A stretch of 64,000 bases of DNA, from assembly GCA_947473475.1 (NCBI GenBank), contig CANJBZ010000019.1, positions 1 to 64,000 of the forward strand, written 5' to 3'. Of the stretch, positions 1 to 64,000 are shown in pieces. How positions within the stretch are numbered: the stretch's first letter is position 1; each line of letters starts with the position of its first letter. The DNA is from Alphaproteobacteria bacterium. GTDB lineage: Bacteria; Pseudomonadota; Alphaproteobacteria; Micropepsales; Micropepsaceae. The notes under the pieces are model-generated. The model searched no databases and was not told the origin of the DNA. It saw only the letters and a program-made list of their open reading frames with translations. The position numbers and the translations under genes were made by a program.

Positions 1-52
1 CATCCAAGCGGTCTTTAGAAACGTCAATTCCAACTACTACGGTGGTGTCCAT
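1..52 (-). CDS. IS110-family transposase, N-terminal fragment
   Basis: The reverse complement starts with ATG at 52 and reads MDTTVVVGIDVSKDRLD, the typical N-terminus of IS110-family transposases. The Asp in GIDVSK is the first acidic residue of the RuvC-like DEDD domain. Only 17 codons lie in the window. These enzymes recombine DNA with a bridge RNA encoded in the element's non-coding end and a C-terminal serine-containing domain, which cannot be seen here. No frameshift is visible in this part. Confidence 0.85.
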   Translation of the reverse strand, partial: MDTTVVVGIDVSKDRLD

Positions 53-229
53 TATCACCCCTCCGTGCGCAATCGGGCTTCGCGACTTGCGGCCCCCGCG
101 ACTGTTCGGGGTCAATGGAACGGCAGGCGGAGAGCCTTGCTCCCCACGGGCTCGAACCCTGGGGGGAATCGGTCTTCCGCCCGCCACCGCATCGGACAGC
201 TTATCCGATGACGACGATTTCAAGTTACA
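53..229 (-). ncRNA. Candidate IS110 bridge RNA region in the left end
   Basis: This non-coding stretch between the transposase start and the element edge is about 177 bases long. On the minus strand it folds into at least two clear hairpins. One has perfect 7-bp arms at 190-196 and 204-210. The other has 10-bp arms at 122-131 and 176-185, fully paired in RNA with one G-U pair, and encloses a smaller stem with arms 148-150 and 157-159. The known IS621 bridge RNA comes from the same position and carries target- and donor-binding loops. Assigning this region as a bridge RNA is inference from location, length and structure; the loops were not matched base by base to target and donor. Confidence 0.45.
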
Positions 230-394
230 AGGGGGACCGCCGCAGGCGGTGGAGGGGGCGGGGGACGCGCGCTGGCGTTAGCCTGTCGAGCATCAAACCA
301 AACCTTGTATCCCCCCGTCGCTCGCCGCCCCCTCCACCATGCTTCGCATGGTTCCCCTCCCCCGTTACGCGTTGCTTCACGGGGGAGGAGCCAC
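230..394. repeat. Family-A composite palindromic repeat, truncated copy
   Basis: Two GC-rich modules in opposite orientation flank a unique core. The left module (about 230-256) carries the ACCGCC..GGCGGT stem and the GGAGGGGG run. The right module (about 326-392) carries CCCTCCACCATGC, GCATGGTTCCCC and CGGGGGAGGAG. Compared with the copy at 22326-22554, the outer CCTCCCCC/GGGGGAGG hairpin of the left module is absent, replaced by the IS110 end. No gene is seen between 53 and 398. Confidence 0.75.
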
Positions 395-398
395 TGTT

Positions 399-1295
399 TT
401 AAAACGCCGGCTTGTCCGCCGTCGGGACCGGTTCGAGGCCGATGTTGAAATAGTCGTCATTGGCTTCGGAGCAGTCGGGCTCGGCGATACGGATATTGGG
501 ATTGACCACCTTGTGCCGGTTCCGGGTGCCGGACCAGGGTTTGTAGAAGGCGCCCGGATCGTCGACGGTGAAGGCGACCTCCAGCGTGTTGCCGCCATCG
601 ATCAAACGGAAACGCTCCACCACGTGCAGCTTGTCGGTATGCGGCGTGCGGTAGGAATCCACGAACGTCTTATCGTTGAAGCCGTTGGTATCGACGACGA
701 GCGTATCGCCTTCGTAATGGCCCACCGATTCTCCGTACCAGGACGGTTTTGGGTTTCTGGAATGGGGCACGTTCAGCCAGATATGGCGGGTGCGCCCGAC
801 CAGAAACAGCACGACTTCCTTCGGCGTCTGCACGATGCGCATGGCGCCGGGGTTGAGGTGAAACGCGGGAACGCCGGTTTCCCAGCAGCGGGCCTCGCGG
901 GTTTCGCCGTTACGTTCCTTCAGCGCCAGCTCGTTTTGCTTCTGAACAGCCTCGCGCGCCCAAGGCATCAGATTTTTGCCGGAGGCGTTGTCCAGGTCCG
1001 CCACGCGATAGGTCGGGGGCACGCGCATCTCGCGCGCGACCTCATTGTTCGCGTAAGGGTGGGCTGGTCCATCGCTCACCGGGCCGATGCCGTTTGGTGG
1101 ATTGGAATAATCGTTGAAGGTGCGCGCGACGGCGTAATCCGGCGCTTTCGGTGCGACGAAGCCCAGCCAGGCAACGCCGGGCGCGGACAGGTTCAGCCCC
1201 GGAGGCGCGCCTGTTGCAGGCGCATCGGCCGCCAAGGCCGGCAGGATGCAGGCGGCGGTCAGAGCGGTTGCGGCTAGAAGACTGGGCATTCTCAT
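399..1295 (-). CDS. Secreted protein of unknown function, WEGDTLVV-type paralog 2
   Basis: A 298-residue protein. The start at 1295 (MRMPSLLAATALTAACILPALAAD) is chosen because it gives a signal peptide and follows AGGAG about ten bases upstream; a longer frame to 1475 would overlap the upstream gene. The C-terminal half repeats the pattern of the neighbour at 1309-2016: GDTLVV, then T-GFND-T-D, PH-D-L, ER and a DP-Y/F-PW segment. It lies 13 bases behind that paralog, so the two are probably one minus-strand operon and an old tandem duplication. The protein is probably periplasmic. Its function is unknown. Confidence 0.8.
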   Translation of the reverse strand: MRMPSLLAATALTAACILPALAADAPATGAPPGLNLSAPGVAWLGFVAPKAPDYAVARTFNDYSNPPNGIGPVSDGPAHPYANNEVAREMRVPPTYRVADLDNASGKNLMPWAREAVQKQNELALKERNGETREARCWETGVPAFHLNPGAMRIVQTPKEVVLFLVGRTRHIWLNVPHSRNPKPSWYGESVGHYEGDTLVVDTNGFNDKTFVDSYRTPHTDKLHVVERFRLIDGGNTLEVAFTVDDPGAFYKPWSGTRNRHKVVNPNIRIAEPDCSEANDDYFNIGLEPVPTADKPAF

Positions 1296-1308
1296 AGCTT
1301 CAGCTCCT

Positions 1309-2016
1309 TCAGCGGCGCACGCCGGCGACGCCGGACAAATCGCGATGGGCATCGTTGCAGGCGTAATCTTCCAGACGCACATCGTTGCGCAGTTTGTAGA
1401 CAAAGCGCGCCTGCCAATCGCGCGCGTACAGCTGCGGATCGTGAATGGTGACAACGTCTTCGAGCTGATCGCCAAGGCGTTTGATTCGCTCTGTCGTCAT
1501 CATCTCATCGCTGTGGGGAAGGCCGGTGGCGTCCAGGAACGTGCGGTCGTTGAAGCCGATGCTTTGCACCACGAGCGTATCGCCTTCCCAGCGCGCCACC
1601 GAGTGACCGTTGTAGAGCGGCTCGGTGATGATGCTTTCGGGTGTGGGCAGAGGCTTGTCCATCGCAATCGTACGGGTCTGATGGTTCATCTCATAGACAA
1701 TGGTCACCTGACCGGCAGGGGCATGGAAAATCTCAAACGGATAGGGCGTGGCCAGTAGGCGCGGCACGCCGTCCGGTGTGCAAACGCGACGCGCCTTGTC
1801 GATGAGCGAGCCATCCTTCAGCCCTGCCGTGTTCTGCTGATAAAGCGCGCGACCCTTGTCGTTCAGCGGCGGCTCACCGCCCCCGACTACCGGGATTTTC
1901 GCGCTGTAGCTGGTGGCCCAATAGGTGCCCGAAAAATCGGGGGCGGCGTGCGTAGGAACCGCCGCTAAGGACAAGGCCGCGGTCAGCCCCAATGCACCGA
2001 TTGCGCCAAATTTCAT
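1309..2016 (-). CDS. Secreted protein of unknown function, WEGDTLVV-type paralog 1
   Basis: A 235-residue protein with a clear signal peptide (MKFGAIGALGLTAALSLAAVPTHA), then PDFSGTYW near the mature N-terminus. The C-terminal half holds VARWEGDTLVVQSIGFNDRT, PHSDEM and TTER, matching the downstream gene. GAGGGG precedes the start at 2016; an in-frame extension to 2091 has no better site. Proteins of this type are common as multiple copies in some soil alphaproteobacteria and acidobacteria and have no assigned activity. No catalytic motif was recognised. Confidence 0.8.
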   Translation of the reverse strand: MKFGAIGALGLTAALSLAAVPTHAAPDFSGTYWATSYSAKIPVVGGGEPPLNDKGRALYQQNTAGLKDGSLIDKARRVCTPDGVPRLLATPYPFEIFHAPAGQVTIVYEMNHQTRTIAMDKPLPTPESIITEPLYNGHSVARWEGDTLVVQSIGFNDRTFLDATGLPHSDEMMTTERIKRLGDQLEDVVTIHDPQLYARDWQARFVYKLRNDVRLEDYACNDAHRDLSGVAGVRR

Positions 2017-2153
2017 AAGCCCCTCGCGTTGCGATCCGGAAAAATGGCGCGAATTGTGCCCAGCCGCAGCTAACCCCGCAAGGTGGTCCACGAAGACGGT
2101 TTCCCGCGTGGCTGACCCGTGTATGATTGCCGAACAAAAAACGGGAGGAATTC

Positions 2154-2624
2154 ATGTCGGATATCGTGGCAGGACGGGCAGGGCAGAACGCGGTCAGCCG
2201 CCCTGCGATTTTGGCGGGCGTCAGCGACCTTCAGCTTGCGTTTTTCCTTTTCCGGTTTGCGTCCGGTGTGAACCTGTTCTTCCACGGCACAATGCGGATG
2301 ATCACCGGCGTTGTTCCCTGGGCGGACAAGCAGGCCGAGGCGTTCGTGAACAATCCGCTGCTGCCGATGTGGTTCGTGAAATCCTTCCTCTACATCCTGC
2401 CGCCTATTGAGGCGGCCATGGGGGCGATGATCGCGCTTGGCCTCTTCACCTTCTGGTCGCTGCTGGCCGGGTTCGGACTGATGTTCGTGCTGACCTTCGG
2501 CAATCTGACGCGGCAGGATTGGAACACCGTCGGCAACAACATGCACTATGTGCTCTATTACGCCCTGATGATCGCGGCGCAACGCTACAACGTGTTCTCG
2601 CTGGACCAGCGCAAGAGCCGCTAA
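2154..2624 (+). CDS. DoxX-like membrane protein
   Basis: A 156-residue hydrophobic protein with about four membrane segments and the early motif FFLFRFASGVNLFFHG, typical of the DoxX/DoxD-like family. A strong site (GGGAGGAA) sits just ahead of the ATG at 2154. Family members are inner-membrane proteins, some linked to redox or thiosulfate metabolism; the exact role here is not known. It stands alone, divergent from the paralog pair and followed by a long palindrome. Confidence 0.75.
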   Translation: MSDIVAGRAGQNAVSRPAILAGVSDLQLAFFLFRFASGVNLFFHGTMRMITGVVPWADKQAEAFVNNPLLPMWFVKSFLYILPPIEAAMGAMIALGLFTFWSLLAGFGLMFVLTFGNLTRQDWNTVGNNMHYVLYYALMIAAQRYNVFSLDQRKSR

Positions 2625-2645
2625 CGCGGCCTTCGCGCCAACCTG

Positions 2646-2752
2646 CGTGCTTCGAGGCGTTGCTGCGCAACGCACCTCAGCATGACGAGAATTTAAATAG
2701 CCTCGTCATGGTGAGGTGCTTCGCATAGCGAAGCCTCGAACCACGCACAATC
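2646..2752. repeat. Family-F long palindromic repeat
   Basis: A near-perfect inverted repeat of roughly 45-bp arms around an AT-rich centre (AATTTAAATAG, about 2691-2701). Each arm contains an inner GCGTTGCTGCGCAACGC or GCTTCGCATAGCGAAGC palindrome plus CACCTCA-CATGACGAG. It fills the space between the convergent DoxX and esterase genes and could act as a bidirectional transcription stop, although no T-tract follows. It is the only copy of this family in the window. Confidence 0.75.
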
Positions 2753-2770
2753 GGCACGCAGCTCAAAAGC

Positions 2771-3787
2771 TCAGGCCTTACCCAACCCCATCATCGCGAG
2801 GGCCGCGCGGCCGGCCCAGCCATAGGGGCTCGCCATCGTTTCCTGCAGCTCATAGTGATTGTGGTTCGGCGCCACGATGAGCGTGACCGCCTTGTCCTTC
2901 GCCTTTACCGCCGCGGCAAAGTCGCGGGCCTGGCGCTGAAATTCCGGCGTCTCATTGGTGCCGTACATCACCGTGATCGGCGTATGCAGCCGGTCGAGGT
3001 GACGAATGGTGCTCATGGATTCTTCCATGGCGTCGTCGAATTTCACATAGCTGCTTCGCGCCGACAGCCGCACCGGCTTCATCTCATACATGCCCGATAG
3101 CAGCAGGCCCGCTTTAACGATGTTGTTCGGGACGCCGAAATCCTTCTGCCAGTCGGTGATCAGCGCCACGCCCGACAGATGCGCGCCGGAGGATTGGCCC
3201 GCGAGAAAGATCTTGTTCGGATCGCCGCCGAAAGTGGTGGCATTTTTGAAGACCCAGACAGTCGCACGCTTGACCTGATCGGCCATGATGCGGATGTCGC
3301 CACCGGCTTCGCCCGCGTTGTAAAAATCGATCGCCACATAGTGCGCGCCGGCCCGCGTGATGTTCTCGGCCGCGAAGTGGTACTCCTTGGCGTTGCCGCT
3401 GCGCCATGCGCCGCCATGGACGAAGATGAACACGGGCGCGTTCGGGCGGTCCGTGCGGAAGATGTCGAGCTTCTCGATCTCCTTCGGGCCATAAGCATGC
3501 CGCTCGGGCGTCCCCAGACGGCGGCGGACCTCCTCGCTGTTCGTGGTGCGCCTTGCCTGAATCTGGCCGCCCAAAGGCGCGTAGACGCTTTGGTCATAGG
3601 CAGCATCCAGCTCGATCTGATCGTAGTCGAGAAAGACGAGAGGCCCTTTGGGGTGCGGCGCCGGGCCGATGCGGCAGCCGCCGTCCTGCGCGCGGGCCGA
3701 GCCGCCGATACCGGCCGCGGCGGCGCCGGCCGCGGCCGCGCTCAGCAAAAAGCGGCGGGTGGGGTGGTTACGATCGTGATCCATCAT
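2771..3787 (-). CDS. Tat-exported alpha/beta hydrolase (carboxylesterase-like)
   Basis: A 338-residue protein. Residues 1-33 form a Tat signal with the twin-arginine motif TRRFLLSA and an AQA-like cleavage site, so it is folded before export. HGGAW (about 124-128) is the oxyanion-hole motif and GQSSGAH (about 197-203) the nucleophile elbow around Ser. A YGTNETPEF segment and a late NHNHYE supply the likely acid and histidine of the triad. It resembles BD-FAE/kynurenine-formamidase-like esterases; the substrate is unknown. MM at the start leaves 3787 or 3784 as options. Confidence 0.8.
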   Translation of the reverse strand: MMDHDRNHPTRRFLLSAAAAGAAAAGIGGSARAQDGGCRIGPAPHPKGPLVFLDYDQIELDAAYDQSVYAPLGGQIQARRTTNSEEVRRRLGTPERHAYGPKEIEKLDIFRTDRPNAPVFIFVHGGAWRSGNAKEYHFAAENITRAGAHYVAIDFYNAGEAGGDIRIMADQVKRATVWVFKNATTFGGDPNKIFLAGQSSGAHLSGVALITDWQKDFGVPNNIVKAGLLLSGMYEMKPVRLSARSSYVKFDDAMEESMSTIRHLDRLHTPITVMYGTNETPEFQRQARDFAAAVKAKDKAVTLIVAPNHNHYELQETMASPYGWAGRAALAMMGLGKA

Positions 3788-3867
3788 GGCGTTGCCCCGG
3801 CAAATTTCTATGGCGTCATCTTACATGCTATCGCGGGAGGGATGAACCGCGGGAAGTGCATTATCGC

Positions 3868-5085
3868 ATGAATGAGATCGTAACCATCGCCAAGCTGGGT
3901 CATGCCGGCGACGGCGTCACGGAAGGCGGCCTGTTCGTGCCCCTGACCGTGCCCGGCGATGTGGCGCGGGTTGCACGCGAGGGAACGCGCGGGCGTCTGT
4001 TGGATATCGTCACGCCGGGCCCCACGCGTATCGCCCCGGCATGCGCGCATTTCGGGCGCTGCGGCGGCTGTGCGCTGCAGATGATGGCGGCGCAGCCCTA
4101 TCTCACCTGGAAGCGGGATCTGGTGGTGATGGCGCTGAAACAGCGCGGCTTCGCCGATCCGCCGGTCGAAGACATCCGGGCCGTGGCGCCCGGCACGCGC
4201 CGCCGCGCGATGTTCAAAGCCAAAGCACTGAGCAAGGGCGTGGCGCTCGGTTTTTACGAGCCGGAGAGCCGCAACCTCGTGGATATCACGGAATGTCCGG
4301 TGCTCACGCCGCAATTGGCCCGGCTGATCGGGCCACTGAAGACGGGGCTCGCTTCATTCCTTATTCCGGGCCAAACGGCGGAACTGCATGCGACGGCGAC
4401 CGATACGGGCGTCGATCTTTCAATGAAGCTGAGCCGGGCGCGCGAACCGGGCTTGCTGATGGATCTGTCGGCGTTGGCCTCATCCCTGAAGCTGGCGCGG
4501 CTGTCCTGGAATGGCGAGCTGGTTGCAATGGCGGAAATGCCCTCGTTGCGTATCGGCAATTTTTCCGTCGCGCTTCCACCGGAGTCCTTTCTTCAACCGA
4601 CGAAGGACGGCGAGCGCATTCTGCAAGAGCTGACCATGGAAGCGGCCGGCGAAGCGCGCTCGGTCGCGGACTTGTTTTCCGGCTGCGGAACATTCGCGCT
4701 GGCGCTGGCAGCCGGGCGAACCGTCTATGCAGCCGACAGTACCGAGGCACAGATAAACGCATTGGCCGCTGCGGCACGGGCGGGGAAGGCGAAGGTAACC
4801 ACCGACGTGCGCGACCTGTTCCGCCGGCCTTTGTTACCCACCGAACTAAAGCGGTTCGATTGCGTGGTGCTCGATCCACCGCGTCCCGGCGCGCAGGCGC
4901 AAGCCGCGGCGCTGGCGCAATCGCAAGTGCCCAGCGTGCTTTACATTTCCTGCAGCCCGGCGAGCTTTGCCCGGGATGCCCGTGTCCTCGTGGATGGCGG
5001 TTACCGGCTGACGCGCGTCGTGCCGCTCGATCAATTTCTTTGGACGCCGCATGTGGAGATGTTTGCTCAGTTCGCGCGTACCTGA
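3868..5085 (+). CDS. 23S rRNA/tRNA m5U methyltransferase family protein (RlmD/TrmA type)
   Basis: A 405-residue SAM-dependent RNA methyltransferase. The N-terminus looks like a TRAM domain (about 1-50). Cys59, Cys65 and Cys68 in CAHFGRCGGC, with a later Cys in ITECPV, form the iron-sulfur cluster site of this family. The SAM site is VADLFSGCGTFAL, followed by VLDPPRPG and the catalytic Cys in YISCSPASFARD, and the protein ends in the conserved LDQFLWTPHVE. Whether it modifies 23S rRNA or tRNA cannot be decided here. The start at 3868 gives the family N-terminus; upstream in-frame codons overlap the divergent esterase. Confidence 0.88.
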   Translation: MNEIVTIAKLGHAGDGVTEGGLFVPLTVPGDVARVAREGTRGRLLDIVTPGPTRIAPACAHFGRCGGCALQMMAAQPYLTWKRDLVVMALKQRGFADPPVEDIRAVAPGTRRRAMFKAKALSKGVALGFYEPESRNLVDITECPVLTPQLARLIGPLKTGLASFLIPGQTAELHATATDTGVDLSMKLSRAREPGLLMDLSALASSLKLARLSWNGELVAMAEMPSLRIGNFSVALPPESFLQPTKDGERILQELTMEAAGEARSVADLFSGCGTFALALAAGRTVYAADSTEAQINALAAAARAGKAKVTTDVRDLFRRPLLPTELKRFDCVVLDPPRPGAQAQAAALAQSQVPSVLYISCSPASFARDARVLVDGGYRLTRVVPLDQFLWTPHVEMFAQFART

Positions 5086-5128
5086 CCCGCCGCCGATTTG
5101 CCGTAACCGATTATTTGCGCCAACATGA

Positions 5129-5914
5129 ATGCGGGACATGACCGGGTTGAAGCCGATGTTTCGTGCCGTTTTCGCTGCCTTCGCGCTTGCTGCGGTGCTG
5201 TTCGCCTCGCCGGCATTTGCGGCGGGTCCGTTCGACAATTGGGCGGCGCTTGTCGTGGCGGGCGATTCACGGGCCCAGTCGGGCGCGGACAGTCCGGTTT
5301 TCGACAATGCAAGGCGCGATCTGGTCACCGCCCTGAAGAAGATGGGCTTTGCTGAGGATCACATTCAGCAATTTTCCGTACACCCGGAACGCGATCCCGA
5401 CGGCAAGGCGCTGAAATCCGATGGCGCCACGATCTACCGTAATTTCGAGAACCTGACGGATCAGGTGACGGGCGGCTGCTTTGTCTATTTCACATCGCAC
5501 GGTGCGCCGCTGGGCATAGTGATCGGTCCGCAGCTTGTGGCGATCCGCAGCATCGGGGATGTGATCGACAATTCCTGCCACGACCGCCCGGCGATTATCG
5601 TCATTTCGGCCTGCTTCTCCGGCATGTTCATCCCGGTGTTGCGCGCCAACAATCGCTTCATCCTGACGGCTGCGCGTCCCGACCGGACCTCCTTCGGCTG
5701 CGCCGAGGATCTGCAATACACGTTCTTCGACCAGTGCGTTCTGGAGACGCTGCCGACGGTGGAGGATTTCGTCGCGCTGGCCGACAAGGCCAAAACGTGC
5801 GTGGCGGATCGTGAGACGAAAGAAATGGTCATGCCGCCATCGGAGCCGCAGCTTTATGTCGGCACCACCATCGCGCCGGCGCTGACGCAAACCTACCGAT
5901 TTATGGTGAAGTAG
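5129..5914 (+). CDS. Secreted caspase-fold peptidase, C13 (legumain)-like
   Basis: A 261-residue protein with a signal peptide ending at about residue 32 (ASPAFAA). The mature part begins with WAALVVAGDS, then has the strand and His motif CFVYFTSHG (His124) and, about 38 residues later, ISACFSGMF (Cys162). This His-Gly ... Ala-Cys-Ser/Phe-Gly order matches clan CD caspase-fold peptidases of the C13 family. The location is likely periplasmic. Other possible starts are 5138 and 5156; all keep the signal. It lies 43 bases after the RNA methyltransferase and convergent with aroC. The substrate is unknown. Confidence 0.75.
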   Translation: MRDMTGLKPMFRAVFAAFALAAVLFASPAFAAGPFDNWAALVVAGDSRAQSGADSPVFDNARRDLVTALKKMGFAEDHIQQFSVHPERDPDGKALKSDGATIYRNFENLTDQVTGGCFVYFTSHGAPLGIVIGPQLVAIRSIGDVIDNSCHDRPAIIVISACFSGMFIPVLRANNRFILTAARPDRTSFGCAEDLQYTFFDQCVLETLPTVEDFVALADKAKTCVADRETKEMVMPPSEPQLYVGTTIAPALTQTYRFMVK

Positions 5915-5917
5915 GAA

Positions 5918-5992
5918 TCTCCCCTCACCCGGAGCGCCAGTGGCGCGCTTACGCGCGCGGCGCTCCACCCTCTCCCGCAAGGGGAGAGGGGA
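5918..5992. repeat. Family-B palindromic repeat overlapping the 3' end of aroC
   Basis: Inverted repeat containing CTCCCCTCACCC with GGAGCGCC on the left and GGCGCTCC with CTCTCCCGCAAGGGGAGAG on the right, around a GC-rich centre. It lies between the convergent peptidase and aroC, but its right half is read as the final codons of aroC (5949-5993). Related long copies are at 36248-36382 and 51555-51699. Confidence 0.7.
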
Positions 5993-7091
5993 AATCATTT
6001 TGGGCGCGGTGGCGCAGGGCGTGATCGGCCAGCACACACGCCATCATCGCTTCCGCAACAGGAACAGCGCGGATGCCGACGCAAGGGTCGTGGCGCCCTT
6101 TGGTGAAGATTTCCGTCTCGTTACCCGCGATATCAATGGTCTTGCGCGGGTTGAGAATGGAGGAGGTGGGCTTGACCGAAAAGCGCACCACAACGGGCTG
6201 TCCGGTGGATATGCCGCCCAGAACGCCGCCGGCCTGATTGGACAGGAACTGCGGTTTTCCATCCGGGCCGTTGCGCATTTCGTCGGCGTTCTCTTCGCCG
6301 GTCAGCGTCGCCGCGCCCATCCCGGCGCCGATCTCCACGCCCTTCACCGCATTGATGCTCATCATGGCCGAGGCGATGTCGGCATCGAGCTTGCCGTAGA
6401 TCGGGGCACCCAAACCGGCGGGAACACCTTCGGCGACGACTTCGATGATGGCGCCGATGGAGGAGCCGTTTTTTCGGATGCCTTCCAGATAGTCCGCCCA
6501 CTGATTAACGATGCCAGGGTCCGGCGAATTGAAGGGGTTGCGCGAGACCTCGTCCCAATCCCAACGGGTACGGTCAATCGTCTGCGTGCCCATCTGGATC
6601 ATCGCGGCGCGGATCGCCACCTGACCGTAAAGCTGGTTCAGAACTTTCCGCGCAACCGCGCCCGCCGCGACACGGCAGGCGGTTTCACGCGCCGACTGAC
6701 GTCCGCCGCCGCGATAATCACGCAGGCCGTATTTCGCCCAATAGGTGTAGTCGGCATGGCCGGGGCGGAATTTGTCGCGAATGTCGCCATAATCTTTTGA
6801 ACGCTGATCCATGTTTTCGATCAGCAGCGCGATGGGCGTACCCGTGGTGACTTGCGCCGGCATCCGCTCGTCCTGGAACACGCCTGAAAGAATGCGAACC
6901 TTATCGGGCTCCTGGCGTTGCGTGACGAACTTGGACTGGCCCGGTTTGCGGCGGTCGAGATCGCCCTGAATATCGGCTTCGGTCAGCGGAATTCCGGGCG
7001 GACAGCCGTCCACCACGCATCCGATTGCCGGCCCATGGCTCTCGCCAAAGGTGGTGAAGCGAAACAGGTGGCCAAAGCTGTTATGCGACAT
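5949..7091 (-). CDS. aroC: Chorismate synthase
   Basis: Converts 5-enolpyruvylshikimate-3-phosphate to chorismate, the last shikimate-pathway step, using reduced FMN. The 380 residues start with [20 protein letters not shown], a family signature; [14 protein letters not shown] and [12 protein letters not shown] follow in the middle. Its start overlaps the end of fabI by 11 bases, so the two are co-transcribed. The last roughly 14 residues ([14 protein letters not shown]) are encoded by a palindromic intergenic repeat rather than family sequence, so the ancestral end was probably near HRAQND. Confidence 0.95.
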
Positions 7092-7911
7092 TGCTTTCAG
7101 ACTTCGAGACGGCGATGTCGGGCGCGTCCTCGGCCTTCATGCCGACGACATGATAGCCCGCGTCCACATGCATCACTTCGCCGGTGATGGCGCGCGCCAG
7201 ATCGGACACGAGGAACAGCGCGGTGTCCCCAACTTCCGCCGTGGTTACGGTCCGGCGCAAAGGCGCGTTGTACTCGTTCCATTTCAGCATGTAGCGGAAG
7301 TCGCCGATGCCCGACGCCGCAAGCGTGCGAATCGGGCCGGCTGAAATCGCGTTGACGCGGATGTTCTTCTTGCCGAGATCCTCGGCCAGATAGCGCACGC
7401 TGGCTTCCAGGGCCGCCTTCGCCACGCCCATGACGTTGTAATGCGGCATCACCTTTTCGGCGCCGTAATAGGTGAGCGTCAGCAGACTGCCGCCATTGGG
7501 CATCATCTTCTCGGCGCGGTTGGCCACCGCTGTGAACGAGAAGCAGGAGATGTTCATGGTCATGGCAAAGTTTTCGGCCGTCGTGTCGACGTAGCGGCCT
7601 TTGAGCTGATCGCGATCGGAAAAGGCGATAGCGTGGACCACGAAGTCCAGGCTGTCCCAGACCTTCGCAAGCTGCGCGAAAGCAGCGTCCAGCGAACCCG
7701 GCTCGGAAACGTCGCAATCGATCACGGCAGCGGGGTTCAGCGGTTCGACGAGCGGCACCACGCGCTTCCTAAACGCTTCGCCTTGATACGTGAAGGCAAG
7801 CTCCGCACCGTGCGCGGCCAGCGACTGGGCAATCCCCCAGGCGATGGAGCGGTCGTTCGCGACGCCCATGATCAGGCCGCGTTTGCCTGCGACAATTCCG
7901 GAACCTGTCAT
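7081..7911 (-). CDS. fabI: Enoyl-[acyl-carrier-protein] reductase (NADH)
   Basis: Reduces the trans-2 double bond of enoyl-ACP, the last step of each fatty acid elongation cycle; this family is the target of triclosan-type inhibitors. The 276 residues contain the nucleotide site [15 protein letters not shown] and the FabI active-site pair Tyr158-x6-Lys165 in YNVMGVAK. The other acyl-chain genes are at 16820-20224 on the opposite strand. It is followed directly by aroC with overlapping ends, an arrangement common in alphaproteobacteria together with the dnaJ-like and pdxH genes nearby. Confidence 0.95.
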
Positions 7912-8036
7912 GCGTGGATCCTAAAGTCCCCCTGGTTCCACCGGCGCTAAGGCATGCGGCGGAACGAATTCGAAACAGTACAGCATCCTATAGCGGAGGC
8001 TTGGACCAAAACTCCACACTTAGCTTTGGGAAGCGG

Positions 8037-8999
8037 TCAGGACTTCAGTTTGGCGCGGGGGTCGTAATTGGCGGCCCAGCCCTTGGCGAAACTCTCCAAT
8101 GCCGAATCGCTGCCTTCCGGGAGCGTGACGATAAGCCGGACATAAAGATCGCCGGGCGTTTCGGCCCCAGTGCCGGCGAGGCCTTTGCCTTTCAGCCTCA
8201 GAACGCGGCCGCTGTTGGACTGCGGCGGGAGGGTCAGGGTAACCGGGCCGGTCAGTGTCGGCACGGGAACTTTGCCGCTGAGCACCGCTTCCTTCAGCGT
8301 GATCGGCAGGTCGAGCCGCAGATCGCGGCCATCCCGTTCAAAATAGGCGTGTGGGGCCATGGCAATGGTGATGAACGCGTCGCCGGGTGGACCGCCTCGG
8401 TCGCCGGGGGCGCCTTGCCCCTTCAGCCGGATTTGTTGGCCGTCCTTGACCCCGGGCGGTATGCGAAATTCGAGCTGCCGCCCATCGGCGACGACAACCC
8501 GCCGCGTACCGCCAAGAGCGGCCTCTTCCAGCGTCACATTGGTCTGGAGCTGCACGTCCGCGCCCTTGCGAGGCTGCGCTGCCCGCCGCTTGCCGCCGCC
8601 AAGGCCGCCCAGAATGTCTGCGAAAATGTCTTCGCCCCGGATACCTTCCTGGCCGTGGCCCCATTCAGGATCGAAATTCTGCGGCCCGGCGCTGCCGCCA
8701 CGCGGGCGGAAGCCGCCGAACCCCTGCTCGAAGCCGGCGCCCGCGCCGGGGTTGAAGCCCTGCCCAAATCCTTTGGGCTGCCCGGCCGCGTCGATTTCGC
8801 CCCGGTCGAATTGGGTGCGTTTGTCCTTATCCCCGACGATCTCGTAGGCCGCGCTGATCTCCTGAAAGCGTTTGACCGCTTTGGGGTCGTTGGCGTGCTT
8901 GTCGGGATGGTGCTTCTTGGCAAGGTTGCGGTAGGCCTTTTTGATTTCGGCCTCGCTTGCCTTTTTAGAAACACCCAGGACTTCGTATGGATCGCGCAT
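8037..8999 (-). CDS. DnaJ/CbpA-like J-domain co-chaperone
   Basis: A 320-residue class-B J protein. The N-terminal J domain (about 1-68) has PYEVLGV and the HPD motif at 31-33 that stimulates DnaK ATPase. A Gly/Phe/Pro-rich linker follows (about 70-130), then two beta-sandwich client-binding domains. There is no CxxCxGxG zinc finger, so it is CbpA-like rather than true DnaJ. AAGGAG six bases ahead supports the start at 8999. It lies upstream of fabI-aroC on the same strand with 125 bases between, in which no gene is seen. Confidence 0.88.
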   Translation of the reverse strand: MRDPYEVLGVSKKASEAEIKKAYRNLAKKHHPDKHANDPKAVKRFQEISAAYEIVGDKDKRTQFDRGEIDAAGQPKGFGQGFNPGAGAGFEQGFGGFRPRGGSAGPQNFDPEWGHGQEGIRGEDIFADILGGLGGGKRRAAQPRKGADVQLQTNVTLEEAALGGTRRVVVADGRQLEFRIPPGVKDGQQIRLKGQGAPGDRGGPPGDAFITIAMAPHAYFERDGRDLRLDLPITLKEAVLSGKVPVPTLTGPVTLTLPPQSNSGRVLRLKGKGLAGTGAETPGDLYVRLIVTLPEGSDSALESFAKGWAANYDPRAKLKS

Positions 9000-9108
9000 A
9001 TCCGCTCCTTCGACGCCCCTATATAGGGAGAGTCTCCCCGTTCCGTTAAGGCCTGTTGCGGTTCCGCCCGTCCGCTATGATGCCGCGTGGGTACCCGAGG
9101 AGGACAGC

Positions 9109-10122
9109 ATGCGGATCAATAGACGGCTTCTGCTGGGGTGTTTGGTTTCCTGGATCGCCTTTCCGGCCCTTGCCGCGGACCGGCTGACGTCCGTCGATGT
9201 GGCGCTCGGCGACGTGTCGCTGAACAAGGTGTCGTTCCTGATCGCAGCCGATGCGGGGATCTATGCCCGCAACGGTCTGGAGGTACACCAATACATCACG
9301 CCGGGCGCGGCTCAGGTGGCGCGCAATTCAGGCGTGATCGTGCCGCCGGAGAACGTCAAGGCCGATATCGGCAACGCGCCGATTGCGGTGGGCGGCGGCA
9401 GTCCGATGATCTACCGCGTTTCCACCGATCCCAAGGCGGTCCATCGCATCGCGCTGACGACGACGGAAAGCATCATTCGCGACCACATCATCGCCGCGCC
9501 GAATATCAAATCGGTGCAGGAGCTGAAGGGGAAGCGCCTCGGCTATTCGGTTCCCGGCGCGGTGACTCATGTGGGCGCCATCGGCTTTGCCCGCAAAATG
9601 GGATGGGAGCCCGGCAAGGACATCATGCTGGTCGGCGGCGGCAATGCCATCAATCCGCTGCTCGAAGGCAAGGAAGATGCGCTGATGGCCGCGGGGATGC
9701 TGTTCTCCAAGGCTGCGGAGAACAAGCTCAACGATCTCATCGATCTGACGCGGTACAAAATTCCGGTCGCCGGTTCGTCGATCCTGGCGGAAAAGAATTG
9801 GCTTGCCGCCAATCGTGACACCGCCGCGCGCTTCGTGAAAGCGGCCATCGAAGCGGACGCGCTGATGAAAACCAACCGCGCGGCGTTCGACGCGGCGCTG
9901 GTGAAGTGGTTCAATATCAGGGATCAAGCGACCCAGGACAGCATGTATCGCGAGGCGCTGGAGATTCCACGCAAACCCTATCCGGCGGTAGAGGGCATCA
10001 AGGCGACTCTGTCGATTTACGATTCGCCGCGCATGCGCATGTTTAAAGCGGAAGACTTCTACGATCCGAGCATCATCGAAGCCCTGGACAAAAGCGGCTT
10101 CATCGACGGGTTGTATAAGTGA
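9109..10122 (+). CDS. ABC-type substrate-binding protein, NitT/TauT/THI5-like
   Basis: A 337-residue protein with a signal peptide ending at about residue 23 (FPALAAD) and an SsuA/THI5-like fold: LNKVSFLIAADAGIYARNGLEVH at the front and VQELKGKRLGYSVPGAVTH in the middle. GAGGAGG precedes the ATG at 9109. Such proteins capture sulfonates, nitrate, thiamine precursors or aromatic acids for an ABC importer. No permease or matching ATPase is adjacent, so the ligand cannot be inferred and the transporter must be elsewhere. Confidence 0.8.
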   Translation: MRINRRLLLGCLVSWIAFPALAADRLTSVDVALGDVSLNKVSFLIAADAGIYARNGLEVHQYITPGAAQVARNSGVIVPPENVKADIGNAPIAVGGGSPMIYRVSTDPKAVHRIALTTTESIIRDHIIAAPNIKSVQELKGKRLGYSVPGAVTHVGAIGFARKMGWEPGKDIMLVGGGNAINPLLEGKEDALMAAGMLFSKAAENKLNDLIDLTRYKIPVAGSSILAEKNWLAANRDTAARFVKAAIEADALMKTNRAAFDAALVKWFNIRDQATQDSMYREALEIPRKPYPAVEGIKATLSIYDSPRMRMFKAEDFYDPSIIEALDKSGFIDGLYK

Positions 10123-10149
10123 TTTTCTGGTTCGACTTATTCTCCCTGT

Positions 10150-10253
10150 GTGTCATGGCCCCGCTTGACGGGGCCATCCAGCCGCCGCGTGTCCACGCGG
10201 CGAAAAGACGCTTGGTTTCGCCTGGATGGCCCGCTGTTGCGGGCCATGACATC
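10150..10253. repeat. Family-C paired hairpin repeat
   Basis: Two inverted modules: CATGGCCCCGCTTGACGGGG with CCATCCA on the left and CCTGGATGGC with GGGCCATGACA on the right, separated by about 40 unique bases. Each module is itself a hairpin and the two are inverted relative to each other. It lies in the leader upstream of pdxH. A single-module copy occurs at 57237-57269. Confidence 0.75.
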
Positions 10254-10272
10254 TGGGGTATGGGCTGTCGAA

Positions 10273-10875
10273 ATGAGCAATAACCAAATCGAAGCAGCCG
10301 AGCCGTTCGAGATTTTTCGCGAATGGTTTGCTGACGCAAAAGCCAAAGAGCTGAACGACCCAGAAGCGATGTCGCTTGCCACCGTCGATGCAAGCGGGCT
10401 GCCCGACGTGCGCATGGTGCTGATGAAGCATGTCGATGTGGAAGGCTTCGTCTTCTACACCAACCTGGAAAGCGCCAAGGGGCAGGAGCTCGCGGATCAG
10501 CCGAAAGCCGCGCTGTGCTTTCACTGGAAGTCGCTGCGCCGTTCCGTGCGTGTGCGCGGGCCGGTGATCGGTGTCAGCGATGCGGAAGCCGATGCCTATT
10601 TCGCATCGCGTCCCAAAGACAGCCAGATCGGCGCCTGGGCCTCGCGGCAGTCACGCGCGATGGAGGGACGTTTCGCGTTGGAAAAGGAAGTCGCGATTTA
10701 CGCGGCCAAATACGCGCTGTCGTCCGTCCCGCGCCCGCCGCATTGGTCTGGCTTCCGCATCCGTCCGGTGGCCATCGAATTCTGGCGCGACCGTCCCTTC
10801 CGCCTGCACGAACGCATCCGCTACAGCCGCCAGTCACCCGATTTCGGGTGGACGGTCGAACATCTTTTCCCGTGA
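10273..10875 (+). CDS. pdxH: Pyridoxamine/pyridoxine 5'-phosphate oxidase
   Basis: FMN enzyme that oxidises PNP or PMP to pyridoxal phosphate, the final step of vitamin B6 synthesis; pdxA for the same pathway is at 25098-26093. The 200 residues include [55 protein letters not shown] and the C-terminal [15 protein letters not shown]. The start at 10273 leaves the family-C repeat outside the gene; the in-frame codons upstream lie in the repeat and are not family-like. Confidence 0.93.
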
Positions 10876-10881
10876 GGCAGT

Positions 10882-10981
10882 AAAAAGGGAAACCCCAAAG
10901 ATCACGAAGAGACACAAAGGGCACGAAGAAAACTTTGTGTTCTTTGTGTCTCCTTCGTGTCCTTTGTGGTTTCCCTTTTTC
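10882..10981. repeat. Family-D inverted repeat, probable bidirectional terminator
   Basis: Two arms of about 47 bases, imperfectly complementary, begin with AAAAAGGGAAACC and end with GGTTTCCCTTTTT. The arm interiors are built from repeated CACAAAG/CACGAAG-type words. The long hairpin ends in a T-run on both strands and sits exactly between the convergent pdxH and the gene ending at 10982, as a two-way intrinsic terminator would. A second copy is at 21241-21368. Confidence 0.75.
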
Positions 10982-11620
10982 TTACTCCGCTCCGTCGGCG
11001 CGGTTGCGTGTGCCGTCCGCGCGGAAGAAGCTGATCGAATTGGCGAAGCGTAGCGCGGCCGGACCGGCGGACGGCCCGTCCTTCGTCGGCAAATTGATGC
11101 CGGTAATCATGTACATGCGGCCGCGATGGAAAAAGAGGTTGGTCGTCAAACGGGCGCCATCGGGGCATTCCATGCCGAACGTGCCCTTGAACCAGGCTTG
11201 TGCGGCAACGTCCTGACCGGGTTGATCGGGCTCGCGCCCTTTTTTGCAATCGACGGTGATGAAGCGGCCGAATACGGCATCCTTGCCGGGCTCAACCCGC
11301 GAGGTGGAGTTGGCTTTGATCTCGCCGATCAGGTTGAGATTGAACTCGGCTTCGGTCATCAGGCTGGCGCCGTCGCCCGCGCGGTTCTGCAGGTCCGTAA
11401 TCGCGGCAATGAACAGCGCATTGTCCTGCTTCTGCGAATAGATGTGGACGGGCGCCGAGTCGACGAGCTGGGTGCGGTAATTGCCGGTTGAGGTCGCTGG
11501 CGGATTGGGGAATTCGACCACAAAGCCAAGGTCTTTGTAGGGATGCTCCGACCAGGCGGCGTAGGCCGCTCCCGACGCAAATGTTGCAACTGCGAGAAGC
11601 ATTGGACCGATGACGCGCAA
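10982..11620 (-). CDS. Secreted protein of unknown function
   Basis: About 212 residues. The likely start is TTG at 11620, behind GGGAGGA; the next choice is ATG at 11602. The N-terminus is a signal peptide (MLLAVATFASGAAYAAWS) followed by a domain with LGFVVEFPNPPATSTGNYRT, DNALFIAAITD and, near the end, LFFHRGRMYMITGINLP. This resembles small secreted or lipid-linked proteins with a single beta-rich domain, but no family could be named. It diverges from the DUF6152 gene at 11708, sharing an 87-base promoter region. Confidence 0.65.
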   Translation of the reverse strand: MRVIGPMLLAVATFASGAAYAAWSEHPYKDLGFVVEFPNPPATSTGNYRTQLVDSAPVHIYSQKQDNALFIAAITDLQNRAGDGASLMTEAEFNLNLIGEIKANSTSRVEPGKDAVFGRFITVDCKKGREPDQPGQDVAAQAWFKGTFGMECPDGARLTTNLFFHRGRMYMITGINLPTKDGPSAGPAALRFANSISFFRADGTRNRADGAE

Positions 11621-11707
11621 GACATCCTCCCTGATTGGCTTTGCTGTTCTTCTGTTGTTAAAATAGTACATTCGTTTCGAACAGGCCAATCTTCCGAGGG
11701 ACGTCCC

Positions 11708-12106
11708 ATGAAATTGAAGATCGCTATTCTCGCCGCCACAGTGGCAGCTTTTGCCGCCCCCGCTTTGGCGCACCATTCCTTTTCCATGTTCGATAAAGAC
11801 AAGACGGTCAAAATCAGCGGCACGTTGAAAGAATTCGAGTGGACCAATCCGCATGCCTGGCTGCATGTGACGGCGCAAGAGAATGGCAAGCCGGTCGAAT
11901 GGTCGTTCGAAATGGGCTCGGTCGGTCAGATCGCCGGCATGGGCTGGAAGGCCGACACGGTAAAGCCGGGCGACAAAATTACGATCGAAGGCCACCCGCT
12001 GAAGGACGGCTCGCATGGCGGCCAATACCGTTTCGCCACGCTGGCCGACGGTAGGAAGCTTGGCCAGGGCGCACCTGCTGCCAATCCGAACAATTTGCCG
12101 CGATAA
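11708..12106 (+). CDS. DUF6152-family secreted protein
   Basis: A 132-residue protein with a signal peptide cut at about residue 21 (AAPALAHHSF). The mature part has HHSFSMFDKDKTVKISGTLK, WTNPHAWLHV and a C-terminal small beta domain, the hallmarks of DUF6152. The N-terminal HH after cleavage is typical and might bind metal, but that is inference. It is a single gene followed by a clear terminator. Members of this family frequently occur in the same genomes as the WEGDTLVV-type proteins at 399-2016. Confidence 0.8.
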   Translation: MKLKIAILAATVAAFAAPALAHHSFSMFDKDKTVKISGTLKEFEWTNPHAWLHVTAQENGKPVEWSFEMGSVGQIAGMGWKADTVKPGDKITIEGHPLKDGSHGGQYRFATLADGRKLGQGAPAANPNNLPR

Positions 12107-12126
12107 ACGCTACAATTTACGCAAAC

Positions 12127-12160
12127 AAAAAGCCCCGCGGGTTAGCGCGAGGCTTTTTTT
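12127..12160. terminator. Bidirectional intrinsic terminator
   Basis: GCCCCGCG and CGCGAGGC arms around GGTTAG, with one internal mismatch, are flanked by AAAAA on one side and TTTTTTT on the other. It can end the DUF6152 transcript (plus strand) and the rpsF-rpsR-rplI operon (minus strand), whose last gene stops at 12182. Confidence 0.85.
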
Positions 12161-12181
12161 CGTTTCGGAGTAGTTTGCGAA

Positions 12182-12757
12182 CTATTCCGCTTCTTCTTCG
12201 GCTTTCGGGCCGGCGCCTTCTTCGAACAGGGCTTCGGCGTTTGCGAGCGCCTCTTCCTGCTCGGTCTGCTCGGCCAGGACGTTTTCGCCGCGCGCTTGCC
12301 GCTCGGCTTCGTCTTCTGTCCGGGCGACGTTCATCATCACGGGGATACGCACCTCGGGATGCAGCACGACGGAGATTTCGTGCAAGCCGATGGTCTTGAT
12401 CGCCTTATCGAGCGGCACCTGGGTGCGGCTGACCGTGAAGCCGCCGGCCGTGATGGCATCGGCGATATCGCGCGGGGAAACCGACCCGTAAAGCTGGCCG
12501 CGGTCGCCCGCCTGGCGCAGCAGGGCGAACAGCTTGCCCTTCAGCTTGACGCCGATCTGCTCGGCCTCTTTGCGCATTTCGAGGTTGCGCGCTTCGAGTT
12601 GGGCCCGCTGCGTTTCGAAAAAGCCGAGATTGGCCTTGGTGGCCCGGAGGGCTTTCTTTTTCGGCAAAAGGAAATTGCGGGCAAAGCCGTCTTTCACCTT
12701 CACCACATCGCCGATTTGGCCGAGCTTCTCGACACGTTCCAATAGAACAACTTGCAT
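12182..12757 (-). CDS. rplI: 50S ribosomal protein L9
   Basis: A 191-residue L9 that binds 23S rRNA and spans the L1-stalk region. The N-terminal domain shows [19 protein letters not shown] and [13 protein letters not shown]; a long connecting helix and the C-terminal domain with [11 protein letters not shown] follow. Bacterial L9 is usually about 150 residues; the extra 40 here form a Glu/Ala-rich acidic tail, common in alphaproteobacteria. Last gene of the S6 operon, 12 bases after rpsR. Confidence 0.97.
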
Positions 12758-12769
12758 AGCTGCGTGCTC

Positions 12770-13015
12770 CTATTTCACGACGTAGGGGAGCAGCGCCATG
12801 AAGCGCGCCCGCTTGATGGCGGTGGAAAGCTCTCGCTGTTTCTTGGAGGAAACAGCCGTGATGCGCGACGGCACAATTTTGCCGCGCTCGGAGATATAGC
12901 GTTGCAGCAGCTTGACGTCCTTGTAGTCGATCTTGGGAGCATTGGCGCCCGAGAACGGACAGGTCTTGCGGCGGCGGAAAAACGGCCGGCGGGCCAGAGG
13001 CGGTTGAGCGCTCAT
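12770..13015 (-). CDS. rpsR: 30S ribosomal protein S18
   Basis: The 81 residues match S18 throughout: [34 protein letters not shown] and the conserved [21 protein letters not shown]18 pairs with S6 in the platform of the small subunit. The ATG at 13015 overlaps the stop of rpsF (ATGA), implying translational coupling, which suits the 1:1 S6-S18 heterodimer. Confidence 0.97.
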
Positions 13016-13401
13016 ACCGCGGCTCCTTCAATTTCGGTTGTTGCTTCATCTTCGCGCGGACGGCGGTCGCGATTTTCCTCGCGCTCGCGCTTGCGGCTGG
13101 AGTTGGATTGCTCGAAAGCCTCAACGCGGACGGTGAGGAAACGAAGAACGTCTTCGTTGATCTTGAGCTGGCGTTCCAGTTCGAAAATCGCCTTGGCCGG
13201 CGCATTCAAGTTCAGCAGGACGTAGTGGCCCTTGCGGTTCTTCTTGATGCGATAGGCGAGACTGCGCAGGCCCCAATATTCCTGCTTCTCGACCTTGCCG
13301 TCTTCGGTTTCGATGATGGTCTTCAGGTGGGTCGCGAGTGCGTCCACCGCTTGCGCGCTGATATCCTGGCGCGCGATCAGCATGTGCTCGTACAGAGCCA
13401 T
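13012..13401 (-). CDS. rpsF: 30S ribosomal protein S6
   Basis: A 129-residue S6: [15 protein letters not shown] at the front, [24 protein letters not shown] in the middle. The C-terminus is a charged tail rich in Arg, Glu and Asp (about 105-129), longer than in Escherichia coli without glutamylation. First gene of rpsF-rpsR-rplI; AAGGAG is eight bases ahead of the ATG. The leader upstream is structured (see separate entry). Confidence 0.97.
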
Positions 13402-13530
13402 GATCGCTCCTTCCGTTTAGGTGCGGCACGGGCGGGCGAGAAAGGTTCGCCCCGTCCACGTCGGCTCGCGAAAGCACCGGACCATCCGGCATTGCCCCTT
13501 TAGGGGCCCTCGCGACCGCACCTTGGTTTG
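13402..13530 (-). promoter_or_regulatory. Structured rpsF leader, candidate S6-S18 autoregulatory motif
   Basis: On the mRNA strand two 8-base segments (13516-13523 and 13419-13426) are perfectly complementary (AGGTGCGG/CCGCACCT) and close a domain about ten bases from the start codon's ribosome-binding site. Inside, next to the start, a hairpin with arms 13428-13439 and 13447-13455 is perfect except for a 3-base CCG bulge (13433-13435). A bulged CCG near the start of rpsF is the feature recognised by the S6-S18 complex in its own mRNA in other bacteria. The structural match is seen by eye; regulation is inference. Confidence 0.5.
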
Positions 13531-13602
13531 TGGGCGGGGCATATAGCCGAACAACACCGCAAGGACAATGCTTGCTTTCCGCGTTGCGATATCAACATGA
13601 GA

Positions 13603-13637
13603 TTGACAGATATATTGATAGATAGTATGTATCAATA
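13603..13637 (+). promoter_or_regulatory. Promoter with inverted-repeat operator for the toxin-antitoxin pair
   Basis: A perfect -35 box (TTGACA, 13603-13608) is followed, 17 bases on, by a weaker -10 candidate (TATGTA, 13626-13631). A perfect 8-base inverted repeat, TATTGATA (13613-13620) and TATCAATA (13630-13637), covers the spacer and the -10 region. A protein bound there would block RNA polymerase, which fits autorepression by the antitoxin encoded 24 bases downstream. The region is noticeably AT-rich compared with its surroundings. Confidence 0.55.
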
Positions 13638-13660
13638 AGTTTATAAGACGAGCTATTAAG

Positions 13661-14173
13661 ATGATAAATCCGGATATGGCGAGGTTGGCTGCGGGCGCGG
13701 CGAGCAAATCCGAAAAGATGAGGCGGCTGGCAGCGGCGGGCTATTCCCGGCAGGAAATCGCTGACTTCCTGGGCGTGCGGTATCAGTTCGTCCGCAATGT
13801 GCTCGTTGAACATGAAAAGCGGCAGGGGCAGACTCAGGGACACGCACCTCATGCCGGCTTGGCTGAGGAGCGCAGGATGTTCGAGACCAAGGCTCTGGCG
13901 CCGGAGCATCCACCTGCCATCACGGTCGGGCCGGACGGTTCTGCCGTCATACCGGCTTTTGTGCTCGCGGGAGCGGGGCTTCTACCCGGCGATAGCTTTG
14001 TCCCGGATGTAGCAGGCGAGGGTGACGTCCGGCTGTTGTCCGGAAATGCCGCCCTTCAACGAGCGCAAGAATTGTTTCGCCGGGCGTTCGACGGCTCGGC
14101 CGGGCTTGTCGATGAACTGTTGCAAGAACGCCGCCACGACGCAGCCAGCTTTGCACGGGATGCCCATGGCTAA
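13661..14173 (+). CDS. Antitoxin with N-terminal HTH and C-terminal AbrB-like domain
   Basis: A 170-residue protein. Residues 17-52 read as a helix-turn-helix (MRRLAAAGYSRQEIADFLGV, then QFVRNVLVEH). Residues 86-128 (ITVGPDGSAVIPAFVLAGAG, LLPGDSF, GDVRLLSG) have the swapped-hairpin AbrB/SpoVT layout of VapB-type antitoxins. The C-terminal helix (ALQRAQELFRRAF) probably binds the toxin. Its end overlaps the next gene. The role as antitoxin is inferred from the PIN partner; the site-specific binding region is the inverted repeat just upstream. The start is uncertain (13661 or 13676), with only a weak ribosome-binding site. Confidence 0.7.
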   Translation: MINPDMARLAAGAASKSEKMRRLAAAGYSRQEIADFLGVRYQFVRNVLVEHEKRQGQTQGHAPHAGLAEERRMFETKALAPEHPPAITVGPDGSAVIPAFVLAGAGLLPGDSFVPDVAGEGDVRLLSGNAALQRAQELFRRAFDGSAGLVDELLQERRHDAASFARDAHG

Positions 14174-14549
14174 AATGGTGCTGGATTCGTCCGCGCTCGT
14201 TGCATTCCTAAGCGGAGAAAATGGCGCGCAAGCGGCCGGACAGCATATTCAGGGAGCGTTGCTGTGTTCCGTGAACCTCGCGGAAATTTTCGCCGTTCTG
14301 CTGCGGCGGGGAGAGAATGTTTCGCGCGTGCGGACGATCATTGGGCTTTCGCAGGTCCATATTGTCCCTTTTGACGGCGCTCTCGCGGAAGAGACGGGTG
14401 CCTTAATCTCGCGTACCCGCCAGCATGGGCTTTCACTGGCGGATTGCGCCTGTTTGGCGCTCGGCATCCGGGAAAAGCTCCCGGTTTTGACGGCAGATCG
14501 CGTCTGGAAAAGCCTGGACTTGGGTTTGGACGTACAGCTGATCCGCTGA
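14166..14549 (+). CDS. PIN-domain toxin, VapC-like ribonuclease
   Basis: A 127-residue PIN domain. The acidic metal-binding residues are visible: MVLDSSALVAFL (first Asp), the Glu in SVNLAEIFAVL, and Asp in LSLADCACLALG followed by VLTADRVW (last Asp). VapC-type enzymes cleave tRNA or rRNA in a Mg-dependent way. The start at 14166 overlaps the antitoxin stop by eight bases, so the two are translationally coupled; 14175 is the alternative. Together they form a type II module of the VapBC kind with an unusual two-domain antitoxin. Confidence 0.8.
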   Translation: MAKMVLDSSALVAFLSGENGAQAAGQHIQGALLCSVNLAEIFAVLLRRGENVSRVRTIIGLSQVHIVPFDGALAEETGALISRTRQHGLSLADCACLALGIREKLPVLTADRVWKSLDLGLDVQLIR

Positions 14550-14675
14550 CACCGCGCAAATAGGGCTGTCCAACATTCCTTGCCTCACAGCGGCGCGGTA
14601 AAGCCGCCGCCCTTTGCGGCTTGCGTGACGGGCCGCTATCGCCGACAAACCGCACCGTAGCAGCGGCGGCGCCCC

Positions 14676-15950
14676 ATGTCTGAGAGTGATGCGATCTTCG
14701 CCAAAGCGGCGCGCCGTCTGATACCCTTCATGATGGCGCTCTACACGGTCAGTTTTCTGGACCGCGTGAATATCGGTTTTGCCGCCCTCACCATGAACAA
14801 GGATCTCAGCTTTACTCCGGAGATTTACGGCTGGGGCGCGGGGATATTCTTCTTCGGCTATTTCCTGTTTGAAGTTCCGAGCAACGTCATTATGACGCGC
14901 GTAGGCGCCCGCCGCTGGATTGCGCGGATCATGGCGACATGGGCGGTGGTCTCGGCCGGCACCGCCTTCGTCCACAGCCCGATGAGTTTTTATGTCCTTC
15001 GCTTTCTTTTGGGGCTGGCCGAAGCTGGTTTCGCGCCGGGGATGATCTATTACCTGTCGATCTGGTTTCCCTCACGCATCTGGGCGACTTATGCGTCCGT
15101 CTATCTGTTGGCCATTCCGCTCACCAGCGTGATCGGCGCGCCGCTGTCGGGACTTATTCTCAGTACGGACGGAATTTTCGGCCTGCATAGCTGGCAGTTG
15201 CTGTTCATCCTCGAAGCCATTCCGGCGCTGCTTCTCGGCATCGCGGTGTTCTTCTATCTGCCGGACGGACCGGCGAGCGCCTGGTTTCTCTCTGTCCGTG
15301 AACGGGAGATTGTCGCCGCCGAGATGGCCGCCGATGCGCATGCGGATGAACGTGTTCATGGAGTCGCGAATGCGCTTTGCGATCCTCGCGTGCTGTTGCT
15401 GAGCGCCGTGTATTTCGGAATAGTCGTCGGGCTGTACGGCATTGGTTACTGGCTGCCGCAGATCGTGCAGGCCATGGGATATTCCAATTTCCAAATCGGT
15501 CTGATCGTTGCGCTTCCTTACGCCGTGGCGGGTGTGGCGCAATATGTCTGGGGCCGGCACAGCGACGCCACCAGCGAGCGGGTTTGGCATGTGATGCTGG
15601 CCTCCCTCGCCAGCGGCTGCGCCTTTGCCCTTTCGGCGGTTTTGCAATCCCCGCTGCTCGTGTTGGTGGCGCTAGCGGTCGCGGCGATTGGCATCTGCTC
15701 TACGCTGGCGCCATTCTGGGCGATGCCGCGGGTGTTTCTCTCGGGACGAGGCGCTGCGGCGGGCATCGCCATCATCAACGCCGTCGGAAATCTCGGCGGT
15801 TTTCTGGGGCCTTACGCCGTCGGCTGGGCGAAGCAGGCCACCGGCGATTATGCCGGGGGCATGTTGATCTTGGCGTTTTCTCTGGTGACGGCGTCCGTGT
15901 TGGTTCTGGGGATGGGCCGCTTCAAGCGCGTGGCGCTCGCCGTATCCTGA
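14676..15950 (+). CDS. MFS transporter, anion:cation symporter (ACS) family
   Basis: A 424-residue protein with about 12 membrane segments. The front carries the family signature RLIPFMMALYTVSFLDRVNIGFA, then FFFGYFLFEVPSN and RFLLGLAEAGFAPGMIYYLS, as in tartrate/phthalate/galactonate permeases. It probably imports an organic acid anion with protons. A conserved cytoplasmic Arg-rich loop (MTRVGARRWIAR) lies after segment 2. No catabolic enzymes are adjacent, so the substrate is open. Between the toxin and this gene (14550-14675) no feature is seen. Confidence 0.85.
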   Translation: MSESDAIFAKAARRLIPFMMALYTVSFLDRVNIGFAALTMNKDLSFTPEIYGWGAGIFFFGYFLFEVPSNVIMTRVGARRWIARIMATWAVVSAGTAFVHSPMSFYVLRFLLGLAEAGFAPGMIYYLSIWFPSRIWATYASVYLLAIPLTSVIGAPLSGLILSTDGIFGLHSWQLLFILEAIPALLLGIAVFFYLPDGPASAWFLSVREREIVAAEMAADAHADERVHGVANALCDPRVLLLSAVYFGIVVGLYGIGYWLPQIVQAMGYSNFQIGLIVALPYAVAGVAQYVWGRHSDATSERVWHVMLASLASGCAFALSAVLQSPLLVLVALAVAAIGICSTLAPFWAMPRVFLSGRGAAAGIAIINAVGNLGGFLGPYAVGWAKQATGDYAGGMLILAFSLVTASVLVLGMGRFKRVALAVS

Positions 15951-16133
15951 TCAGGCTCTCTGGCTTTTGAGCCGCATCAGCTTCGTGTCGTCGCGAAGCT
16001 GTTGCGCGAGGTCCTTCAGGCGCTCTGCGAAATGGCCGTTGATCTTCGGATTGGTGCTGACGAACAGGGAAAGCTGGTCCAATTCGTCGGCAAGGCCCTC
16101 ATAATATGAAATCGGCAGGTGCGAAGAGTTCAC
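15951..16133 (-). CDS. Small protein of unknown function
   Basis: A 60-residue, largely helical protein with a GTG start at 16133 preceded by GAGGG at suitable spacing. The sequence is amphipathic: YYEGLADELDQLSLFVST and FAERLKDLAQQLRDDTKLMR look like two helices. No membrane segment, signal or known family is apparent. It ends head-on against the MFS gene with no gap, which supports it being a real gene rather than chance, but evidence is limited. Confidence 0.5.
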   Translation of the reverse strand: MNSSHLPISYYEGLADELDQLSLFVSTNPKINGHFAERLKDLAQQLRDDTKLMRLKSQRA

Positions 16134-16200
16134 TCATTCTTGCCCTCAATCCGTCGGACAAACTCTTGTCCGTAAAGTGAAGCTTGCGCACTGATGTGAA

Positions 16201-16731
16201 TCAATCCGGTGCCGGATTTTCCTCGCTGTCTTGGTCGTCTTCGAAGAAAAAGCGGATTGATTCGGCGAATTGCGCAAAGAAGGCGAACAAGTTCCAGGAC
16301 ACGGCGAGCATCACCAATCCGCCGGTTGGCTGAAATGGCCAGCCTGCCGCGTTAGCGAGAAGCAGCGCGTTGACGGCTAAACCTGAAGCTATCTGCACCT
16401 TCAGGCGCGTATCGATGGGACGGGAGGTGACCGCCCGCCATTGGCGAGGCGCCAGGCTGATAAGCACCAGCGATTGGAGCCCGATAAAGGCGCTCGCCAC
16501 CTGCCAGGTCATCCGCTCCGAAAGCCCGAGACCGAACAGCAAGGGCGACAGCAGCGCGTTCATGGCTGTCACCAGACCCGACTGCACATAGGAACGCGCG
16601 ACCCAGAGATGGAATCGCGACATGCCCGAGCCGCGCATATTGCGCAACGACATCAGGATCGCGGCAAATCCGGCAAAGCTGATACCCACTTGCGCCAGCG
16701 TGTAAAAATAGGCCGCCCCCGGTAAATCCAT
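16201..16731 (-). CDS. Membrane protein of unknown function
   Basis: A 176-residue protein with about four hydrophobic segments (near 8-28, 50-72, 80-96 and 112-160) and an acidic C-terminal tail (FFFEDDQDSEENPAPD). GGAGGGG lies ahead of the ATG at 16731; longer frames to 17154 or 17620 overlap fabD and are rejected. The N-terminus LAQVGISFAGFAAILMSLR recalls small uncharacterised inner-membrane proteins. Divergent from fabD with 88 bases between. Confidence 0.65.
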   Translation of the reverse strand: MDLPGAAYFYTLAQVGISFAGFAAILMSLRNMRGSGMSRFHLWVARSYVQSGLVTAMNALLSPLLFGLGLSERMTWQVASAFIGLQSLVLISLAPRQWRAVTSRPIDTRLKVQIASGLAVNALLLANAAGWPFQPTGGLVMLAVSWNLFAFFAQFAESIRFFFEDDQDSEENPAPD

Positions 16732-16819
16732 GCCGTCCCCTCCGTCGCCTTCGGTAAGCCGCATCTTGCGCTGGCTGCGCGCGCGTTTTAAGGGGGCACC
16801 CTCTAAGGGAGGAGATTTC

Positions 16820-17758
16820 TTGCGGGCGTTCATCTTTCCGGGCCAGGGCAGCCAAGCCGTCGGCATGGGCAAAGCGATTGCCGAGGCCTTTGCACCGGCG
16901 CGTGAAGTTTTCGAAGAGTTGGACGATGCGCTGTCGCAGCGCCTCTCGAAGCTGATGTGGGAAGGCCCCGAATCGGACCTGATCCTGACGGAGAACGCCC
17001 AGCCTGCGATCATGGCGGCCTCCATCGCCATCATTCGCGTGCTGGAAAAAGAGGCCGGTCTCGACCTCGCCAAGCATGCGCGCGTGGTGGCGGGGCATTC
17101 GCTGGGCGAATATTCCGCTTTGTGCGCCGCGGGCGCGTTCAGCCTTCCCGACACCGCGCGTCTGGTGCGGCTGCGCGGTCAGGCGATGCAGGCGGCTTCT
17201 CCGGTCGGCGTAGGCGCCATGAGCGCGCTTATCGGTATCGAGATTGACGGCGCGGAGGCCGCGGCCCTGGAAGCTGCGGACGCGGGCGTGGTGGTGGTCG
17301 CCAACGACAACGCGCCGGGGCAGATCGTGATTTCCGGCGAGAAGGCGGCGGTGGACCGCTGCGGCGAGATCGCCAAGACAAAAGGCGCCAAGCGCGTGAT
17401 TCCTTTGGCCGTCAGCACGGCCAATCATTCCCCGCTTCTGAAGCCAGCAGGCGAGCGCATGCGCGAGGCTTTGGCGCAAATCACCATCCGGCCGCCGCGC
17501 GTGCCGGTGGTCGCCAACGTCACCGCCGGCGAAGTCACCGAGCCCGACACCATCCGGCGGCTGCTGGCAGAGCAGGTCACCGCCCGCGTGCGCTGGCGCG
17601 AGAGCGTCGCGGCGTTCCACGGCTTCGGCGTCGAGACGACGGTAGAAGTGGGAGGCAATAAAGTGCTGACCGGCATGGTCAAGCGGATCGACAGAGAGCT
17701 GGCAACGCTCAATCTCGATACGCCCGCCGATATCGAAGCTTTCGCCAAAACGCTGTGA
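16820..17758 (+). CDS. fabD: Malonyl-CoA:ACP transacylase
   Basis: Moves malonyl from CoA to acyl carrier protein, feeding FabF. The 312 residues begin FIFPGQGSQAVGMG; Ser94 in GHSLGEYSA is the acyl-binding nucleophile and the His in NHSPLL is its base. Starts at TTG 16820, four bases after GGGAGGAG; the longer in-frame reading to 16730 has no family character. First gene of the fatty-acid cluster fabD-fabG-acpP-fabF. Confidence 0.95.
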   Translation: MRAFIFPGQGSQAVGMGKAIAEAFAPAREVFEELDDALSQRLSKLMWEGPESDLILTENAQPAIMAASIAIIRVLEKEAGLDLAKHARVVAGHSLGEYSALCAAGAFSLPDTARLVRLRGQAMQAASPVGVGAMSALIGIEIDGAEAAALEAADAGVVVVANDNAPGQIVISGEKAAVDRCGEIAKTKGAKRVIPLAVSTANHSPLLKPAGERMREALAQITIRPPRVPVVANVTAGEVTEPDTIRRLLAEQVTARVRWRESVAAFHGFGVETTVEVGGNKVLTGMVKRIDRELATLNLDTPADIEAFAKTL

Positions 17759-17763
17759 GCCCC

Positions 17764-18504
17764 ATGTTCGATCTTGCCAATAAAACCGCTCTCGTCACAG
17801 GCGCCTCAGGCGGCATCGGCGGCGCGATTGCCCGGGCGCTGCATGCGCAAGGCGCAAATGTTGTGTTGTCGGGAACCCGCGCCGAAGCGCTCGAAGCGCT
17901 GAAGGCCGAACTTGGCGCCCGCGCCTTCGTTGCCACATGCAATCTCGGCAAGACCGATGAAGTCGAGGCGCTGGCGAAAAATGCGGAAGCCGCTGCGGGC
18001 GCGCCGCTCGATATTCTCGTCAACAATGCCGGCATCACGCGCGACAATCTTTTCATGCGCATGAAGGACGAAGAGTGGGATCAGGTCATTGCGGTGAATC
18101 TGACGGCCGCATTTCGCCTGTCGCGCTCCGTATTGCGGGGCATGATGAAAAAGCGCTGGGGGCGAATCATCACCATCACCTCGGTCGTTGGCGTCACCGG
18201 AAATCCCGGCCAGGGCAATTATGCCGCCGCCAAAGCGGGTTTGATCGGCATGAGCAAAGCCTTGGCGGCAGAAGTTGCCAGCCGCAACATCACAGTGAAT
18301 TGCGTCGCGCCGGGGTTCATCGCAACAGCCATGACCGATGCGCTGAATGACCAGCAAAGAGCCGGGATTTTGACCCGGATTCCGGCCGGGCGCCTGGGCG
18401 AATCGAAGGATATCGCTGCGGCCGCAGTCTATCTCGCAAGCGAGGAAGCCGGCTACGTCACGGGCCAGACGCTGCACGTCAATGGCGGGATGGCCATGAT
18501 CTAA
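17764..18504 (+). CDS. fabG: 3-oxoacyl-[acyl-carrier-protein] reductase
   Basis: NADPH-dependent reduction of 3-oxoacyl-ACP. The 246 residues contain TGASGGIGGAIA (cofactor site), NNAGITRDN, Ser140 and the Tyr153-x3-Lys157 pair in YAAAKAG, and end in TGQTLHVNGGMAMI. The ATG at 17764 is five bases after the fabD stop; a GTG at 17755 overlapping that stop is an alternative. Both genes are read in one transcript. Confidence 0.95.
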   Translation: MFDLANKTALVTGASGGIGGAIARALHAQGANVVLSGTRAEALEALKAELGARAFVATCNLGKTDEVEALAKNAEAAAGAPLDILVNNAGITRDNLFMRMKDEEWDQVIAVNLTAAFRLSRSVLRGMMKKRWGRIITITSVVGVTGNPGQGNYAAAKAGLIGMSKALAAEVASRNITVNCVAPGFIATAMTDALNDQQRAGILTRIPAGRLGESKDIAAAAVYLASEEAGYVTGQTLHVNGGMAMI

Positions 18505-18534
18505 GAGGTTCGTCCCAAAAGGACATTTGAATAT

Positions 18535-18563
18535 TTGGCGGGAAGCGGAAGTTTGTGATACCA
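18535..18563 (+). promoter_or_regulatory. Possible acpP promoter
   Basis: TTGGCG (18535-18540) and GATACC (18557-18562) with a 16-base spacer lie about 115 bases ahead of acpP. A strong separate promoter for acpP is usual. The assignment rests on the two hexamers only. Confidence 0.25.
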
Positions 18564-18675
18564 AGCGCCACTTTTTGGCCATGGCTTTGGCCGGTGCGCG
18601 TAAAAGGCACCGCAAGGCGCTTGAAGCGTGGTAAGCAAAACAACAACGGCAATTCTTAAGAGGCTAAGAGAAGAA

Positions 18676-18912
18676 ATGAGCGACGTCGCTGAGCGCGTGA
18701 AAAAGATCGTGGTCGAACATCTGAATGTCGACGGCGAAAAGGTCACGGACAATGCCAGCTTCATTGAGGACCTTGGCGCGGACAGCCTTGACACGGTTGA
18801 GCTGGTCATGGCGTTCGAGGAAGAGTTTGGCGTTGAAATTCCGGATGACGCGGCCGAGTCCATCGTGACTGTCGGTGACGCGGTGAAGTTCATCGAGAAG
18901 GCCCAGAGCTGA
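18676..18912 (+). CDS. acpP: Acyl carrier protein
   Basis: A 78-residue acidic carrier protein; Ser37 in [18 protein letters not shown] receives the phosphopantetheine arm. The start at 18676 is preferred because it gives the canonical length; the in-frame ATG-like extension to 18628 adds a basic stretch unlike ACP. Holds growing acyl chains for FabG, FabF and FabI. Probably the most highly expressed gene of the cluster. Confidence 0.96.
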
Positions 18913-18952
18913 TTTTCCCAATGCGGCTTATTCGTTTGCGGCGCGCGCCCCA

Positions 18953-20224
18953 ATGAGCGCCATGCGCCGAGTCGTCATTACCGGGTTGGGATTGGTCACG
19001 CCGCTTGGCTGTGGCGTGGAAACGACGTGGTCGCGTCTGCTGGAAGGAAAATCCGGCGCCGGTCCCATCACCCGTTTTAAGGTGGACGATCTGCCTACGC
19101 GCATCGCGTGCGATGTGCCGCGCGGCGATGGCTCGGATGGGACGTTCAATCCGGATCAGTGGATTGACCAAAAAGAGCAGCGCCGTGTGGATGATTTCAT
19201 CATCTACGGGCTGACGGCGGCGCAGCAGGCGGTCACCGATTCGGGTTACGAGCCTAAGACCGAAGAAGAAAAAGAACGGGCCGGTGTTCTCATCGGTTCG
19301 GGTATTGGCGGTCTGGACGGCATCGAGCAGGCCTCGATTCTGGTGCATGAAAAGGGGCCGCGCAGGCTGTCGCCGTTCTTTATTCCGGGACGGCTGATCA
19401 ATCTGATTTCGGGCTACAGCTCGATCCGGTTTGGCTACAAGGGCCCAAACCATTCGGTGGTTACGGCCTGTTCGACGGGCGCGCACGCCATCGGGGATGC
19501 GGCACGGCTTATCGCGCTCGACGATGCCGATGTGATGTTGGCAGGGGGCGCCGAATCGGCCATCTGCCGAATCGGCATTGCGGGCTTTGTCGCCTGCCGT
19601 GCTCTTTCGACGAGCTTCAACGACACGCCGGAGAAAGCCTCGCGCCCCTATGACAAGGATCGCGACGGTTTTGTCATGGGCGCGGGCGCCGGCGTCGTGA
19701 TGCTGGAAGAATACGAACACGCCAAGGCGCGCGGCGCGAAGATTTATGCGGAAGTGAAAGGGTACGGCCTGTCGGGCGACGCCTATCACATCACCGCGCC
19801 GTCCGAGGACGGCAATGGGGGCTTCCGCTCCATGAAGATGGCGCTGAAGCGGGCCGGTATGTCCCCCGGCGACATCGACTACGTCAACGCGCACGGTACC
19901 TCAACGCCCCTCGGCGATGAGATCGAGCTGCGCGCGGTCGAGCGGCTGTTCGGCGAGTCTGCCGGCAAGCTGACGATGTCGTCGACGAAATCCTCGACCG
20001 GGCATTTGCTGGGCGCCGCGGGCGCGGTGGAAGCGATTTTTTCCGCGCTGGCCATTCGCGATCAGATCGCGCCGCCGACGCTCAACCTCGACAATCCCTC
20101 CGTCGAAACCAAAATCGATCTCGTGCCTTTTAAGCCCAAGAAGATGGCGATTAAGGCCGTGCTGTCGAATTCCTTCGGGTTTGGCGGCACCAACGCATCC
20201 CTGGTGTTGACGGCTCTGGAATAA
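18953..20224 (+). CDS. fabF: 3-oxoacyl-[acyl-carrier-protein] synthase II
   Basis: Condenses acyl-ACP with malonyl-ACP. The 423 residues contain the catalytic Cys173 in VTACSTGAHAIG and the two histidines in VNAHGTSTPLGD and KSSTGHLLGAAG, the Cys-His-His triad of elongating synthases. Starts are possible at 18953 or 18962. It follows acpP by 40 bases, the usual order. Confidence 0.95.
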   Translation: MSAMRRVVITGLGLVTPLGCGVETTWSRLLEGKSGAGPITRFKVDDLPTRIACDVPRGDGSDGTFNPDQWIDQKEQRRVDDFIIYGLTAAQQAVTDSGYEPKTEEEKERAGVLIGSGIGGLDGIEQASILVHEKGPRRLSPFFIPGRLINLISGYSSIRFGYKGPNHSVVTACSTGAHAIGDAARLIALDDADVMLAGGAESAICRIGIAGFVACRALSTSFNDTPEKASRPYDKDRDGFVMGAGAGVVMLEEYEHAKARGAKIYAEVKGYGLSGDAYHITAPSEDGNGGFRSMKMALKRAGMSPGDIDYVNAHGTSTPLGDEIELRAVERLFGESAGKLTMSSTKSSTGHLLGAAGAVEAIFSALAIRDQIAPPTLNLDNPSVETKIDLVPFKPKKMAIKAVLSNSFGFGGTNASLVLTALE

Positions 20225-20270
20225 AATACTTTCTTTCTTTGGCGAGGCGGCTATTCGGATATTCCTCTCC

Positions 20271-21242
20271 TTGGCTGTCGTCCTTGCCCTGATTGTGGGC
20301 ACGGCGGCTAGCGCGGCCTGGTGGGAAAGCCGTTATTTCGCACAATCGGGGCCATCGCCTGTCCAGCAAACACTGATTATCGCGCCCGGCAGCGGGCTCA
20401 ACGCGATAGGGAATGCCTTGGCGCGGGCGGGGGTCGTGGAAAATCCGCTGCTGTTCCGGCTCGGCGTTGTGCGGCGTGGCCAAGCCGCGCGTCTAAAGGC
20501 GGGGGAATATGCTTTTCCCGCGCACGCCAGCGAAGCGCAGATCATGGATATGCTGGTGGCGCATCGTATCTTGATGCACCGCCTCACGGTGCCCGAAGGA
20601 TTAACCTCCGATGCTGCTGTCGCGCTGGTCAAAGCCGATCCGGTACTGACAGGCGATGCGCCTGTTATCCCCGAAGGCAGCCTCTTGCCGGAGACTTATG
20701 TTTTCGAGCGCGGCACAACGCGCGCTGAATTGCTGCAGCGGATGCATCAGGCGCAACAGAAGGCGATTGCCGGGCTGTGGCCCCAACGCAAGGAAGGGTT
20801 GCCCATTATGTCGGTGGAGGATGCGATAAAGCTCGCCTCCATCGTGGAAAAGGAGACGGGCGTTGCCTCTGAGCGCCCGCATGTTGCCGCTGTTTTTATC
20901 AATCGGCTGAAGCAGGGCATGAAACTCGAATCAGACCCGACGATTATTTACGGGCTGACAAAAGGCGTGCCTTTGGGACACGGCTTGCGCCAAAGCGAGT
21001 TGGCGACGCCTAATCCTTACAGCACCTATCAAATCACGGGATTGCCGCCGACGCCGATCTGCAATCCGGGGCGCGATGCCATTGCCGCCGTGCTTACCCC
21101 GGCCGATTCGGATGATCTGTTCTTCGTCGCCAATGGCAGCGGCGGCCATATTTTCGCCCGCACCATCGCCGAGCACGCGAAGAACGTCGTGCAATGGCGC
21201 AAACTCCAGCAGGCGCAGCAAAGCGCCGCTCGGGTCCGCTGA
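20271..21242 (+). CDS. mltG: Endolytic transglycosylase MltG
   Basis: Inner-membrane enzyme that cuts nascent glycan strands and sets peptidoglycan chain length. About 323 residues: a single N-terminal membrane segment (VVLALIVGTAASAAWW), a LysM-like part (IIAPGSGLNAIGNALARAG), then the YceG core with KLASIVEKETG (catalytic Glu), ESDPTIIYG and TPNPYSTYQITGLPPTPICNPG, all split at will across the domain. The start is unclear: no ATG or GTG fits, TTG 20271 lacks a ribosome-binding site, and ATT 20253 follows GGCGAGG. Confidence 0.88.
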   Translation: MAVVLALIVGTAASAAWWESRYFAQSGPSPVQQTLIIAPGSGLNAIGNALARAGVVENPLLFRLGVVRRGQAARLKAGEYAFPAHASEAQIMDMLVAHRILMHRLTVPEGLTSDAAVALVKADPVLTGDAPVIPEGSLLPETYVFERGTTRAELLQRMHQAQQKAIAGLWPQRKEGLPIMSVEDAIKLASIVEKETGVASERPHVAAVFINRLKQGMKLESDPTIIYGLTKGVPLGHGLRQSELATPNPYSTYQITGLPPTPICNPGRDAIAAVLTPADSDDLFFVANGSGGHIFARTIAEHAKNVVQWRKLQQAQQSAARVR

Positions 21243-21368
21243 AAAATAGGGGAACCACAAAGGACACAAAGGAGACTCAAAGGGCACGAAGAGGAAATGG
21301 CGCGCGCGCCCGAACTTTTCTTTGTGTTCGTCGTGTCGCCTTTGCGCCCTTTGTGGTTCCCCTTTTTC
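21241..21368. repeat. Family-D inverted repeat, second copy
   Basis: Arms of about 45-55 bases start with GGGGAACCACAAAGGACAC and end with CCCTTTGTGGTTCCCC, followed by TTTTT. Interiors are made of CACAAAGG/CACGAAG words like the copy at 10882-10981, with a unique centre around 21292-21312. Here it lies between the co-directional mltG and yicC, so as a terminator it would require a separate promoter for yicC. Confidence 0.75.
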
Positions 21369-21415
21369 GTCGCCGCACGATATCGTAGCGGGAATATCGA
21401 TTCCGGGAGCGATGC

Positions 21416-22306
21416 TTGCCTCTTATCAGCATGACTGGGTTTGCCGATGCGCGCGGGGCGCACGGCGGTTTGCGCTGGCGCTGGGAGGCCAAAAGCGTCA
21501 ATGGCCGCGGGCTCGATGTCCGCTTCCGTGCGCCGATCGGCTTTGACGGGCTGGAAGCGGGCGCTCGCACGCTTGCCGCGGAGCGCTTCAAGCGCGGTTC
21601 TTTGCAGCTTGCACTCACTGTCGCCGCCGAAGAAGGCGGCCGCGGCTTTCGCATCGATCCGGCGGCTCTTGCCGATGCCGTACGGCTCGCCAAGCGGATC
21701 GCGGAGGAGACCGGGCTGGCGCCGGCGCGTGTCGATGGCTTGCTCGCTCTGAAAGGCGTTGTCGTGCAGGAGGAGAACGCCGCGCTCGACGATGAAGCCC
21801 GCTTGGCGCGCGACACGGCGATGCTGGCATCGCTGGCGGATGCATTCGATTTTTTGCGCGCAGCGCGCACCACCGAGGGAAGCAAGCTCGAAGCGATTTT
21901 GCTCGGCCAGATCGGCGATGTCGAGCGCCTGACCGGCGAAGGCCGAGCGCTCGCCGCGCAGCAGCCGTTTATTTTGCGGGATCGCATTTTGGCGCAGCTC
22001 AAGGAATTGCTGGCGCCGGGCTCGAGTCTTTCCGAAGAGCGTCTCGCACAGGAGGTGGCGCTGCTCGCCTCGCGTGCGGATTTGCGCGAGGAGCTGGACC
22101 GTTTGACGGCGCACTGTCAGGAGGCGCGGGCGCTGATCGCGGGCAAAGAGCCGGCCGGCCGCAAGCTGGATTTTCTGGCGCAGGAATTTAACCGGGAAGC
22201 CAATACGCTTTGCTCCAAGTCTTCCGACATTCAGCTCACGCATGTCGGACTGGCGCTGAAAGCGGTCATCGATCAGTTTCGTGAGCAGGTCCAGAACGTC
22301 GAATGA
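21416..22306 (+). CDS. YicC-family endoribonuclease-like protein
   Basis: A 296-residue YicC homolog. It opens with the family signature ISMTGFADARG and ends with FLAQEFNREANTLCSKSSDI and a C-terminal helix. YicC proteins act as or assist RNA-degrading enzymes in stationary phase. Start at TTG 21416 follows GGGAG at nine bases and restores the two to five residues normally before SMTGF; ATG 21431 would cut them. The neighbour gmk is the usual partner in alphaproteobacteria. Confidence 0.88.
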   Translation: MPLISMTGFADARGAHGGLRWRWEAKSVNGRGLDVRFRAPIGFDGLEAGARTLAAERFKRGSLQLALTVAAEEGGRGFRIDPAALADAVRLAKRIAEETGLAPARVDGLLALKGVVVQEENAALDDEARLARDTAMLASLADAFDFLRAARTTEGSKLEAILLGQIGDVERLTGEGRALAAQQPFILRDRILAQLKELLAPGSSLSEERLAQEVALLASRADLREELDRLTAHCQEARALIAGKEPAGRKLDFLAQEFNREANTLCSKSSDIQLTHVGLALKAVIDQFREQVQNVE

Positions 22307-22325
22307 TGTGTATACGGAACGTATT

Positions 22326-22554
22326 TTCCTCCCCCGCGAAGCGGGGGAGGGGGGCCGCCGAAGGCGGTGGAGGGTGCGGCCACAGGCGCTACTCCCGCCA
22401 CGCCCGCGCGGTGGTTCTTTTTCGCATCCAACCGCGCAACCTATCGCCCCGGAGTAATTCGCTGTCTGCACATTCTTTCAAAAGCCGGAGTGTGCGGCAG
22501 CCCCCTCCACCATGCTTCGCATGGTCCCCCTCCCCCGCTTCGCAGGGGAGGAGC
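22326..22554. repeat. Family-A composite palindromic repeat, full copy
   Basis: The left module (22326-22376) has CCTCCCCCGCGAAGCGGGGG and GGCCGCCGAAGGCGG; the right module (22500-22554) has CCTCCACCATGCTTCGCATG and CCCGCTTCGCAGGGGAGG. A core of about 120 unshared bases lies between. It fills the yicC-gmk gap, and its last bases supply the ribosome-binding site of gmk. No gene is seen in 22307-22559. Confidence 0.8.
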
Positions 22555-22559
22555 TTTTG

Positions 22560-23183
22560 ATGATCGCGCGGCGCGGGCTCATGCTGGTGATTTCCTCGCC
22601 CTCGGGCGCAGGTAAGTCGACGCTTTCGCGCCGCCTGCTGGCCTGCGATCCCGATATTGGAATGTCCGTATCCGTCACCACGCGGACCAAGCGGCCCAAT
22701 GAGGTCGAAGGGAAAGATTATATTTTCGTTACGCCTGAAACTTTTGAAGAAATGGTGCGTGCGGGTGAATTCCTCGAGCACGCTACGGTTTTCGGCAATC
22801 GCTACGGAACGCCCAAGGCTGCGGTGGAAGCAATGCTCTCCGCAGGTCGCGATGTCCTCTTCGACATCGACTGGCAAGGCGCCCAAGAACTTTCGGCAAA
22901 AGCCAATGATGATCTCGTGCGCGTTTTTATTTTGCCGCCATCCCGGGAGGAACTGGAGCGCCGCCTTAAGGGGCGTGCCGAGGACCCGCCTGACGTTGTG
23001 GCCCGCCGCATGGCCGAAGCCAGCAACGAAATCAGCCATTGGCCCGAGTACGACTATGTCATCGTCAACCAAGATATCGACGAAGCACAAAAGCAGCTTG
23101 AAGCCATTGTTGCCGCCGAGCGTTTAAATCGGCAGAGACAAACAGGGCTGGTCGACTTCGTAAGGAGGCTGACCCAAGAATAG
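22560..23183 (+). CDS. gmk: Guanylate kinase
   Basis: Phosphorylates GMP to GDP. The 207 residues carry the P-loop SSPSGAGKST (about 12-21), SVTTRTKRPNEVEGKDY and DIDWQGAQ. Starts at ATG 22560, six bases after GGGGAGGAG, which belongs to the family-A repeat. An in-frame extension to 22512 would translate the repeat (MLRMVPLPRFAGEELL) and is not family sequence. Confidence 0.95.
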   Translation: MIARRGLMLVISSPSGAGKSTLSRRLLACDPDIGMSVSVTTRTKRPNEVEGKDYIFVTPETFEEMVRAGEFLEHATVFGNRYGTPKAAVEAMLSAGRDVLFDIDWQGAQELSAKANDDLVRVFILPPSREELERRLKGRAEDPPDVVARRMAEASNEISHWPEYDYVIVNQDIDEAQKQLEAIVAAERLNRQRQTGLVDFVRRLTQE

Positions 23184-23233
23184 GAGATCGGCAAATGCGG
23201 CTGCTTAAATGACGGCGGTTTCCGGACTTATGG

Positions 23234-24004
23234 TTAGGGCGGGGCATGGTCCATGGCGCGCTTTCGTTTCGCGCGTCTTTGGCGGGCGCGTTGCTCCATA
23301 AGGTTCAGACCTTCGACCAGCGCCGAAAACGCCATGGCGGCGTAGATGTAGCCCTTCGGAACGTGAACGCCGAAGCCGTCCGCGACAAGCGTCATGCCGA
23401 TCATCATGAGAAAGCCGAGCGCCAGCATGACGATGGCGGGGTTGGCTTTGATGAAATTGCCAAGCGCCGTCGCGGCAAAGAACATGGCCGCAACGGCAAT
23501 CACCATGGCGATCATCATGATCGGTACATGATCGGTCATGCCGACGGCCGTAATGATGCTGTCGATGGAAAACACGCAGTCGAGCAGGATGATTTGCCCG
23601 ACGGTAGAGGCGAGCCCACTCGCGGCGGAGCCGCCGGCCGGCTTTTCCTCGCCCGGTTCGGCGTCCACACGATGATGAATTTCAACCGTTGCTTTCCACA
23701 GCAGGAAGAGACCGCCTGCGATCAGGATGAGATCGCGCCAGGAAAACGCATGGCCGAAAGCGGTGACAAGCGGCGCCGTCAATTGGACGATGATGGCGAT
23801 AACGCTGAGGAGCAAAAGCCTCAGGATGCCGGCAAGCCCAATCCCGATGCGCCGCGCCACATCGCGATGGTGCTCCGGCAAGCCGTTCGTCAGGACGGCG
23901 ACGAAAATCAGATTGTCGATTCCGAGCACAAGCTCCATGACAATCAATGTGAGGAGCGCCACCCAGGCTTCGGGATCGGCCGCCAGGGCTAACAGGGAGT
24001 CCAT
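23234..24004 (-). CDS. TerC-family integral membrane protein
   Basis: About 256 residues with seven hydrophobic segments. Conserved acidic membrane motifs are clear: [13 protein letters not shown] near the N-terminus and [16 protein letters not shown] in the middle, as in TerC/Alx-type proteins thought to move manganese or other metal ions. Start 24004 ([15 protein letters not shown]) follows GGAAGG at some distance; 24031 is the longer option. Convergent with gmk. A basic tail ([11 protein letters not shown]) ends it. Confidence 0.85.
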
Positions 24005-24120
24005 ATCCGGCAAGCTTCCTTCCGAGCACATGCCGCAGCCGAGGTCTGGCTGCCAGCCAAATAGAGTGCAATCCGACGAAGTGGACGCCGGTTCGTCGTT
24101 AGATTGCGCGCCAAACTAAG

Positions 24121-24170
24121 GAGACTAAAGCATGATCCGACTCCTTTTGATCGGATCATGCTCTAGTCTC
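24121..24170. repeat. Family-G palindrome
   Basis: Arms of 20 bases (24121-24140 and 24151-24170) match at 19 positions around a ten-base loop; the inner 11 (GCATGATCCGA/TCGGATCATGC) are perfect. It lies between the end of rsmA and the start of the TerC gene, both on the minus strand, and could end the rsmA transcript, although no T-run is present. The remainder of 24032-24218 holds no gene. Confidence 0.7.
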
Positions 24171-24218
24171 TAACGCCATTTTGAGGCGTGAACGGGACAG
24201 GACGGTTGAAATCTTCGA

Positions 24219-25088
24219 TCAACTCGCCGTGTCTGATGGACCGCCACATCGGAGCGCGCGGGCGAGGGCGCAGAATTGGTCCAGGCTGAGTTCTTCCGGG
24301 CGGGCGGTGCCAAGCACGCCTGCTGCCTCCAGCAACGCGTCCGCGTTCGCCGTAAGCCCTTTCAAACTGCCGCGGAGCATCTTGCGCCGCTGGCCGAACG
24401 CCACGGCCGTCACGCGCTCCAAATCGCGCAAATCCGCCTCGCATACGGGCTTTGCCAGTGGTTCGAGACGTACGACGGCTGATGTCACGTTTGGCGGGGG
24501 CACGAAGGCTTGGCGCGACACGTCGAAAAGAATGCGCGTGCGTGTTCGCCAAGCCGCCAGCACGGAAAGCCGTCCGTATGCTTCTTCGCCGGGCTTGGCG
24601 CAGATGCGCTGCGCGACTTCCTTCTGGAACATCAGCGTCAAACTCGACCACCAAGGCGGCCAATCGGCGGTCAGCCATTTGATCAGCAGGGCCGTGCCGA
24701 CATTGAAAGGCAGATTTGCGACCACGTTGACCGGCTCAGCCGCGCCGGTCTCGGCCAGCAAGGCGCGTTCGTCCACCGCCAGCGCGTCGGCTTCGATGAG
24801 CGTAAGCCGTCCTGGTTTCGCCGCCGCAATGTCCTGCAGCGCCGGAAGCGCGCGGGCGTCCCGCTCAACGGCGATCACACGCGTCGCACCTTCGGCCAGC
24901 AGCGCGCGTGTCAGTCCGCCGGGACCGGGGCCGACCTCGTAAACCGTTTTGCCCGCAACCTCGGCTTCGCGCGCAATCCGCCGCGTCAGATTGAAATCGA
25001 AGATGAAATTCTGGCCGAGGCTTTTCTTCGCCGACAGCCCGTGCGCGGCGATGACGTCGCGCAGCGGGGGAAGGCCGTCATCGCTCAT
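24219..25088 (-). CDS. rsmA: 16S rRNA dimethyladenosine transferase
   Basis: Also called KsgA; dimethylates two adjacent adenines at the 3' end of 16S rRNA late in small-subunit assembly. The 289 residues show [18 protein letters not shown] motif [12 protein letters not shown], the catalytic NLPF loop (VVANLPFNV) and [14 protein letters not shown]. Follows pdxA by nine bases; together with surA they form the classical surA-pdxA-rsmA order. Confidence 0.95.
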
Positions 25089-25097
25089 GGGAATCGC

Positions 25098-26093
25098 TCA
25101 CAGCCCGCGCCTGTGCGCGATGCCGGCGGCCATGCGGATGGCGGCGGTCATGCTCGCCTCGTTGGCGATGCCTTTGCCGGCGATGCCGAGCGCTGTGCCG
25201 TGATCGGGCGAGGTGCGAACGATCGGCAGACCGAGCGTGACGTTCACGCCCGTCCAGAAGGCCAGCGTCTTGATCGGGATAAGCGCCTGATCGTGATACA
25301 TGCACAGGACCGCGTCATAGGTCCGGCGCGCCTCGTCGTGGAAGAGGGCATCCGCCGATAACGGCCCGAGCACGGTGGCGCCGGCCTCGCGCAACATTGC
25401 TGCCGCCGGCGCGATAATGTCGGCATCTTCACGCCCGATCGTGCCTTCCTCGCCGGCGTGCGGGTTCAGTCCCGCAATCGCCAGCCGCGGGTTCAAGAGG
25501 CCGAAATCTTGCGCCAGCGCTTCCAGCACGACCGTTCCGGTGGCGGCGATCGCATCGGCGGTCAGCGCGGCGAACACGTCCTTCAAGGCGATATGGATGG
25601 TGAAGGGGACCACGCGCAGCGGCGGATCGATATCGGACGATGCGAGCATCATCACCGCCTGCTTGCGCCCCGTCAGCGCCGCCAGAAATTCGGTGTGTCC
25701 GGGAAAGCCGAATCCAGCCTCGGTCAGAACCGCCTTGTGGATCGGGGCCGTAACCAGGGCGGCGGCCTCGCCGGATTGGCAGGCCTGCACGCCGCGCTCG
25801 ATGGCGCTCGTAACCGCGGGGGCGTTGGCGGCATTGGGCTTGCCGGGTTCGCAGATGCTGTGTTGGCCCGTGTCGATGATTGCGCCGGCCAGGCTTGCGG
25901 GATTGAGCCCGCACTGCCGTGCGGTTTGCAGAAGGAAATCCCCGCTTCCGATGATCTTCAGCGCGCGACCGGCGACGGCGCCGTTCAGCGCGGCCCATGC
26001 CTTAAGGGTGACCTCCGGCCCTATGCCGGCCGGCTCACCTTGGCTGATGACGATCGGAAGCTTCGGGGCGGCTTCCTCACCGCGTTTCGACAA
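25098..26093 (-). CDS. pdxA: 4-hydroxythreonine-4-phosphate dehydrogenase
   Basis: NAD-dependent vitamin B6 precursor enzyme. The 331 residues include SQGEPAGIGPEVTLKAW, VTAPIHKAVLTEAGF with PGHTEFLA, GLNPHAGEEGTIG and YHDQALIPIKTL, the metal- and substrate-binding histidines of the family. Its start overlaps the end of surA by 17 bases. PdxH for a later step is at 10273. Confidence 0.95.
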   Translation of the reverse strand: MSKRGEEAAPKLPIVISQGEPAGIGPEVTLKAWAALNGAVAGRALKIIGSGDFLLQTARQCGLNPASLAGAIIDTGQHSICEPGKPNAANAPAVTSAIERGVQACQSGEAAALVTAPIHKAVLTEAGFGFPGHTEFLAALTGRKQAVMMLASSDIDPPLRVVPFTIHIALKDVFAALTADAIAATGTVVLEALAQDFGLLNPRLAIAGLNPHAGEEGTIGREDADIIAPAAAMLREAGATVLGPLSADALFHDEARRTYDAVLCMYHDQALIPIKTLAFWTGVNVTLGLPIVRTSPDHGTALGIAGKGIANEASMTAAIRMAAGIAHRRGL

Positions 26094-27528
26094 CGGCGTC
26101 CCGCCTCAAATCGCGCAAATAGCTTTTGGCGTACAGGCCCATCTGCTGCACGAAAAGCTGCTGTTGCAGCTCGGCCCGGCTCGGAAGCTCGAACGCCACC
26201 AGCTTCGGCGGGGCTTCATCGCAGCGCATGATGAGTTCGAGCCCGGCCGGCGAGAAGAACGGCTCAGCCGCTTCACCGGGGCCAGCCTTGGCCAGCGCAG
26301 CACGCAGATCCGGACTCAAGTCCTTGGGATTGGGCGTGCCCAGCTTGGTGTAGACCGTGCCTTGGAGCTGCATGGCGACAGCGGGCAGATCGCTGCACGC
26401 GCGCACCTGCATTTTAACGTTGTTGGCAAGCATCAAGGCGCGGTCTCTGATCGACGCATCCGCATTCGGCGGCAGCGGAATCAGCAAGCGGTCCAGGGGT
26501 ATCGCCGCATCGGCATCGCCGGCCGCGGCAGTCTTCGGCTCCTCGATTTTGGTCCCAATGGGCTCCCGGCGGTCGCGAAGCTGGAGAATATAATAGCCGC
26601 CCTCGGCCCGGATCGGCTTGGTGATCTGGCCGGGCCGGATGTCGGCCAGCGCGTGATCGAGATCGTCCGCAAGCTGGCCCTGTACGACCCAGCCAATGTC
26701 GCCGCCATCGGCCGCGGAGGGCGACTGGCTGAATTGGCCGGCAACGGTCTGGAAGGCGGCGCCCTGACCGATCTGCTGCGCGATCTGATCGATGCTGACC
26801 TTGATGGTGGTTTCATCCTCGGGCCGGTCGACCGCCACGAAGATTTCCGACACCAGGAATTGCGGCTTGTCGCCGCCCGCTTTGAGGCGGTTCAACACCT
26901 CGTCGACCTGCTGCTCGCTGACCTGGATGTCCGATCCGTACTTGGCCGACACAAGCTTTTGCCACGTCAATTGCGCGTTGATTTGCTGGCGGAAGGTTAC
27001 CCCCGTCACGCCCGCGCGCCCGATCGTTTCGAGAATTTTATCGACGGTCAGTTTGTTGTCTTCGGCGATGCTTTGCAGCGCTTTATCGACTTCGGCCTTC
27101 GACACGATGATTTTGTGCTTTTGCGCTTCCTTCAGTTCGAGCACTTCATCGACAAGCGAACGCAAGACCTGAGCGCGAATCTGGGTGAGGTTTTCCCGTG
27201 TCGTCCGCACCCCGGAGGTCGCCACAAACAGGGCGGTGCGCTGGTCGAGGTCATAATTGGAAATGACGAAATCGTTCACAATCGCGGCCACGCCGGTCGT
27301 GTTGCCCGTGATGATCACCTGCTCGCCAGGCTTGCCGGCGTCGGGTTCCGTTCCTGGGACGATAGGAGCGCCTGCCACCGGGGCTGCAGTCTGCGGAGCG
27401 GCTGCGGCGGGAGCCACGGCGGCAGCCGCGGGGTTACCCGGCGCAGGGGCGCCGGCGTCCTGAGCCACGGCGGCCATCGGCCCAAAGGCCACGGACGCCA
27501 AACATAGGGTCCGCAATAGCGAATTCAT
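26077..27528 (-). CDS. surA: Periplasmic chaperone / peptidyl-prolyl isomerase SurA
   Basis: Escorts outer-membrane proteins, including LptD, through the periplasm. 483 residues: signal peptide (MNSLLRTLCLASVAFGPMA, cut near 23), a 45-residue Ala/Pro linker (24-70) not found in Escherichia coli, the SurA N-domain (about 71-215) and one parvulin domain (about 222-322, with FLVSEIFV, ADGGDIGWV and GYYILQLRDR). Escherichia coli has two parvulin domains. Start 27528 gives the signal; 27549 is possible. Confidence 0.88.
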   Translation of the reverse strand: MNSLLRTLCLASVAFGPMAAVAQDAGAPAPGNPAAAAVAPAAAAPQTAAPVAGAPIVPGTEPDAGKPGEQVIITGNTTGVAAIVNDFVISNYDLDQRTALFVATSGVRTTRENLTQIRAQVLRSLVDEVLELKEAQKHKIIVSKAEVDKALQSIAEDNKLTVDKILETIGRAGVTGVTFRQQINAQLTWQKLVSAKYGSDIQVSEQQVDEVLNRLKAGGDKPQFLVSEIFVAVDRPEDETTIKVSIDQIAQQIGQGAAFQTVAGQFSQSPSAADGGDIGWVVQGQLADDLDHALADIRPGQITKPIRAEGGYYILQLRDRREPIGTKIEEPKTAAAGDADAAIPLDRLLIPLPPNADASIRDRALMLANNVKMQVRACSDLPAVAMQLQGTVYTKLGTPNPKDLSPDLRAALAKAGPGEAAEPFFSPAGLELIMRCDEAPPKLVAFELPSRAELQQQLFVQQMGLYAKSYLRDLRRDAVVETR

Positions 27529-27677
27529 GCGATACGACACGGGCATCATCTCCGGCTACATGGCAATCGTGCGCCTGCATTTGCTTGCGCTCGATCAAGG
27601 CCCCGCTCATCCCCATAGGCGCGGAAATCTACGCTTTTTGACCGGCGCTTCAAGGGTTTGCGGGAATCATCCTCAAT

Positions 27678-29855
27678 TTAACCGCCAGTATAGCCCGTTT
27701 TCAGGCCAATCCGGAAAATCACGGATGAGGCGGGCTTCAGGTTCAGCGTCGCGGTATTGCGGCGGTGGAACCCCAGCGAGGCGACAAAGCATTCATCGTC
27801 ATAGGTAATTCCGATACTGCTCTCCAGCATTTGACCGGTGGCGAGATCGCGCCGCGCATCGCCGAAAATGCCCCAATTGCGGTACACCAAAAGCGTCGTG
27901 TTCAGGTTGATCTGTTCCTGCTCGCCCAAGGTCGGATCGGCGGCGCTCTGCGGCAGCTTCACATAACTGAGATTCACCAGCGAGCGGCCGAACTTAGCGC
28001 GCAGATAGACTTCGTTGCGGCGAATGGTGCCGTCGTCGGGATCGATATTGAACTGGTGCGTCAGGGAAATATTGGGAAATTCGACCTTGAACTGGCCGAC
28101 GAGGTCGGAGCTGTCGTTGTTCAGGCGCAAGCCTGTCGGCAGCGATGAGTCGGTGGTGTAGCGGAACTGCTCGCCGAAGGTGGCTTCAACCGAACCATTG
28201 GGCATTAACGCCGTCGCCCGCACCCCCACATTGGACCGGGGTCCCCCTGTCCACAGGTCGAGCCCAGGCGAAGGATTGGGGCTGAACAGGTTTGTGACAT
28301 CGAACTCGAAGGCGGTGCTGTCCTCGTTAGGCAGTCCACGGGCATTGCCGCCGCCGGAGGCGACGATCATTTGGGCGATCGGCTCGATGACGAAGTTTGT
28401 GTCGCGGAAGCTGGTTTCGCTGACAAAAGGGTACCGCCATTCCAGCATCGAATAGCCAAGCGCGCGGCCTATGGTCTCACTGTTCTTGGTGGCACTCGGC
28501 GCGGAGAAGGTAGCGTTCTCAAGATGGTAGACGTCGCCGCGGCCGAAGACTTCAAAGGTGATGATCTGGCCGTCATTGGTGGTGAAGGGACGGCGCCAGT
28601 CGGCGTCGATGGAACCGCGCAGCATGTCCGTGCCGACGTCACGGTTCATATACAGGGCGCTGGTATCGGCTCGCAGGCGGCCGCCGAAAACCTTGTCCTC
28701 GGGGATATAGTTGTATTCCAGCAGCGGCACGGCGACGGGTATCTGCGAGACCACGTCGCTGGCGCGCAGGCTCTGGAAAAAATATCCTGTCGCGCCGAAG
28801 CGGCTGCGCCCTTGGATATTGTCGGCGAAGACGTCGCTGGTGAGCCGGTCGAGATAGGAAAGCTCATAGCGCTTCAAATAGGTCTTGTTCGAGGCGAGCT
28901 GAACGTCGAAACCGGCGCGCCAATTGTCGTTGAGCGGTATGCGCGCGGAGCCGAACAGGCTGCTCATCCACGCGCTTTCGCCTGAGCTTCGGGCGTTACC
29001 GTCATATCCCACCGTGCCCTGCAGCCAAAGGCCGCCCGCGCCCCAGCGCTCGCGGTACTCGGCCTGCATGACCGTGCCGCCTTGCGTGGTGATGAAGGGA
29101 TCGAGCGTCAGGTCGCGCGATGGCGAGAGCGACAGGTAATAGGGAATTTTGATGAAGCTGCCGATCGAGCCGATGGTGCCGACATCCGGCAGCAGAAAGC
29201 CGCTTTTGTGCGTGATGGTCGGGTCGGCTTGCGAGAAGAAGGGCAGGAACAACAGGGGGACGCCCAGAAATTCGAAGGCGGCGTCCTCGAAGTAGATTTC
29301 CTTTTCCATCTGATCGTGAATGACGCGCGCGGCGCGAATCTGCCACAGGGGCATGCGCTCGCCATCTTCCTGGCACAGGGTGCAGGGCGTGAACACGGCG
29401 CCACGGGCGATGGTGAAGCGGCCTTCGCGCCGTTCGCCTGAGGAGGCGGCCAGCCGTCCTGTTTTGCCAATGAGCGCGGCGAACCCTTGCAGCGCGCCCT
29501 CGCGCAAACCCTCCCGAAGTTCGACCTGATCGGCGAATGCGACATTGCCGGTTCCGTCCTGCAACGAGACGTTGCCGTTCGCCGTGACGGAATCGCTGTT
29601 CTCGTTGTAGGTGACGCGGTCGGCGAGCAGCGTGCGCGTCTGGTCGGCGATTTCGACATGACCTTCGGCGGTCACAAGCCCGGTGTCGGAATCATAGGTG
29701 ACCGTGTCAGCCTGCAGCAAAACACGGGTTGGCTGCCCGGTTTGCGCCTGCGCGAAACCAAGCCCCATGGCCGAGCCAAGCGCAGCCGCGACGGTCAAAG
29801 TGACCACCGTGCGCGCTTCCCGAAGAATTCCCCGCTTATGCCCCCGCTTGTTCAA
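27678..29855 (-). CDS. lptD: LPS-assembly protein LptD
   Basis: Outer-membrane gate for lipopolysaccharide. 725 residues: signal peptide (cut near AQAQ, about 38), OstA-like N-domain (VLLQADTVTYDSDTGLVTAEG onward) that continues the periplasmic bridge, and the large beta-barrel (about 230-725) with GIFGDARRDLATGQ and an ending in ...RIGLKTGYTGG. Cysteines in FTPCTLCQEDGE may form part of the disulfides. Upstream of surA and downstream of lptG on the same strand, overlapping lptG by four bases. Confidence 0.92.
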   Translation of the reverse strand: MNKRGHKRGILREARTVVTLTVAAALGSAMGLGFAQAQTGQPTRVLLQADTVTYDSDTGLVTAEGHVEIADQTRTLLADRVTYNENSDSVTANGNVSLQDGTGNVAFADQVELREGLREGALQGFAALIGKTGRLAASSGERREGRFTIARGAVFTPCTLCQEDGERMPLWQIRAARVIHDQMEKEIYFEDAAFEFLGVPLLFLPFFSQADPTITHKSGFLLPDVGTIGSIGSFIKIPYYLSLSPSRDLTLDPFITTQGGTVMQAEYRERWGAGGLWLQGTVGYDGNARSSGESAWMSSLFGSARIPLNDNWRAGFDVQLASNKTYLKRYELSYLDRLTSDVFADNIQGRSRFGATGYFFQSLRASDVVSQIPVAVPLLEYNYIPEDKVFGGRLRADTSALYMNRDVGTDMLRGSIDADWRRPFTTNDGQIITFEVFGRGDVYHLENATFSAPSATKNSETIGRALGYSMLEWRYPFVSETSFRDTNFVIEPIAQMIVASGGGNARGLPNEDSTAFEFDVTNLFSPNPSPGLDLWTGGPRSNVGVRATALMPNGSVEATFGEQFRYTTDSSLPTGLRLNNDSSDLVGQFKVEFPNISLTHQFNIDPDDGTIRRNEVYLRAKFGRSLVNLSYVKLPQSAADPTLGEQEQINLNTTLLVYRNWGIFGDARRDLATGQMLESSIGITYDDECFVASLGFHRRNTATLNLKPASSVIFRIGLKTGYTGG

Positions 29856-30943
29856 CCGTCTTCCTCGTGAAAAAGCAGCGTCATCCCAAGAAGCGAGGCC
29901 GCGGCGGCAGGCGCCAAAGCGGCCAGCGGCGTGGGCACGATGCCGGATTGCCCAAGCGCGCGCGTAACGTCACCAAGAAAGTACACGCCGAATCCGGAGA
30001 GCACTGCCGCCAGGATCAATTGCGGCATACCGCCGAGCCGCGCAAGGCGGAGAGAAAAGCTGGCGGCCATAATTACCATCGCCGAAAACAAGAGCGGCAG
30101 CGCCAGCAGCGAATACCAATACAGACGGTGCCGCAAAGCAGAGAACCCGGCCCCTTCCGCATTCGAAATAAAGCGCGGCAGTTCCCAGAACGAAATCGTG
30201 TCCGGGGACGCGAAGCTCTCCTGGATTTGCGATGGCGTCAGTTCGGTGGGCAGATCGTACACGTCGCGATGCGCAGGTAGACCGTCAGCGCCGCTCACCC
30301 AGGCGTTGGTGAGATGCCAGTGTCCCGCTTGAAGATCGGCTGAGGCTGCGTCGATGCGTCCGGCATAGCGATCCTGCCCCTGATAGAGGAACACGATCAC
30401 CTCTTCGAGGTGGACGCCCTGATCGGCGACGCGCAGTGCGTGAATCACGGATTGATGGTTGGCATCGCCTTGCCGCATCCACAGTCCGGTCGATGACACC
30501 GCGAGCTGCGAAGCCTGACCGTGGATGTAGCGCGCTTCCAGCCGCGTGTACTGGGACAGGAAGGCAGACGCCATCGGGTTGAACAGCGTCATCGTCAGAA
30601 TGCCCAGAACGATCGCCACGGCGAGCGGCGGCGTCAGGAACTGCCATGCGGAGACCCCTGCCGCGCGCGTCGCCACCAATTCAAGGTTGCGCGACAGACG
30701 CGAGAAGCAGAACACCGCGCCCAGCAGCACGGCAAAAGGCATGATCTTTTGCGCGACGTCCGGAAGCTTCAACAGGCTCATGCTGATAACCACCTCCGGC
30801 GGTATGCCGCGTTCGGTCGTGCGGCTGAACAGGTCAGCCAGGTCTATGGACAGGGCCAACGCCGAAAACGCGGCAAACACAATGAGCACGGACAGCGCGA
30901 ACCGTTTGGCAAGATAGGCCATCAACGTCAGGGACCAGGTCAC
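29852..30943 (-). CDS. lptG: LPS export ABC transporter permease LptG
   Basis: Inner-membrane permease that, with LptF and the ATPase LptB, drives LPS out of the membrane. 363 residues: membrane segments near the N-terminus ([21 protein letters not shown]), a periplasmic domain in the middle and three segments at the end. GTG start overlaps the lptF stop (GTGA), which is why 30943 is chosen. LptB and LptC are not in the window. Confidence 0.92.
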
Positions 30944-32076
30944 GCGGGCTCTCCGGTGGGTGCGCGGAACATCCGGCGCACACTTTCGGGGATCACGGGA
31001 ATATCGGCCAGCGCCACCGCGGCCAGCGCCGCCGCCGAGAGCGGCAGGAGATACAGCAGCACCGAAAGCTCCGGGCTGCGCGCGGCCAGTCCCTGCGCTG
31101 CATATCCTACAAGGCGCAAAGTGGCCCCCAGCAGTGCCGCGCCGGAAAGACGCAACGCGTAGCTTACCCGGGCCATGCGGCCCTTTGTGGTTGCGGCGAG
31201 CGCGATCAGCGCGAAGGCGAGGCAGTACAACGGCGAAGACAGCCGGTTGTGCCCCTCGGCGATGTAAACCCCGCGCCGCACGGATTGGGACGCAACCTCC
31301 GGCGGAGGATTGAGCAGTTCGGAAAGGTACCGTTCGCTGGTGTCGCGGTCGGTCGCGCGTTGCGGGCCGGCATATTGATCCAGGTCGAATACGTAACGTT
31401 CGAAGTTCAGCACGGACAGCCGCGCGCCGCCGGCCTCCCCCTGTTCGATATTGCCGTTCTGCATGATCAGGCGTGCGCCCTCTTGCGTCTGGGCGAGAAC
31501 ACCGGCTTCCGCAAGGTAGGTGAGGGGGCGCTTCGGGTCGCGATTGTCGTGCACCAATATGCCGCGGATTTCGCCCCCCGGGGCAAGCTCGCGGATGAAG
31601 ACGGTCAGCCCTTCGGTGGGCGTCGTGAAAGCACCTTCGCGCAGGATGGCCGCACCAATATCGGCGCGGATGTCGAAGACTTTGTCCTTCATCGTGCGCT
31701 GTCCGAGCGGCATCAGATAAAGGCCGCACGCATAGGCAAGCGCCATGACCAGGCCGGCGGCGGCGATCACGGGCAAAGCGAGCTGAAACCGGCTGATGCC
31801 GGCGGACCACATCACCACCAGCTCGCTGTCATTGTTCAGCTTGTTCAGCGCGTAAAGCGCCGCGCCGAAGAAAGCGATGGGCGCAATGATGACCAGCAGG
31901 CTGGGGAGGATCAGCGTGGTCAGATAAAGGAAAATTCCGGCGGACTGGCCGCGGTTGATGACCAGATCCAGCATGCGCAGCGATTGCGTCATCCAGACCA
32001 CGAGCGTCAGGACAAGCGTGAACAGCAGGAACGGCCCGGTGATCTGCCGCATGATGTAGAAGAAAAGCTTCCGCAT
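30940..32076 (-). CDS. lptF: LPS export ABC transporter permease LptF
   Basis: Partner of LptG. The 378 residues begin [20 protein letters not shown] with the typical first segment, carry [16 protein letters not shown] and [18 protein letters not shown] in the middle, and have three membrane segments near the C-terminus. First gene of lptF-lptG-lptD-surA-pdxA-rsmA, divergent from pepA with 111 bases between. Confidence 0.92.
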
Positions 32077-32187
32077 GGAGATTCAGGTACCAGAAAATGC
32101 CCGCAAGGTATCCGAAAAAATGCCCAGTTCCCGCCTCTGCGCGTATCTGATACCTCATCCCTCGATACCTTGCCTGGAGCATATCCT

Positions 32188-33684
32188 TTGGACATTTCCT
32201 TTTCGACGCCCGGCGCCATCGGTCCCGGAGCACTCGTGGTTGGTGTTCTGGACGGAGGCGTTCTGACGGAGGCCGCCGAGCGCGCCGACAAAGCGGCCGG
32301 TGGCGCGATCAAACGCGCGCTTTCGATCGGCCGCTTCAAAGGCCAAGGCGGACAAAGCCTGGATATCGTGGCCCCGGCGGGTGTGAAGGCATCGCGGATT
32401 GTTCTGGCCGGGCTGGGCAAGCCGGAAAATTTCGATGGGGCCGCGGCAGAGCGGCTGGCCGCTACAACGCTCGGTCGCCTGCTCGCCAGCGGCGAAGAAA
32501 CGGTGACGTTGGCGATCGATGCGCCGAAAAAGGGCAAGATCGGCGCTGCGGACGTCGCCGCGCATCTGGCGCTGGGCGCGATGCTGCGCAGCTACCGCTT
32601 CGATCATTACCGCAAGGTGAAAGACGACGAAAAGCCGACGGTCAAAAAGGTGATCGTCGCGACGCCTGAAGCGGCGGCGGCGAAAAAGGCTTGGGCTGGA
32701 ATGGCAGCCGTAGCGGACGGCATCTTCCTCGCCCGCGATCTGGTGAACGAGCCGCCGAATGTTCTGTATCCGGAGGAATTCGCCAAGCGGACGCAAAGCC
32801 TGAAGAAGCTCGGCGTCAAAGTAGAAGTTCTCGACGTTCCGGCGATGCGCAAGCTCGGCATGAACACGCTGCTCGGTGTCGGGCAGGGCAGCACCCGCGA
32901 TTCCCGCATGGTCGTCATGCGGTGGAACGGTAGCAAAGGCAAAGAGGCGCCGCTGGCGTTCATCGGCAAAGGCGTCTGCTTCGACTCCGGTGGTCTGTCC
33001 CTTAAGCCTGCCGGTTCGATGATGGGCATGAAAGGCGATATGGCCGGCGCGGCTGCTGTGGTTGGTCTCATGCACGCGCTGGCCAAACGCAAAGCACGGG
33101 TGAATGTGGTGGGCCTGATCGGTCTTGTCGAAAACATGCCCGACGGCAACGCGCAGCGCCCCAACGATATCGTGCGCACCATGTCCGGGCAGACGATTGA
33201 AATTCTCAACACCGATGCGGAAGGCCGCCTCGTGCTGGCCGACGTGCTCTGGTACGCGCAGGACCGTTTCAAGCCGCGCTTCATGGTCAATCTCGCGACG
33301 TTGACCGGCGCAATCTTGGTGGCGCTGGGCGCGGAGAATGCAGGTCTTTTCAGCAACAATGACGAATTGTCCGAACGGCTGACGAAAGCAGGGCTTGCCG
33401 AAGGCGAGCCCGTATGGCGGCTGCCCCTTGGCGATGGTTACGACCGTTTGGTGCGGTCGAAGATCGCCGATATGAAAAACATCGGCGGACCGCATGCGGG
33501 ATCCATTACCGCCGCGCAGATCTTGCAGAAATTCGTCAACAAGGTGCCCTGGGCGCATCTGGATATCGCCGGCGTCGCCTGGCAGGACGGCGAACACAAA
33601 CCGCTTATCCCATCATGGGGCACCGGCTGGGGCGTGCGCGCGCTCAATCGTCTGGTTACGGATTATTACGAAGGGAAAGGGTGA
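32188..33684 (+). CDS. pepA: Leucyl aminopeptidase (M17)
   Basis: Cytosolic two-metal aminopeptidase. 498 residues: N-domain (1-160) and the M17 catalytic domain with [17 protein letters not shown] and the signature [12 protein letters not shown], whose Asp and Glu bind the metals, plus [11 protein letters not shown] start at 32188 lies eight bases after GGAG; upstream in-frame sequence overlaps lptF and is rejected. Its stop codon is the first part of the family-E repeat. Confidence 0.93.
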
Positions 33685-33776
33685 GTAGTGAGTGGTGAAT
33701 GGTGAGTAGTGCGCTGCGGCGGCAGCTGGCTCCAATCCTCTATTCCCTATTCCCTATTCCCTACTCACTACTCGCA
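33681..33776. repeat. Family-E repeat of 7-base units in inverted arms
   Basis: The left arm (33681-33709) is four heptamers of the type GTGAGTA/GTGAGTG/GTGAATG. The right arm (33740-33774) is three exact CTATTCC units followed by CTACTCA and CTACTCG, i.e. the complement of TGAGTAG-like units. A 30-base core separates them. The stop codon of pepA falls in the first unit. A second copy is at 56500-56567. Confidence 0.75.
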
Positions 33777-33784
33777 CACTCGCC

Positions 33785-34249
33785 ATGTCCGAAGTCCTTT
33801 TCTACCATCTTGAACGGAGTGCGCTGGAAGACGTTTTGCCCGGCCTTCTGGAACGCACGCGTGAGCGGGACTGGCGTGCGGTCGTGCGCGTCGGCTCCGC
33901 AGAGCGGATGGAAACGCTGGACATGCATCTTTGGACCTATTCGGAGCAGAGCTTTCTTGCCCACGGAACCGCCGCCGAGGGCCATGCTTCGCGCCAGCCG
34001 ATTTACCTGACGATCGAGGATGAAAATCCAAACAGCGCGCAGGTGTTGTTCATGGTCGGGGGCGCGCAAGCTGCCGATTGGGGTGCGCCGTCGCTCATGG
34101 CGTTGGCGCGCATTGTGCTGATGTTCGATGGCCGGGAGGCTGAGGCTGTAGACTACGCGCGATCGGCTTGGCGGGACGCCAAGAAGGCCGGTCACGATGT
34201 GACCTATTGGAAGGAAAGCCCCAGCGGCAAATGGGAGAAACGGGGCTGA
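33785..34249 (+). CDS. holC: DNA polymerase III subunit chi
   Basis: A 154-residue chi subunit, which links the clamp-loader to single-strand-binding protein. EVLFYHLERSALEDVLPGLLE at the front, VGSAERMETLDMHLWTYSE and FLAHGT in the middle and the C-terminal YWKESPSGKWEKRG are family features. Follows pepA as in most alphaproteobacteria, here separated by the family-E repeat. Confidence 0.9.
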   Translation: MSEVLFYHLERSALEDVLPGLLERTRERDWRAVVRVGSAERMETLDMHLWTYSEQSFLAHGTAAEGHASRQPIYLTIEDENPNSAQVLFMVGGAQAADWGAPSLMALARIVLMFDGREAEAVDYARSAWRDAKKAGHDVTYWKESPSGKWEKRG

Positions 34250-34276
34250 GCCCGACAAGCGGCGGTGAAATGTACG

Positions 34277-36157
34277 CTACTCGCGGCTTTCTTCTTCGTA
34301 CCGCTCCGCCGCTTCCATCCAATTGGCTTCAGCGGCTTCCAGCTTCTTCGCCCATTCGCCGCGGGCTTTTGACAGCTTCTCGCCTTTTGCGGGGTCTTTC
34401 ACGAACAGGTCTGGAATCGCCAACGCGGTGTCCAGCGTTTCGATTTCGCTGTGCAGGCGCGCCACTTCGCGCTCCCATTTTTCCATCGCCGCTTTCAGCG
34501 GTTTCATCTGTTGGCGCTTGTCGGCGGCCTCGCGCCGGACATCGGCTTTGGACTGGGACTTATTTTCGCGCGGGGCCGCGTCGCTGTCCGTATCGTTCGC
34601 GGACAGGACGAAGCGTTTGTAATCCTCAAGATCGCCATCGAACGGGGTAACACGCCCGTCGGCCACGAGCAGCAGCCGGTCCGCGCACGCTTCGATCAGC
34701 CGGCGGTCGTGGCTGATGAGGACGACAGCGCCTTCATACTCATTGAGCGCTGTCAGCAGTTCCTCGCGCGCGTCGATATCGAGATGGTTTGTGGGCTCGT
34801 CCAGGATCAGCAGGTTGGGCTTGTCCAGCGTCGCAATGGCCAGCAGAAGGCGCGCGCGTTCACCGCCGGATAGAGACACGACTTTGGTATCGGCCTTGTC
34901 GCCGGAAAAGCCGAAGCCGCCTAGCCGCGTGCGGGCGGTGGTTTCGTCGAACAGCGGGCGGTGTTTCCACAGCGTTTCGAGCGCCGTCTTGTTTGCGTCG
35001 AGCTCGTCGAGCTGATGCTGCGCGAAATAGCCAACGCTCAGTTTGCGCGCTCGGGTGAATTCGCCTGACATCGGTTTCAGGCGGCCCACCAATAATTTGG
35101 CCAGAGTCGATTTGCCGTTGCCGTTTTTCCCGAGCAAGGCGATGCGATCGTCGGAATCCATGCGCAACGTGACATGGGAGAGGATGGGCTTTCCGGTCTC
35201 ATACCCAACGGAGACACGATCGAGCGCAATCACCGGCGGGGCAATTGTTTCCGGCTGCGGCAGGGTAATGGGCGCCAGCCGATCCGCCACAATGGGCGTG
35301 ATCGGCTTCATCTTTTCGAGCCATTTGACGCGGCTCTGTGCTTGAGTCGCCTTTGAGGCTTTGGCGCGGAAGCGGTCGATAAAGGACTGAATGCGCTTAC
35401 GCTCGGCTTCCTGCTGCGTGCGCATCGCGGCATCCAGCGCGCGCTTCTGTTCGCGCTGTTCGACAAACCGGTCATAGCTGCCGCTGTAGAGTGTAAGCTT
35501 GCCGTGTTCCAGATGAAGAATGGAATCGATCGCCCGATTCAGAAGGTCGCGGTCATGGCTGACCAGCACAACGGTGCCGCGATAGCGCTTGAGATAATCT
35601 TCAAGCCATAATGTGCCTTCGAGATCCAGATAGTTGGTCGGTTCGTCCAGCAGCAGCAGATCGGGCGCGGAAAACAGGATCGCCGCCAGGGCGACGCGCA
35701 TCCGCCAGCCGCCGGAAAATTCCGAGCACGGCCGCTTCTGGTCTTTCTCGGCGAACCCGAGTCCCGCCAGAATCCTGGCCGCACGCGAGGGGGCGGCGTA
35801 GGCGTCGATTTCCGTCAGCCGCGCGTGAATGTCCCCGAGCTTCAGCGGATCGTGCTCGGTTTCGACGTCGGCAAGGAGCCGCGTGCGTTCCGTATCGGCG
35901 GCGAGCACCGTTCCGATAAGTGTCATCGGACCGGCGGGGGCTTCCTGCGCCACCGCGCCGACACGCCAGCTTTTGCTCAGCTCGATCTTGCCGGTCTCGG
36001 TTTCAAGTTTCCCGAGGATAAGCTTCAGCAACGTCGACTTGCCGGCCCCGTTGCGCCCGATCAAACCGACCTTCCGCCCATCGGAAACCGCGGCACTCGC
36101 GCCATCCAGGATGACGCGTCCGGCGATCCGAACGGTGACATTGTCGATGATCAGCAT
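34277..36157 (-). CDS. ABC-F family ATPase (Uup/YheS-like)
   Basis: A 626-residue soluble ABC-F protein with two ATP domains: Walker A GRNGAGKST (about 35-43) and GKNGNGKST (about 340), signatures FSGGWRM and LSGGERAR and Walker B LLLLDEPTNYLDL/LLILDEPTNHLDI. The interdomain linker is rich in Arg/Lys and helical; a C-terminal coiled coil (about 540-625) follows a Lys/Arg-rich stretch. Members act on ribosomes or DNA repair rather than transport. No membrane part. Exact subclass not assigned. Confidence 0.9.
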   Translation of the reverse strand: MLIIDNVTVRIAGRVILDGASAAVSDGRKVGLIGRNGAGKSTLLKLILGKLETETGKIELSKSWRVGAVAQEAPAGPMTLIGTVLAADTERTRLLADVETEHDPLKLGDIHARLTEIDAYAAPSRAARILAGLGFAEKDQKRPCSEFSGGWRMRVALAAILFSAPDLLLLDEPTNYLDLEGTLWLEDYLKRYRGTVVLVSHDRDLLNRAIDSILHLEHGKLTLYSGSYDRFVEQREQKRALDAAMRTQQEAERKRIQSFIDRFRAKASKATQAQSRVKWLEKMKPITPIVADRLAPITLPQPETIAPPVIALDRVSVGYETGKPILSHVTLRMDSDDRIALLGKNGNGKSTLAKLLVGRLKPMSGEFTRARKLSVGYFAQHQLDELDANKTALETLWKHRPLFDETTARTRLGGFGFSGDKADTKVVSLSGGERARLLLAIATLDKPNLLILDEPTNHLDIDAREELLTALNEYEGAVVLISHDRRLIEACADRLLLVADGRVTPFDGDLEDYKRFVLSANDTDSDAAPRENKSQSKADVRREAADKRQQMKPLKAAMEKWEREVARLHSEIETLDTALAIPDLFVKDPAKGEKLSKARGEWAKKLEAAEANWMEAAERYEEESRE

Positions 36158-36247
36158 GACGGAGGCGTTCTTTCAGGCGCGAACCAGAACTCGCTTACCC
36201 CGCGCCCATTCGTGCAGGCAAGCAGCAGGTGGGGATGCAAGACCTTC

Positions 36248-36382
36248 ACCCTCCCCTTGAGAGAGGGTCGAAATTGCGCAGCAATTTCGGGGAGGGGATA
36301 TGCCACCGCCAGTCCCCTCCCCGAATGTGCTCGCGCGTTTACACGCGCTCCGCGCATTCGACCCTCCCTCAAGGGGAGGGTA
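36248..36382. repeat. Family-B long palindrome
   Basis: Outer arms are CACCCTCCCCTTGAGAGAGG and CCTCCCTCAAGGGGAGGG. Inner arms are TCGAAATTGCGCAGCAATTT with CGGGGAGGGG on the left and CCCCTCCCCGAATG with GCGCATTCGACC on the right. The same nested design occurs at 51555-51699. It lies between two minus-strand genes. Nothing else is seen in 36158-36384. Confidence 0.75.
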
Positions 36383-36384
36383 GG

Positions 36385-37362
36385 TCAGATCTTGAAGCTT
36401 TCCAGTGTGGCGGGGTGGAACAGTTCTTCTACCTTCACGACGCGGGGGGAGATGCCTTGGCTGTGGTGGTGCTTCAGGAAGGCTTCCAGCGTTTTGCGGT
36501 TGGGCTCGACACCGTAGGGCCAAAAATCGTCGCCCATCAGCGCGCGCGCGGCGGCGAGCTGCTCTTCCACGAAGGGCAGGGTCACTTTCGTCGCCGACAC
36601 ATCGGTCAGTTGTTCCAGTGCGCGGTCCTTAGACTGATTGAATGCCTTGAACACCGCGAACGGCAGCCAGGGATGCTTTTCCACTAGCGTCTTGCGAATG
36701 CCGATCAGATGCATGATCGGAAAAATCCCCGTGCGCTTAAAATAGTCTTTCCCCGCGGCCATCGGATCGGGAAACAGCCAGCCGATATTGGGCGAGGTTA
36801 CCGACGGCGCGCGCGGCGCAATGAAGCCGTCGATTTCGCCTTTCAGCAGAAGCTCGGAAATCGTCGTGCCCTCGGGGGCGTCTTCAATCTCTATACCCGG
36901 CGGGTTCACGGCGATCTTCTCGGGACGAGCGGGATCGGAAATGCCGCCGCGCACCCAGCGCATGTCGGACGGCTTCACGCCGAAATCGTCTTCCAGAATC
37001 GCACGCGCCCAGACATTCGCGGTGAGCTGCCATTCCGGCACGCCCACTTTCTTGCCCTTCAGATCTTCGGGCCGCTTGATCTGGTCGGTCCGCACGAAAA
37101 TTGAGGTGTGCCGGAAACAGCGGGAAACAAAGGCCGGCACGCCGACATAGGGGCAATTGCCGAGCGCGGTTTTCAGCGTGTAGCTGGACAGCGACAACTC
37201 GCAGATGTCGAAGTCCTGCGTGCGGAAAGCCCGGAAGAAAATCTCCTCCGGCACCAGCTTCATGAAAACCGGGTCGACGCCGTCGATTTTAACCGTGCCG
37301 TCGATCAGGGGGCGGTTGCGGTCGTAGTCGCCGATTGCGACAGAAAGGTTAAGCTGCGACAT
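36385..37362 (-). CDS. Substrate-binding-like protein, 4,5-dihydroxyphthalate decarboxylase family
   Basis: A 325-residue protein without a signal peptide: LNLSVAIGDYDRNRPLIDG, CELSLSSYTL, PEDLKGKKVGVPEWQLTANVWAR and GEIDGFIAPRAP. This layout is that of proteins annotated as 4,5-dihydroxyphthalate decarboxylase, a periplasmic-binding-fold enzyme family, although many members have unknown substrates. The lack of an export signal favours an enzyme over a transporter component. No phthalate-pathway genes are adjacent. Confidence 0.75.
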   Translation of the reverse strand: MSQLNLSVAIGDYDRNRPLIDGTVKIDGVDPVFMKLVPEEIFFRAFRTQDFDICELSLSSYTLKTALGNCPYVGVPAFVSRCFRHTSIFVRTDQIKRPEDLKGKKVGVPEWQLTANVWARAILEDDFGVKPSDMRWVRGGISDPARPEKIAVNPPGIEIEDAPEGTTISELLLKGEIDGFIAPRAPSVTSPNIGWLFPDPMAAGKDYFKRTGIFPIMHLIGIRKTLVEKHPWLPFAVFKAFNQSKDRALEQLTDVSATKVTLPFVEEQLAAARALMGDDFWPYGVEPNRKTLEAFLKHHHSQGISPRVVKVEELFHPATLESFKI

Positions 37363-37424
37363 GTTTGCCCCCCGCGTGGTTTATGTCCCCGCGTCTTAAG
37401 CAAAACCGCCCTCTGACGCAAAGC

Positions 37425-37454
37425 TTGCATGGGCGCGAAGCCCGCCGCTATAAG
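37425..37454 (+). promoter_or_regulatory. Putative ndk promoter
   Basis: TTGCAT (37425-37430) and TATAAG (37449-37454) with an 18-base spacer lie about 30 bases before ndk, followed by AGGAG ahead of the ATG. Recognised by resemblance to the sigma-70 consensus only. Confidence 0.4.
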
Positions 37455-37483
37455 GCCCGCAGTTCTATTCAGGAGTTGGGGCT

Positions 37484-37906
37484 ATGGCCGTCGAACGCAC
37501 GCTTTCCATCATTAAGCCGGATGCAACCCGGCGCAATCTGACCGGCGCCATCGTCGACCGGTTTGAGAAGGCTGGCTTGCGCGTTGTGGCCCAGCGCCGC
37601 ATCCGCCTCAGCAAGGACCAGGCCGAAGCGTTCTACGGCGTCCATAGAGAGCGGCCGTTCTACAACGGTTTGGTCGCGTTCATGACCTCCGGCCCTGTGG
37701 TCGTGCAGGTGCTGGAAGGTGAAGGCGCCATTGCCAAGAACCGCGAAGTGATGGGCGCAACCAATCCCGCCAATGCGGCGGCCGGCACGATCCGCAAGGA
37801 TTTCGCCGAGAACATCGAAGCCAATTCCGTGCACGGTTCGGATGCGCCGGAAACAGCGGCCAACGAAATCAGCTTCTTCTTCAGCGGTCTCGAAATCGTC
37901 GGCTAA
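37484..37906 (+). CDS. ndk: Nucleoside diphosphate kinase
   Basis: Transfers phosphate from ATP to NDPs through a phospho-histidine. The 140 residues match the family: [57 protein letters not shown] and the active-site His in [12 protein letters not shown]. Ends eight bases from the convergent purN. Confidence 0.97.
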
Positions 37907-37914
37907 GCGGCAAG

Positions 37915-38568
37915 CTACAGCGGCGGGCTGAGCAGCACGCCGTCTGTATCCGCGACGTCATTGAAAACGACGCGGCCACTGTAAAGCTGCGCGCGGCCTT
38001 CGGCGATCAGGCGCACAGCGAACGGATAGAGCTTGTGCTCTTGCTCCAGCACGCGCGCGGCAAGGGTGTCGGGCGTGTCATGGGCATGCACCGGCACGGC
38101 GGCTTGCGCGATGACGGGCCCGGCATCCAATTCGGGAGTGACGTAGTGCACCGTGCAGCCGGAAATCCGCACACCGGCGGCAAGCGCTTGCTCGTGAACG
38201 TCCGTCCCTCGGAATGCCGGTAGCAGTGACGGGTGGATGTTGATCATCCTGTCCTGCCATTTGCGCACGAAGCCGTTGCTCAAGATGCGCATGAAGCCTG
38301 CAAGGCAAAGCAGGTCCACGCCTGCCTCGTGAAGGCGCGCATCGATGGCATTGTCGAACTCTTCGCGCGATCCGAAATCGCCATGCGGAAGCACGGCGGT
38401 AGGAATGTTGGCCGCTCGCGCGAAATCCAGTCCGCCGGCCTTGGCGGTGTTGGAAAGCACCAGCACGATTTCGGCGGGGTAATCCGACGCCGTAGCGGCG
38501 TCGATAAGCGATTTCAAATTGCTGCCCCGCCCGGAAATGAGCACGGCAATCTTCATTTTGGCCGCCAT
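37915..38568 (-). CDS. purN: Phosphoribosylglycinamide formyltransferase
   Basis: Adds the formyl group to GAR in purine synthesis. The 217 residues carry ISGRGSNLKSLID, CLAGFMRILSNGF, the catalytic IHPSLLPAFRGTDVH and CTVHYVTPELDAGPVIAQA. Starts at 38568, or 38556 giving MKIAVLISG. Lies 18 bases after purM in the same direction, the common alphaproteobacterial pair. Confidence 0.95.
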   Translation of the reverse strand: MAAKMKIAVLISGRGSNLKSLIDAATASDYPAEIVLVLSNTAKAGGLDFARAANIPTAVLPHGDFGSREEFDNAIDARLHEAGVDLLCLAGFMRILSNGFVRKWQDRMINIHPSLLPAFRGTDVHEQALAAGVRISGCTVHYVTPELDAGPVIAQAAVPVHAHDTPDTLAARVLEQEHKLYPFAVRLIAEGRAQLYSGRVVFNDVADTDGVLLSPPL

Positions 38569-38586
38569 TGCCGACCTGCTCCGGGA

Positions 38587-39651
38587 TTATGTGAGGCTGT
38601 TACGATAGCGAACTTGCGATTCCGCGCCATCGCCAGAAACGAGCGAGCCGATGACGAAGGCTTGCTCGCCGCTCTCGTTGAAGGCGGCGATGACGTCCGC
38701 CGCACGCGCCGGTTCGGCAACGGCAATCAATCCGATCCCGCAATTGAAGGTTTGCAGCATTTCGGCGTCCGGCAGGGCCGCTTCCTGTGCCAGCCAGCGG
38801 AACACGGGCGGTAACGGCCATGACGCCAGATCGACGTCGGCATCCAATCCGGCGGGCAGAACGCGCGGCAGATTGCCGGTGATGCCGCTGCCGGTGATGT
38901 GGGCAAATCCCTTCACGCCGCCGCGTGCTATCGCAGCAAGGCCGCTCTTTACGTAGAGGCGAGTCGGCGTCAGCAGCGCATCACCCAATGTCATCCCGGC
39001 CGCGAACGGCGCAGGCGCGCTGAGAGCCAAGCCCGTCCGCGCCACGACTTTGCGCACCAGCGAATAACCGTTGGAATGCACGCCCGATGAGGCAACACCG
39101 ATCAGCACATCGCCTGCCTGCATAGTTTCCAATTTGGGCAGCACGTTCCCGCGTTCGACAGCGCCGACGGTGAAACCCGCAAGGTCGAAATCACCCTTGG
39201 CATAGAGGCCCGGCATTTCCGCCGTCTCGCCGCCGATCAAAGCGCAGCCGGACTCTTTGCAGGCCCGCGCAATGCCTTCGACCACGGTGGCCGCTGCCGC
39301 CACATCGAGCGCGCCGGTCGCGTAATAGTCGAGGAAGAACAGCGGCTCGGCGCCTTGCACGACAATGTCGTTGACGCACATCGCGACAAGGTCTTGCCCG
39401 ATGGTGTCATAGCGTTTGCAGTCGATGGCGAGTTTGAGCTTTGTGCCGACGCCGTCGGTGGAGGCGACCAGCAGCGGGTCCTTAAACCCGGCGGCCTTCA
39501 AATCGAACAAGCCGCCGAACCCGCCCAAGGCGGCATCCGCGCCACGGCGCGCTGTGGCTTTGGCGGCAGGGGCGATGCGGTCGACCAGGGCGTCGCCAGC
39601 GTCGATGTCCACGCCCGCGTCTTTATAGGTGATGGAATCGCGGCCGGTCAT
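38587..39651 (-). CDS. purM: Phosphoribosylformylglycinamidine cyclo-ligase
   Basis: AIR synthetase, ATP-dependent ring closure of FGAM. The 354 residues open SITYKDAGVDIDAGDALVDRI and carry DGVGTKLKLA, MCVNDIVVQGAEPLFFLDYYA, GGETAEMPGLY and GVHSNGYSLVRK. The start at 39651 removes a 27-residue tail from the upstream gap that is not family-like. Upstream, 39652-39751 holds no gene. Confidence 0.95.
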   Translation of the reverse strand: MTGRDSITYKDAGVDIDAGDALVDRIAPAAKATARRGADAALGGFGGLFDLKAAGFKDPLLVASTDGVGTKLKLAIDCKRYDTIGQDLVAMCVNDIVVQGAEPLFFLDYYATGALDVAAAATVVEGIARACKESGCALIGGETAEMPGLYAKGDFDLAGFTVGAVERGNVLPKLETMQAGDVLIGVASSGVHSNGYSLVRKVVARTGLALSAPAPFAAGMTLGDALLTPTRLYVKSGLAAIARGGVKGFAHITGSGITGNLPRVLPAGLDADVDLASWPLPPVFRWLAQEAALPDAEMLQTFNCGIGLIAVAEPARAADVIAAFNESGEQAFVIGSLVSGDGAESQVRYRNSLT

Positions 39652-39751
39652 AGAACTCTGGGGCGGGAATGCAGATGTTGCTGTAGTAGCCGCCCGGCGC
39701 CCTTGCAAGGGCGGATGCGCCGCTGTCCACACAGCAGCGCACCCTCAGCGT

Positions 39752-40375
39752 TCAGCGGTAATCGCGGTCCCGGCGGTCGTCGAAACGGGGGCGATCGAAA
39801 TCCCGTCCGTCCCGGTCTCCATCGCGATCCCGATCGAATCCCGGCCCGCGGCCGCGGCCGAAGCCACCCCGTCCGCGCCCATCGGCTTGGAACATCAGCC
39901 GGTCGGCCGTGCGCTTTTGCTCCTCGCTGAAGGACGCATAGAGCGGCCGCATGACGCTCACGATTCGGTCCATGCGCTCTTTTCGCATGGTCAACCGGCG
40001 CTCACGCTGTTCCAACCGGTCGATGACGCTTGGCGAACCGCGGCGGGCGTCAAAATCGCGCCGGTCCCGGGCGTCTTGCACTTCGTCACGCAAGACGTTG
40101 ACGAGAGTGCCCCATTGGCGCTCCTGCGCGGGGGTGATCCGCAACCTTTCGTGAAGGAAGGCGAGCCGCTGATCCAGGCGTCCTTCGGGGTCGCGTGCCT
40201 CCCGGCCGTCGCGCCGGTCATATTGGCCGCTGCCCTGGACGCGGTCCTGTTGCTGGTTTTGCAGATTGGGCAATGGCCGTGGCTGGGCCGAGCCTGCCTG
40301 GAGGCCAGCTGTCATGACGAGCCCCATGGCGATTCCCGCTGCGGCAAGGCCGCGCCGTGCTGTCAGGCGAAACAT
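39752..40375 (-). CDS. Periplasmic LTXXQ-motif (Spy/CpxP-like) protein
   Basis: A 207-residue exported protein: signal peptide (MFRLTARRGLAAAGIAMGLV to about residue 30), a helical core with RLRITPAQERQWGTLVNVL (the LTxxQ-type motif) and ERRLTMRKERMDRIVSVM, and a low-complexity tail rich in Arg, Asp and Gly (about 175-207). Spy/CpxP proteins protect folding proteins in the periplasm. AAGGAG precedes the start at 40375. The repetitive RD tail is unusual for the family. Confidence 0.7.
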   Translation of the reverse strand: MFRLTARRGLAAAGIAMGLVMTAGLQAGSAQPRPLPNLQNQQQDRVQGSGQYDRRDGREARDPEGRLDQRLAFLHERLRITPAQERQWGTLVNVLRDEVQDARDRRDFDARRGSPSVIDRLEQRERRLTMRKERMDRIVSVMRPLYASFSEEQKRTADRLMFQADGRGRGGFGRGRGPGFDRDRDGDRDGRDFDRPRFDDRRDRDYR

Positions 40376-40502
40376 GGTTGTAAGCTCCTTATGGGCAATC
40401 GGCGCCGTTGGACGCCAAAGCCCCTCCGCCCGGGAATGTAGAAACCGCAAGCTGTACCCGGCATGAACAGGGGAAGGCGGTGAGCGCCCGCCCCGCAGCG
40501 GC

Positions 40503-40508
40503 TATAAT
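40503..40508 (+). promoter_or_regulatory. Possible -10 box upstream of the DUF2066 gene
   Basis: A perfect TATAAT lies about 120 bases ahead of the gene at 40627; no convincing -35 partner was found. The rest of 40376-40626 shows no gene. Confidence 0.25.
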
Positions 40509-40626
40509 TCGGGCGCAATTTAAGCCGAAAGTGATAGGAGAGGAGGATGGGGCATCTGCGTTACTTGGTCGTGACTTTCGCCCCTGCGCGCCAGTCCGTA
40601 TAATTTGCCTCTCTTTGAGGACCCCC

Positions 40627-41682
40627 ATGCTTCGCCTCTCACTCCTTGCCTTCGTTGTGGCCCTCGGCTTAGGGGTGGCGCCCGCTTATGCTGCGCCCGC
40701 GCCGGATCTTTTCACCATCACTGCGGTTAAGGTCGACGCAACCGCGGAATCGGCGACGTCCGCCCGCGATAGCGCGATGGGACAAGGCCGCCCCGTTGCC
40801 TGGACACGCCTGTTCCGGCGGCTGGTCGCGCAAGCCAATTGGAGCAAGCAGCCGCAGCTCGACGAGAATACGCTGCTGCGGATGGTGCGCAGCTTTGAGG
40901 TGGCCGGTGAGCGCCGGAGTACGACGCGTTACCTCGCGGACGTGACGTACCACTTCAATCCGGCGGCGGTGCGTGGGGCACTTCGGCAGGCGGGCGTTCC
41001 TTACACCGAGGCGCGGGCGCGCCCGGCTTTGGTCATCCCTGTGATTACGGGCAAGGGTGTGGACCTGATGGGGGCCTGGGCGGCTGCCTGGAAAGACCCC
41101 GCCATGCAGCAGGGGCTGGTGCCCTTTGTCTTGCCGGCGGGCCAACCCGAAGATTCCGAGGTGCTCTCCCGCGCCGATGTCGCACAAGCCGATTGGGCCG
41201 CGCTTGCGCCCATGGCGCGGCGGTACAACGCGGCGGAGGTTATCCTCGCCGTGTCGAGCGAAGACGCCAAGACGGTGCAGATGGTGGAAATCTCGGCCAC
41301 CCAGCGGGCCGCTTCGTCTTTTGCCTTTGCCAATTCCACCTTCCCGGCGGACGCCGAGGCGGTTGCTGAAAAAGTCTACGAGACCTGGAAGACACGCAGC
41401 GCCGTCAATTTCGCAGGCGCTCGTGCCCGCCTGACCGCGGATGTGCAGTTCGACTCGCTGGATGACTGGGCCAAAATCCGCAAGCAGTTGGGCTCCGTGC
41501 GCGCGGTTTCCGACATGGACGTGCTTGGCCTGTCTCTGCACGAAGCAGAGGTGGAGCTGAGCTATTTCGGCCGGCCCGAACAGTTGCGCGACGCACTGGC
41601 GCAGCAGGATTTGAGCCTGATCAATGCGCAGGGGCAATACACCCTGCAGCTTTCCGGCAAATCTGCTTTGAACGCGCCATGA
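40627..41682 (+). CDS. DUF2066 domain secreted protein
   Basis: A 351-residue protein with a signal peptide (MLRLSLLAFVVALGLGVAPA, cut at about 22) and the DUF2066 domain: ITAVKVDATAESATSARDSA, WTRLFRRLV and VPYTEARARPALVIPVI. The family is of unknown function and regularly precedes the phosphatidyltransferase and hdaA genes in alphaproteobacteria. Its stop overlaps the next start (ATGA). Confidence 0.85.
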   Translation: MLRLSLLAFVVALGLGVAPAYAAPAPDLFTITAVKVDATAESATSARDSAMGQGRPVAWTRLFRRLVAQANWSKQPQLDENTLLRMVRSFEVAGERRSTTRYLADVTYHFNPAAVRGALRQAGVPYTEARARPALVIPVITGKGVDLMGAWAAAWKDPAMQQGLVPFVLPAGQPEDSEVLSRADVAQADWAALAPMARRYNAAEVILAVSSEDAKTVQMVEISATQRAASSFAFANSTFPADAEAVAEKVYETWKTRSAVNFAGARARLTADVQFDSLDDWAKIRKQLGSVRAVSDMDVLGLSLHEAEVELSYFGRPEQLRDALAQQDLSLINAQGQYTLQLSGKSALNAP

Positions 41683-42248
41683 CCACAGTTCTGCGCCACC
41701 TGCCCAATGTGATCACGACAATGCGGCTGGCTGCGGCACCCGTAACCGCGGGACTGCTGGCAGCGGGTCATTTCAACGCCGCGCTGGGACTGTTCGCCTT
41801 TGCGGGATTGTCCGATGCGGCGGATGGCTTTTTGGCGAAGCGTTTCAATTTCGGCAGCAAGCTCGGACGCATTCTGGACCCCGCCGCAGACAAGGCGCTG
41901 ATGCTGGTTCTGTTCGTCACGCTGGCGGCGCTCGGCAATGTTCCGGTTTGGCTGGCGGCAACGGTCATCGCGCGCGACGTGGCGATCCTCGGCGGTCTGA
42001 CCTTGGCGGTCGTATCGCGGGCGCCTATCCGGGTGCGGCCGCTGATCGTCGGCAAGCTCTGCACGGCGTTGCAGGTGCTCTATATCGGCTGGCATCTGGC
42101 GGCGCTGGCTTTTGAATTTCCAGCCGGCATATTAGAGCCCGGCGATGCCTATGCCGTCGCTGCCATAACGTGGCTGTCGGGCTTTGCCTATCTCGTGGTG
42201 CTCCTCAAAGCGGTGCGCGCGCGGGGCCGGAAAACAGCTTCGGTTTGA
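41679..42248 (+). CDS. CDP-alcohol phosphatidyltransferase family protein
   Basis: A 189-residue membrane enzyme with the family motif spread over DAADGFLAKRFNFGSKLGRI and LDPAADK, in which the four aspartates and the glycines bind CDP-diacylglycerol and metal. The motif has AK in place of the usual AR. It likely makes phosphatidylglycerophosphate (PgsA-like) or a related lipid. Overlaps the upstream gene by four bases and lies one base ahead of hdaA. Confidence 0.82.
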   Translation: MTTVLRHLPNVITTMRLAAAPVTAGLLAAGHFNAALGLFAFAGLSDAADGFLAKRFNFGSKLGRILDPAADKALMLVLFVTLAALGNVPVWLAATVIARDVAILGGLTLAVVSRAPIRVRPLIVGKLCTALQVLYIGWHLAALAFEFPAGILEPGDAYAVAAITWLSGFAYLVVLLKAVRARGRKTASV

Positions 42249-42249
42249 T

Positions 42250-42927
42250 ATGGCCGATCAGCTTGTTTTGCCTTTCGGCGTTGAGCCTTCACACACACGC
42301 GAGACCTTCATAGCCGCGCCTTGCAATGAGGCGGCGCTTGCATTCGTAGAACGCTGGCCGGATTGGCCGCAGAAGCCGGTGGCTCTCTATGGGCCAGCGG
42401 GGGCCGGCAAGACGCATCTTGCGGCCATCTGGGCTGTGCAATCGGGTGCGCGACGGGCGCCCGCCAGCCAACTTGCGCCTGCCTTGGCGGAGGATGGCAT
42501 CACAGCCCTGGTGGTCGAGGACATGGATGACGAACCGCCCACCTTCGCGCGCGATGCCGCGCTGATAAGCCTGTTCGATCGTCCTGGGGTTTGGCTGTTG
42601 CTGACGGGGCGTCAGGCGCCTGCCTTATGGCCGGTTGCGATTCCCGACCTCGCCTCGCGGCTGGCAGCGTTGGTGGCGCTCCCGGTTTGGGCGCCGGACG
42701 ACACGCTGCTGTCGGCCCTCGTGCGCAAACATTTCGCCGATCGCCAGCTTGATGTTTCCGACGCGGTGACCTGGCGCATCGTAACGCATGTGGAGCGGAC
42801 CCCGGCGGCCGTGGCGGCGTTCGTCGCCGGGGCGGACCGCAAGGCGCTGGCCCAGAAGCGGGCGATTACCGACCGGCTGATCGTCGAATATCTCGACTCC
42901 GGCCAAGGCCCAGACACCCGCTCCTGA
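42250..42927 (+). CDS. hdaA: DnaA-related regulatory protein HdaA
   Basis: Stimulates ATP hydrolysis by DnaA after replication starts. 225 residues: the clamp-binding motif QLVLPF at 4-9, Walker A GPAGAGKT (about 48-55) and a DnaA-like AAA domain. The Walker B region is VVEDMDD. There is no DNA-binding domain IV, which separates it from DnaA. Located ahead of ppk as in other alphaproteobacteria. Confidence 0.85.
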   Translation: MADQLVLPFGVEPSHTRETFIAAPCNEAALAFVERWPDWPQKPVALYGPAGAGKTHLAAIWAVQSGARRAPASQLAPALAEDGITALVVEDMDDEPPTFARDAALISLFDRPGVWLLLTGRQAPALWPVAIPDLASRLAALVALPVWAPDDTLLSALVRKHFADRQLDVSDAVTWRIVTHVERTPAAVAAFVAGADRKALAQKRAITDRLIVEYLDSGQGPDTRS

Positions 42928-43034
42928 GGGCTTCGCACAATTTTCACCAAAGAAAGCCATGGTGAGCGGCTTGCCCGCAGCCATGACACGGCCCGAATAA
43001 GCTATTACACTCAATGCCCAAGGTGGAATTTGCG

Positions 43035-45275
43035 ATGAACAAAGCTACGCTCAGGGACGTTGGCGCCAGCGGTATCATGCCGGCCGCGCCGGAGGCCGCA
43101 CTGGATGTCCCGGCGGTTGACCGCGTTTCGGGCGGCACTCTGATCCCGAACATCTCAGGGGAATCGCCCGCCCGCTTCATCAACCGCGAGCTCTCCTGGC
43201 TTGCGTTTAACCGCCGGGTTCTGGAGGAAGCGCAGAATCCGCGCCATCCGCTGCTGGAGCGTTTGCGCTTTCTATCGATCTCGGCTTCCAACCTCGACGA
43301 ATTCTACATGGTACGCGTGGCCGGCTTGAAAGGCATGGTCAATGCCGGCGTCGCCAACCTCTCCGACGATGGGCTCACGCCCGCCCAGCAGCTTTCGCGC
43401 GTGGATCAGTTGGCCGGGGTTTTGATCCTGGACCAGCAGAAGACATGGCGTGAACTCCGGGTGGCGTTGGCCAGTGCGGGCATTGTGGTGGTCGAGCCCG
43501 GCCAGTTGTCGCCGGAGGACCGGGTTTGGCTGGACGGCGAATTTACGCAGCAGATGTTTCCCATTCTGACACCGCTGGCGATCGATCCGGCGCACCCGTT
43601 TCCGTTTATCCCGAATTTGGGTTTCGTTATGGCGCTCCGCTTGACGCGCCGTATCGACGCCAAGATCGTCACCGCGCTGTTGCCGATCCCCTCGCAGTTG
43701 CAACGGTTCGTGCGTCTGCCCGACCGTAAGGGCAAAGCGCGTTTCATTACGCTGGAAAATCTTATCGGCCTGTATCTCGACCAATTGTTTCCGGGACACA
43801 CGGTGGCGGCATCGGGCGTCTTCCGCATCCTGCGCGACAGCGACATCGAGGTCGCGGAAGAAGCCGAAGATTTGGTCCGTCTTTACGAGACAATGCTGAA
43901 GCGCCGCCGCCGCGGTTCGGTGATCCGGCTCAAATGCAGCGTCAGCATGCCCCCCGATCTCCGCCTCTTCATCGCCGACCATCTTAACATGGGGCTGCGC
44001 GAGCCCTTCGTCGTCGATGGCATTTTGGGACTCGATCAAACCAAAGAACTGATTCTCGACGAGCGGCCCGATTTGCAGTTCGAGCCGTTTGCATCGCGCT
44101 TTCCCGAACGCATTCGCGATCATGGCGGCGACTGCTTTGCGGCCATTAAAGCCAAGGATCTGATCGTCCATCATCCCTTCGAAAGCTTCGATGTCGTGGT
44201 GCAATTTCTGCGTCAGGCCGCGCAGGACCCCGATGTGGTCGCCATCAAGCAGACGCTGTACCGCACGAGCAAGGACAGCCCGATCGTGCGCGCGCTGATC
44301 GAAGCGGCGGAAGCAGGCAAATCGGTGACCGCGCTCGTGGAATTGAAGGCGCGCTTCGATGAAGCAGCCAACATCAAATGGGCGCGCGACTTAGAACGCG
44401 CCGGCGCGCAGGTCGTTTACGGCTTCATCGAGCTGAAGACCCACGCCAAGGTGAGCCTGGTCGTGCGGCGCGAAAGCGGTGAGCTGCACACCTATGTGCA
44501 TTTCGGCACCGGCAACTATCATCCGGTTACCGCCAAAATTTACACCGATCTGTCGCTGTTCTCGGCCAATCCGGCGCTGGGCCGCGACGCAGCCAAATTC
44601 TTCAATTACGTCACAGGTTATGCCGAGCCCGCGCAGCTCGAAAAAATCGCCATATCGCCGCTGACCATGTTCGAGCGTCTGATCGAAGGTATCGAAGGCG
44701 AGATCGAACATGCGCGGGCAGGGCGCCCCGCCGCCATCTGGGCCAAGCTGAACGCGCTTGTGGATGCGCGCATCATCGATGCGCTCTACCGGGCCAGTCA
44801 GGCCGGTGTGCAGATCGATCTGGTGGTCCGCGGTATTTGCTGTCTGCGCCCCGGTGTGCCCGGTCTGTCCGATAATATCCGTGTAAAGAGCATTGTCGGA
44901 CGGTTCCTGGAGCATTCGCGTGTCGTCTGCTTCGGCGCCGGTAACGGACTGCCGTCGGCCAAGGCGAAAGTTTACATAACGTCCGCGGACTGGATGACAC
45001 GAAACCTCGATCGCCGCGTCGAAGCGATGGTGCCAGTGGATAATCCAACGGTGCATCAGCAGGTTCTCTCCCAGATCATGGTCGCCGACCTGAAAGACCT
45101 GGCGCAAAGCTGGTTCTTGCGCTCCGACGGCTCCTACGTGCGTCATCCAGGCTTCGACCGCTCCGATGCGTTTTCTGCACACACGTATTTCATGACCAAC
45201 CCATCGCTTTCAGGTCGCGGGCGCGCGTTAAAGGTCGATACTCCACCCAATGTTACGACCGCGATTCGCGGCTGA
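43035..45275 (+). CDS. ppk: Polyphosphate kinase (PPK1)
   Basis: Makes polyphosphate from ATP. 746 residues from ATG 43035, which follows AAGGTGG; ATG 43014 adds seven residues. Marks: [44 protein letters not shown], then the two catalytic histidine regions [12 protein letters not shown] and [12 protein letters not shown], and [14 protein letters not shown]. Directly followed by ppx, so synthesis and breakdown are co-encoded. Confidence 0.95.
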
Positions 45276-45292
45276 CGTCCGAAGGAACACCG

Positions 45293-46807
45293 TTGAGTTT
45301 CGCCGATTTGCAGCCGCGTCCGAAATCGCGCAACGCGAGCCGATACCGGCCCGTCGCCGTGGTGGATATTGGTTCGAACTCCGTCCGTCTCGTCATCTAT
45401 GAGGGGCCGTGGCGTCACGCCGCCGCTTTGCACAACGAGAAGTCGATCTGCGCCATCGGACGCAACATGGTGTCGACCGGGCGCTTGGACGAAGAGGGTA
45501 TGCGGCTTGCCTTGGAGACCCTGGGCCGTTTTCGCGCCTTGTGCGACGGTCATCAGGTTACCGAGTTTGGCGCCGTCGCAACCTCTGCTGCGCGCGACGC
45601 CTCCAATGGCCGTGACTTCATCCAGAACGCGGAAAGGCTTCTTGGCCAGCCGGTTCGGATTTTGTCGGGCGAAGAGGAAGCCCGCATAGCCGCGGAGGGG
45701 ACGCTGGCGGGAATTCCGGACGCCGATGGTTTGGTCGCGGATTTGGGCGGCGGCAGTCTGGATATGGTCACCGTAAAAGACGGCAAAACGGGGATTGCGG
45801 CAACGCTTCCGTTCGGTCCGCTGCGCCTGATGGACATGTCAGCGGGAAATCTCAACAAGGCGCGCAACATTGTCGAGAAGGGGCTGGATCGGCTCGATTG
45901 GACGAAGCCGCTGAAGGGACGCGCCCTGTATGCGGTCGGCGGAATTTGGCGCGCTCTCGCGCATGTCGATATGGAAGAGCAGGATTATCCCCTGCGCGTG
46001 TTGCATCATTATGTGATGCCGGCGGGGCGGGCGATTAAACTGTGCCGGGTGGTTGCCGGGCTGTCGCGCAAATCGCTTGAGAAAATGCGCTCGGTGCCCA
46101 AACGCCGCGCAGAGGCGCTTCCCTATGGCGCAGCCGTCATGGAAGCCACGATTACCAGCCTCGGCCTGAAGGAAGTCGTCGTCTCGGCCTATGGCCTGCG
46201 CGAAGGCGTCTTTCAGCGCAAGCTTAGGCCCGATGAAGCGGCCAAGGACCCTCTCACGGCCTTCGCGCGCGACATGAACCAACGCCTGTCGCGCACGGCA
46301 GGACATGCCGGTGAATTGTTTCAGTGGATGGCGCCTCTCTTCCCCAAAGAGACGCCGCAGCAACGGCGTATTCGCGAAGCCATATGTCTGTTCTCCGACG
46401 TAGGCTGGCGGCGGCACCCTGACGATCGCGCCATGGGGGCTTTCATCCAGGTGCTGCGCGGCAATTACGGCGGCGCCGATCACCATGACCGCGCCCTGAT
46501 GGCGGCGGCGATTTATCACCGTTATGTGGGCGATGAGGATTTCCCGAAAGAGACGGGAATCGGCGGGCTTCTCGGGGCGGAAGGCGGAATAACAGCGCAG
46601 CAGATCGGCCTTGCCGCGCGGCTCGGATTCGGCATCTCCGGCGCATTGGAAGGCGAATTACCGGACACCAGTCTGTCTGTGACCCGCGAGACTATCGTCC
46701 TGATAACGCCCGACTCCAAAAGGACCTTGATCGCCGAAGGCGTGCAGAAGCGCCTGGACGAACTCGGCAAAGCGTTTGGACGCAAGGCCATGTCCGTTAC
46801 CGCCTGA
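45293..46807 (+). CDS. ppx: Exopolyphosphatase / guanosine pentaphosphatase
   Basis: Ppx/GppA hydrolyses polyphosphate from the end or pppGpp. The 504 residues have the actin-like ATPase marks VVDIGSNSVRLVIYEG and GLVADLGGGSLDMV, SGEEEARIAAEG, and a C-terminal HD-like helical domain (about 320-504). TTG start at 45293 after GAAGGA; 17 bases behind ppk. Which of the two activities dominates is not visible. Confidence 0.93.
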   Translation: MSFADLQPRPKSRNASRYRPVAVVDIGSNSVRLVIYEGPWRHAAALHNEKSICAIGRNMVSTGRLDEEGMRLALETLGRFRALCDGHQVTEFGAVATSAARDASNGRDFIQNAERLLGQPVRILSGEEEARIAAEGTLAGIPDADGLVADLGGGSLDMVTVKDGKTGIAATLPFGPLRLMDMSAGNLNKARNIVEKGLDRLDWTKPLKGRALYAVGGIWRALAHVDMEEQDYPLRVLHHYVMPAGRAIKLCRVVAGLSRKSLEKMRSVPKRRAEALPYGAAVMEATITSLGLKEVVVSAYGLREGVFQRKLRPDEAAKDPLTAFARDMNQRLSRTAGHAGELFQWMAPLFPKETPQQRRIREAICLFSDVGWRRHPDDRAMGAFIQVLRGNYGGADHHDRALMAAAIYHRYVGDEDFPKETGIGGLLGAEGGITAQQIGLAARLGFGISGALEGELPDTSLSVTRETIVLITPDSKRTLIAEGVQKRLDELGKAFGRKAMSVTA

Positions 46808-46919
46808 ATATTGCCCTGCCGGCCAGTGCCTGCGCGATTAATGCCGGGTGGCGGATTCCTTGCGGAGGCTCGCCATTCCCGCGTAACTAGCGGCGAGTCT
46901 CGTACAGCAAGGCCATCGT

Positions 46920-48026
46920 CTGAACCCGGGTTCTCACTCCTCCGACGCACCCTGTGATGGGCTGACGCTCCGCGGGCTCATCCGGCGATTCGGAAGCCGC
47001 TTGGCGGTGGACGGCGTCAGCCTGGATGTGCCGCGGGGAGAGATCGTGTGCCTGCTCGGTCCGTCCGGTTGCGGCAAATCGACGACCTTGCGAATCGCTG
47101 CCGGATTGGAGCGGCCGGATGCCGGCGCGGTCTTTGTGGGCGGATGGCTCGTGGAGGGCGAGGGCCGCCATGAGCCGCCCGAGAGCCGCCGCGTGGGGCT
47201 TATGTTCCAGGATTACGCCCTGTTTCCGCATCTGTCGGTGAAGGACAATGTCGCCTTCGGCCTTCACCGCCGCTCGCGCGCCGAACGGGATACGCGTGTC
47301 CGCGAGGAGTTGGCCCGGGTTGGGCTGACGGCGCTTGCTGATGCTTTTCCCCACACGCTTTCCGGCGGAGAGCAGCAGCGGGTGGCGCTCGCCCGCATGC
47401 TGGCGCCCGATCCCGATGTTGTTTTGATGGATGAGCCGTTCTCCGGTTTGGACACCTCCTTGCGCGATGAGGTGCGGGGCACCACGCTGAAGCGCCTCAA
47501 AGAGGCGGGCGCTGCGGTGGTCATGGTGACGCACGATCCGGAAGAAGCCATGCGGGTGGGCGACCGGATCGCCATCATGCGCGCCGGGCGAGTTGTCCAG
47601 ATCGGCAAGCCGGCCAGTATTTATCAGTCTCCCGCCGATCGCGAGGTGGTGGCCATGTTCGGGGGAGCCAATGTCTTCCGCGGCCGGGTGAACAAGGGCT
47701 GGGCCGCTTCACCTTTCGGTCAGGCACAGGCGAATTCGGTGGCGGACGGGACGTGGGCAGAGGTAATATACAGGCCGGCTTCGGTTTGGGTGGCGGAGCA
47801 AGGTCTTAGCGCCCGTGTGCTGGCGGTCAGGCCCTATGCTGGCCGGCTCGAAGTCGAAGCGGCAATTGTGGGAAATGCCTTGCCCGAAGGGGTGCAAGTC
47901 CCCACCTTTGTCAGAGCGGCGGCGTCCTTGAAGACAAGCCTCAGCATTGGGGCCGAAATCAAGCTCGCCGCGCGGCCGGAGGACGCACTGGTGTTTCCTT
48001 GCCAAGATGCAATTTGTCGTGGCTAA
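46920..48026 (+). CDS. ABC transporter ATP-binding protein, FbpC/PotA-like
   Basis: Import ATPase: Walker A LLGPSGCGKSTT, Q-loop FQDYALFPHLSV, signature LSGGEQQRVALAR, Walker B VVLMDEPFSGLD and H-loop VTHDPEEAM, then a C-terminal TOBE-like domain (about 260-368). It resembles iron(III) or polyamine importer ATPases. No permease or binding protein is adjacent. The start is ambiguous: the first usable common codon (TTG 47001) would remove the first strand (LTLRGLIRRFGSRL), which begins only if translation starts upstream, for example at CTG 46920 after AAGG. Confidence 0.8.
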   Translation: MNPGSHSSDAPCDGLTLRGLIRRFGSRLAVDGVSLDVPRGEIVCLLGPSGCGKSTTLRIAAGLERPDAGAVFVGGWLVEGEGRHEPPESRRVGLMFQDYALFPHLSVKDNVAFGLHRRSRAERDTRVREELARVGLTALADAFPHTLSGGEQQRVALARMLAPDPDVVLMDEPFSGLDTSLRDEVRGTTLKRLKEAGAAVVMVTHDPEEAMRVGDRIAIMRAGRVVQIGKPASIYQSPADREVVAMFGGANVFRGRVNKGWAASPFGQAQANSVADGTWAEVIYRPASVWVAEQGLSARVLAVRPYAGRLEVEAAIVGNALPEGVQVPTFVRAAASLKTSLSIGAEIKLAARPEDALVFPCQDAICRG

Positions 48027-48127
48027 GGAAAACGGGCTAAAGAGGCACAAATTAAGTATGGGCAGAGAAAGCGCGCAAATCGGAACCTTCCCGCGCTATA
48101 CTGCCCTGGTAATTGGAGACTAAGCCT

Positions 48128-48340
48128 ATGGGCAGTTTTAGCATTTGGCACTGGCTTATCCTTCTTGTCGTCGTGGCACTCGTGTTCGGCGGCAAAGGAA
48201 AGATTTCTAACATCATGGGCGACGTCGCCAGCGGCATTCGGAATTTCAAGGATGGCTTGAAGGATCCGAACGAATCGCGCGTCATCGCGGACAAGAACGA
48301 GACGGTCGAAGGCAAGAAGACCGAACAGGTCAAGAGCTGA
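48128..48340 (+). CDS. tatA: Sec-independent translocase subunit TatA
   Basis: A 70-residue protein: short membrane helix [20 protein letters not shown], then the amphipathic helix [20 protein letters not shown]. TatA forms the pore-like assembly for folded twin-arginine substrates, such as the esterase at 2771-3787. GGAG precedes the ATG at nine bases. First of tatA-tatB-tatC. Confidence 0.93.
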
Positions 48341-48423
48341 TCTGCCGTCTGGCGTGATCCGCACCCTGCGGGTCGGCGAAGAACAAGGGTTCGGCGCAAG
48401 CTGTTGCGCCGGAGAGTCTGGAA

Positions 48424-48852
48424 ATGTTTGGTATCGACGGCAGCGAATTTCTCGTCATTCTGATTGTGGCGCTGGTTGTGGTAGGTCCGAAGGACCTGCC
48501 CAAAATGCTGCGCACGGTCGGGCAATGGGCGGGAAAAGCGCGCGCCATGGCCGATCAGTTCAAGCGCAGCTTTGACGACATGGCGCGACAGTCCGAGCTC
48601 TCAGAGCTGCGGGCCGAGGTTAACAAACTCAAGTCGGACGCAAGCCGCCCGATGACGGAAGCGGAGTACAAGGCAATCGGTATCGATCTTCCGGCCAATC
48701 CGCTTGCCAATATCGAGGATGTCGGGGCCTCTCCGCCGAAATTTGACCCACCGGCGCCTGTCGCTCCGCCCCCCGGGGCATTTACAGGGGCTTCGCCAGC
48801 GTCCTCGGAAGCGGCCCCTGTCTCCGTTCCGCATACTCCCACCGCCGCCTGA
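48424..48852 (+). CDS. tatB: Sec-independent translocase subunit TatB
   Basis: 142 residues: N-terminal helix FGIDGSEFLVILIVALVVVG with PKDLPKMLRTVGQW, an amphipathic helix up to about residue 75 and a Pro/Ala-rich tail. TatB with TatC forms the signal-recognition complex. GGAGAG lies eight bases before the start. The Glu8 position is conserved in TatB and separates it from TatA. Confidence 0.93.
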   Translation: MFGIDGSEFLVILIVALVVVGPKDLPKMLRTVGQWAGKARAMADQFKRSFDDMARQSELSELRAEVNKLKSDASRPMTEAEYKAIGIDLPANPLANIEDVGASPPKFDPPAPVAPPPGAFTGASPASSEAAPVSVPHTPTAA

Positions 48853-48855
48853 TTC

Positions 48856-49683
48856 ATGGTCACGCCGTCACCTGAAGATGAAGCCGAACTCGAATCGAGC
48901 AAGGCGCCACTCCTCGAACATCTGGTCGAGCTGCGTAACCGGCTTGTGCGATCGGTCATAGCCTTTCTTGTGTGCTTCATCATCTGCTTCGCGTTTTCGC
49001 GCCAAATCTTTCAGTTCTTGACGCAACCGCTGTCCGATGCACTGGCTGGTCAGCCGAACCGGAGCATGATTTTTACGGCGCTGTACGAGCAGTTCTTCAC
49101 CTATGTGAAGATTGGGATGTTCGGCGCCATATGCTTGGCGTTCCCGTATTTGGCGACGCAGATCTGGCTGTTCATCGCGCCAGGTCTCTACAAGCACGAG
49201 CGCAAAGCGTTCGTTCCGTTTCTTTTGGCGACGCCGTTCATGTTCATTCTGGGCGGGGCGTTCGTCTATTATTTGATGCTGCCGCGGGTGATTCAGTTCT
49301 TCCTGAGTGGTGAAACTCCGGAAGCGCCGGGGCAAATTGCCATTCTGATGGCGCCGCGCGTGGGCGAATATCTGAGCTTCGTCATGACGCTCATTTTTGC
49401 CTTTGGTGTGTGTTTCGAGCTGCCGGTGCTGCTGACGTTGCTCGGCCAGGTCGGCATCGTAACCAGCAAGGGGTTGGCGGGCGCGCGCCGCTACGCCATT
49501 GTGGGCGTCTTCGCCGTGGCAGCCGTCGTTACGCCGCCCGATGTGTTCAGCCAGCTCAGCTTAGCCTTCCCGATGGTCGGCCTTTACGAGGTTTCCATCT
49601 TGTGCGTGAAACTGATCGAGCGTGCCCGCGCCCGTAGCGAAGCCGCTCAAGCCGCCGCCAACCGCAACATCCGGCCGACTTAA
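48856..49683 (+). CDS. tatC: Sec-independent translocase subunit TatC
   Basis: A 275-residue integral protein with six membrane segments, a conserved N-terminal LLEHLVELRNRLVRSVIAFL and FTYVKIGMFGAICLAFPYLATQIW, and C-terminal VAAVVTPPDVFSQLSLAFPM. Receptor for the twin-arginine signal. It starts three bases after tatB. The stop at 49683 precedes a strong hairpin. Confidence 0.95.
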   Translation: MVTPSPEDEAELESSKAPLLEHLVELRNRLVRSVIAFLVCFIICFAFSRQIFQFLTQPLSDALAGQPNRSMIFTALYEQFFTYVKIGMFGAICLAFPYLATQIWLFIAPGLYKHERKAFVPFLLATPFMFILGGAFVYYLMLPRVIQFFLSGETPEAPGQIAILMAPRVGEYLSFVMTLIFAFGVCFELPVLLTLLGQVGIVTSKGLAGARRYAIVGVFAVAAVVTPPDVFSQLSLAFPMVGLYEVSILCVKLIERARARSEAAQAAANRNIRPT

Positions 49684-49684
49684 G

Positions 49685-49735
49685 AAGCCCTCGCCTTCTT
49701 GGGGGCTTCCCCCGCTACGGGGGAAGTGGCGCGCG
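49685..49735. terminator. Hairpin between convergent tatC and NTF2-like gene
   Basis: A perfect 9-base stem, CTTCCCCCG and CGGGGGAAG (49706-49726), lies between convergent genes. The right part, with AAGTGGCGCGCG, resembles the terminal segment of the family-A copy at 58260-58303. No T-run follows, so it may be a stability element or a partial repeat rather than a classical terminator. Confidence 0.5.
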
Positions 49736-49741
49736 TAGCCG

Positions 49742-50119
49742 CTATTCCGTCGCCAGCATGTTTGCGTCCCGAATCATCAGCCATTTGCCGTCCGCCTGCT
49801 TTTGCAGGATCGACAGGGTGTTGCCGGAGCGGTGGACCGTATTTCCGTTCGGGGGAGACACAGTCACCGTGAGATGCGTCCGGCACCAGGCGTGATCGCC
49901 CGTTATGTGAACTTCCAGAATCTCGCTCACCGCTTCGAAGCCCATGCCCTTCATGGCCTCGGAGGCCGCTTGGAACGCCGCTTTGCCGAAGGATCGGCCG
50001 GGCACCATGAAGACGATATCGTCGGACATCAGCCCGAGCACGGTTTCAATATCCCCGGCCTTAGAAGCCGCGATCCAGGTGTGGATCAGGTCGCGTATTG
50101 CCTGTTCGTCGCCGTTCAT
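49742..50119 (-). CDS. SnoaL/NTF2-like small domain protein
   Basis: A 125-residue cone-shaped NTF2-like fold: EQAIRDLIHTWIAASKAGDIETVL, LMSDDIVFMVPGRSFGK at the front and WLMIRDANMLA at the end. Members include ketosteroid-isomerase-like enzymes and carriers; the role here is unknown. GGAGGAA precedes the ATG at 50119. The longer frame to 50869 overlaps serS and is rejected. Confidence 0.78.
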   Translation of the reverse strand: MNGDEQAIRDLIHTWIAASKAGDIETVLGLMSDDIVFMVPGRSFGKAAFQAASEAMKGMGFEAVSEILEVHITGDHAWCRTHLTVTVSPPNGNTVHRSGNTLSILQKQADGKWLMIRDANMLATE

Positions 50120-50140
50120 GGTTCCTCCTGGAAAAGCTGA

Positions 50141-51538
<1,398 letters not shown>

Positions 51539-51554
51539 GGCACACCTTAGACAT

Positions 51555-51699
51555 CACCTCCCCCTTGCGGGGAGGTCGAAATTGGGCGCGCAGCGAGCAA
51601 TTTCGGGTGGGGGTGACCCTCCACGACACTACCCCCACCCGAAATGCCTCGCGGCTGCGCCGCTTCGGCATTTCGACCTCCCCGCAAGGGGGAGGTGAT
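51555..51699. repeat. Family-B long palindrome, third copy
   Basis: Outer arms CACCTCCCCCTTGCGGGGAG and CTCCCCGCAAGGGGGAGGTG; inner arms GTCGAAATTG with GCAATTTCGGGTGGGGG on the left and CCCCCACCCGAAATGC with GCATTTCGACC on the right. The design matches 36248-36382. It lies between serS and surE on the same strand. Confidence 0.8.
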
Positions 51700-51719
51700 T
51701 TCGCAGTCAGGACCGCCTA

Positions 51720-52625
51720 ATGCCGCCGCGCCGGAAGAAGCAGCTTCGGATTCTTGTCTCGAACGATGACGGCATTCATGCGCCGGGTCTCGTCGTTTCC
51801 GAACAAATCGCCCGTACGCTGTCCGATGACATCTGGGTGGTTGCGCCGGAAACCGAGCAGTCCGGCGCCTCGCATTCGCTGACGCTGACACAGCCCTTGC
51901 GGTTGCGGCATGCCGGTCATCAGCGGTTCGCCCTCTCCGGCACGCCGACGGATTGCGTGATGATGGCGGGCATCCACATCATGAAAGACAACCTGCCCGA
52001 TCTCGTGATTTCCGGTGTGAACCGCGGCTTCAACGTGGCCGATGACGTCACCTATTCCGGCACCGTGGCCGCGGCCATGGAAGGCGCGGTTCTGGGCATC
52101 CCTTCCATCGCGATGAGCCAAGCGGTCGGCGAGCGCGACGATGAGCGTGCCGATCTGTTCGCCTGCGCCGCCAAGCACGGGCCTGCGCTGCTCAAACGGC
52201 TGGTGGAAATCGGCTGGCCGGAAACCGTGCTGCTGAACGTGAATTTCCCGGCGCTCCATCCGGGCAAGGTGAAGCTCGTACATGTCACCCGTCAGGGCCA
52301 GCGCGATCAGTCCATGCTCAAGGTCGATGAGCGCAAAGACGCTCGCGGCCGGACGTATTTCTGGGTTGGCTTCAAGCGGATTTTTTCGGACCCGGAGCGC
52401 GGCACGGACCTTCACGCCATAGCGGAAGGTGCCATTTCGGTAACGCCGCTGCATTTGGATTTGACCGAACTGCGTGAGCAGCAACGCCTCGCGGGCGTAT
52501 TGGACGGCTCCCTGACGAAGCTGGCGCGGGCCTCCAAGAAGCAAAAGCCGATCGCTATTGGCGATGGAAAGCAGAGCACAGTCCGCTTCCGAAAAGCCGC
52601 CGGTCCCCTGCGGACGGGCGAGTAA
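51720..52625 (+). CDS. surE: 5'/3'-nucleotidase SurE
   Basis: Metal-dependent phosphatase acting on nucleoside monophosphates. 301 residues: RILVSNDDGIHAPGL with the metal-binding Asp pair, SGASHSLTLTQPLR, ALSGTPTDCVMMAG, SGVNRGFNVADDVTYSGTVAAAMEG. Usual length is about 255, so a roughly 45-residue basic tail is extra. The pcm gene that often follows it is absent here; the NlpD-like gene comes 67 bases later. Confidence 0.93.
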   Translation: MPPRRKKQLRILVSNDDGIHAPGLVVSEQIARTLSDDIWVVAPETEQSGASHSLTLTQPLRLRHAGHQRFALSGTPTDCVMMAGIHIMKDNLPDLVISGVNRGFNVADDVTYSGTVAAAMEGAVLGIPSIAMSQAVGERDDERADLFACAAKHGPALLKRLVEIGWPETVLLNVNFPALHPGKVKLVHVTRQGQRDQSMLKVDERKDARGRTYFWVGFKRIFSDPERGTDLHAIAEGAISVTPLHLDLTELREQQRLAGVLDGSLTKLARASKKQKPIAIGDGKQSTVRFRKAAGPLRTGE

Positions 52626-52692
52626 CGCTCTTGACGGCGATCGGTTAGATTGGTTAGCGGCGAATCACCTTATTTGCCGGGAACTTGGCGCC

Positions 52693-53568
52693 ATGACGGG
52701 CCGGTCTATTCCACGAACGCTTAGGGCTTCCGCCGCAATGCTTGCGATCATCCTCGCTGGCTGCGCCGGCTCCGACTCCACCCGTGTACCGGCAGCTGGG
52801 TCCTATTTCACGGTCATTGTTCAGCCCGGCGATTCGGTGAGCGGGCTCGCGAGGCAATATCGCGTGAAGGAAGACGATCTTCTCGCCATGAACGATTTTG
52901 CCCTTGGCGGTCAGCTTCAAGCCGGAACGCGCATCAGGATTCCCGCCTATGCATCGCCCGCATCGCTGCGCCCATCGCCGGCGCCTCCCGTCACGGCGAG
53001 CGACGTACCTAAGTCTCCCGCACCGCAGGGTCCCAAAGCGGCGCCAACCTCCCGGGTGCAGGTGACCAAGGCCACTCCGATTCCAAAGTCCGCGCCTGCC
53101 AACAATCCACCGGCGAAAAACCCGTTCCTTATGGACATGGATTGGCTCTCCTCGTTCACGTCCGACAAGCCCGATCCCAAAGCCAACACGACGTTTCTCT
53201 GGCCGTTACAGGGCCAGATCATTTCGGAGTTCGGGCCGGATGCGGCGGGCGCGCGCAATGACGGGATCGACATCCTCGCCAAACGCGGCGATCCGGTTCA
53301 TGCGGCGGCTGACGGGACGGTCAGCTATGTCGGCAACGAGCTGAAAGGCTACGGCAATCTTGTGCTCATCCAGCACGACAACGGTTTCATCACTGCCTAC
53401 GCGCATTCCGACACGATTGCCGTGACGCGGGGCCAGCGAGTCGCGAGGGGCGAGGTCATCGCCTATGCCGGTGCGACGGGCGATGTCTCCGAGCCGCAAC
53501 TGCATTTCGAGCTGCGCTTCGGCACCAAAGCAATCAATCCCAAACCGTATTTGGCGGCGTCCAAGTAA
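52693..53568 (+). CDS. NlpD-like lipoprotein, LysM and degenerate M23 domain
   Basis: A 291-residue lipoprotein: lipobox LAGC (Cys24), LysM domain (FTVIVQPGDSVSGLARQYRV to about 90), a Pro/Ala/Lys-rich linker and a LytM/M23 domain (about 170-290). The first zinc ligand is missing: ARNDGIDILAKRG has Asn where active enzymes have His, while the later LHFELR is present. E. coli NlpD, which activates cell-wall amidases rather than cutting itself, is likewise defective. The role is therefore probably amidase activation at division. Confidence 0.85.
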   Translation: MTGRSIPRTLRASAAMLAIILAGCAGSDSTRVPAAGSYFTVIVQPGDSVSGLARQYRVKEDDLLAMNDFALGGQLQAGTRIRIPAYASPASLRPSPAPPVTASDVPKSPAPQGPKAAPTSRVQVTKATPIPKSAPANNPPAKNPFLMDMDWLSSFTSDKPDPKANTTFLWPLQGQIISEFGPDAAGARNDGIDILAKRGDPVHAAADGTVSYVGNELKGYGNLVLIQHDNGFITAYAHSDTIAVTRGQRVARGEVIAYAGATGDVSEPQLHFELRFGTKAINPKPYLAASK

Positions 53569-53584
53569 ATCGGGACAAGGATTT

Positions 53585-54460
53585 TTATCCCAGCGGCTTA
53601 CCCAGCGACCCCGCTAAGTCCTGGATGAATTGCCAGGCGACGCGGCCCGAGCGGCCTCCGCGTCCCGCCGCCCAGGCAATGGCGCGCTGGCGAATCGCTG
53701 TTTCTTCCAGCGGCAGTTTGAAATGCGCGGCGTAACCGAACACCATCGCGAGATATTCGTCCTGACCGCAATTGTGGAATCCGAGCCACAGTCCGAAACG
53801 GTCCGACAGCGAGACCTTTTCTTCCACGGCCTCGGAGGGGTTGATCGCCGTGGAGCGTTCGTTGTCCATCATCTCGCGCGGCATCATGTGGCGGCGATTG
53901 GACGTGGCGTAGAACAGCACGTTGGGTGGCCGTCCTTCGACGCCGCCTTCCAGCGCCGCCTTCAGCGATTTGTAGCTGGTGTCGTCGTGGTCGAAGGAGA
54001 GATCGTCACAGAACAACAGGAAGCGGCGCTTCAACCCGCGCACGCGCCGCAGCAGCAGCGGCAGCGAGACGATGTCCTCGCGGTGGATTTCGATCAGCGC
54101 CAGGCGGTCGTCCGCCTCGCGCCCGTCATTCACAGCTTCGTGCACACCTTTGACCAGCGAGCTTTTGCCCATGCCGCGCGCGCCCCACAGCAGGGCGTTG
54201 TTGGCGGGCAGCCCGCCGGCAAAACGCCGTGTGTTCTCGAACAGCGTGTCGCGGGCCAGATCGATGCCCTTCAGCAGCACCATGGGCAGCGCGGCGACCC
54301 GCTTTACCGGCACCAATTGCGCCCCTTCCGCCTCCCAGACGAAGGCGTCCGCGCTTTTCAGCTGCGCGTCGAAACTCTCAGCCGGGGCCGGACGGCGCGC
54401 TTCCAGCGCCACCGCGATCCGCTCCAGCAATTGCTCCATTTTCTCGGAAATCTCAGACAT
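53585..54460 (-). CDS. DUF815-type AAA ATPase
   Basis: A 291-residue P-loop ATPase: ALLWGARGMGKSSLVKGV (Walker A at about 93-101), FLLFCDDLSFD (Walker B), VLFYATSNRRHMMPREM and a C-terminal helical part. Family function is unknown. Convergent with the NlpD-like gene and divergent from yajC, as in other alphaproteobacteria at this site. DUF815 proteins are soluble. Confidence 0.85.
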   Translation of the reverse strand: MSEISEKMEQLLERIAVALEARRPAPAESFDAQLKSADAFVWEAEGAQLVPVKRVAALPMVLLKGIDLARDTLFENTRRFAGGLPANNALLWGARGMGKSSLVKGVHEAVNDGREADDRLALIEIHREDIVSLPLLLRRVRGLKRRFLLFCDDLSFDHDDTSYKSLKAALEGGVEGRPPNVLFYATSNRRHMMPREMMDNERSTAINPSEAVEEKVSLSDRFGLWLGFHNCGQDEYLAMVFGYAAHFKLPLEETAIRQRAIAWAAGRGGRSGRVAWQFIQDLAGSLGKPLG

Positions 54461-54567
54461 GGGGCGTTCCCTAACCCAAGCTCAGGTCGGTTGCAAAGGA
54501 GGGCTTACGGGCTATATTCCGCCCCCAAGGCCGGGCGGGTTTCGAAAGCGCCCTAGAGAAAGACAAA

Positions 54568-54864
54568 ATGAATCTCAACGACCCGCTTATTTCCACGATG
54601 GTTCCGCTGCTCCTGCTGTTCGGAATCTTCTATTTCCTATTGATTCGTCCCCAGCAGCAGCGCCTGAAGGTGCACCAGCAGCTGGTCGAGGGCGTTAAAA
54701 GAGGCGACACTGTCGTCACATCCGGCGGAATTCTCGGCAAAGTGACGAAGGTAAAGGACGACGGCGAGGTCCTGGTCGAAATCGCCGACAATGTGCAGGT
54801 TCGGGTGCTCAAGAGCACGCTGAGCGACGTGCGTTCACGGGGCGCCGACAAGAGCGAGAGCTAA
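54568..54864 (+). CDS. yajC: Preprotein translocase subunit YajC
   Basis: A 98-residue protein with one membrane segment (MVPLLLLFGIFYFLLIRP) followed by QQQRLKVHQQLVEGVKRGD and VVTSGGILGKVTKVKDD. It is part of the SecDF-YajC holotranslocon. It lies 13 bases ahead of secD. Confidence 0.93.
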   Translation: MNLNDPLISTMVPLLLLFGIFYFLLIRPQQQRLKVHQQLVEGVKRGDTVVTSGGILGKVTKVKDDGEVLVEIADNVQVRVLKSTLSDVRSRGADKSES

Positions 54865-54877
54865 GGAAGGCAGACCC

Positions 54878-56494
54878 ATGATTTACGTCAGCCGCTGGCA
54901 AACCATTTCGGTCCTCCTGATCCTGCTCATCGGGGCGATTTTTGCCGCGCCGAATTTCATCGGGGATTCATACCGCGCCTCTCTCCCGAGTTGGGTGCCG
55001 CGTTCTACCGTCAATCTGGGCCTGGACTTGCAGGGCGGTTCTTATCTGCTGCTGGAAGTCGATATGCCCGGCGTCGTCAAGGAGCGCCTTGAGACGATCC
55101 GCGGCGACATCCGCGCCGCTTTGCGTAAGGCGCGCATCAACTACACCGGGCTCGATCAGGCTCGCGATAGCGTTTCGCTGCGTATTTCCGACGCCGCCCA
55201 GCTTGAAGCCGCGCGTAAAATTCTGAAAGACATCGCATCCCCTCCGGGAACGTTCGTCGGGTTGGGCGGCAATGAATACGACATGACCGACGATGGGTCG
55301 GGCGCCTTTAGCCTGAAGATTTCACAGGCCTATCAGCGGCAGCTTCAAGGCCAGATCGTCACGCAATCCATCGAAGTGGTGCGCCGGCGCATCGACGCGC
55401 TCGGAACCCGCGAGCCGACCATTCAGCAACAAGGCGAAGACCGCATCCTGGTGCAGGTGCCCGGTCTGAAGAATCCCGAAGAACTGAAACGCGTGCTCAG
55501 CACGACGGCGAAGATGACGTTCCGGCTGGTGGATACCGCCGGCAACGTCCAGGCAGCGATGCCGCCGCAGAACCGCGTCCCCCCGGAGGACGAGCTGCTT
55601 TATGAACAAGACAAAGCCGGCAACAACACGCAGCCTTTTCTGGTACAGCGGCGGGTGATGGTTTCCGGCGACCGGCTGGAGCAGGCAAGCTCCGGGTTCG
55701 ATCCGCGCGGCGGCGAGCCGGTGGTGAATTTCCGCTTCGACACACGCGGCGCACGAGAATTCGGCGACGTCACCAAGGCCGCCGTCGGCAAACCGTTCGC
55801 CATTGTGCTCGACAACAAGGTGATTTCCGCCCCCGTGATCCGCGAGCCCATCCTGGGTGGACAGGGCCAAATCTCCGGGAATTTCACGGCGGAGACGGCA
55901 AACGATCTGTCTATTCTTCTGAACGCGGGCGCGCTGCCGGCGGGCCTCACCGTAATTGAAGAGCGTACGGTCGGCGCCGAATTGGGCGCGGACTCGGTGC
56001 AGGCGGGTAAACTCGCCGCCATCGGTGGCCTGGTGGCTGTTATCGTGTTCATCGTGGCGACCTATGGCCTGTTCGGCGTCTTCGCGACCATCGCCCTGGC
56101 CGTCAACATGGTGTTGCTGCTTGCCGTTCTGACCGGCTTGCAGGCGACTCTGACGCTTCCCGGCATCGCCGGCATGGTGCTCACCATGGGTATGGCGGTG
56201 GATGCCAACGTGCTGATTTACGAACGCATACGTGAGGAAATGCACGCCGGAAAAACCGTCATCGCCTCGATCGATGCGGGGTTCCGCCGGGCCACGGCGA
56301 CCATTATCGACACCAACATGACCCACGTGCTCGCGGCGGCCATCCTGTACGCCGTCGGCACCGGGCCGGTCCGCGGCTTCGCGGTGACCTTGGGTCTGGG
56401 CGTGGTCACCTCGTTCTTCACTGCGGTCATGGTCACGCGCCTCATCGTCGTGACCTGGATGCGCCGCCGCCGTCCCAAACTGCTGGTGCTGTAA
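54878..56494 (+). CDS. secD: Protein translocase subunit SecD
   Basis: A 538-residue RND-like protein that uses the proton gradient to pull exported chains. First membrane segment, then LGLDLQGGSYLLLEVDM, the P1 domain, FNFRFDTRG-like and AIVLDNKVISAPVI, and the C-terminal five-segment block with GMAVDANVLIYERIREEM. AAGGAAGG lies ahead of the ATG. Its partner secF is normally the next gene; here it is not. Confidence 0.94.
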   Translation: MIYVSRWQTISVLLILLIGAIFAAPNFIGDSYRASLPSWVPRSTVNLGLDLQGGSYLLLEVDMPGVVKERLETIRGDIRAALRKARINYTGLDQARDSVSLRISDAAQLEAARKILKDIASPPGTFVGLGGNEYDMTDDGSGAFSLKISQAYQRQLQGQIVTQSIEVVRRRIDALGTREPTIQQQGEDRILVQVPGLKNPEELKRVLSTTAKMTFRLVDTAGNVQAAMPPQNRVPPEDELLYEQDKAGNNTQPFLVQRRVMVSGDRLEQASSGFDPRGGEPVVNFRFDTRGAREFGDVTKAAVGKPFAIVLDNKVISAPVIREPILGGQGQISGNFTAETANDLSILLNAGALPAGLTVIEERTVGAELGADSVQAGKLAAIGGLVAVIVFIVATYGLFGVFATIALAVNMVLLLAVLTGLQATLTLPGIAGMVLTMGMAVDANVLIYERIREEMHAGKTVIASIDAGFRRATATIIDTNMTHVLAAAILYAVGTGPVRGFAVTLGLGVVTSFFTAVMVTRLIVVTWMRRRRPKLLVL

Positions 56495-56499
56495 AATAG

Positions 56500-56567
56500 G
56501 TGAGTAGTGAGTAGGGAATAGTGAGTAGAGATTTCTTTCCACTCACTATTCACCATTCACTACTCAC
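56500..56567. repeat. Family-E repeat, second copy
   Basis: The left arm (56500-56529) reads GTGAGTAGTGAGTAGGGAAT and on; the right arm (56540-56567) is its near complement, ACTCACTATTCACC and on. Both consist of 7-base units of the GTGAGTA type as at 33681-33776, with an eleven-base centre. It lies between secD and the PuuD-like gene where secF would be expected. Confidence 0.75.
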
Positions 56568-56609
56568 GATATCTCTGACAATTCCAAGAAACTGCGGGGG
56601 AAGGTTCCA

Positions 56610-57227
56610 ATGATTGCAACCATTCTGCTGAATTTGCGCAACACGGTTATTGCCGGTTTCGCGCTCGCGTTCGTCGTTTTCCTGATCTATCTGAGTCAGA
56701 CCGAATACAACAACTTCGTCTTCTGGCCTTTCCTCGTCCGCTGGCTGCATATCGTGTCGGGGATCATGTGGATCGGCATGCTCTGGTATTTCAATTTCGT
56801 CCAGACGCCGACGATGCCGAAAATCCCCGATGAACTGAAAGGCGGCGTGTCGCGGTTTATCGCACCCGAAGCGCTGTTCTGGTTTCGCTGGGGCGCGATG
56901 TCGACGCTCGCCTTCGGCATCATTCTGGCTGGTTTGAATGGCCAGCTCTTGAACGCCTACACGCTCGATGCTCTCGAAGGCTTCATCGACATGCGCAGCA
57001 TCCTGATCGGTATCGGCATGTGGCTGGGCACGATCATGTGGTTCAACGTCTGGTTCATCATTTGGCCGAACCAGCAGCGGGCGCTGAACATTGGTAATGC
57101 GTTCCCCGACCTGCCCGCGTCCGAGAAGCAGATGGCCGCGCGTACCGCTGGTCTGTTCTCGCGCACCAACACCATGCTCTCGATCCCCATGTCGTTCTGC
57201 ATGGTCGCGGCGCCGCATCTTGCTTGA
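56610..57227 (+). CDS. PuuD-like membrane protein (urate-oxidase N-terminal domain)
   Basis: A 205-residue membrane protein with about five segments: FVVFLIYLSQTEYNNF, VRWLHIVSGIMWIGMLWYFNFVQTP, EALFWFRWGAM and MWFNVWFIIWPNQQ with conserved His, Trp and Arg residues of the PuuD/DUF989 domain. Full urate hydroxylases carry an additional cytochrome c domain of about 150-200 residues, missing here, so it is a short form of unclear activity. GGGGGAAGG precedes the ATG. Confidence 0.75.
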   Translation: MIATILLNLRNTVIAGFALAFVVFLIYLSQTEYNNFVFWPFLVRWLHIVSGIMWIGMLWYFNFVQTPTMPKIPDELKGGVSRFIAPEALFWFRWGAMSTLAFGIILAGLNGQLLNAYTLDALEGFIDMRSILIGIGMWLGTIMWFNVWFIIWPNQQRALNIGNAFPDLPASEKQMAARTAGLFSRTNTMLSIPMSFCMVAAPHLA

Positions 57228-57236
57228 ACCCTTCCT

Positions 57237-57269
57237 GTCATGGCCCGCGCGAGCGGGCCATCCAGGCGG
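57237..57269. repeat. Family-C hairpin, single module
   Basis: TGTCATGGCCCGCGCGAGCG followed by GGCCATCCAGG forms a hairpin that matches one module of 10150-10253. It sits between the PuuD-like gene and the start of the NDUFAF6-like gene. Confidence 0.7.
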
Positions 57270-57283
57270 GGACGTCATAGGTC

Positions 57284-58129
57284 TTGGCCCGATCCGCTGA
57301 CGTGCGCCCGGATCCATTTTCTGCCTGTGAAGCGCTCGTCCGCAATGCGGATTACGACCGCTATCTGGCGGCCTTGTTCGTTCCGGCGGAACGCCGCGCG
57401 CACATGTTTGCGCTGTTCGCTTTCAACTATGAAGTCGCCAAGACCGCTGAAACCGTCACCCAGCCGATGATGGGCCAGATGCGCCTGCAATGGTGGCGCG
57501 ATGCGCTGGATGAAATCGCCGCCGGACATGTGCGCCGCCACGATGTGGTGGAAGCGATGGCCGAAACGCTTGCGGCGCATCAACTGCCGCGCGCCGTCCT
57601 GGACGGGCTGATTGACGCCCGTGAAAACGATCTTCTCGAAGCCCCCTTCGAAACGTGGAAAGAATTTGACGCTTATGCGGACGCCACCGCCGGAAATGTG
57701 ATGCGGCTGGCTGCGCGCATTGTGGGCGTGGAGGATGCGGTCGATGCGGCAGCACATCACGCGGGTATCGCCTATGCGCTGACGGGATTGTTGCGTGCGC
57801 TGCCGTTTCACGCACGCGCGCGGCGGTTGATGTTGCCTTTGGAAGCGTTGCGTGCGGCTGGTATTTCGCAGGAGCAGATATTCTCCGGAATTATGGACGA
57901 CAAAGTGACGGCGCTGATCGGCGCCGCCGCAGCTCGGGCGCGCGAACATTTCGGTGCAGCGAAGACGTTAAGGCCCCGCGCGGGAATCCCTGCGTTTTTG
58001 CCGGCGTCTCTCGTTCCGCTTTATCTGAAACGGCTGATGCGCCCAGGGTTCCCCCCCTTCAGCGACAGCACCGACGTCCCCGTATTTCGCCGCCAGCTCG
58101 CGATGCTCGCCGCGACATTGGGCCGGTAA
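57284..58129 (+). CDS. NDUFAF6-like protein of the squalene/phytoene synthase superfamily
   Basis: A 281-residue all-helical protein. It has LFAFNYEVAKTAETVTQPMM and GQMRLQWWRDALDEI, which match the human complex I assembly factor NDUFAF6, whereas true phytoene synthases carry a DDxxD-type motif at this place. The second catalytic motif is also absent in ADATAGNVMRLAA. It is probably a non-catalytic assembly factor. TTG start at 57284. Its location before trmFO is conserved in alphaproteobacteria. Confidence 0.78.
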   Translation: MARSADVRPDPFSACEALVRNADYDRYLAALFVPAERRAHMFALFAFNYEVAKTAETVTQPMMGQMRLQWWRDALDEIAAGHVRRHDVVEAMAETLAAHQLPRAVLDGLIDARENDLLEAPFETWKEFDAYADATAGNVMRLAARIVGVEDAVDAAAHHAGIAYALTGLLRALPFHARARRLMLPLEALRAAGISQEQIFSGIMDDKVTALIGAAAARAREHFGAAKTLRPRAGIPAFLPASLVPLYLKRLMRPGFPPFSDSTDVPVFRRQLAMLAATLGR

Positions 58130-58133
58130 GACG

Positions 58134-58303
58134 TTCCTCCCCTGCGAAGCGGGGGAGGGGGGCCGCGCAGCGGTGGAGGGGGCGACCGCGCGCTCGGTCT
58201 GTGGAGGTGCGACCAAAAAATTCTGAAACGCCTGAGTAGTGATTTGCACCGCGCCCCCTTCGTCGTGCTGCGCGCGCCACTTCCCCCGTAAACACGGGGG
58301 AAG
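58134..58303. repeat. Family-A composite repeat, third copy
   Basis: Left module 58134-58182 (CTCCCCTGCGAAGCGGGGG, CGCGCAGCGGTGG); right part 58248-58303 (GCACCGCGCCCCC, CGCGCCACTTCCCCCGT, ACGGGGGAAG). The centre contains GGTGCGACC and ATTTGCACC, an additional short inverted pair. It lies between the convergent NDUFAF6-like gene and trmFO. Confidence 0.7.
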
Positions 58304-58316
58304 ACAAGGGAAGGCA

Positions 58317-59657
58317 TCACTCCGCCGCTGCCTTGCGGCCTAGCCAGGTGTTGATGTCGGCGATGGCGCGATGGGCCATCAGCTTTTTGCGGTCGCGGCC
58401 GCGTGTTTCGGTTTCCAGAGGCGGAAACAGGCCGAAATTCACGTTCATCGGCTGAAACGTCGTGGCGTCTGCACCCTTTGTGATGTGCGTCAGCAGCGCG
58501 CCCAAGGCGGTGGTCGGCGGCGGCGGTGTCATGGTCTCACCGCGCGCCTGCGTCGATGCGAACCGTCCTGCCAGCAAGCCGATGGCCGCGGATTCCACAT
58601 AACCTTCCACGCCGGTGATCTGGCCCGCAAATCGTAACGCCGGGCGTGCCTTCAGCCGCAATTCACCATCCAGCAGGCGCGGCGAATTCAGGAACGTGTT
58701 GCGGTGTATGCCGCCCAGCCGCGCAAACCTGGCGTTCTCCAAGGCGGGAATCGTCCGGAAAATTCGTGTTTGATCGCCGTGCTTCAGCTTCGTCTGAAAG
58801 CCCACCATGTTCCACAGGGTGCCGAGCGCATTGTCCTGCCGAAGCTGCACCACGGCAAACGGCCGCCGCTCCGTCCTCGGATCGCGCAAGCCAACCGGCT
58901 TCATCGGCCCGTAGCGCAGTGTTTCCTCTCCACGGGACGCCATGACTTCGATGGGCAGACAGCCTTCGAAGTAGGGCGTGGATTTTTCCCATTCTTTGAA
59001 TTCGGTCTTTTCGCCGGCGATCAATGCCGCCACAAAGCCGCGATATTGCGCTTCGTCCATCGGGCAGTTGATGTAGTCCGCATCGCCGCCGCCGGGGCCT
59101 TTTTTGTCGTAGCGGGACTGAAACCAGGCGACGGTCAAATCGATCGAATCGCGCTCCACGATCGGGGCGATGGCGTCGAAGAAGGCCAGGGACTCCTGTC
59201 CTGTCAGGGCACGCACGCTGTCCGCGAGCGCCGTTGAGGTTAGCGGGCCGGTCGCGACGATCACGTTTTCCCAGTCCGCTGGTGGATCGGCGATTTCCTC
59301 GCGTGCGATGCGGATGTTGGGATGCCCCTCCAGGGCCGCTTGCACCGCGCCCGAGAACCCGGCCCGGTCCACGGCGAGCGCGCCGCCCGCCGGCAGCTTG
59401 TGCGCATCGGCAGCGCGCATAATCAGCGAGCCCGCCCGCCGCATTTCTTCGTGCAACAGTCCGACGGCGTTGTTTTCCCAATCGTCCGAGCGCAGCGAGT
59501 TGGAGCAGACCAGCTCGGCCAACCCTTCGGTTTCGTGGGCTTCGGTCATGCGGACGGGGCGCATTTCATGCAAGGTTACGGAAATGCCGGCTTCAGCGGC
59601 CTGCCATGCCGCCTCGCTGCCTGCCAGCCCCCCGCCTATGATGTGAATTTCGTTCAT
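58317..59657 (-). CDS. trmFO: Methylenetetrahydrofolate-tRNA-(uracil-54-) methyltransferase TrmFO
   Basis: Folate- and FAD-dependent enzyme that makes ribothymidine-54 in tRNA. The 446 residues open [21 protein letters not shown] (FAD site) and include [54 protein letters not shown] and NFGLFPPL. Start 59657 after GGAG; the longer frame to 59702 lacks a site. Absent in most gammaproteobacteria but common in alphaproteobacteria. Confidence 0.95.
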
Positions 59658-59702
59658 GGTAACTCCAGATAACGCGGAACTGAGGCTCACGGCAATTGTC
59701 AT

Positions 59703-59719
59703 GGGGGCTCCAGGCCCCC
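59703..59719. other. Short perfect hairpin in the divergent trmFO region
   Basis: GGGGGC, TCCAG, GCCCCC: a six-base perfect stem between trmFO and the membrane gene. It may be a regulatory site or chance in GC-rich DNA. Confidence 0.35.
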
Positions 59720-59751
59720 TAGTGTCCGGCGCTTTCGCCTTCGGGAGTCCT

Positions 59752-60645
59752 ATGCAGAAAATACCGGTCGGCCCAACGATCGCTTTCGCCTATCGTTTTC
59801 TCGTCCAGGAAATCGGCACCGTTGTCGGAATCTCGTGGATTCCTGCTGTGCTTTTTGCAGGGGTGAATTACCTCACGCGGCTGTATGCGTTCGAAAACCG
59901 GGCTTTGCTGGATTCGAACGATGCGCAGACCGCGGTGGGCTATCTTCTGCTCTCCATCGTCAGTCTGGCCGTGACGCTTTATGCATCATCCATCGTGGCG
60001 ATCGCGATTACCCGGCAGGTGAACGGCCGTGAAGGCCGTGAGCGTCCACCCGGAGTGCTTCTGCTCTATTTTGCGGCCGGGCGGAGCGAATGGCGGATGC
60101 TCGGCGCCAATATCCGCTTTCTGATGGCGTCGGTCGCGTTGCTGCTTCTTGCCGCAGGCGTTGCGCTGGCGGCATTTCTGATTGCCGGTACGCCGCTGAA
60201 CGCTCCCGAACAGATGACACCCACGGGCGCCAGTATAGCGGCCGCGTTGGTTGCTTGGGCCGGGATGATCTACGCCTTTATCAGCATCGCACAAATGGGC
60301 TTCCTGTTGCCGGCGGTGGTAACCCTCGAAGAAAAAGGCGGCCTCCGCCGTGCTCATGAACTGACCAAGGGGAATGTCTGGCGCGTGCTGGCGGTGGTTG
60401 CCGCGCTCGGCTTGCCCGTTCTGCTGCTCGTGCTCGGCGCGGAGGCAGCGATACTACGCTCGGTGGTTGGCACGGATTTCGGCGCCCTCACGCCCACGGA
60501 ATTTTTCGACAAAGCGGAAGAGGCCATGGAGCAGAAGCTGTTGCCTTGGCAAATCTTCAGCGCCATCGTCTTCATGTTGGGCTCGGGGTTGTTCTATAGC
60601 GGCGCGGCCTTTGCCTACCGCGCGCGCACTTCGCCCGAGCGATAA
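59752..60645 (+). CDS. Multi-pass membrane protein of unknown function
   Basis: A 297-residue protein with about six hydrophobic segments and a cytoplasmic loop carrying [35 protein letters not shown] resembles the conserved piece of YciC- and glycerophosphodiesterase-associated membrane proteins, but that is a loose likeness. GGGAG lies ahead of the ATG at 59752; in-frame sequence up to 59656 is non-membrane and probably not translated. No gene is seen in 60646-60821. Confidence 0.68.
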
Positions 60646-60821
60646 GCCCCGCTGTTCGGCACGATGCAGGATAGCCCCAGTCCGGCGATAAGGTTAACCC
60701 AACCTTCGTTCGCCACTCCCGGCTTTGTTCCATACCGTCACGAATATTTATCGGGTTTCTGCGAGATTTCAGGATGAGCGTAGTCCGTTAACATGGACCT
60801 GGTCCGGTACGGGAGTTTTCA

Positions 60822-62273
60822 TTGCTGACAACGCGGCTTATGAAATTCTGGGACACTGTCGCGGAGCGCGGAAGAAGGCTCTTGCACCTTTCCGGGGATC
60901 AGGCTGCATTCGATCGTATCGATGCTCTTGCCGCCGATCTTTTGTCAACGCGCGGCGAGGCAACGAACATGGCCCGGGCAGTCGCGGTCACGGGTCTGTA
61001 CCGGAACTTGCCGAAGGCCGCGCGCGATGCCTTCCACGATTATCTCGCGTTAAATTTTCTTCCCGAATCTTTTCGTCTAAAGGCCGCGGCGGAAGCCTAT
61101 CTCGCGGCCCCTTCGGCCAAGACGGCCAACGAATTGGCCGTAGCGTCCGCGTCGCCGCGCCGGGAACTCATCCGCCGCTTAAATATAGCGCCGGGAGCCA
61201 CAGCGGTTCTGGTGCGCATGCGCGAGTACCTGCTGAAGGACATGCGGCAACGTCCGCAATGGATGCCGCTTGAGCAGGACCTCCGCGATCTTTTCGCGTC
61301 CTGGTTCAATCGCGGTTTTTTGGAACTGAGGCGTATCGATTGGAACACATCCGCTGCGATATTGGAGAAAGTCATCGCTTACGAAGCGGTACATGAGATC
61401 CGGGGGTGGGACGACCTTCGCCGCCGTCTCGCCGTTGACCGTCGCTGTTTCGCGTTCTTCCACCCCGCTCTTCCCGAAGAACCTCTTATTTTTGTCGAGG
61501 TGGCTCTCTGCCGGGGCCTTGCATCGAGCATCGAGCCATTGCTTAGGGTTGGAAGTCCGTCGGACGACATCGGCAAAGCAGACACGGCGATATTCTATTC
61601 CATCAGCAATTGTCAGCCCGGCTTGCGCGGCATTTCCTTCGGAAACTTCCTCATTAAACAAGTGGTGGAAGAGCTGCGTGCGGAGCTGCCCGGCTTGAAG
61701 CAATTCGCCACGCTGTCGCCGGTTCCGGGTTTCCGCGGTTGGCTGACGAAATACCTGGTTGGTGACAATATCCTGCCGGAAAAGGAACGCGACGCCATAC
61801 GCATGGCAGCGGATCAAGCCGCGCTAGGCACGCACAATCCGCCCGCTATTTCGCTTGCGGATGCGGCGACCAAGCGTGTTCTTCTGCAGCTATTGGCGAC
61901 GTATCTGACTGACCCGAACGATGGTGCGGGACCGCAAGATTCCGTCGCGCGCTTTCATCTCGGCAACGGAGCCCGGCTGGAGCGGCTGCATTGGGCGGCC
62001 AATTGCAGCCACCGTGGAATCGCCGAATCGCTGGGCATGATGGTCAACTATCTTTACGAACCTTCCATGATCGAGAGCAATCACGAGAAATTCGAAAGCT
62101 TGGGCAAGGTTGCGTATTCGCCGGATATTGCGGACCTGCTCAAGAATGGGCCGCGCGATCGCTCTGTTACCGCTCCTGTTAAGCGCTTTGTGCGTAGCCG
62201 GGGGCTGTTTCAACAGTCGCTGCCGATTGTGGCCTCAGCCCCGCCCGCGAACGCCAAACAAGCTATCCCGTAG
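60822..62273 (+). CDS. Malonyl-CoA decarboxylase
   Basis: Converts malonyl-CoA to acetyl-CoA. The 483 residues contain PLIFVEVALCRGLASSIEPL, FYSISNCQPGLRGISFGNFL, FATLSPVPGFRGWL and RLERLHWAANCSHRGIAES, which hold the Ser/His residues used by eukaryotic and rhizobial MCD. TTG start at 60822, seven bases after GGGAG; ATG 60840 is the alternative. Malonate or beta-oxidation partners are not adjacent. Ends 11 bases into the end of the convergent ligase gene. Confidence 0.9.
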   Translation: MLTTRLMKFWDTVAERGRRLLHLSGDQAAFDRIDALAADLLSTRGEATNMARAVAVTGLYRNLPKAARDAFHDYLALNFLPESFRLKAAAEAYLAAPSAKTANELAVASASPRRELIRRLNIAPGATAVLVRMREYLLKDMRQRPQWMPLEQDLRDLFASWFNRGFLELRRIDWNTSAAILEKVIAYEAVHEIRGWDDLRRRLAVDRRCFAFFHPALPEEPLIFVEVALCRGLASSIEPLLRVGSPSDDIGKADTAIFYSISNCQPGLRGISFGNFLIKQVVEELRAELPGLKQFATLSPVPGFRGWLTKYLVGDNILPEKERDAIRMAADQAALGTHNPPAISLADAATKRVLLQLLATYLTDPNDGAGPQDSVARFHLGNGARLERLHWAANCSHRGIAESLGMMVNYLYEPSMIESNHEKFESLGKVAYSPDIADLLKNGPRDRSVTAPVKRFVRSRGLFQQSLPIVASAPPANAKQAIP

Positions 62274-63684
62274 GGCGCTGATCCAGCAGCGAGACGAATT
62301 CTTCATGCTTGCCGCTTGCCGGGCGCGGAATTTCCGCGACGCAGCGGATTTGAATGTCGAACGGCACGGGAAGTCCGCGGGCCAGGATGCCGCGCATTTC
62401 TTCTTCCTGTTCCGGCGTCACCGGGGCTTCGGTGACCAGCAGCGCTTCGATCACGTTGGGCGCAATCTGCCGGAATTGATGCTCGCGCATTGGCACGATT
62501 TTCTGCAGCGCGCGGGCCCCGAATGACGGCCAGAATTTTCCTCCATTCGGCAGCACCAGCATATTGCGCCGCCGCCCAAGGATGCGCGTGAGCACCGGAA
62601 GACCGCGGCCGCAGGCGCAGGGTTCGCCCATTTCCGCGTAGTCGCCGATCTCATAACGAAACAGCGGCATGGCGTAATTGTGCAGCGGCGTCACCACGAC
62701 GCGGCCCGGTTCTCCAGGCGCACAGGGTAAGCCGTCATCGTCCACGACTTCCAGAATGAGCGCCTCGGCCTGCACGTGATAGGACGGGCACATCGGGCAT
62801 TGCAGCGCCATGACGCCGGCCTCTTCCGAGGAATAGATGTCGCTGATCGGCGCATCGAGATAGCGCACCGCCATGGCGCGTAGGTCTGGATCGACTTGCT
62901 CGCCGACTGTGGTGATGGCCTTCAGTGACGGGAGACGCCGGCCCAACGCGCGCGCCCGCTCCGCTAAAGCCCGGATCACCGAGGGATAGGTCATGAGATA
63001 GGTTGGCTGCATGCGGGCGAGCCAATCCCACTGATCCGCGATGCTGTTGTTCAGGGTGGTGAGATGAAACGCCGGGCCGGTCGGGAACGGAAACACACCA
63101 GGGGGGGCCCAATGCGGCGCTATCAAACCGTCCGGCAGTTCGGCTTTCCCCTTCGGGTAGCGGCGAATGACCGCAATGGACGCCTCCAAATCGCGGCCCG
63201 CCCAAAGTTGGGTCCGGAAGGTCAGCACACTTTGCCAGACTATGGCGACATTGGTTGTATCCACCGCCACGACCATGCCCGTCGAACCCGAAGACGAACG
63301 CTGCGGCGCAAGCTGCGTCCGCGGTGGCAGGTTTTCAGAGCGCAGCGCGCCGGGGTGATCGCGCAAATCCGCGCGCGTCAGAACGGGAATGGCGGCCAGC
63401 GCCTCCGGCAAGGTCTGCGCCGCCGCGATGTCCTGGATATGAAGGCGCTCGCGCCAATAGGGCGCTTCGCGCGCGGCGAAGGCGGCAAGCGCTTTCAACC
63501 GCTCCAATTGCCTGGCGGCAACATCGGCGGGACTCGCCATTTCGCCGGTGGCAAGCCGCACCTGCCAATCGAAGAGCTGGCGCGACGTTGCATCTCTTAA
63601 CACCTTCGGACGAAGGAGATGCAGCGTGTCGAGAACGCGATTTCGCATAAGGCGCCGGGCTTGTTCGGACATCGGGAAGCTCAT
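62263..63684 (-). CDS. PaaK/CapK-like adenylate-forming ligase
   Basis: A 473-residue enzyme of the phenylacetate-CoA ligase type. The adenylate loop is QRSSSGSTGMVVAVDT, the middle has AITTVGEQVDPDLR and ISDIYSSEEAGVMALQCPMC, with further cysteines in EPCACGRGLPVL, and the C-terminal domain starts near GRRRNMLVLPNG. Activation of a carboxylic acid with ATP is expected; the acid is unknown. Start at 63684 (MSFPMSEQARRL) is preferred over a long upstream frame. Divergent from the gene at 63734. Confidence 0.85.
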   Translation of the reverse strand: MSFPMSEQARRLMRNRVLDTLHLLRPKVLRDATSRQLFDWQVRLATGEMASPADVAARQLERLKALAAFAAREAPYWRERLHIQDIAAAQTLPEALAAIPVLTRADLRDHPGALRSENLPPRTQLAPQRSSSGSTGMVVAVDTTNVAIVWQSVLTFRTQLWAGRDLEASIAVIRRYPKGKAELPDGLIAPHWAPPGVFPFPTGPAFHLTTLNNSIADQWDWLARMQPTYLMTYPSVIRALAERARALGRRLPSLKAITTVGEQVDPDLRAMAVRYLDAPISDIYSSEEAGVMALQCPMCPSYHVQAEALILEVVDDDGLPCAPGEPGRVVVTPLHNYAMPLFRYEIGDYAEMGEPCACGRGLPVLTRILGRRRNMLVLPNGGKFWPSFGARALQKIVPMREHQFRQIAPNVIEALLVTEAPVTPEQEEEMRGILARGLPVPFDIQIRCVAEIPRPASGKHEEFVSLLDQRPTG

Positions 63685-63733
63685 AACATTTTTAGCGGCG
63701 CGGGCCACGTGCTGCTTATCCTGAGAAAGCCAC

Positions 63734-64000
63734 ATGCCACAGCCCGAGTCAGCCCTATCTACCCTTGGCGAATCCAACCCTGCCGAAAATCTTGGCCTGC
63801 TGGCCGAACACGCGTTCGGGATTGCGGGGAAGGCTTGCGCCGGCTGCAACGGTTATCACGCGCTGTGGGGCTATGAGCGGCTGGCCGGCATCAAGAATCC
63901 CAGCTTCGAAGCCGACCGGGATATTGTGGAGCCATTGATTCGCGCCCATGCGGGCAAGCGCATCCTGATCGCAGGCGCGGCGGATGCCGGTCTGCTCGCC
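63734..64000 (+). CDS. Probable SAM-dependent methyltransferase, N-terminal part (runs off the window)
   Basis: An open frame of 89 codons from ATG 63734 to the right edge: NPAENLGLLAEHAFGIAGKA, CAGCNGYHALWGYERLAG, then GKRILIAGAADAGLLA, the last resembling the glycine-rich SAM-binding motif I of class I methyltransferases. The missing remainder prevents firm assignment. A CxxC (CAGC) precedes the fold. It is divergent from the PaaK-like gene, with 49 bases of shared promoter region. Confidence 0.6.
   Translation, partial: MPQPESALSTLGESNPAENLGLLAEHAFGIAGKACAGCNGYHALWGYERLAGIKNPSFEADRDIVEPLIRAHAGKRILIAGAADAGLLA

What the first reader, a model, noticed from the sequence alone, without database searches (positions are those of the whole stretch)
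1..260. IS110 element ends inside a palindromic repeat and carries a bridge-RNA-sized left end
The transposase begins at 52 and the family-A repeat resumes at 230-231, leaving about 177 non-coding bases with two strong hairpins on the transposase strand. The repeat is cut exactly there; read on the minus strand the shared bases stop after CCCCCT, which matches a CT core. IS110 elements are known to target REP-like repeats and to use a bridge RNA from this end, so this may be an active or recent RNA-guided insertion whose target is a host repeat family present several times in the chromosome.
Basis: partly seen in the sequence, partly recalled or inferred. Interest (0 to 1): 0.72.

Follow-up and report, generated by a model that had tools for sequence, protein, structure and literature searches.

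The report
RNA-guided IS110 in a palindromic repeat
A multi-copy jumping gene of the IS110 family carries its own guide RNA that fits a short palindrome repeated dozens of times in its host genome; this is a new member of a known kind, but studying its target exposed an apparently undescribed link between such palindromes and a small DNA-cutting enzyme, DUF559.

Summary
Window 1-229 is the left end of an IS110-group element on the minus strand: tnp start codon at 52, 177 nt non-coding (53-229), CT core at 230-231. The window begins at base 1 of a contig, so no left flank exists. The genome holds 5 left ends and 6 right ends of this element, all at contig ends. Every right end reads ACAGTCG-CT-CCCCC followed by the missing terminal palindrome. 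In about 54 relatives a covarying two-loop RNA is conserved, and its target loop covaries with each element's own insertion site (right guide 3.77 of 4 matched vs 1.78 shuffled; left guide 4.35 of 7 vs 3.00; 0 of 20,000 shuffles each). The window copy fits: RTG GGGGAG complements CTCCCC exactly, LDG is exact, LTG fits positions 3-8. The intact target motif occurs 61 times in the genome. So this is an IS621-like bridge-RNA element targeting REP-like palindromes. Beyond the finding: of 92 DUF559 (Vsr-like nuclease) loci from this genome and relatives, 77% lie between inverted repeats, mostly palindromes of this kind (control 0.2%). One DUF559 gene here is flanked by the same target motif; another borders an IS110 copy.

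The parts
1..52 (-). 5' end of the IS110 transposase gene (ATG at 52); the rest is missing because the contig starts here
   Evidence: relative L025 has the full 309-codon gene with PF01548 and PF02371 and matches IS621 in the PDB at 4.8e-33
53..229 (-). non-coding left end, 177 nt, predicted bridge RNA
171..186 (-). 5' arm of the target-binding-loop stem (pairs with 121-136)
   Evidence: covariation, 12 of 15 pairs changed on both sides in relatives
121..136 (-). 3' arm of the target-binding-loop stem
161..169 (-). left target guide AUUCCCC-CC; fits GGTCCCC-C at positions 3-8
140..146 (-). right target guide UGGGGAG; GGGGAG is the exact complement of CTCCCC
98..105 (-). left donor guide ACAGUCGC, identical to the element's right end up to the core C
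64..72 (-). right donor guide UUGCGCACG; relatives have UUNNGCAAG, pairing discontiguously with CTTGTAA; changed base at 65
   Evidence: pattern as described for IS621 (PMC11208160)
222..227 (-). TAACTT, possible -10 of a promoter formed only when right end (TTGACC, 17-bp spacer) and left end are joined
   Evidence: inference from sequence; TTGAC kept in 45 of 50 relatives
230..231 (-). CT core, boundary between element and host repeat
232..261 (.). remaining inner part of the interrupted host palindromic repeat (left target side)
325..390 (.). intact inverted partner arm of the same repeat pair, with terminal hairpin 356-388

Best explanation
This is the left end of one of at least six copies of an IS110-group insertion sequence. 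Its non-coding left end encodes a bridge RNA. One loop pairs with the host palindrome (GGTCCCC-CT-CCCC), the other with the element's own joined ends (ACAGTCG-CT-TGTAA). The DEDD/serine recombinase then exchanges strands at CT and inserts the circular form between the inner and the terminal hairpin of a REP-like repeat present in about 60 intact copies. Shown by sequence: ends, core, target, copy number, conserved RNA structure, and guide-target covariation across relatives. Inferred: expression of the RNA, the circular intermediate, a junction promoter, and the catalytic steps (from IS621).
For: Five left ends and six right ends with one shared boundary each and different flanks. Donor junction shared by about 50 relatives. 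RNA structure with 13 pairs changed on both sides, 0/500 shuffles. Guide-target covariation: right guide 3.77 of 4 vs 1.78 shuffled (z 10.4), left guide 4.35 of 7 vs 3.00 (z 8.3), 0/20000 each. Own RTG exact and LDG exact. Relative's transposase matches IS621 and ISCro4 in the PDB and has PF01548 and PF02371 over cut-off. 61 intact target motifs, 0 reversed controls.
Against: No RNA or circle data. The transposase body of this genome's copies is not in the assembly, so its integrity is unknown. The window copy's LTG mismatches at positions 1-2 and at the second core base (both weak or free in relatives), and its RDG has one changed base. The boundaries in relatives were found with the donor motif, so conservation of that motif is partly by construction.
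Confidence: 0.93

Rival explanations
1. Decaying copy: the window's copy is a relic that no longer guides its own movement and sits in a repeat that was once a target.
For: Changed base in the right donor guide (window 65) at a nearly invariant column, and a base at 111 that differs from copy C4. A related element in Microvirga in the same kind of repeat has lost its whole target loop (L064), so relics occur.
Against: The base at 111 has the same form in some relatives (L063, L097). All six right ends are identical, so the family spread recently.
Confidence: 0.3
2. The insertion site is chosen by the hairpin structure of the repeat or by a DNA-binding protein, not by an RNA guide.
For: Right targets of relatives fold as hairpins more than local background (-11.7 vs -7.1 kcal/mol, p 2e-8).
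Against: Guides covary with targets of unrelated sequence; some elements insert where no hairpin forms (e.g. L066, L088).
Confidence: 0.04
3. Assembly artefact: the contig end joins IS110 sequence to a repeat by mistake.
For: All junctions in this genome lie at contig ends and the element body is absent.
Against: Eleven junctions break at the same base with different flanks. Joined flanks rebuild the inverted partner arm for C4+C55 (score 26 vs 11) and for C35 with C7 or C34 (44-45 vs 27 or less). Relatives on long contigs show the same junctions.
Confidence: 0.02

Closest known systems
IS621 (IS110 group, Escherichia coli) and its bridge RNA
   Same: Recombinase family (PDB 8wt6, 4.8e-33), non-coding RNA in a long left end, short right end, CT core, donor and target loops in the same order, LTG like the top strand and RTG complementary to it, nine-base discontiguous RDG, target in REP palindromes (PMC11208160).
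   Different: Target sequence (GGTCCCC-CT-CCCC instead of ATCAGGC-CT-AC), host and repeat family; second core base in the guides is not conserved in this clade; no experiment.
REP-targeting IS elements ISPpu9, ISPpu10, ISPa11, ISRm19, ISRm22 (PMC1525189)
   Same: Specific insertion into host repetitive extragenic palindromes.
   Different: Other hosts and other repeats; ISPa11 belongs to the IS1111 group, with the non-coding region downstream of tnp (PMC11187229).
REPtron / RAYT systems (PMC3733652), for the host repeat
   Same: A gene for a DNA-processing enzyme lies between palindromic repeats that also occur elsewhere in the genome.
   Different: Here the gene between the palindromes is DUF559 (Vsr-like), not a Y1 (HUH) transposase; this genome has no Y1_Tnp hit.

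Membership tests
IS110-group insertion sequence with bridge RNA | DEDD (PF01548) and Transposase_20 (PF02371) recombinase | tested here: inconclusive
   Met in the full-length relative L025. In this genome only the first 17 and last about 40 residues of this element are assembled; the last 39 match L025 at 79%.
IS110-group insertion sequence with bridge RNA | long non-coding left end upstream of tnp, short right end | tested here: met
   177 nt left, about 15 nt right of the stop codon.
IS110-group insertion sequence with bridge RNA | shared dinucleotide core at both junctions, no other target duplication | tested here: met
   CT at all five left and six right junctions.
IS110-group insertion sequence with bridge RNA | RNA with two internal loops conserved in structure | tested here: met
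   (second loop's helices nearly invariant, so supported by conservation rather than covariation)
IS110-group insertion sequence with bridge RNA | target loop complementary to both strands of the target | tested here: met
   clade-wide covariation; own RTG exact, own LTG at positions 3-8
IS110-group insertion sequence with bridge RNA | donor loop complementary to the element's joined ends | tested here: met
   LDG exact; RDG with one mismatch in this copy
IS110-group insertion sequence with bridge RNA | RNA expressed and bound by the recombinase; circular intermediate | not testable with these tools
   needs bench data
IS1111 group | non-coding region downstream of tnp (PMC11187229) | tested here: not met
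   non-coding region is upstream of tnp
RAYT-linked REP family (for the host repeat) | Y1 (HUH) transposase gene linked to the repeats | tested here: not met
   PF01797: 0 hits in this genome while control genomes gave hits

The most novel reading that the evidence does not exclude
The palindromes hit by this IS110 clade are the inverted ends of units built around a DUF559 (Vsr-like) nuclease, which would be their dedicated partner as RAYT is for other REPs. The IS110 clade would then be a guide-RNA-programmed parasite of such palindromes, changing its target loop as it meets new palindrome families. The DUF559-palindrome association itself is well supported; that DUF559 moves or maintains the palindromes is a guess by analogy, and the IS110-DUF559 overlap outside this genome is weak.
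Probability: 0.45. Interest if true: 0.78.

Novelty: new member of a known kind. Interest (0 to 1): 0.5.

Why it matters
It adds a clade of about 50 natural elements whose guides and targets change together, a ready-made test set for the rules of bridge-RNA targeting: the right guide is nearly always fully matched, the left guide tolerates mismatch at its first two positions, and the second core base is free. It also points to palindromic repeats that lack a RAYT but are linked to DUF559 genes; if that holds, it bears on the open question of how REPs without a known transposase arise and spread.

Tried and rejected
An exact search for the left end in genome contigs found nothing. Rfam has no match above its gathering score; the best is a chance-level mcrA hit. 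Pairing C19's left end with its right-end contig through synteny failed: the neighbouring gene belongs to a large paralogous family and its relatives' neighbours match none of the right-end contigs. Pairing through arm similarity worked for C4+C55 and narrowed C35 to C7 or C34, but not C19. A RAYT as source of the repeats was rejected. Hairpin structure alone as the guide was rejected because guides covary with unrelated target sequences. A first control for the DUF559 test (flanks swapped between loci) proved unsuitable because repeat families are shared between genomes; displaced positions in the same loci were used instead.

Full report
OBSERVATION. Window 1-52 (minus) starts an IS110 transposase, MDTTVVVGIDVSKDRLD, which runs off the window. 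The window is bases 1-64000 of contig C19, so the element is cut by the contig end and no left flank exists in this 66-contig assembly. Four further contig ends (C4, C51, C49, C35) carry the same left end; they share the sequence up to AAGTTACAAGGGGGAC and then run into different flanks. An exact 21-base search finds exactly these five. A full-length relative in another genome of the same family, L025, was used to find six right ends, again all at contig ends: C8, C55, C60, C26, C7 and C34. They are identical over at least 135 nt, then read CT-CCCCC and a palindrome, each in a different flank. So the genome holds at least six recent copies, and the missing repeat arm is present at every right end.

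ELEMENT ANATOMY. In tnp orientation the layout is: left target GGTCCCC (AGTCCCC in C4), core CT, TGTAACTTG..., 177 nt non-coding, tnp, TGA, about 15 nt ending ACAGTCG, core CT, right target CCCCC. Of 80 relatives fetched, about 54 gave the left boundary and 50 gave both boundaries by the same motifs; because the boundaries were sought with these motifs, their conservation is partly by construction. TTGAC in the right end, a 17-bp spacer and TAACTT in the left end (45 of 50 relatives keep TTGAC at that place) would make a promoter only when the ends are joined. That is inference, in line with the natural promoter in the joined ends reported for IS621 (PMC11208160).

BRIDGE RNA. Alignment of 46 left ends and RNAalifold give a long hairpin with an internal loop, followed by a second loop. 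On the named structure, 96.4% of cells pair, 13 pairs have changes on both sides, and none of 500 shuffles reaches any of the five measures; sliding the partner by one to three bases destroys it. The covariation lies almost wholly in the first hairpin; the second loop's helices are nearly invariant. The first loop holds the target guides. Across 40 elements with distinct guides, the right guide matches its own right target at 3.77 of 4 non-core positions (1.78 when elements are swapped, z 10.4) and the left guide matches at 4.35 of 7 (3.00, z 8.3); no swap of 20,000 reached either value. Related elements can inflate z, but the set was made non-redundant by guide and the targets belong to several unrelated repeat families. 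The window copy has RTG GGGGAG, the exact complement of CTCCCC, and LTG AUUCCCC-C against target GGTCCCC-C: positions 3-8 match, positions 1-2 do not. Positions 1-2 are also weak in the whole clade (mean pairing scores 0.29 and 0.41). The second loop holds ACAGUCGC, identical to the right end up to the core C, and UUGCGCACG, which can pair discontiguously with CTTGTAA as in IS621. Nearly all relatives have CAAG where this copy has CACG, a change at window 65 in a stretch that the other copies' contigs do not reach.

TARGET. The intact motif GGTCCCCCTCCCC occurs 61 times in the 3.87-Mb genome and the reversed control 0 times. It lies between an inner hairpin (ACCATGCTTCGCATGGT type) and a terminal hairpin (CCTCCCCCGCTTCGCGGGGGAGG type). 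Ten places have two copies facing outward; nine are 120-165 bp apart, with spacers that look unrelated by eye where printed. The tenth, at C11, is 407 bp apart and encloses a DUF559 gene. The window shows such a pair: the arm at 232-261 is interrupted by the element, the arm at 325-390 is intact. In relatives the right target folds as a hairpin more than the local background (mean -11.7 vs -7.1 kcal/mol, p 2e-8), so the clade as a whole prefers palindromes of many sequence families.

DUF559 LINK (beyond the finding). The genome has no Y1/RAYT gene but four DUF559 genes. All four lie between inverted palindromes: C11 between target-type repeats; C50 and C25 between a CCCTCTCCCC family; C4 between repeats of a third kind, one of which carries an IS110 copy. 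Joining C4's left flank to each right-end contig identifies C55 as its partner and rebuilds the second arm (score 26 vs 11). In 92 DUF559 loci from this genome and relatives, 71 (77%) have inverted similar sequence on both sides within 200 nt at score 15 or more, against 1 of 659 displaced positions in the same loci. Repeat sequence follows protein similarity between genomes (Mantel r 0.25, 0 of 1000 permutations). The proteins resemble an endonuclease-like protein of known structure (3hrl). IS110 targets resemble DUF559 flanks more than control stretches (13 vs 0 of 41 at score 14 or more), but displaced IS110 flanks also gave 7 vs 1, so that comparison is weak. Of the 14 held papers that name DUF559 none has a title or abstract about such palindromes; one of them was searched and does not mention palindromes (it treats a Caulobacter DUF559 protein as a Vsr-like mismatch endonuclease), and a paper on palindromic repeats does not mention DUF559. 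Subscription papers are not covered. What DUF559 does to the repeats is unknown; mobilisation is a guess by analogy with RAYT.

VERDICT. The element is a new member of the IS110/bridge-RNA kind and should work like IS621. Its activity is not shown. The more unusual lead is the palindrome-DUF559 link met while studying the target.

Noticed in passing
own genome C11:77058-77339, C4:145-468, C50:12383-12700, C25:946-1260; L153-L241 in relatives: DUF559 (Vsr-like nuclease) genes lie between inverted palindromic repeats in 77% of 92 loci (score 15 or more; 1 of 659 displaced controls), and repeat type follows protein similarity.
   Followed up: yes
window 399-1475 (minus), with relatives across the genome: The gene next to the insertion belongs to a protein family without a Pfam match that has 54 matches in this genome at E 1e-30 or better.
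   Followed up: no
L064 (Microvirga MAG) 1330-1490: A related IS110 sits in the same kind of palindromic pair, but its left end lacks the whole target-binding loop (136 nt instead of about 180).
   Followed up: partly
L061, L065, L068, L070, L072, L074, L115, L117: A group of relatives has switched target loop and insertion site together to a CCTCATCCTGAGGAG palindrome family in other Alphaproteobacteria, a natural case of retargeting.
   Followed up: partly
own genome C26:17367-18278: A second, single-copy IS110 transposase (341-codon open frame, 41% identical to that of L025) is in the same genome.
   Followed up: no
L080, L082, L084, L087, L090, L094, L098: Some left junctions read CTTTGTAA instead of CTTGTAA, an extra T next to the core, within the same clade.
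   Followed up: no
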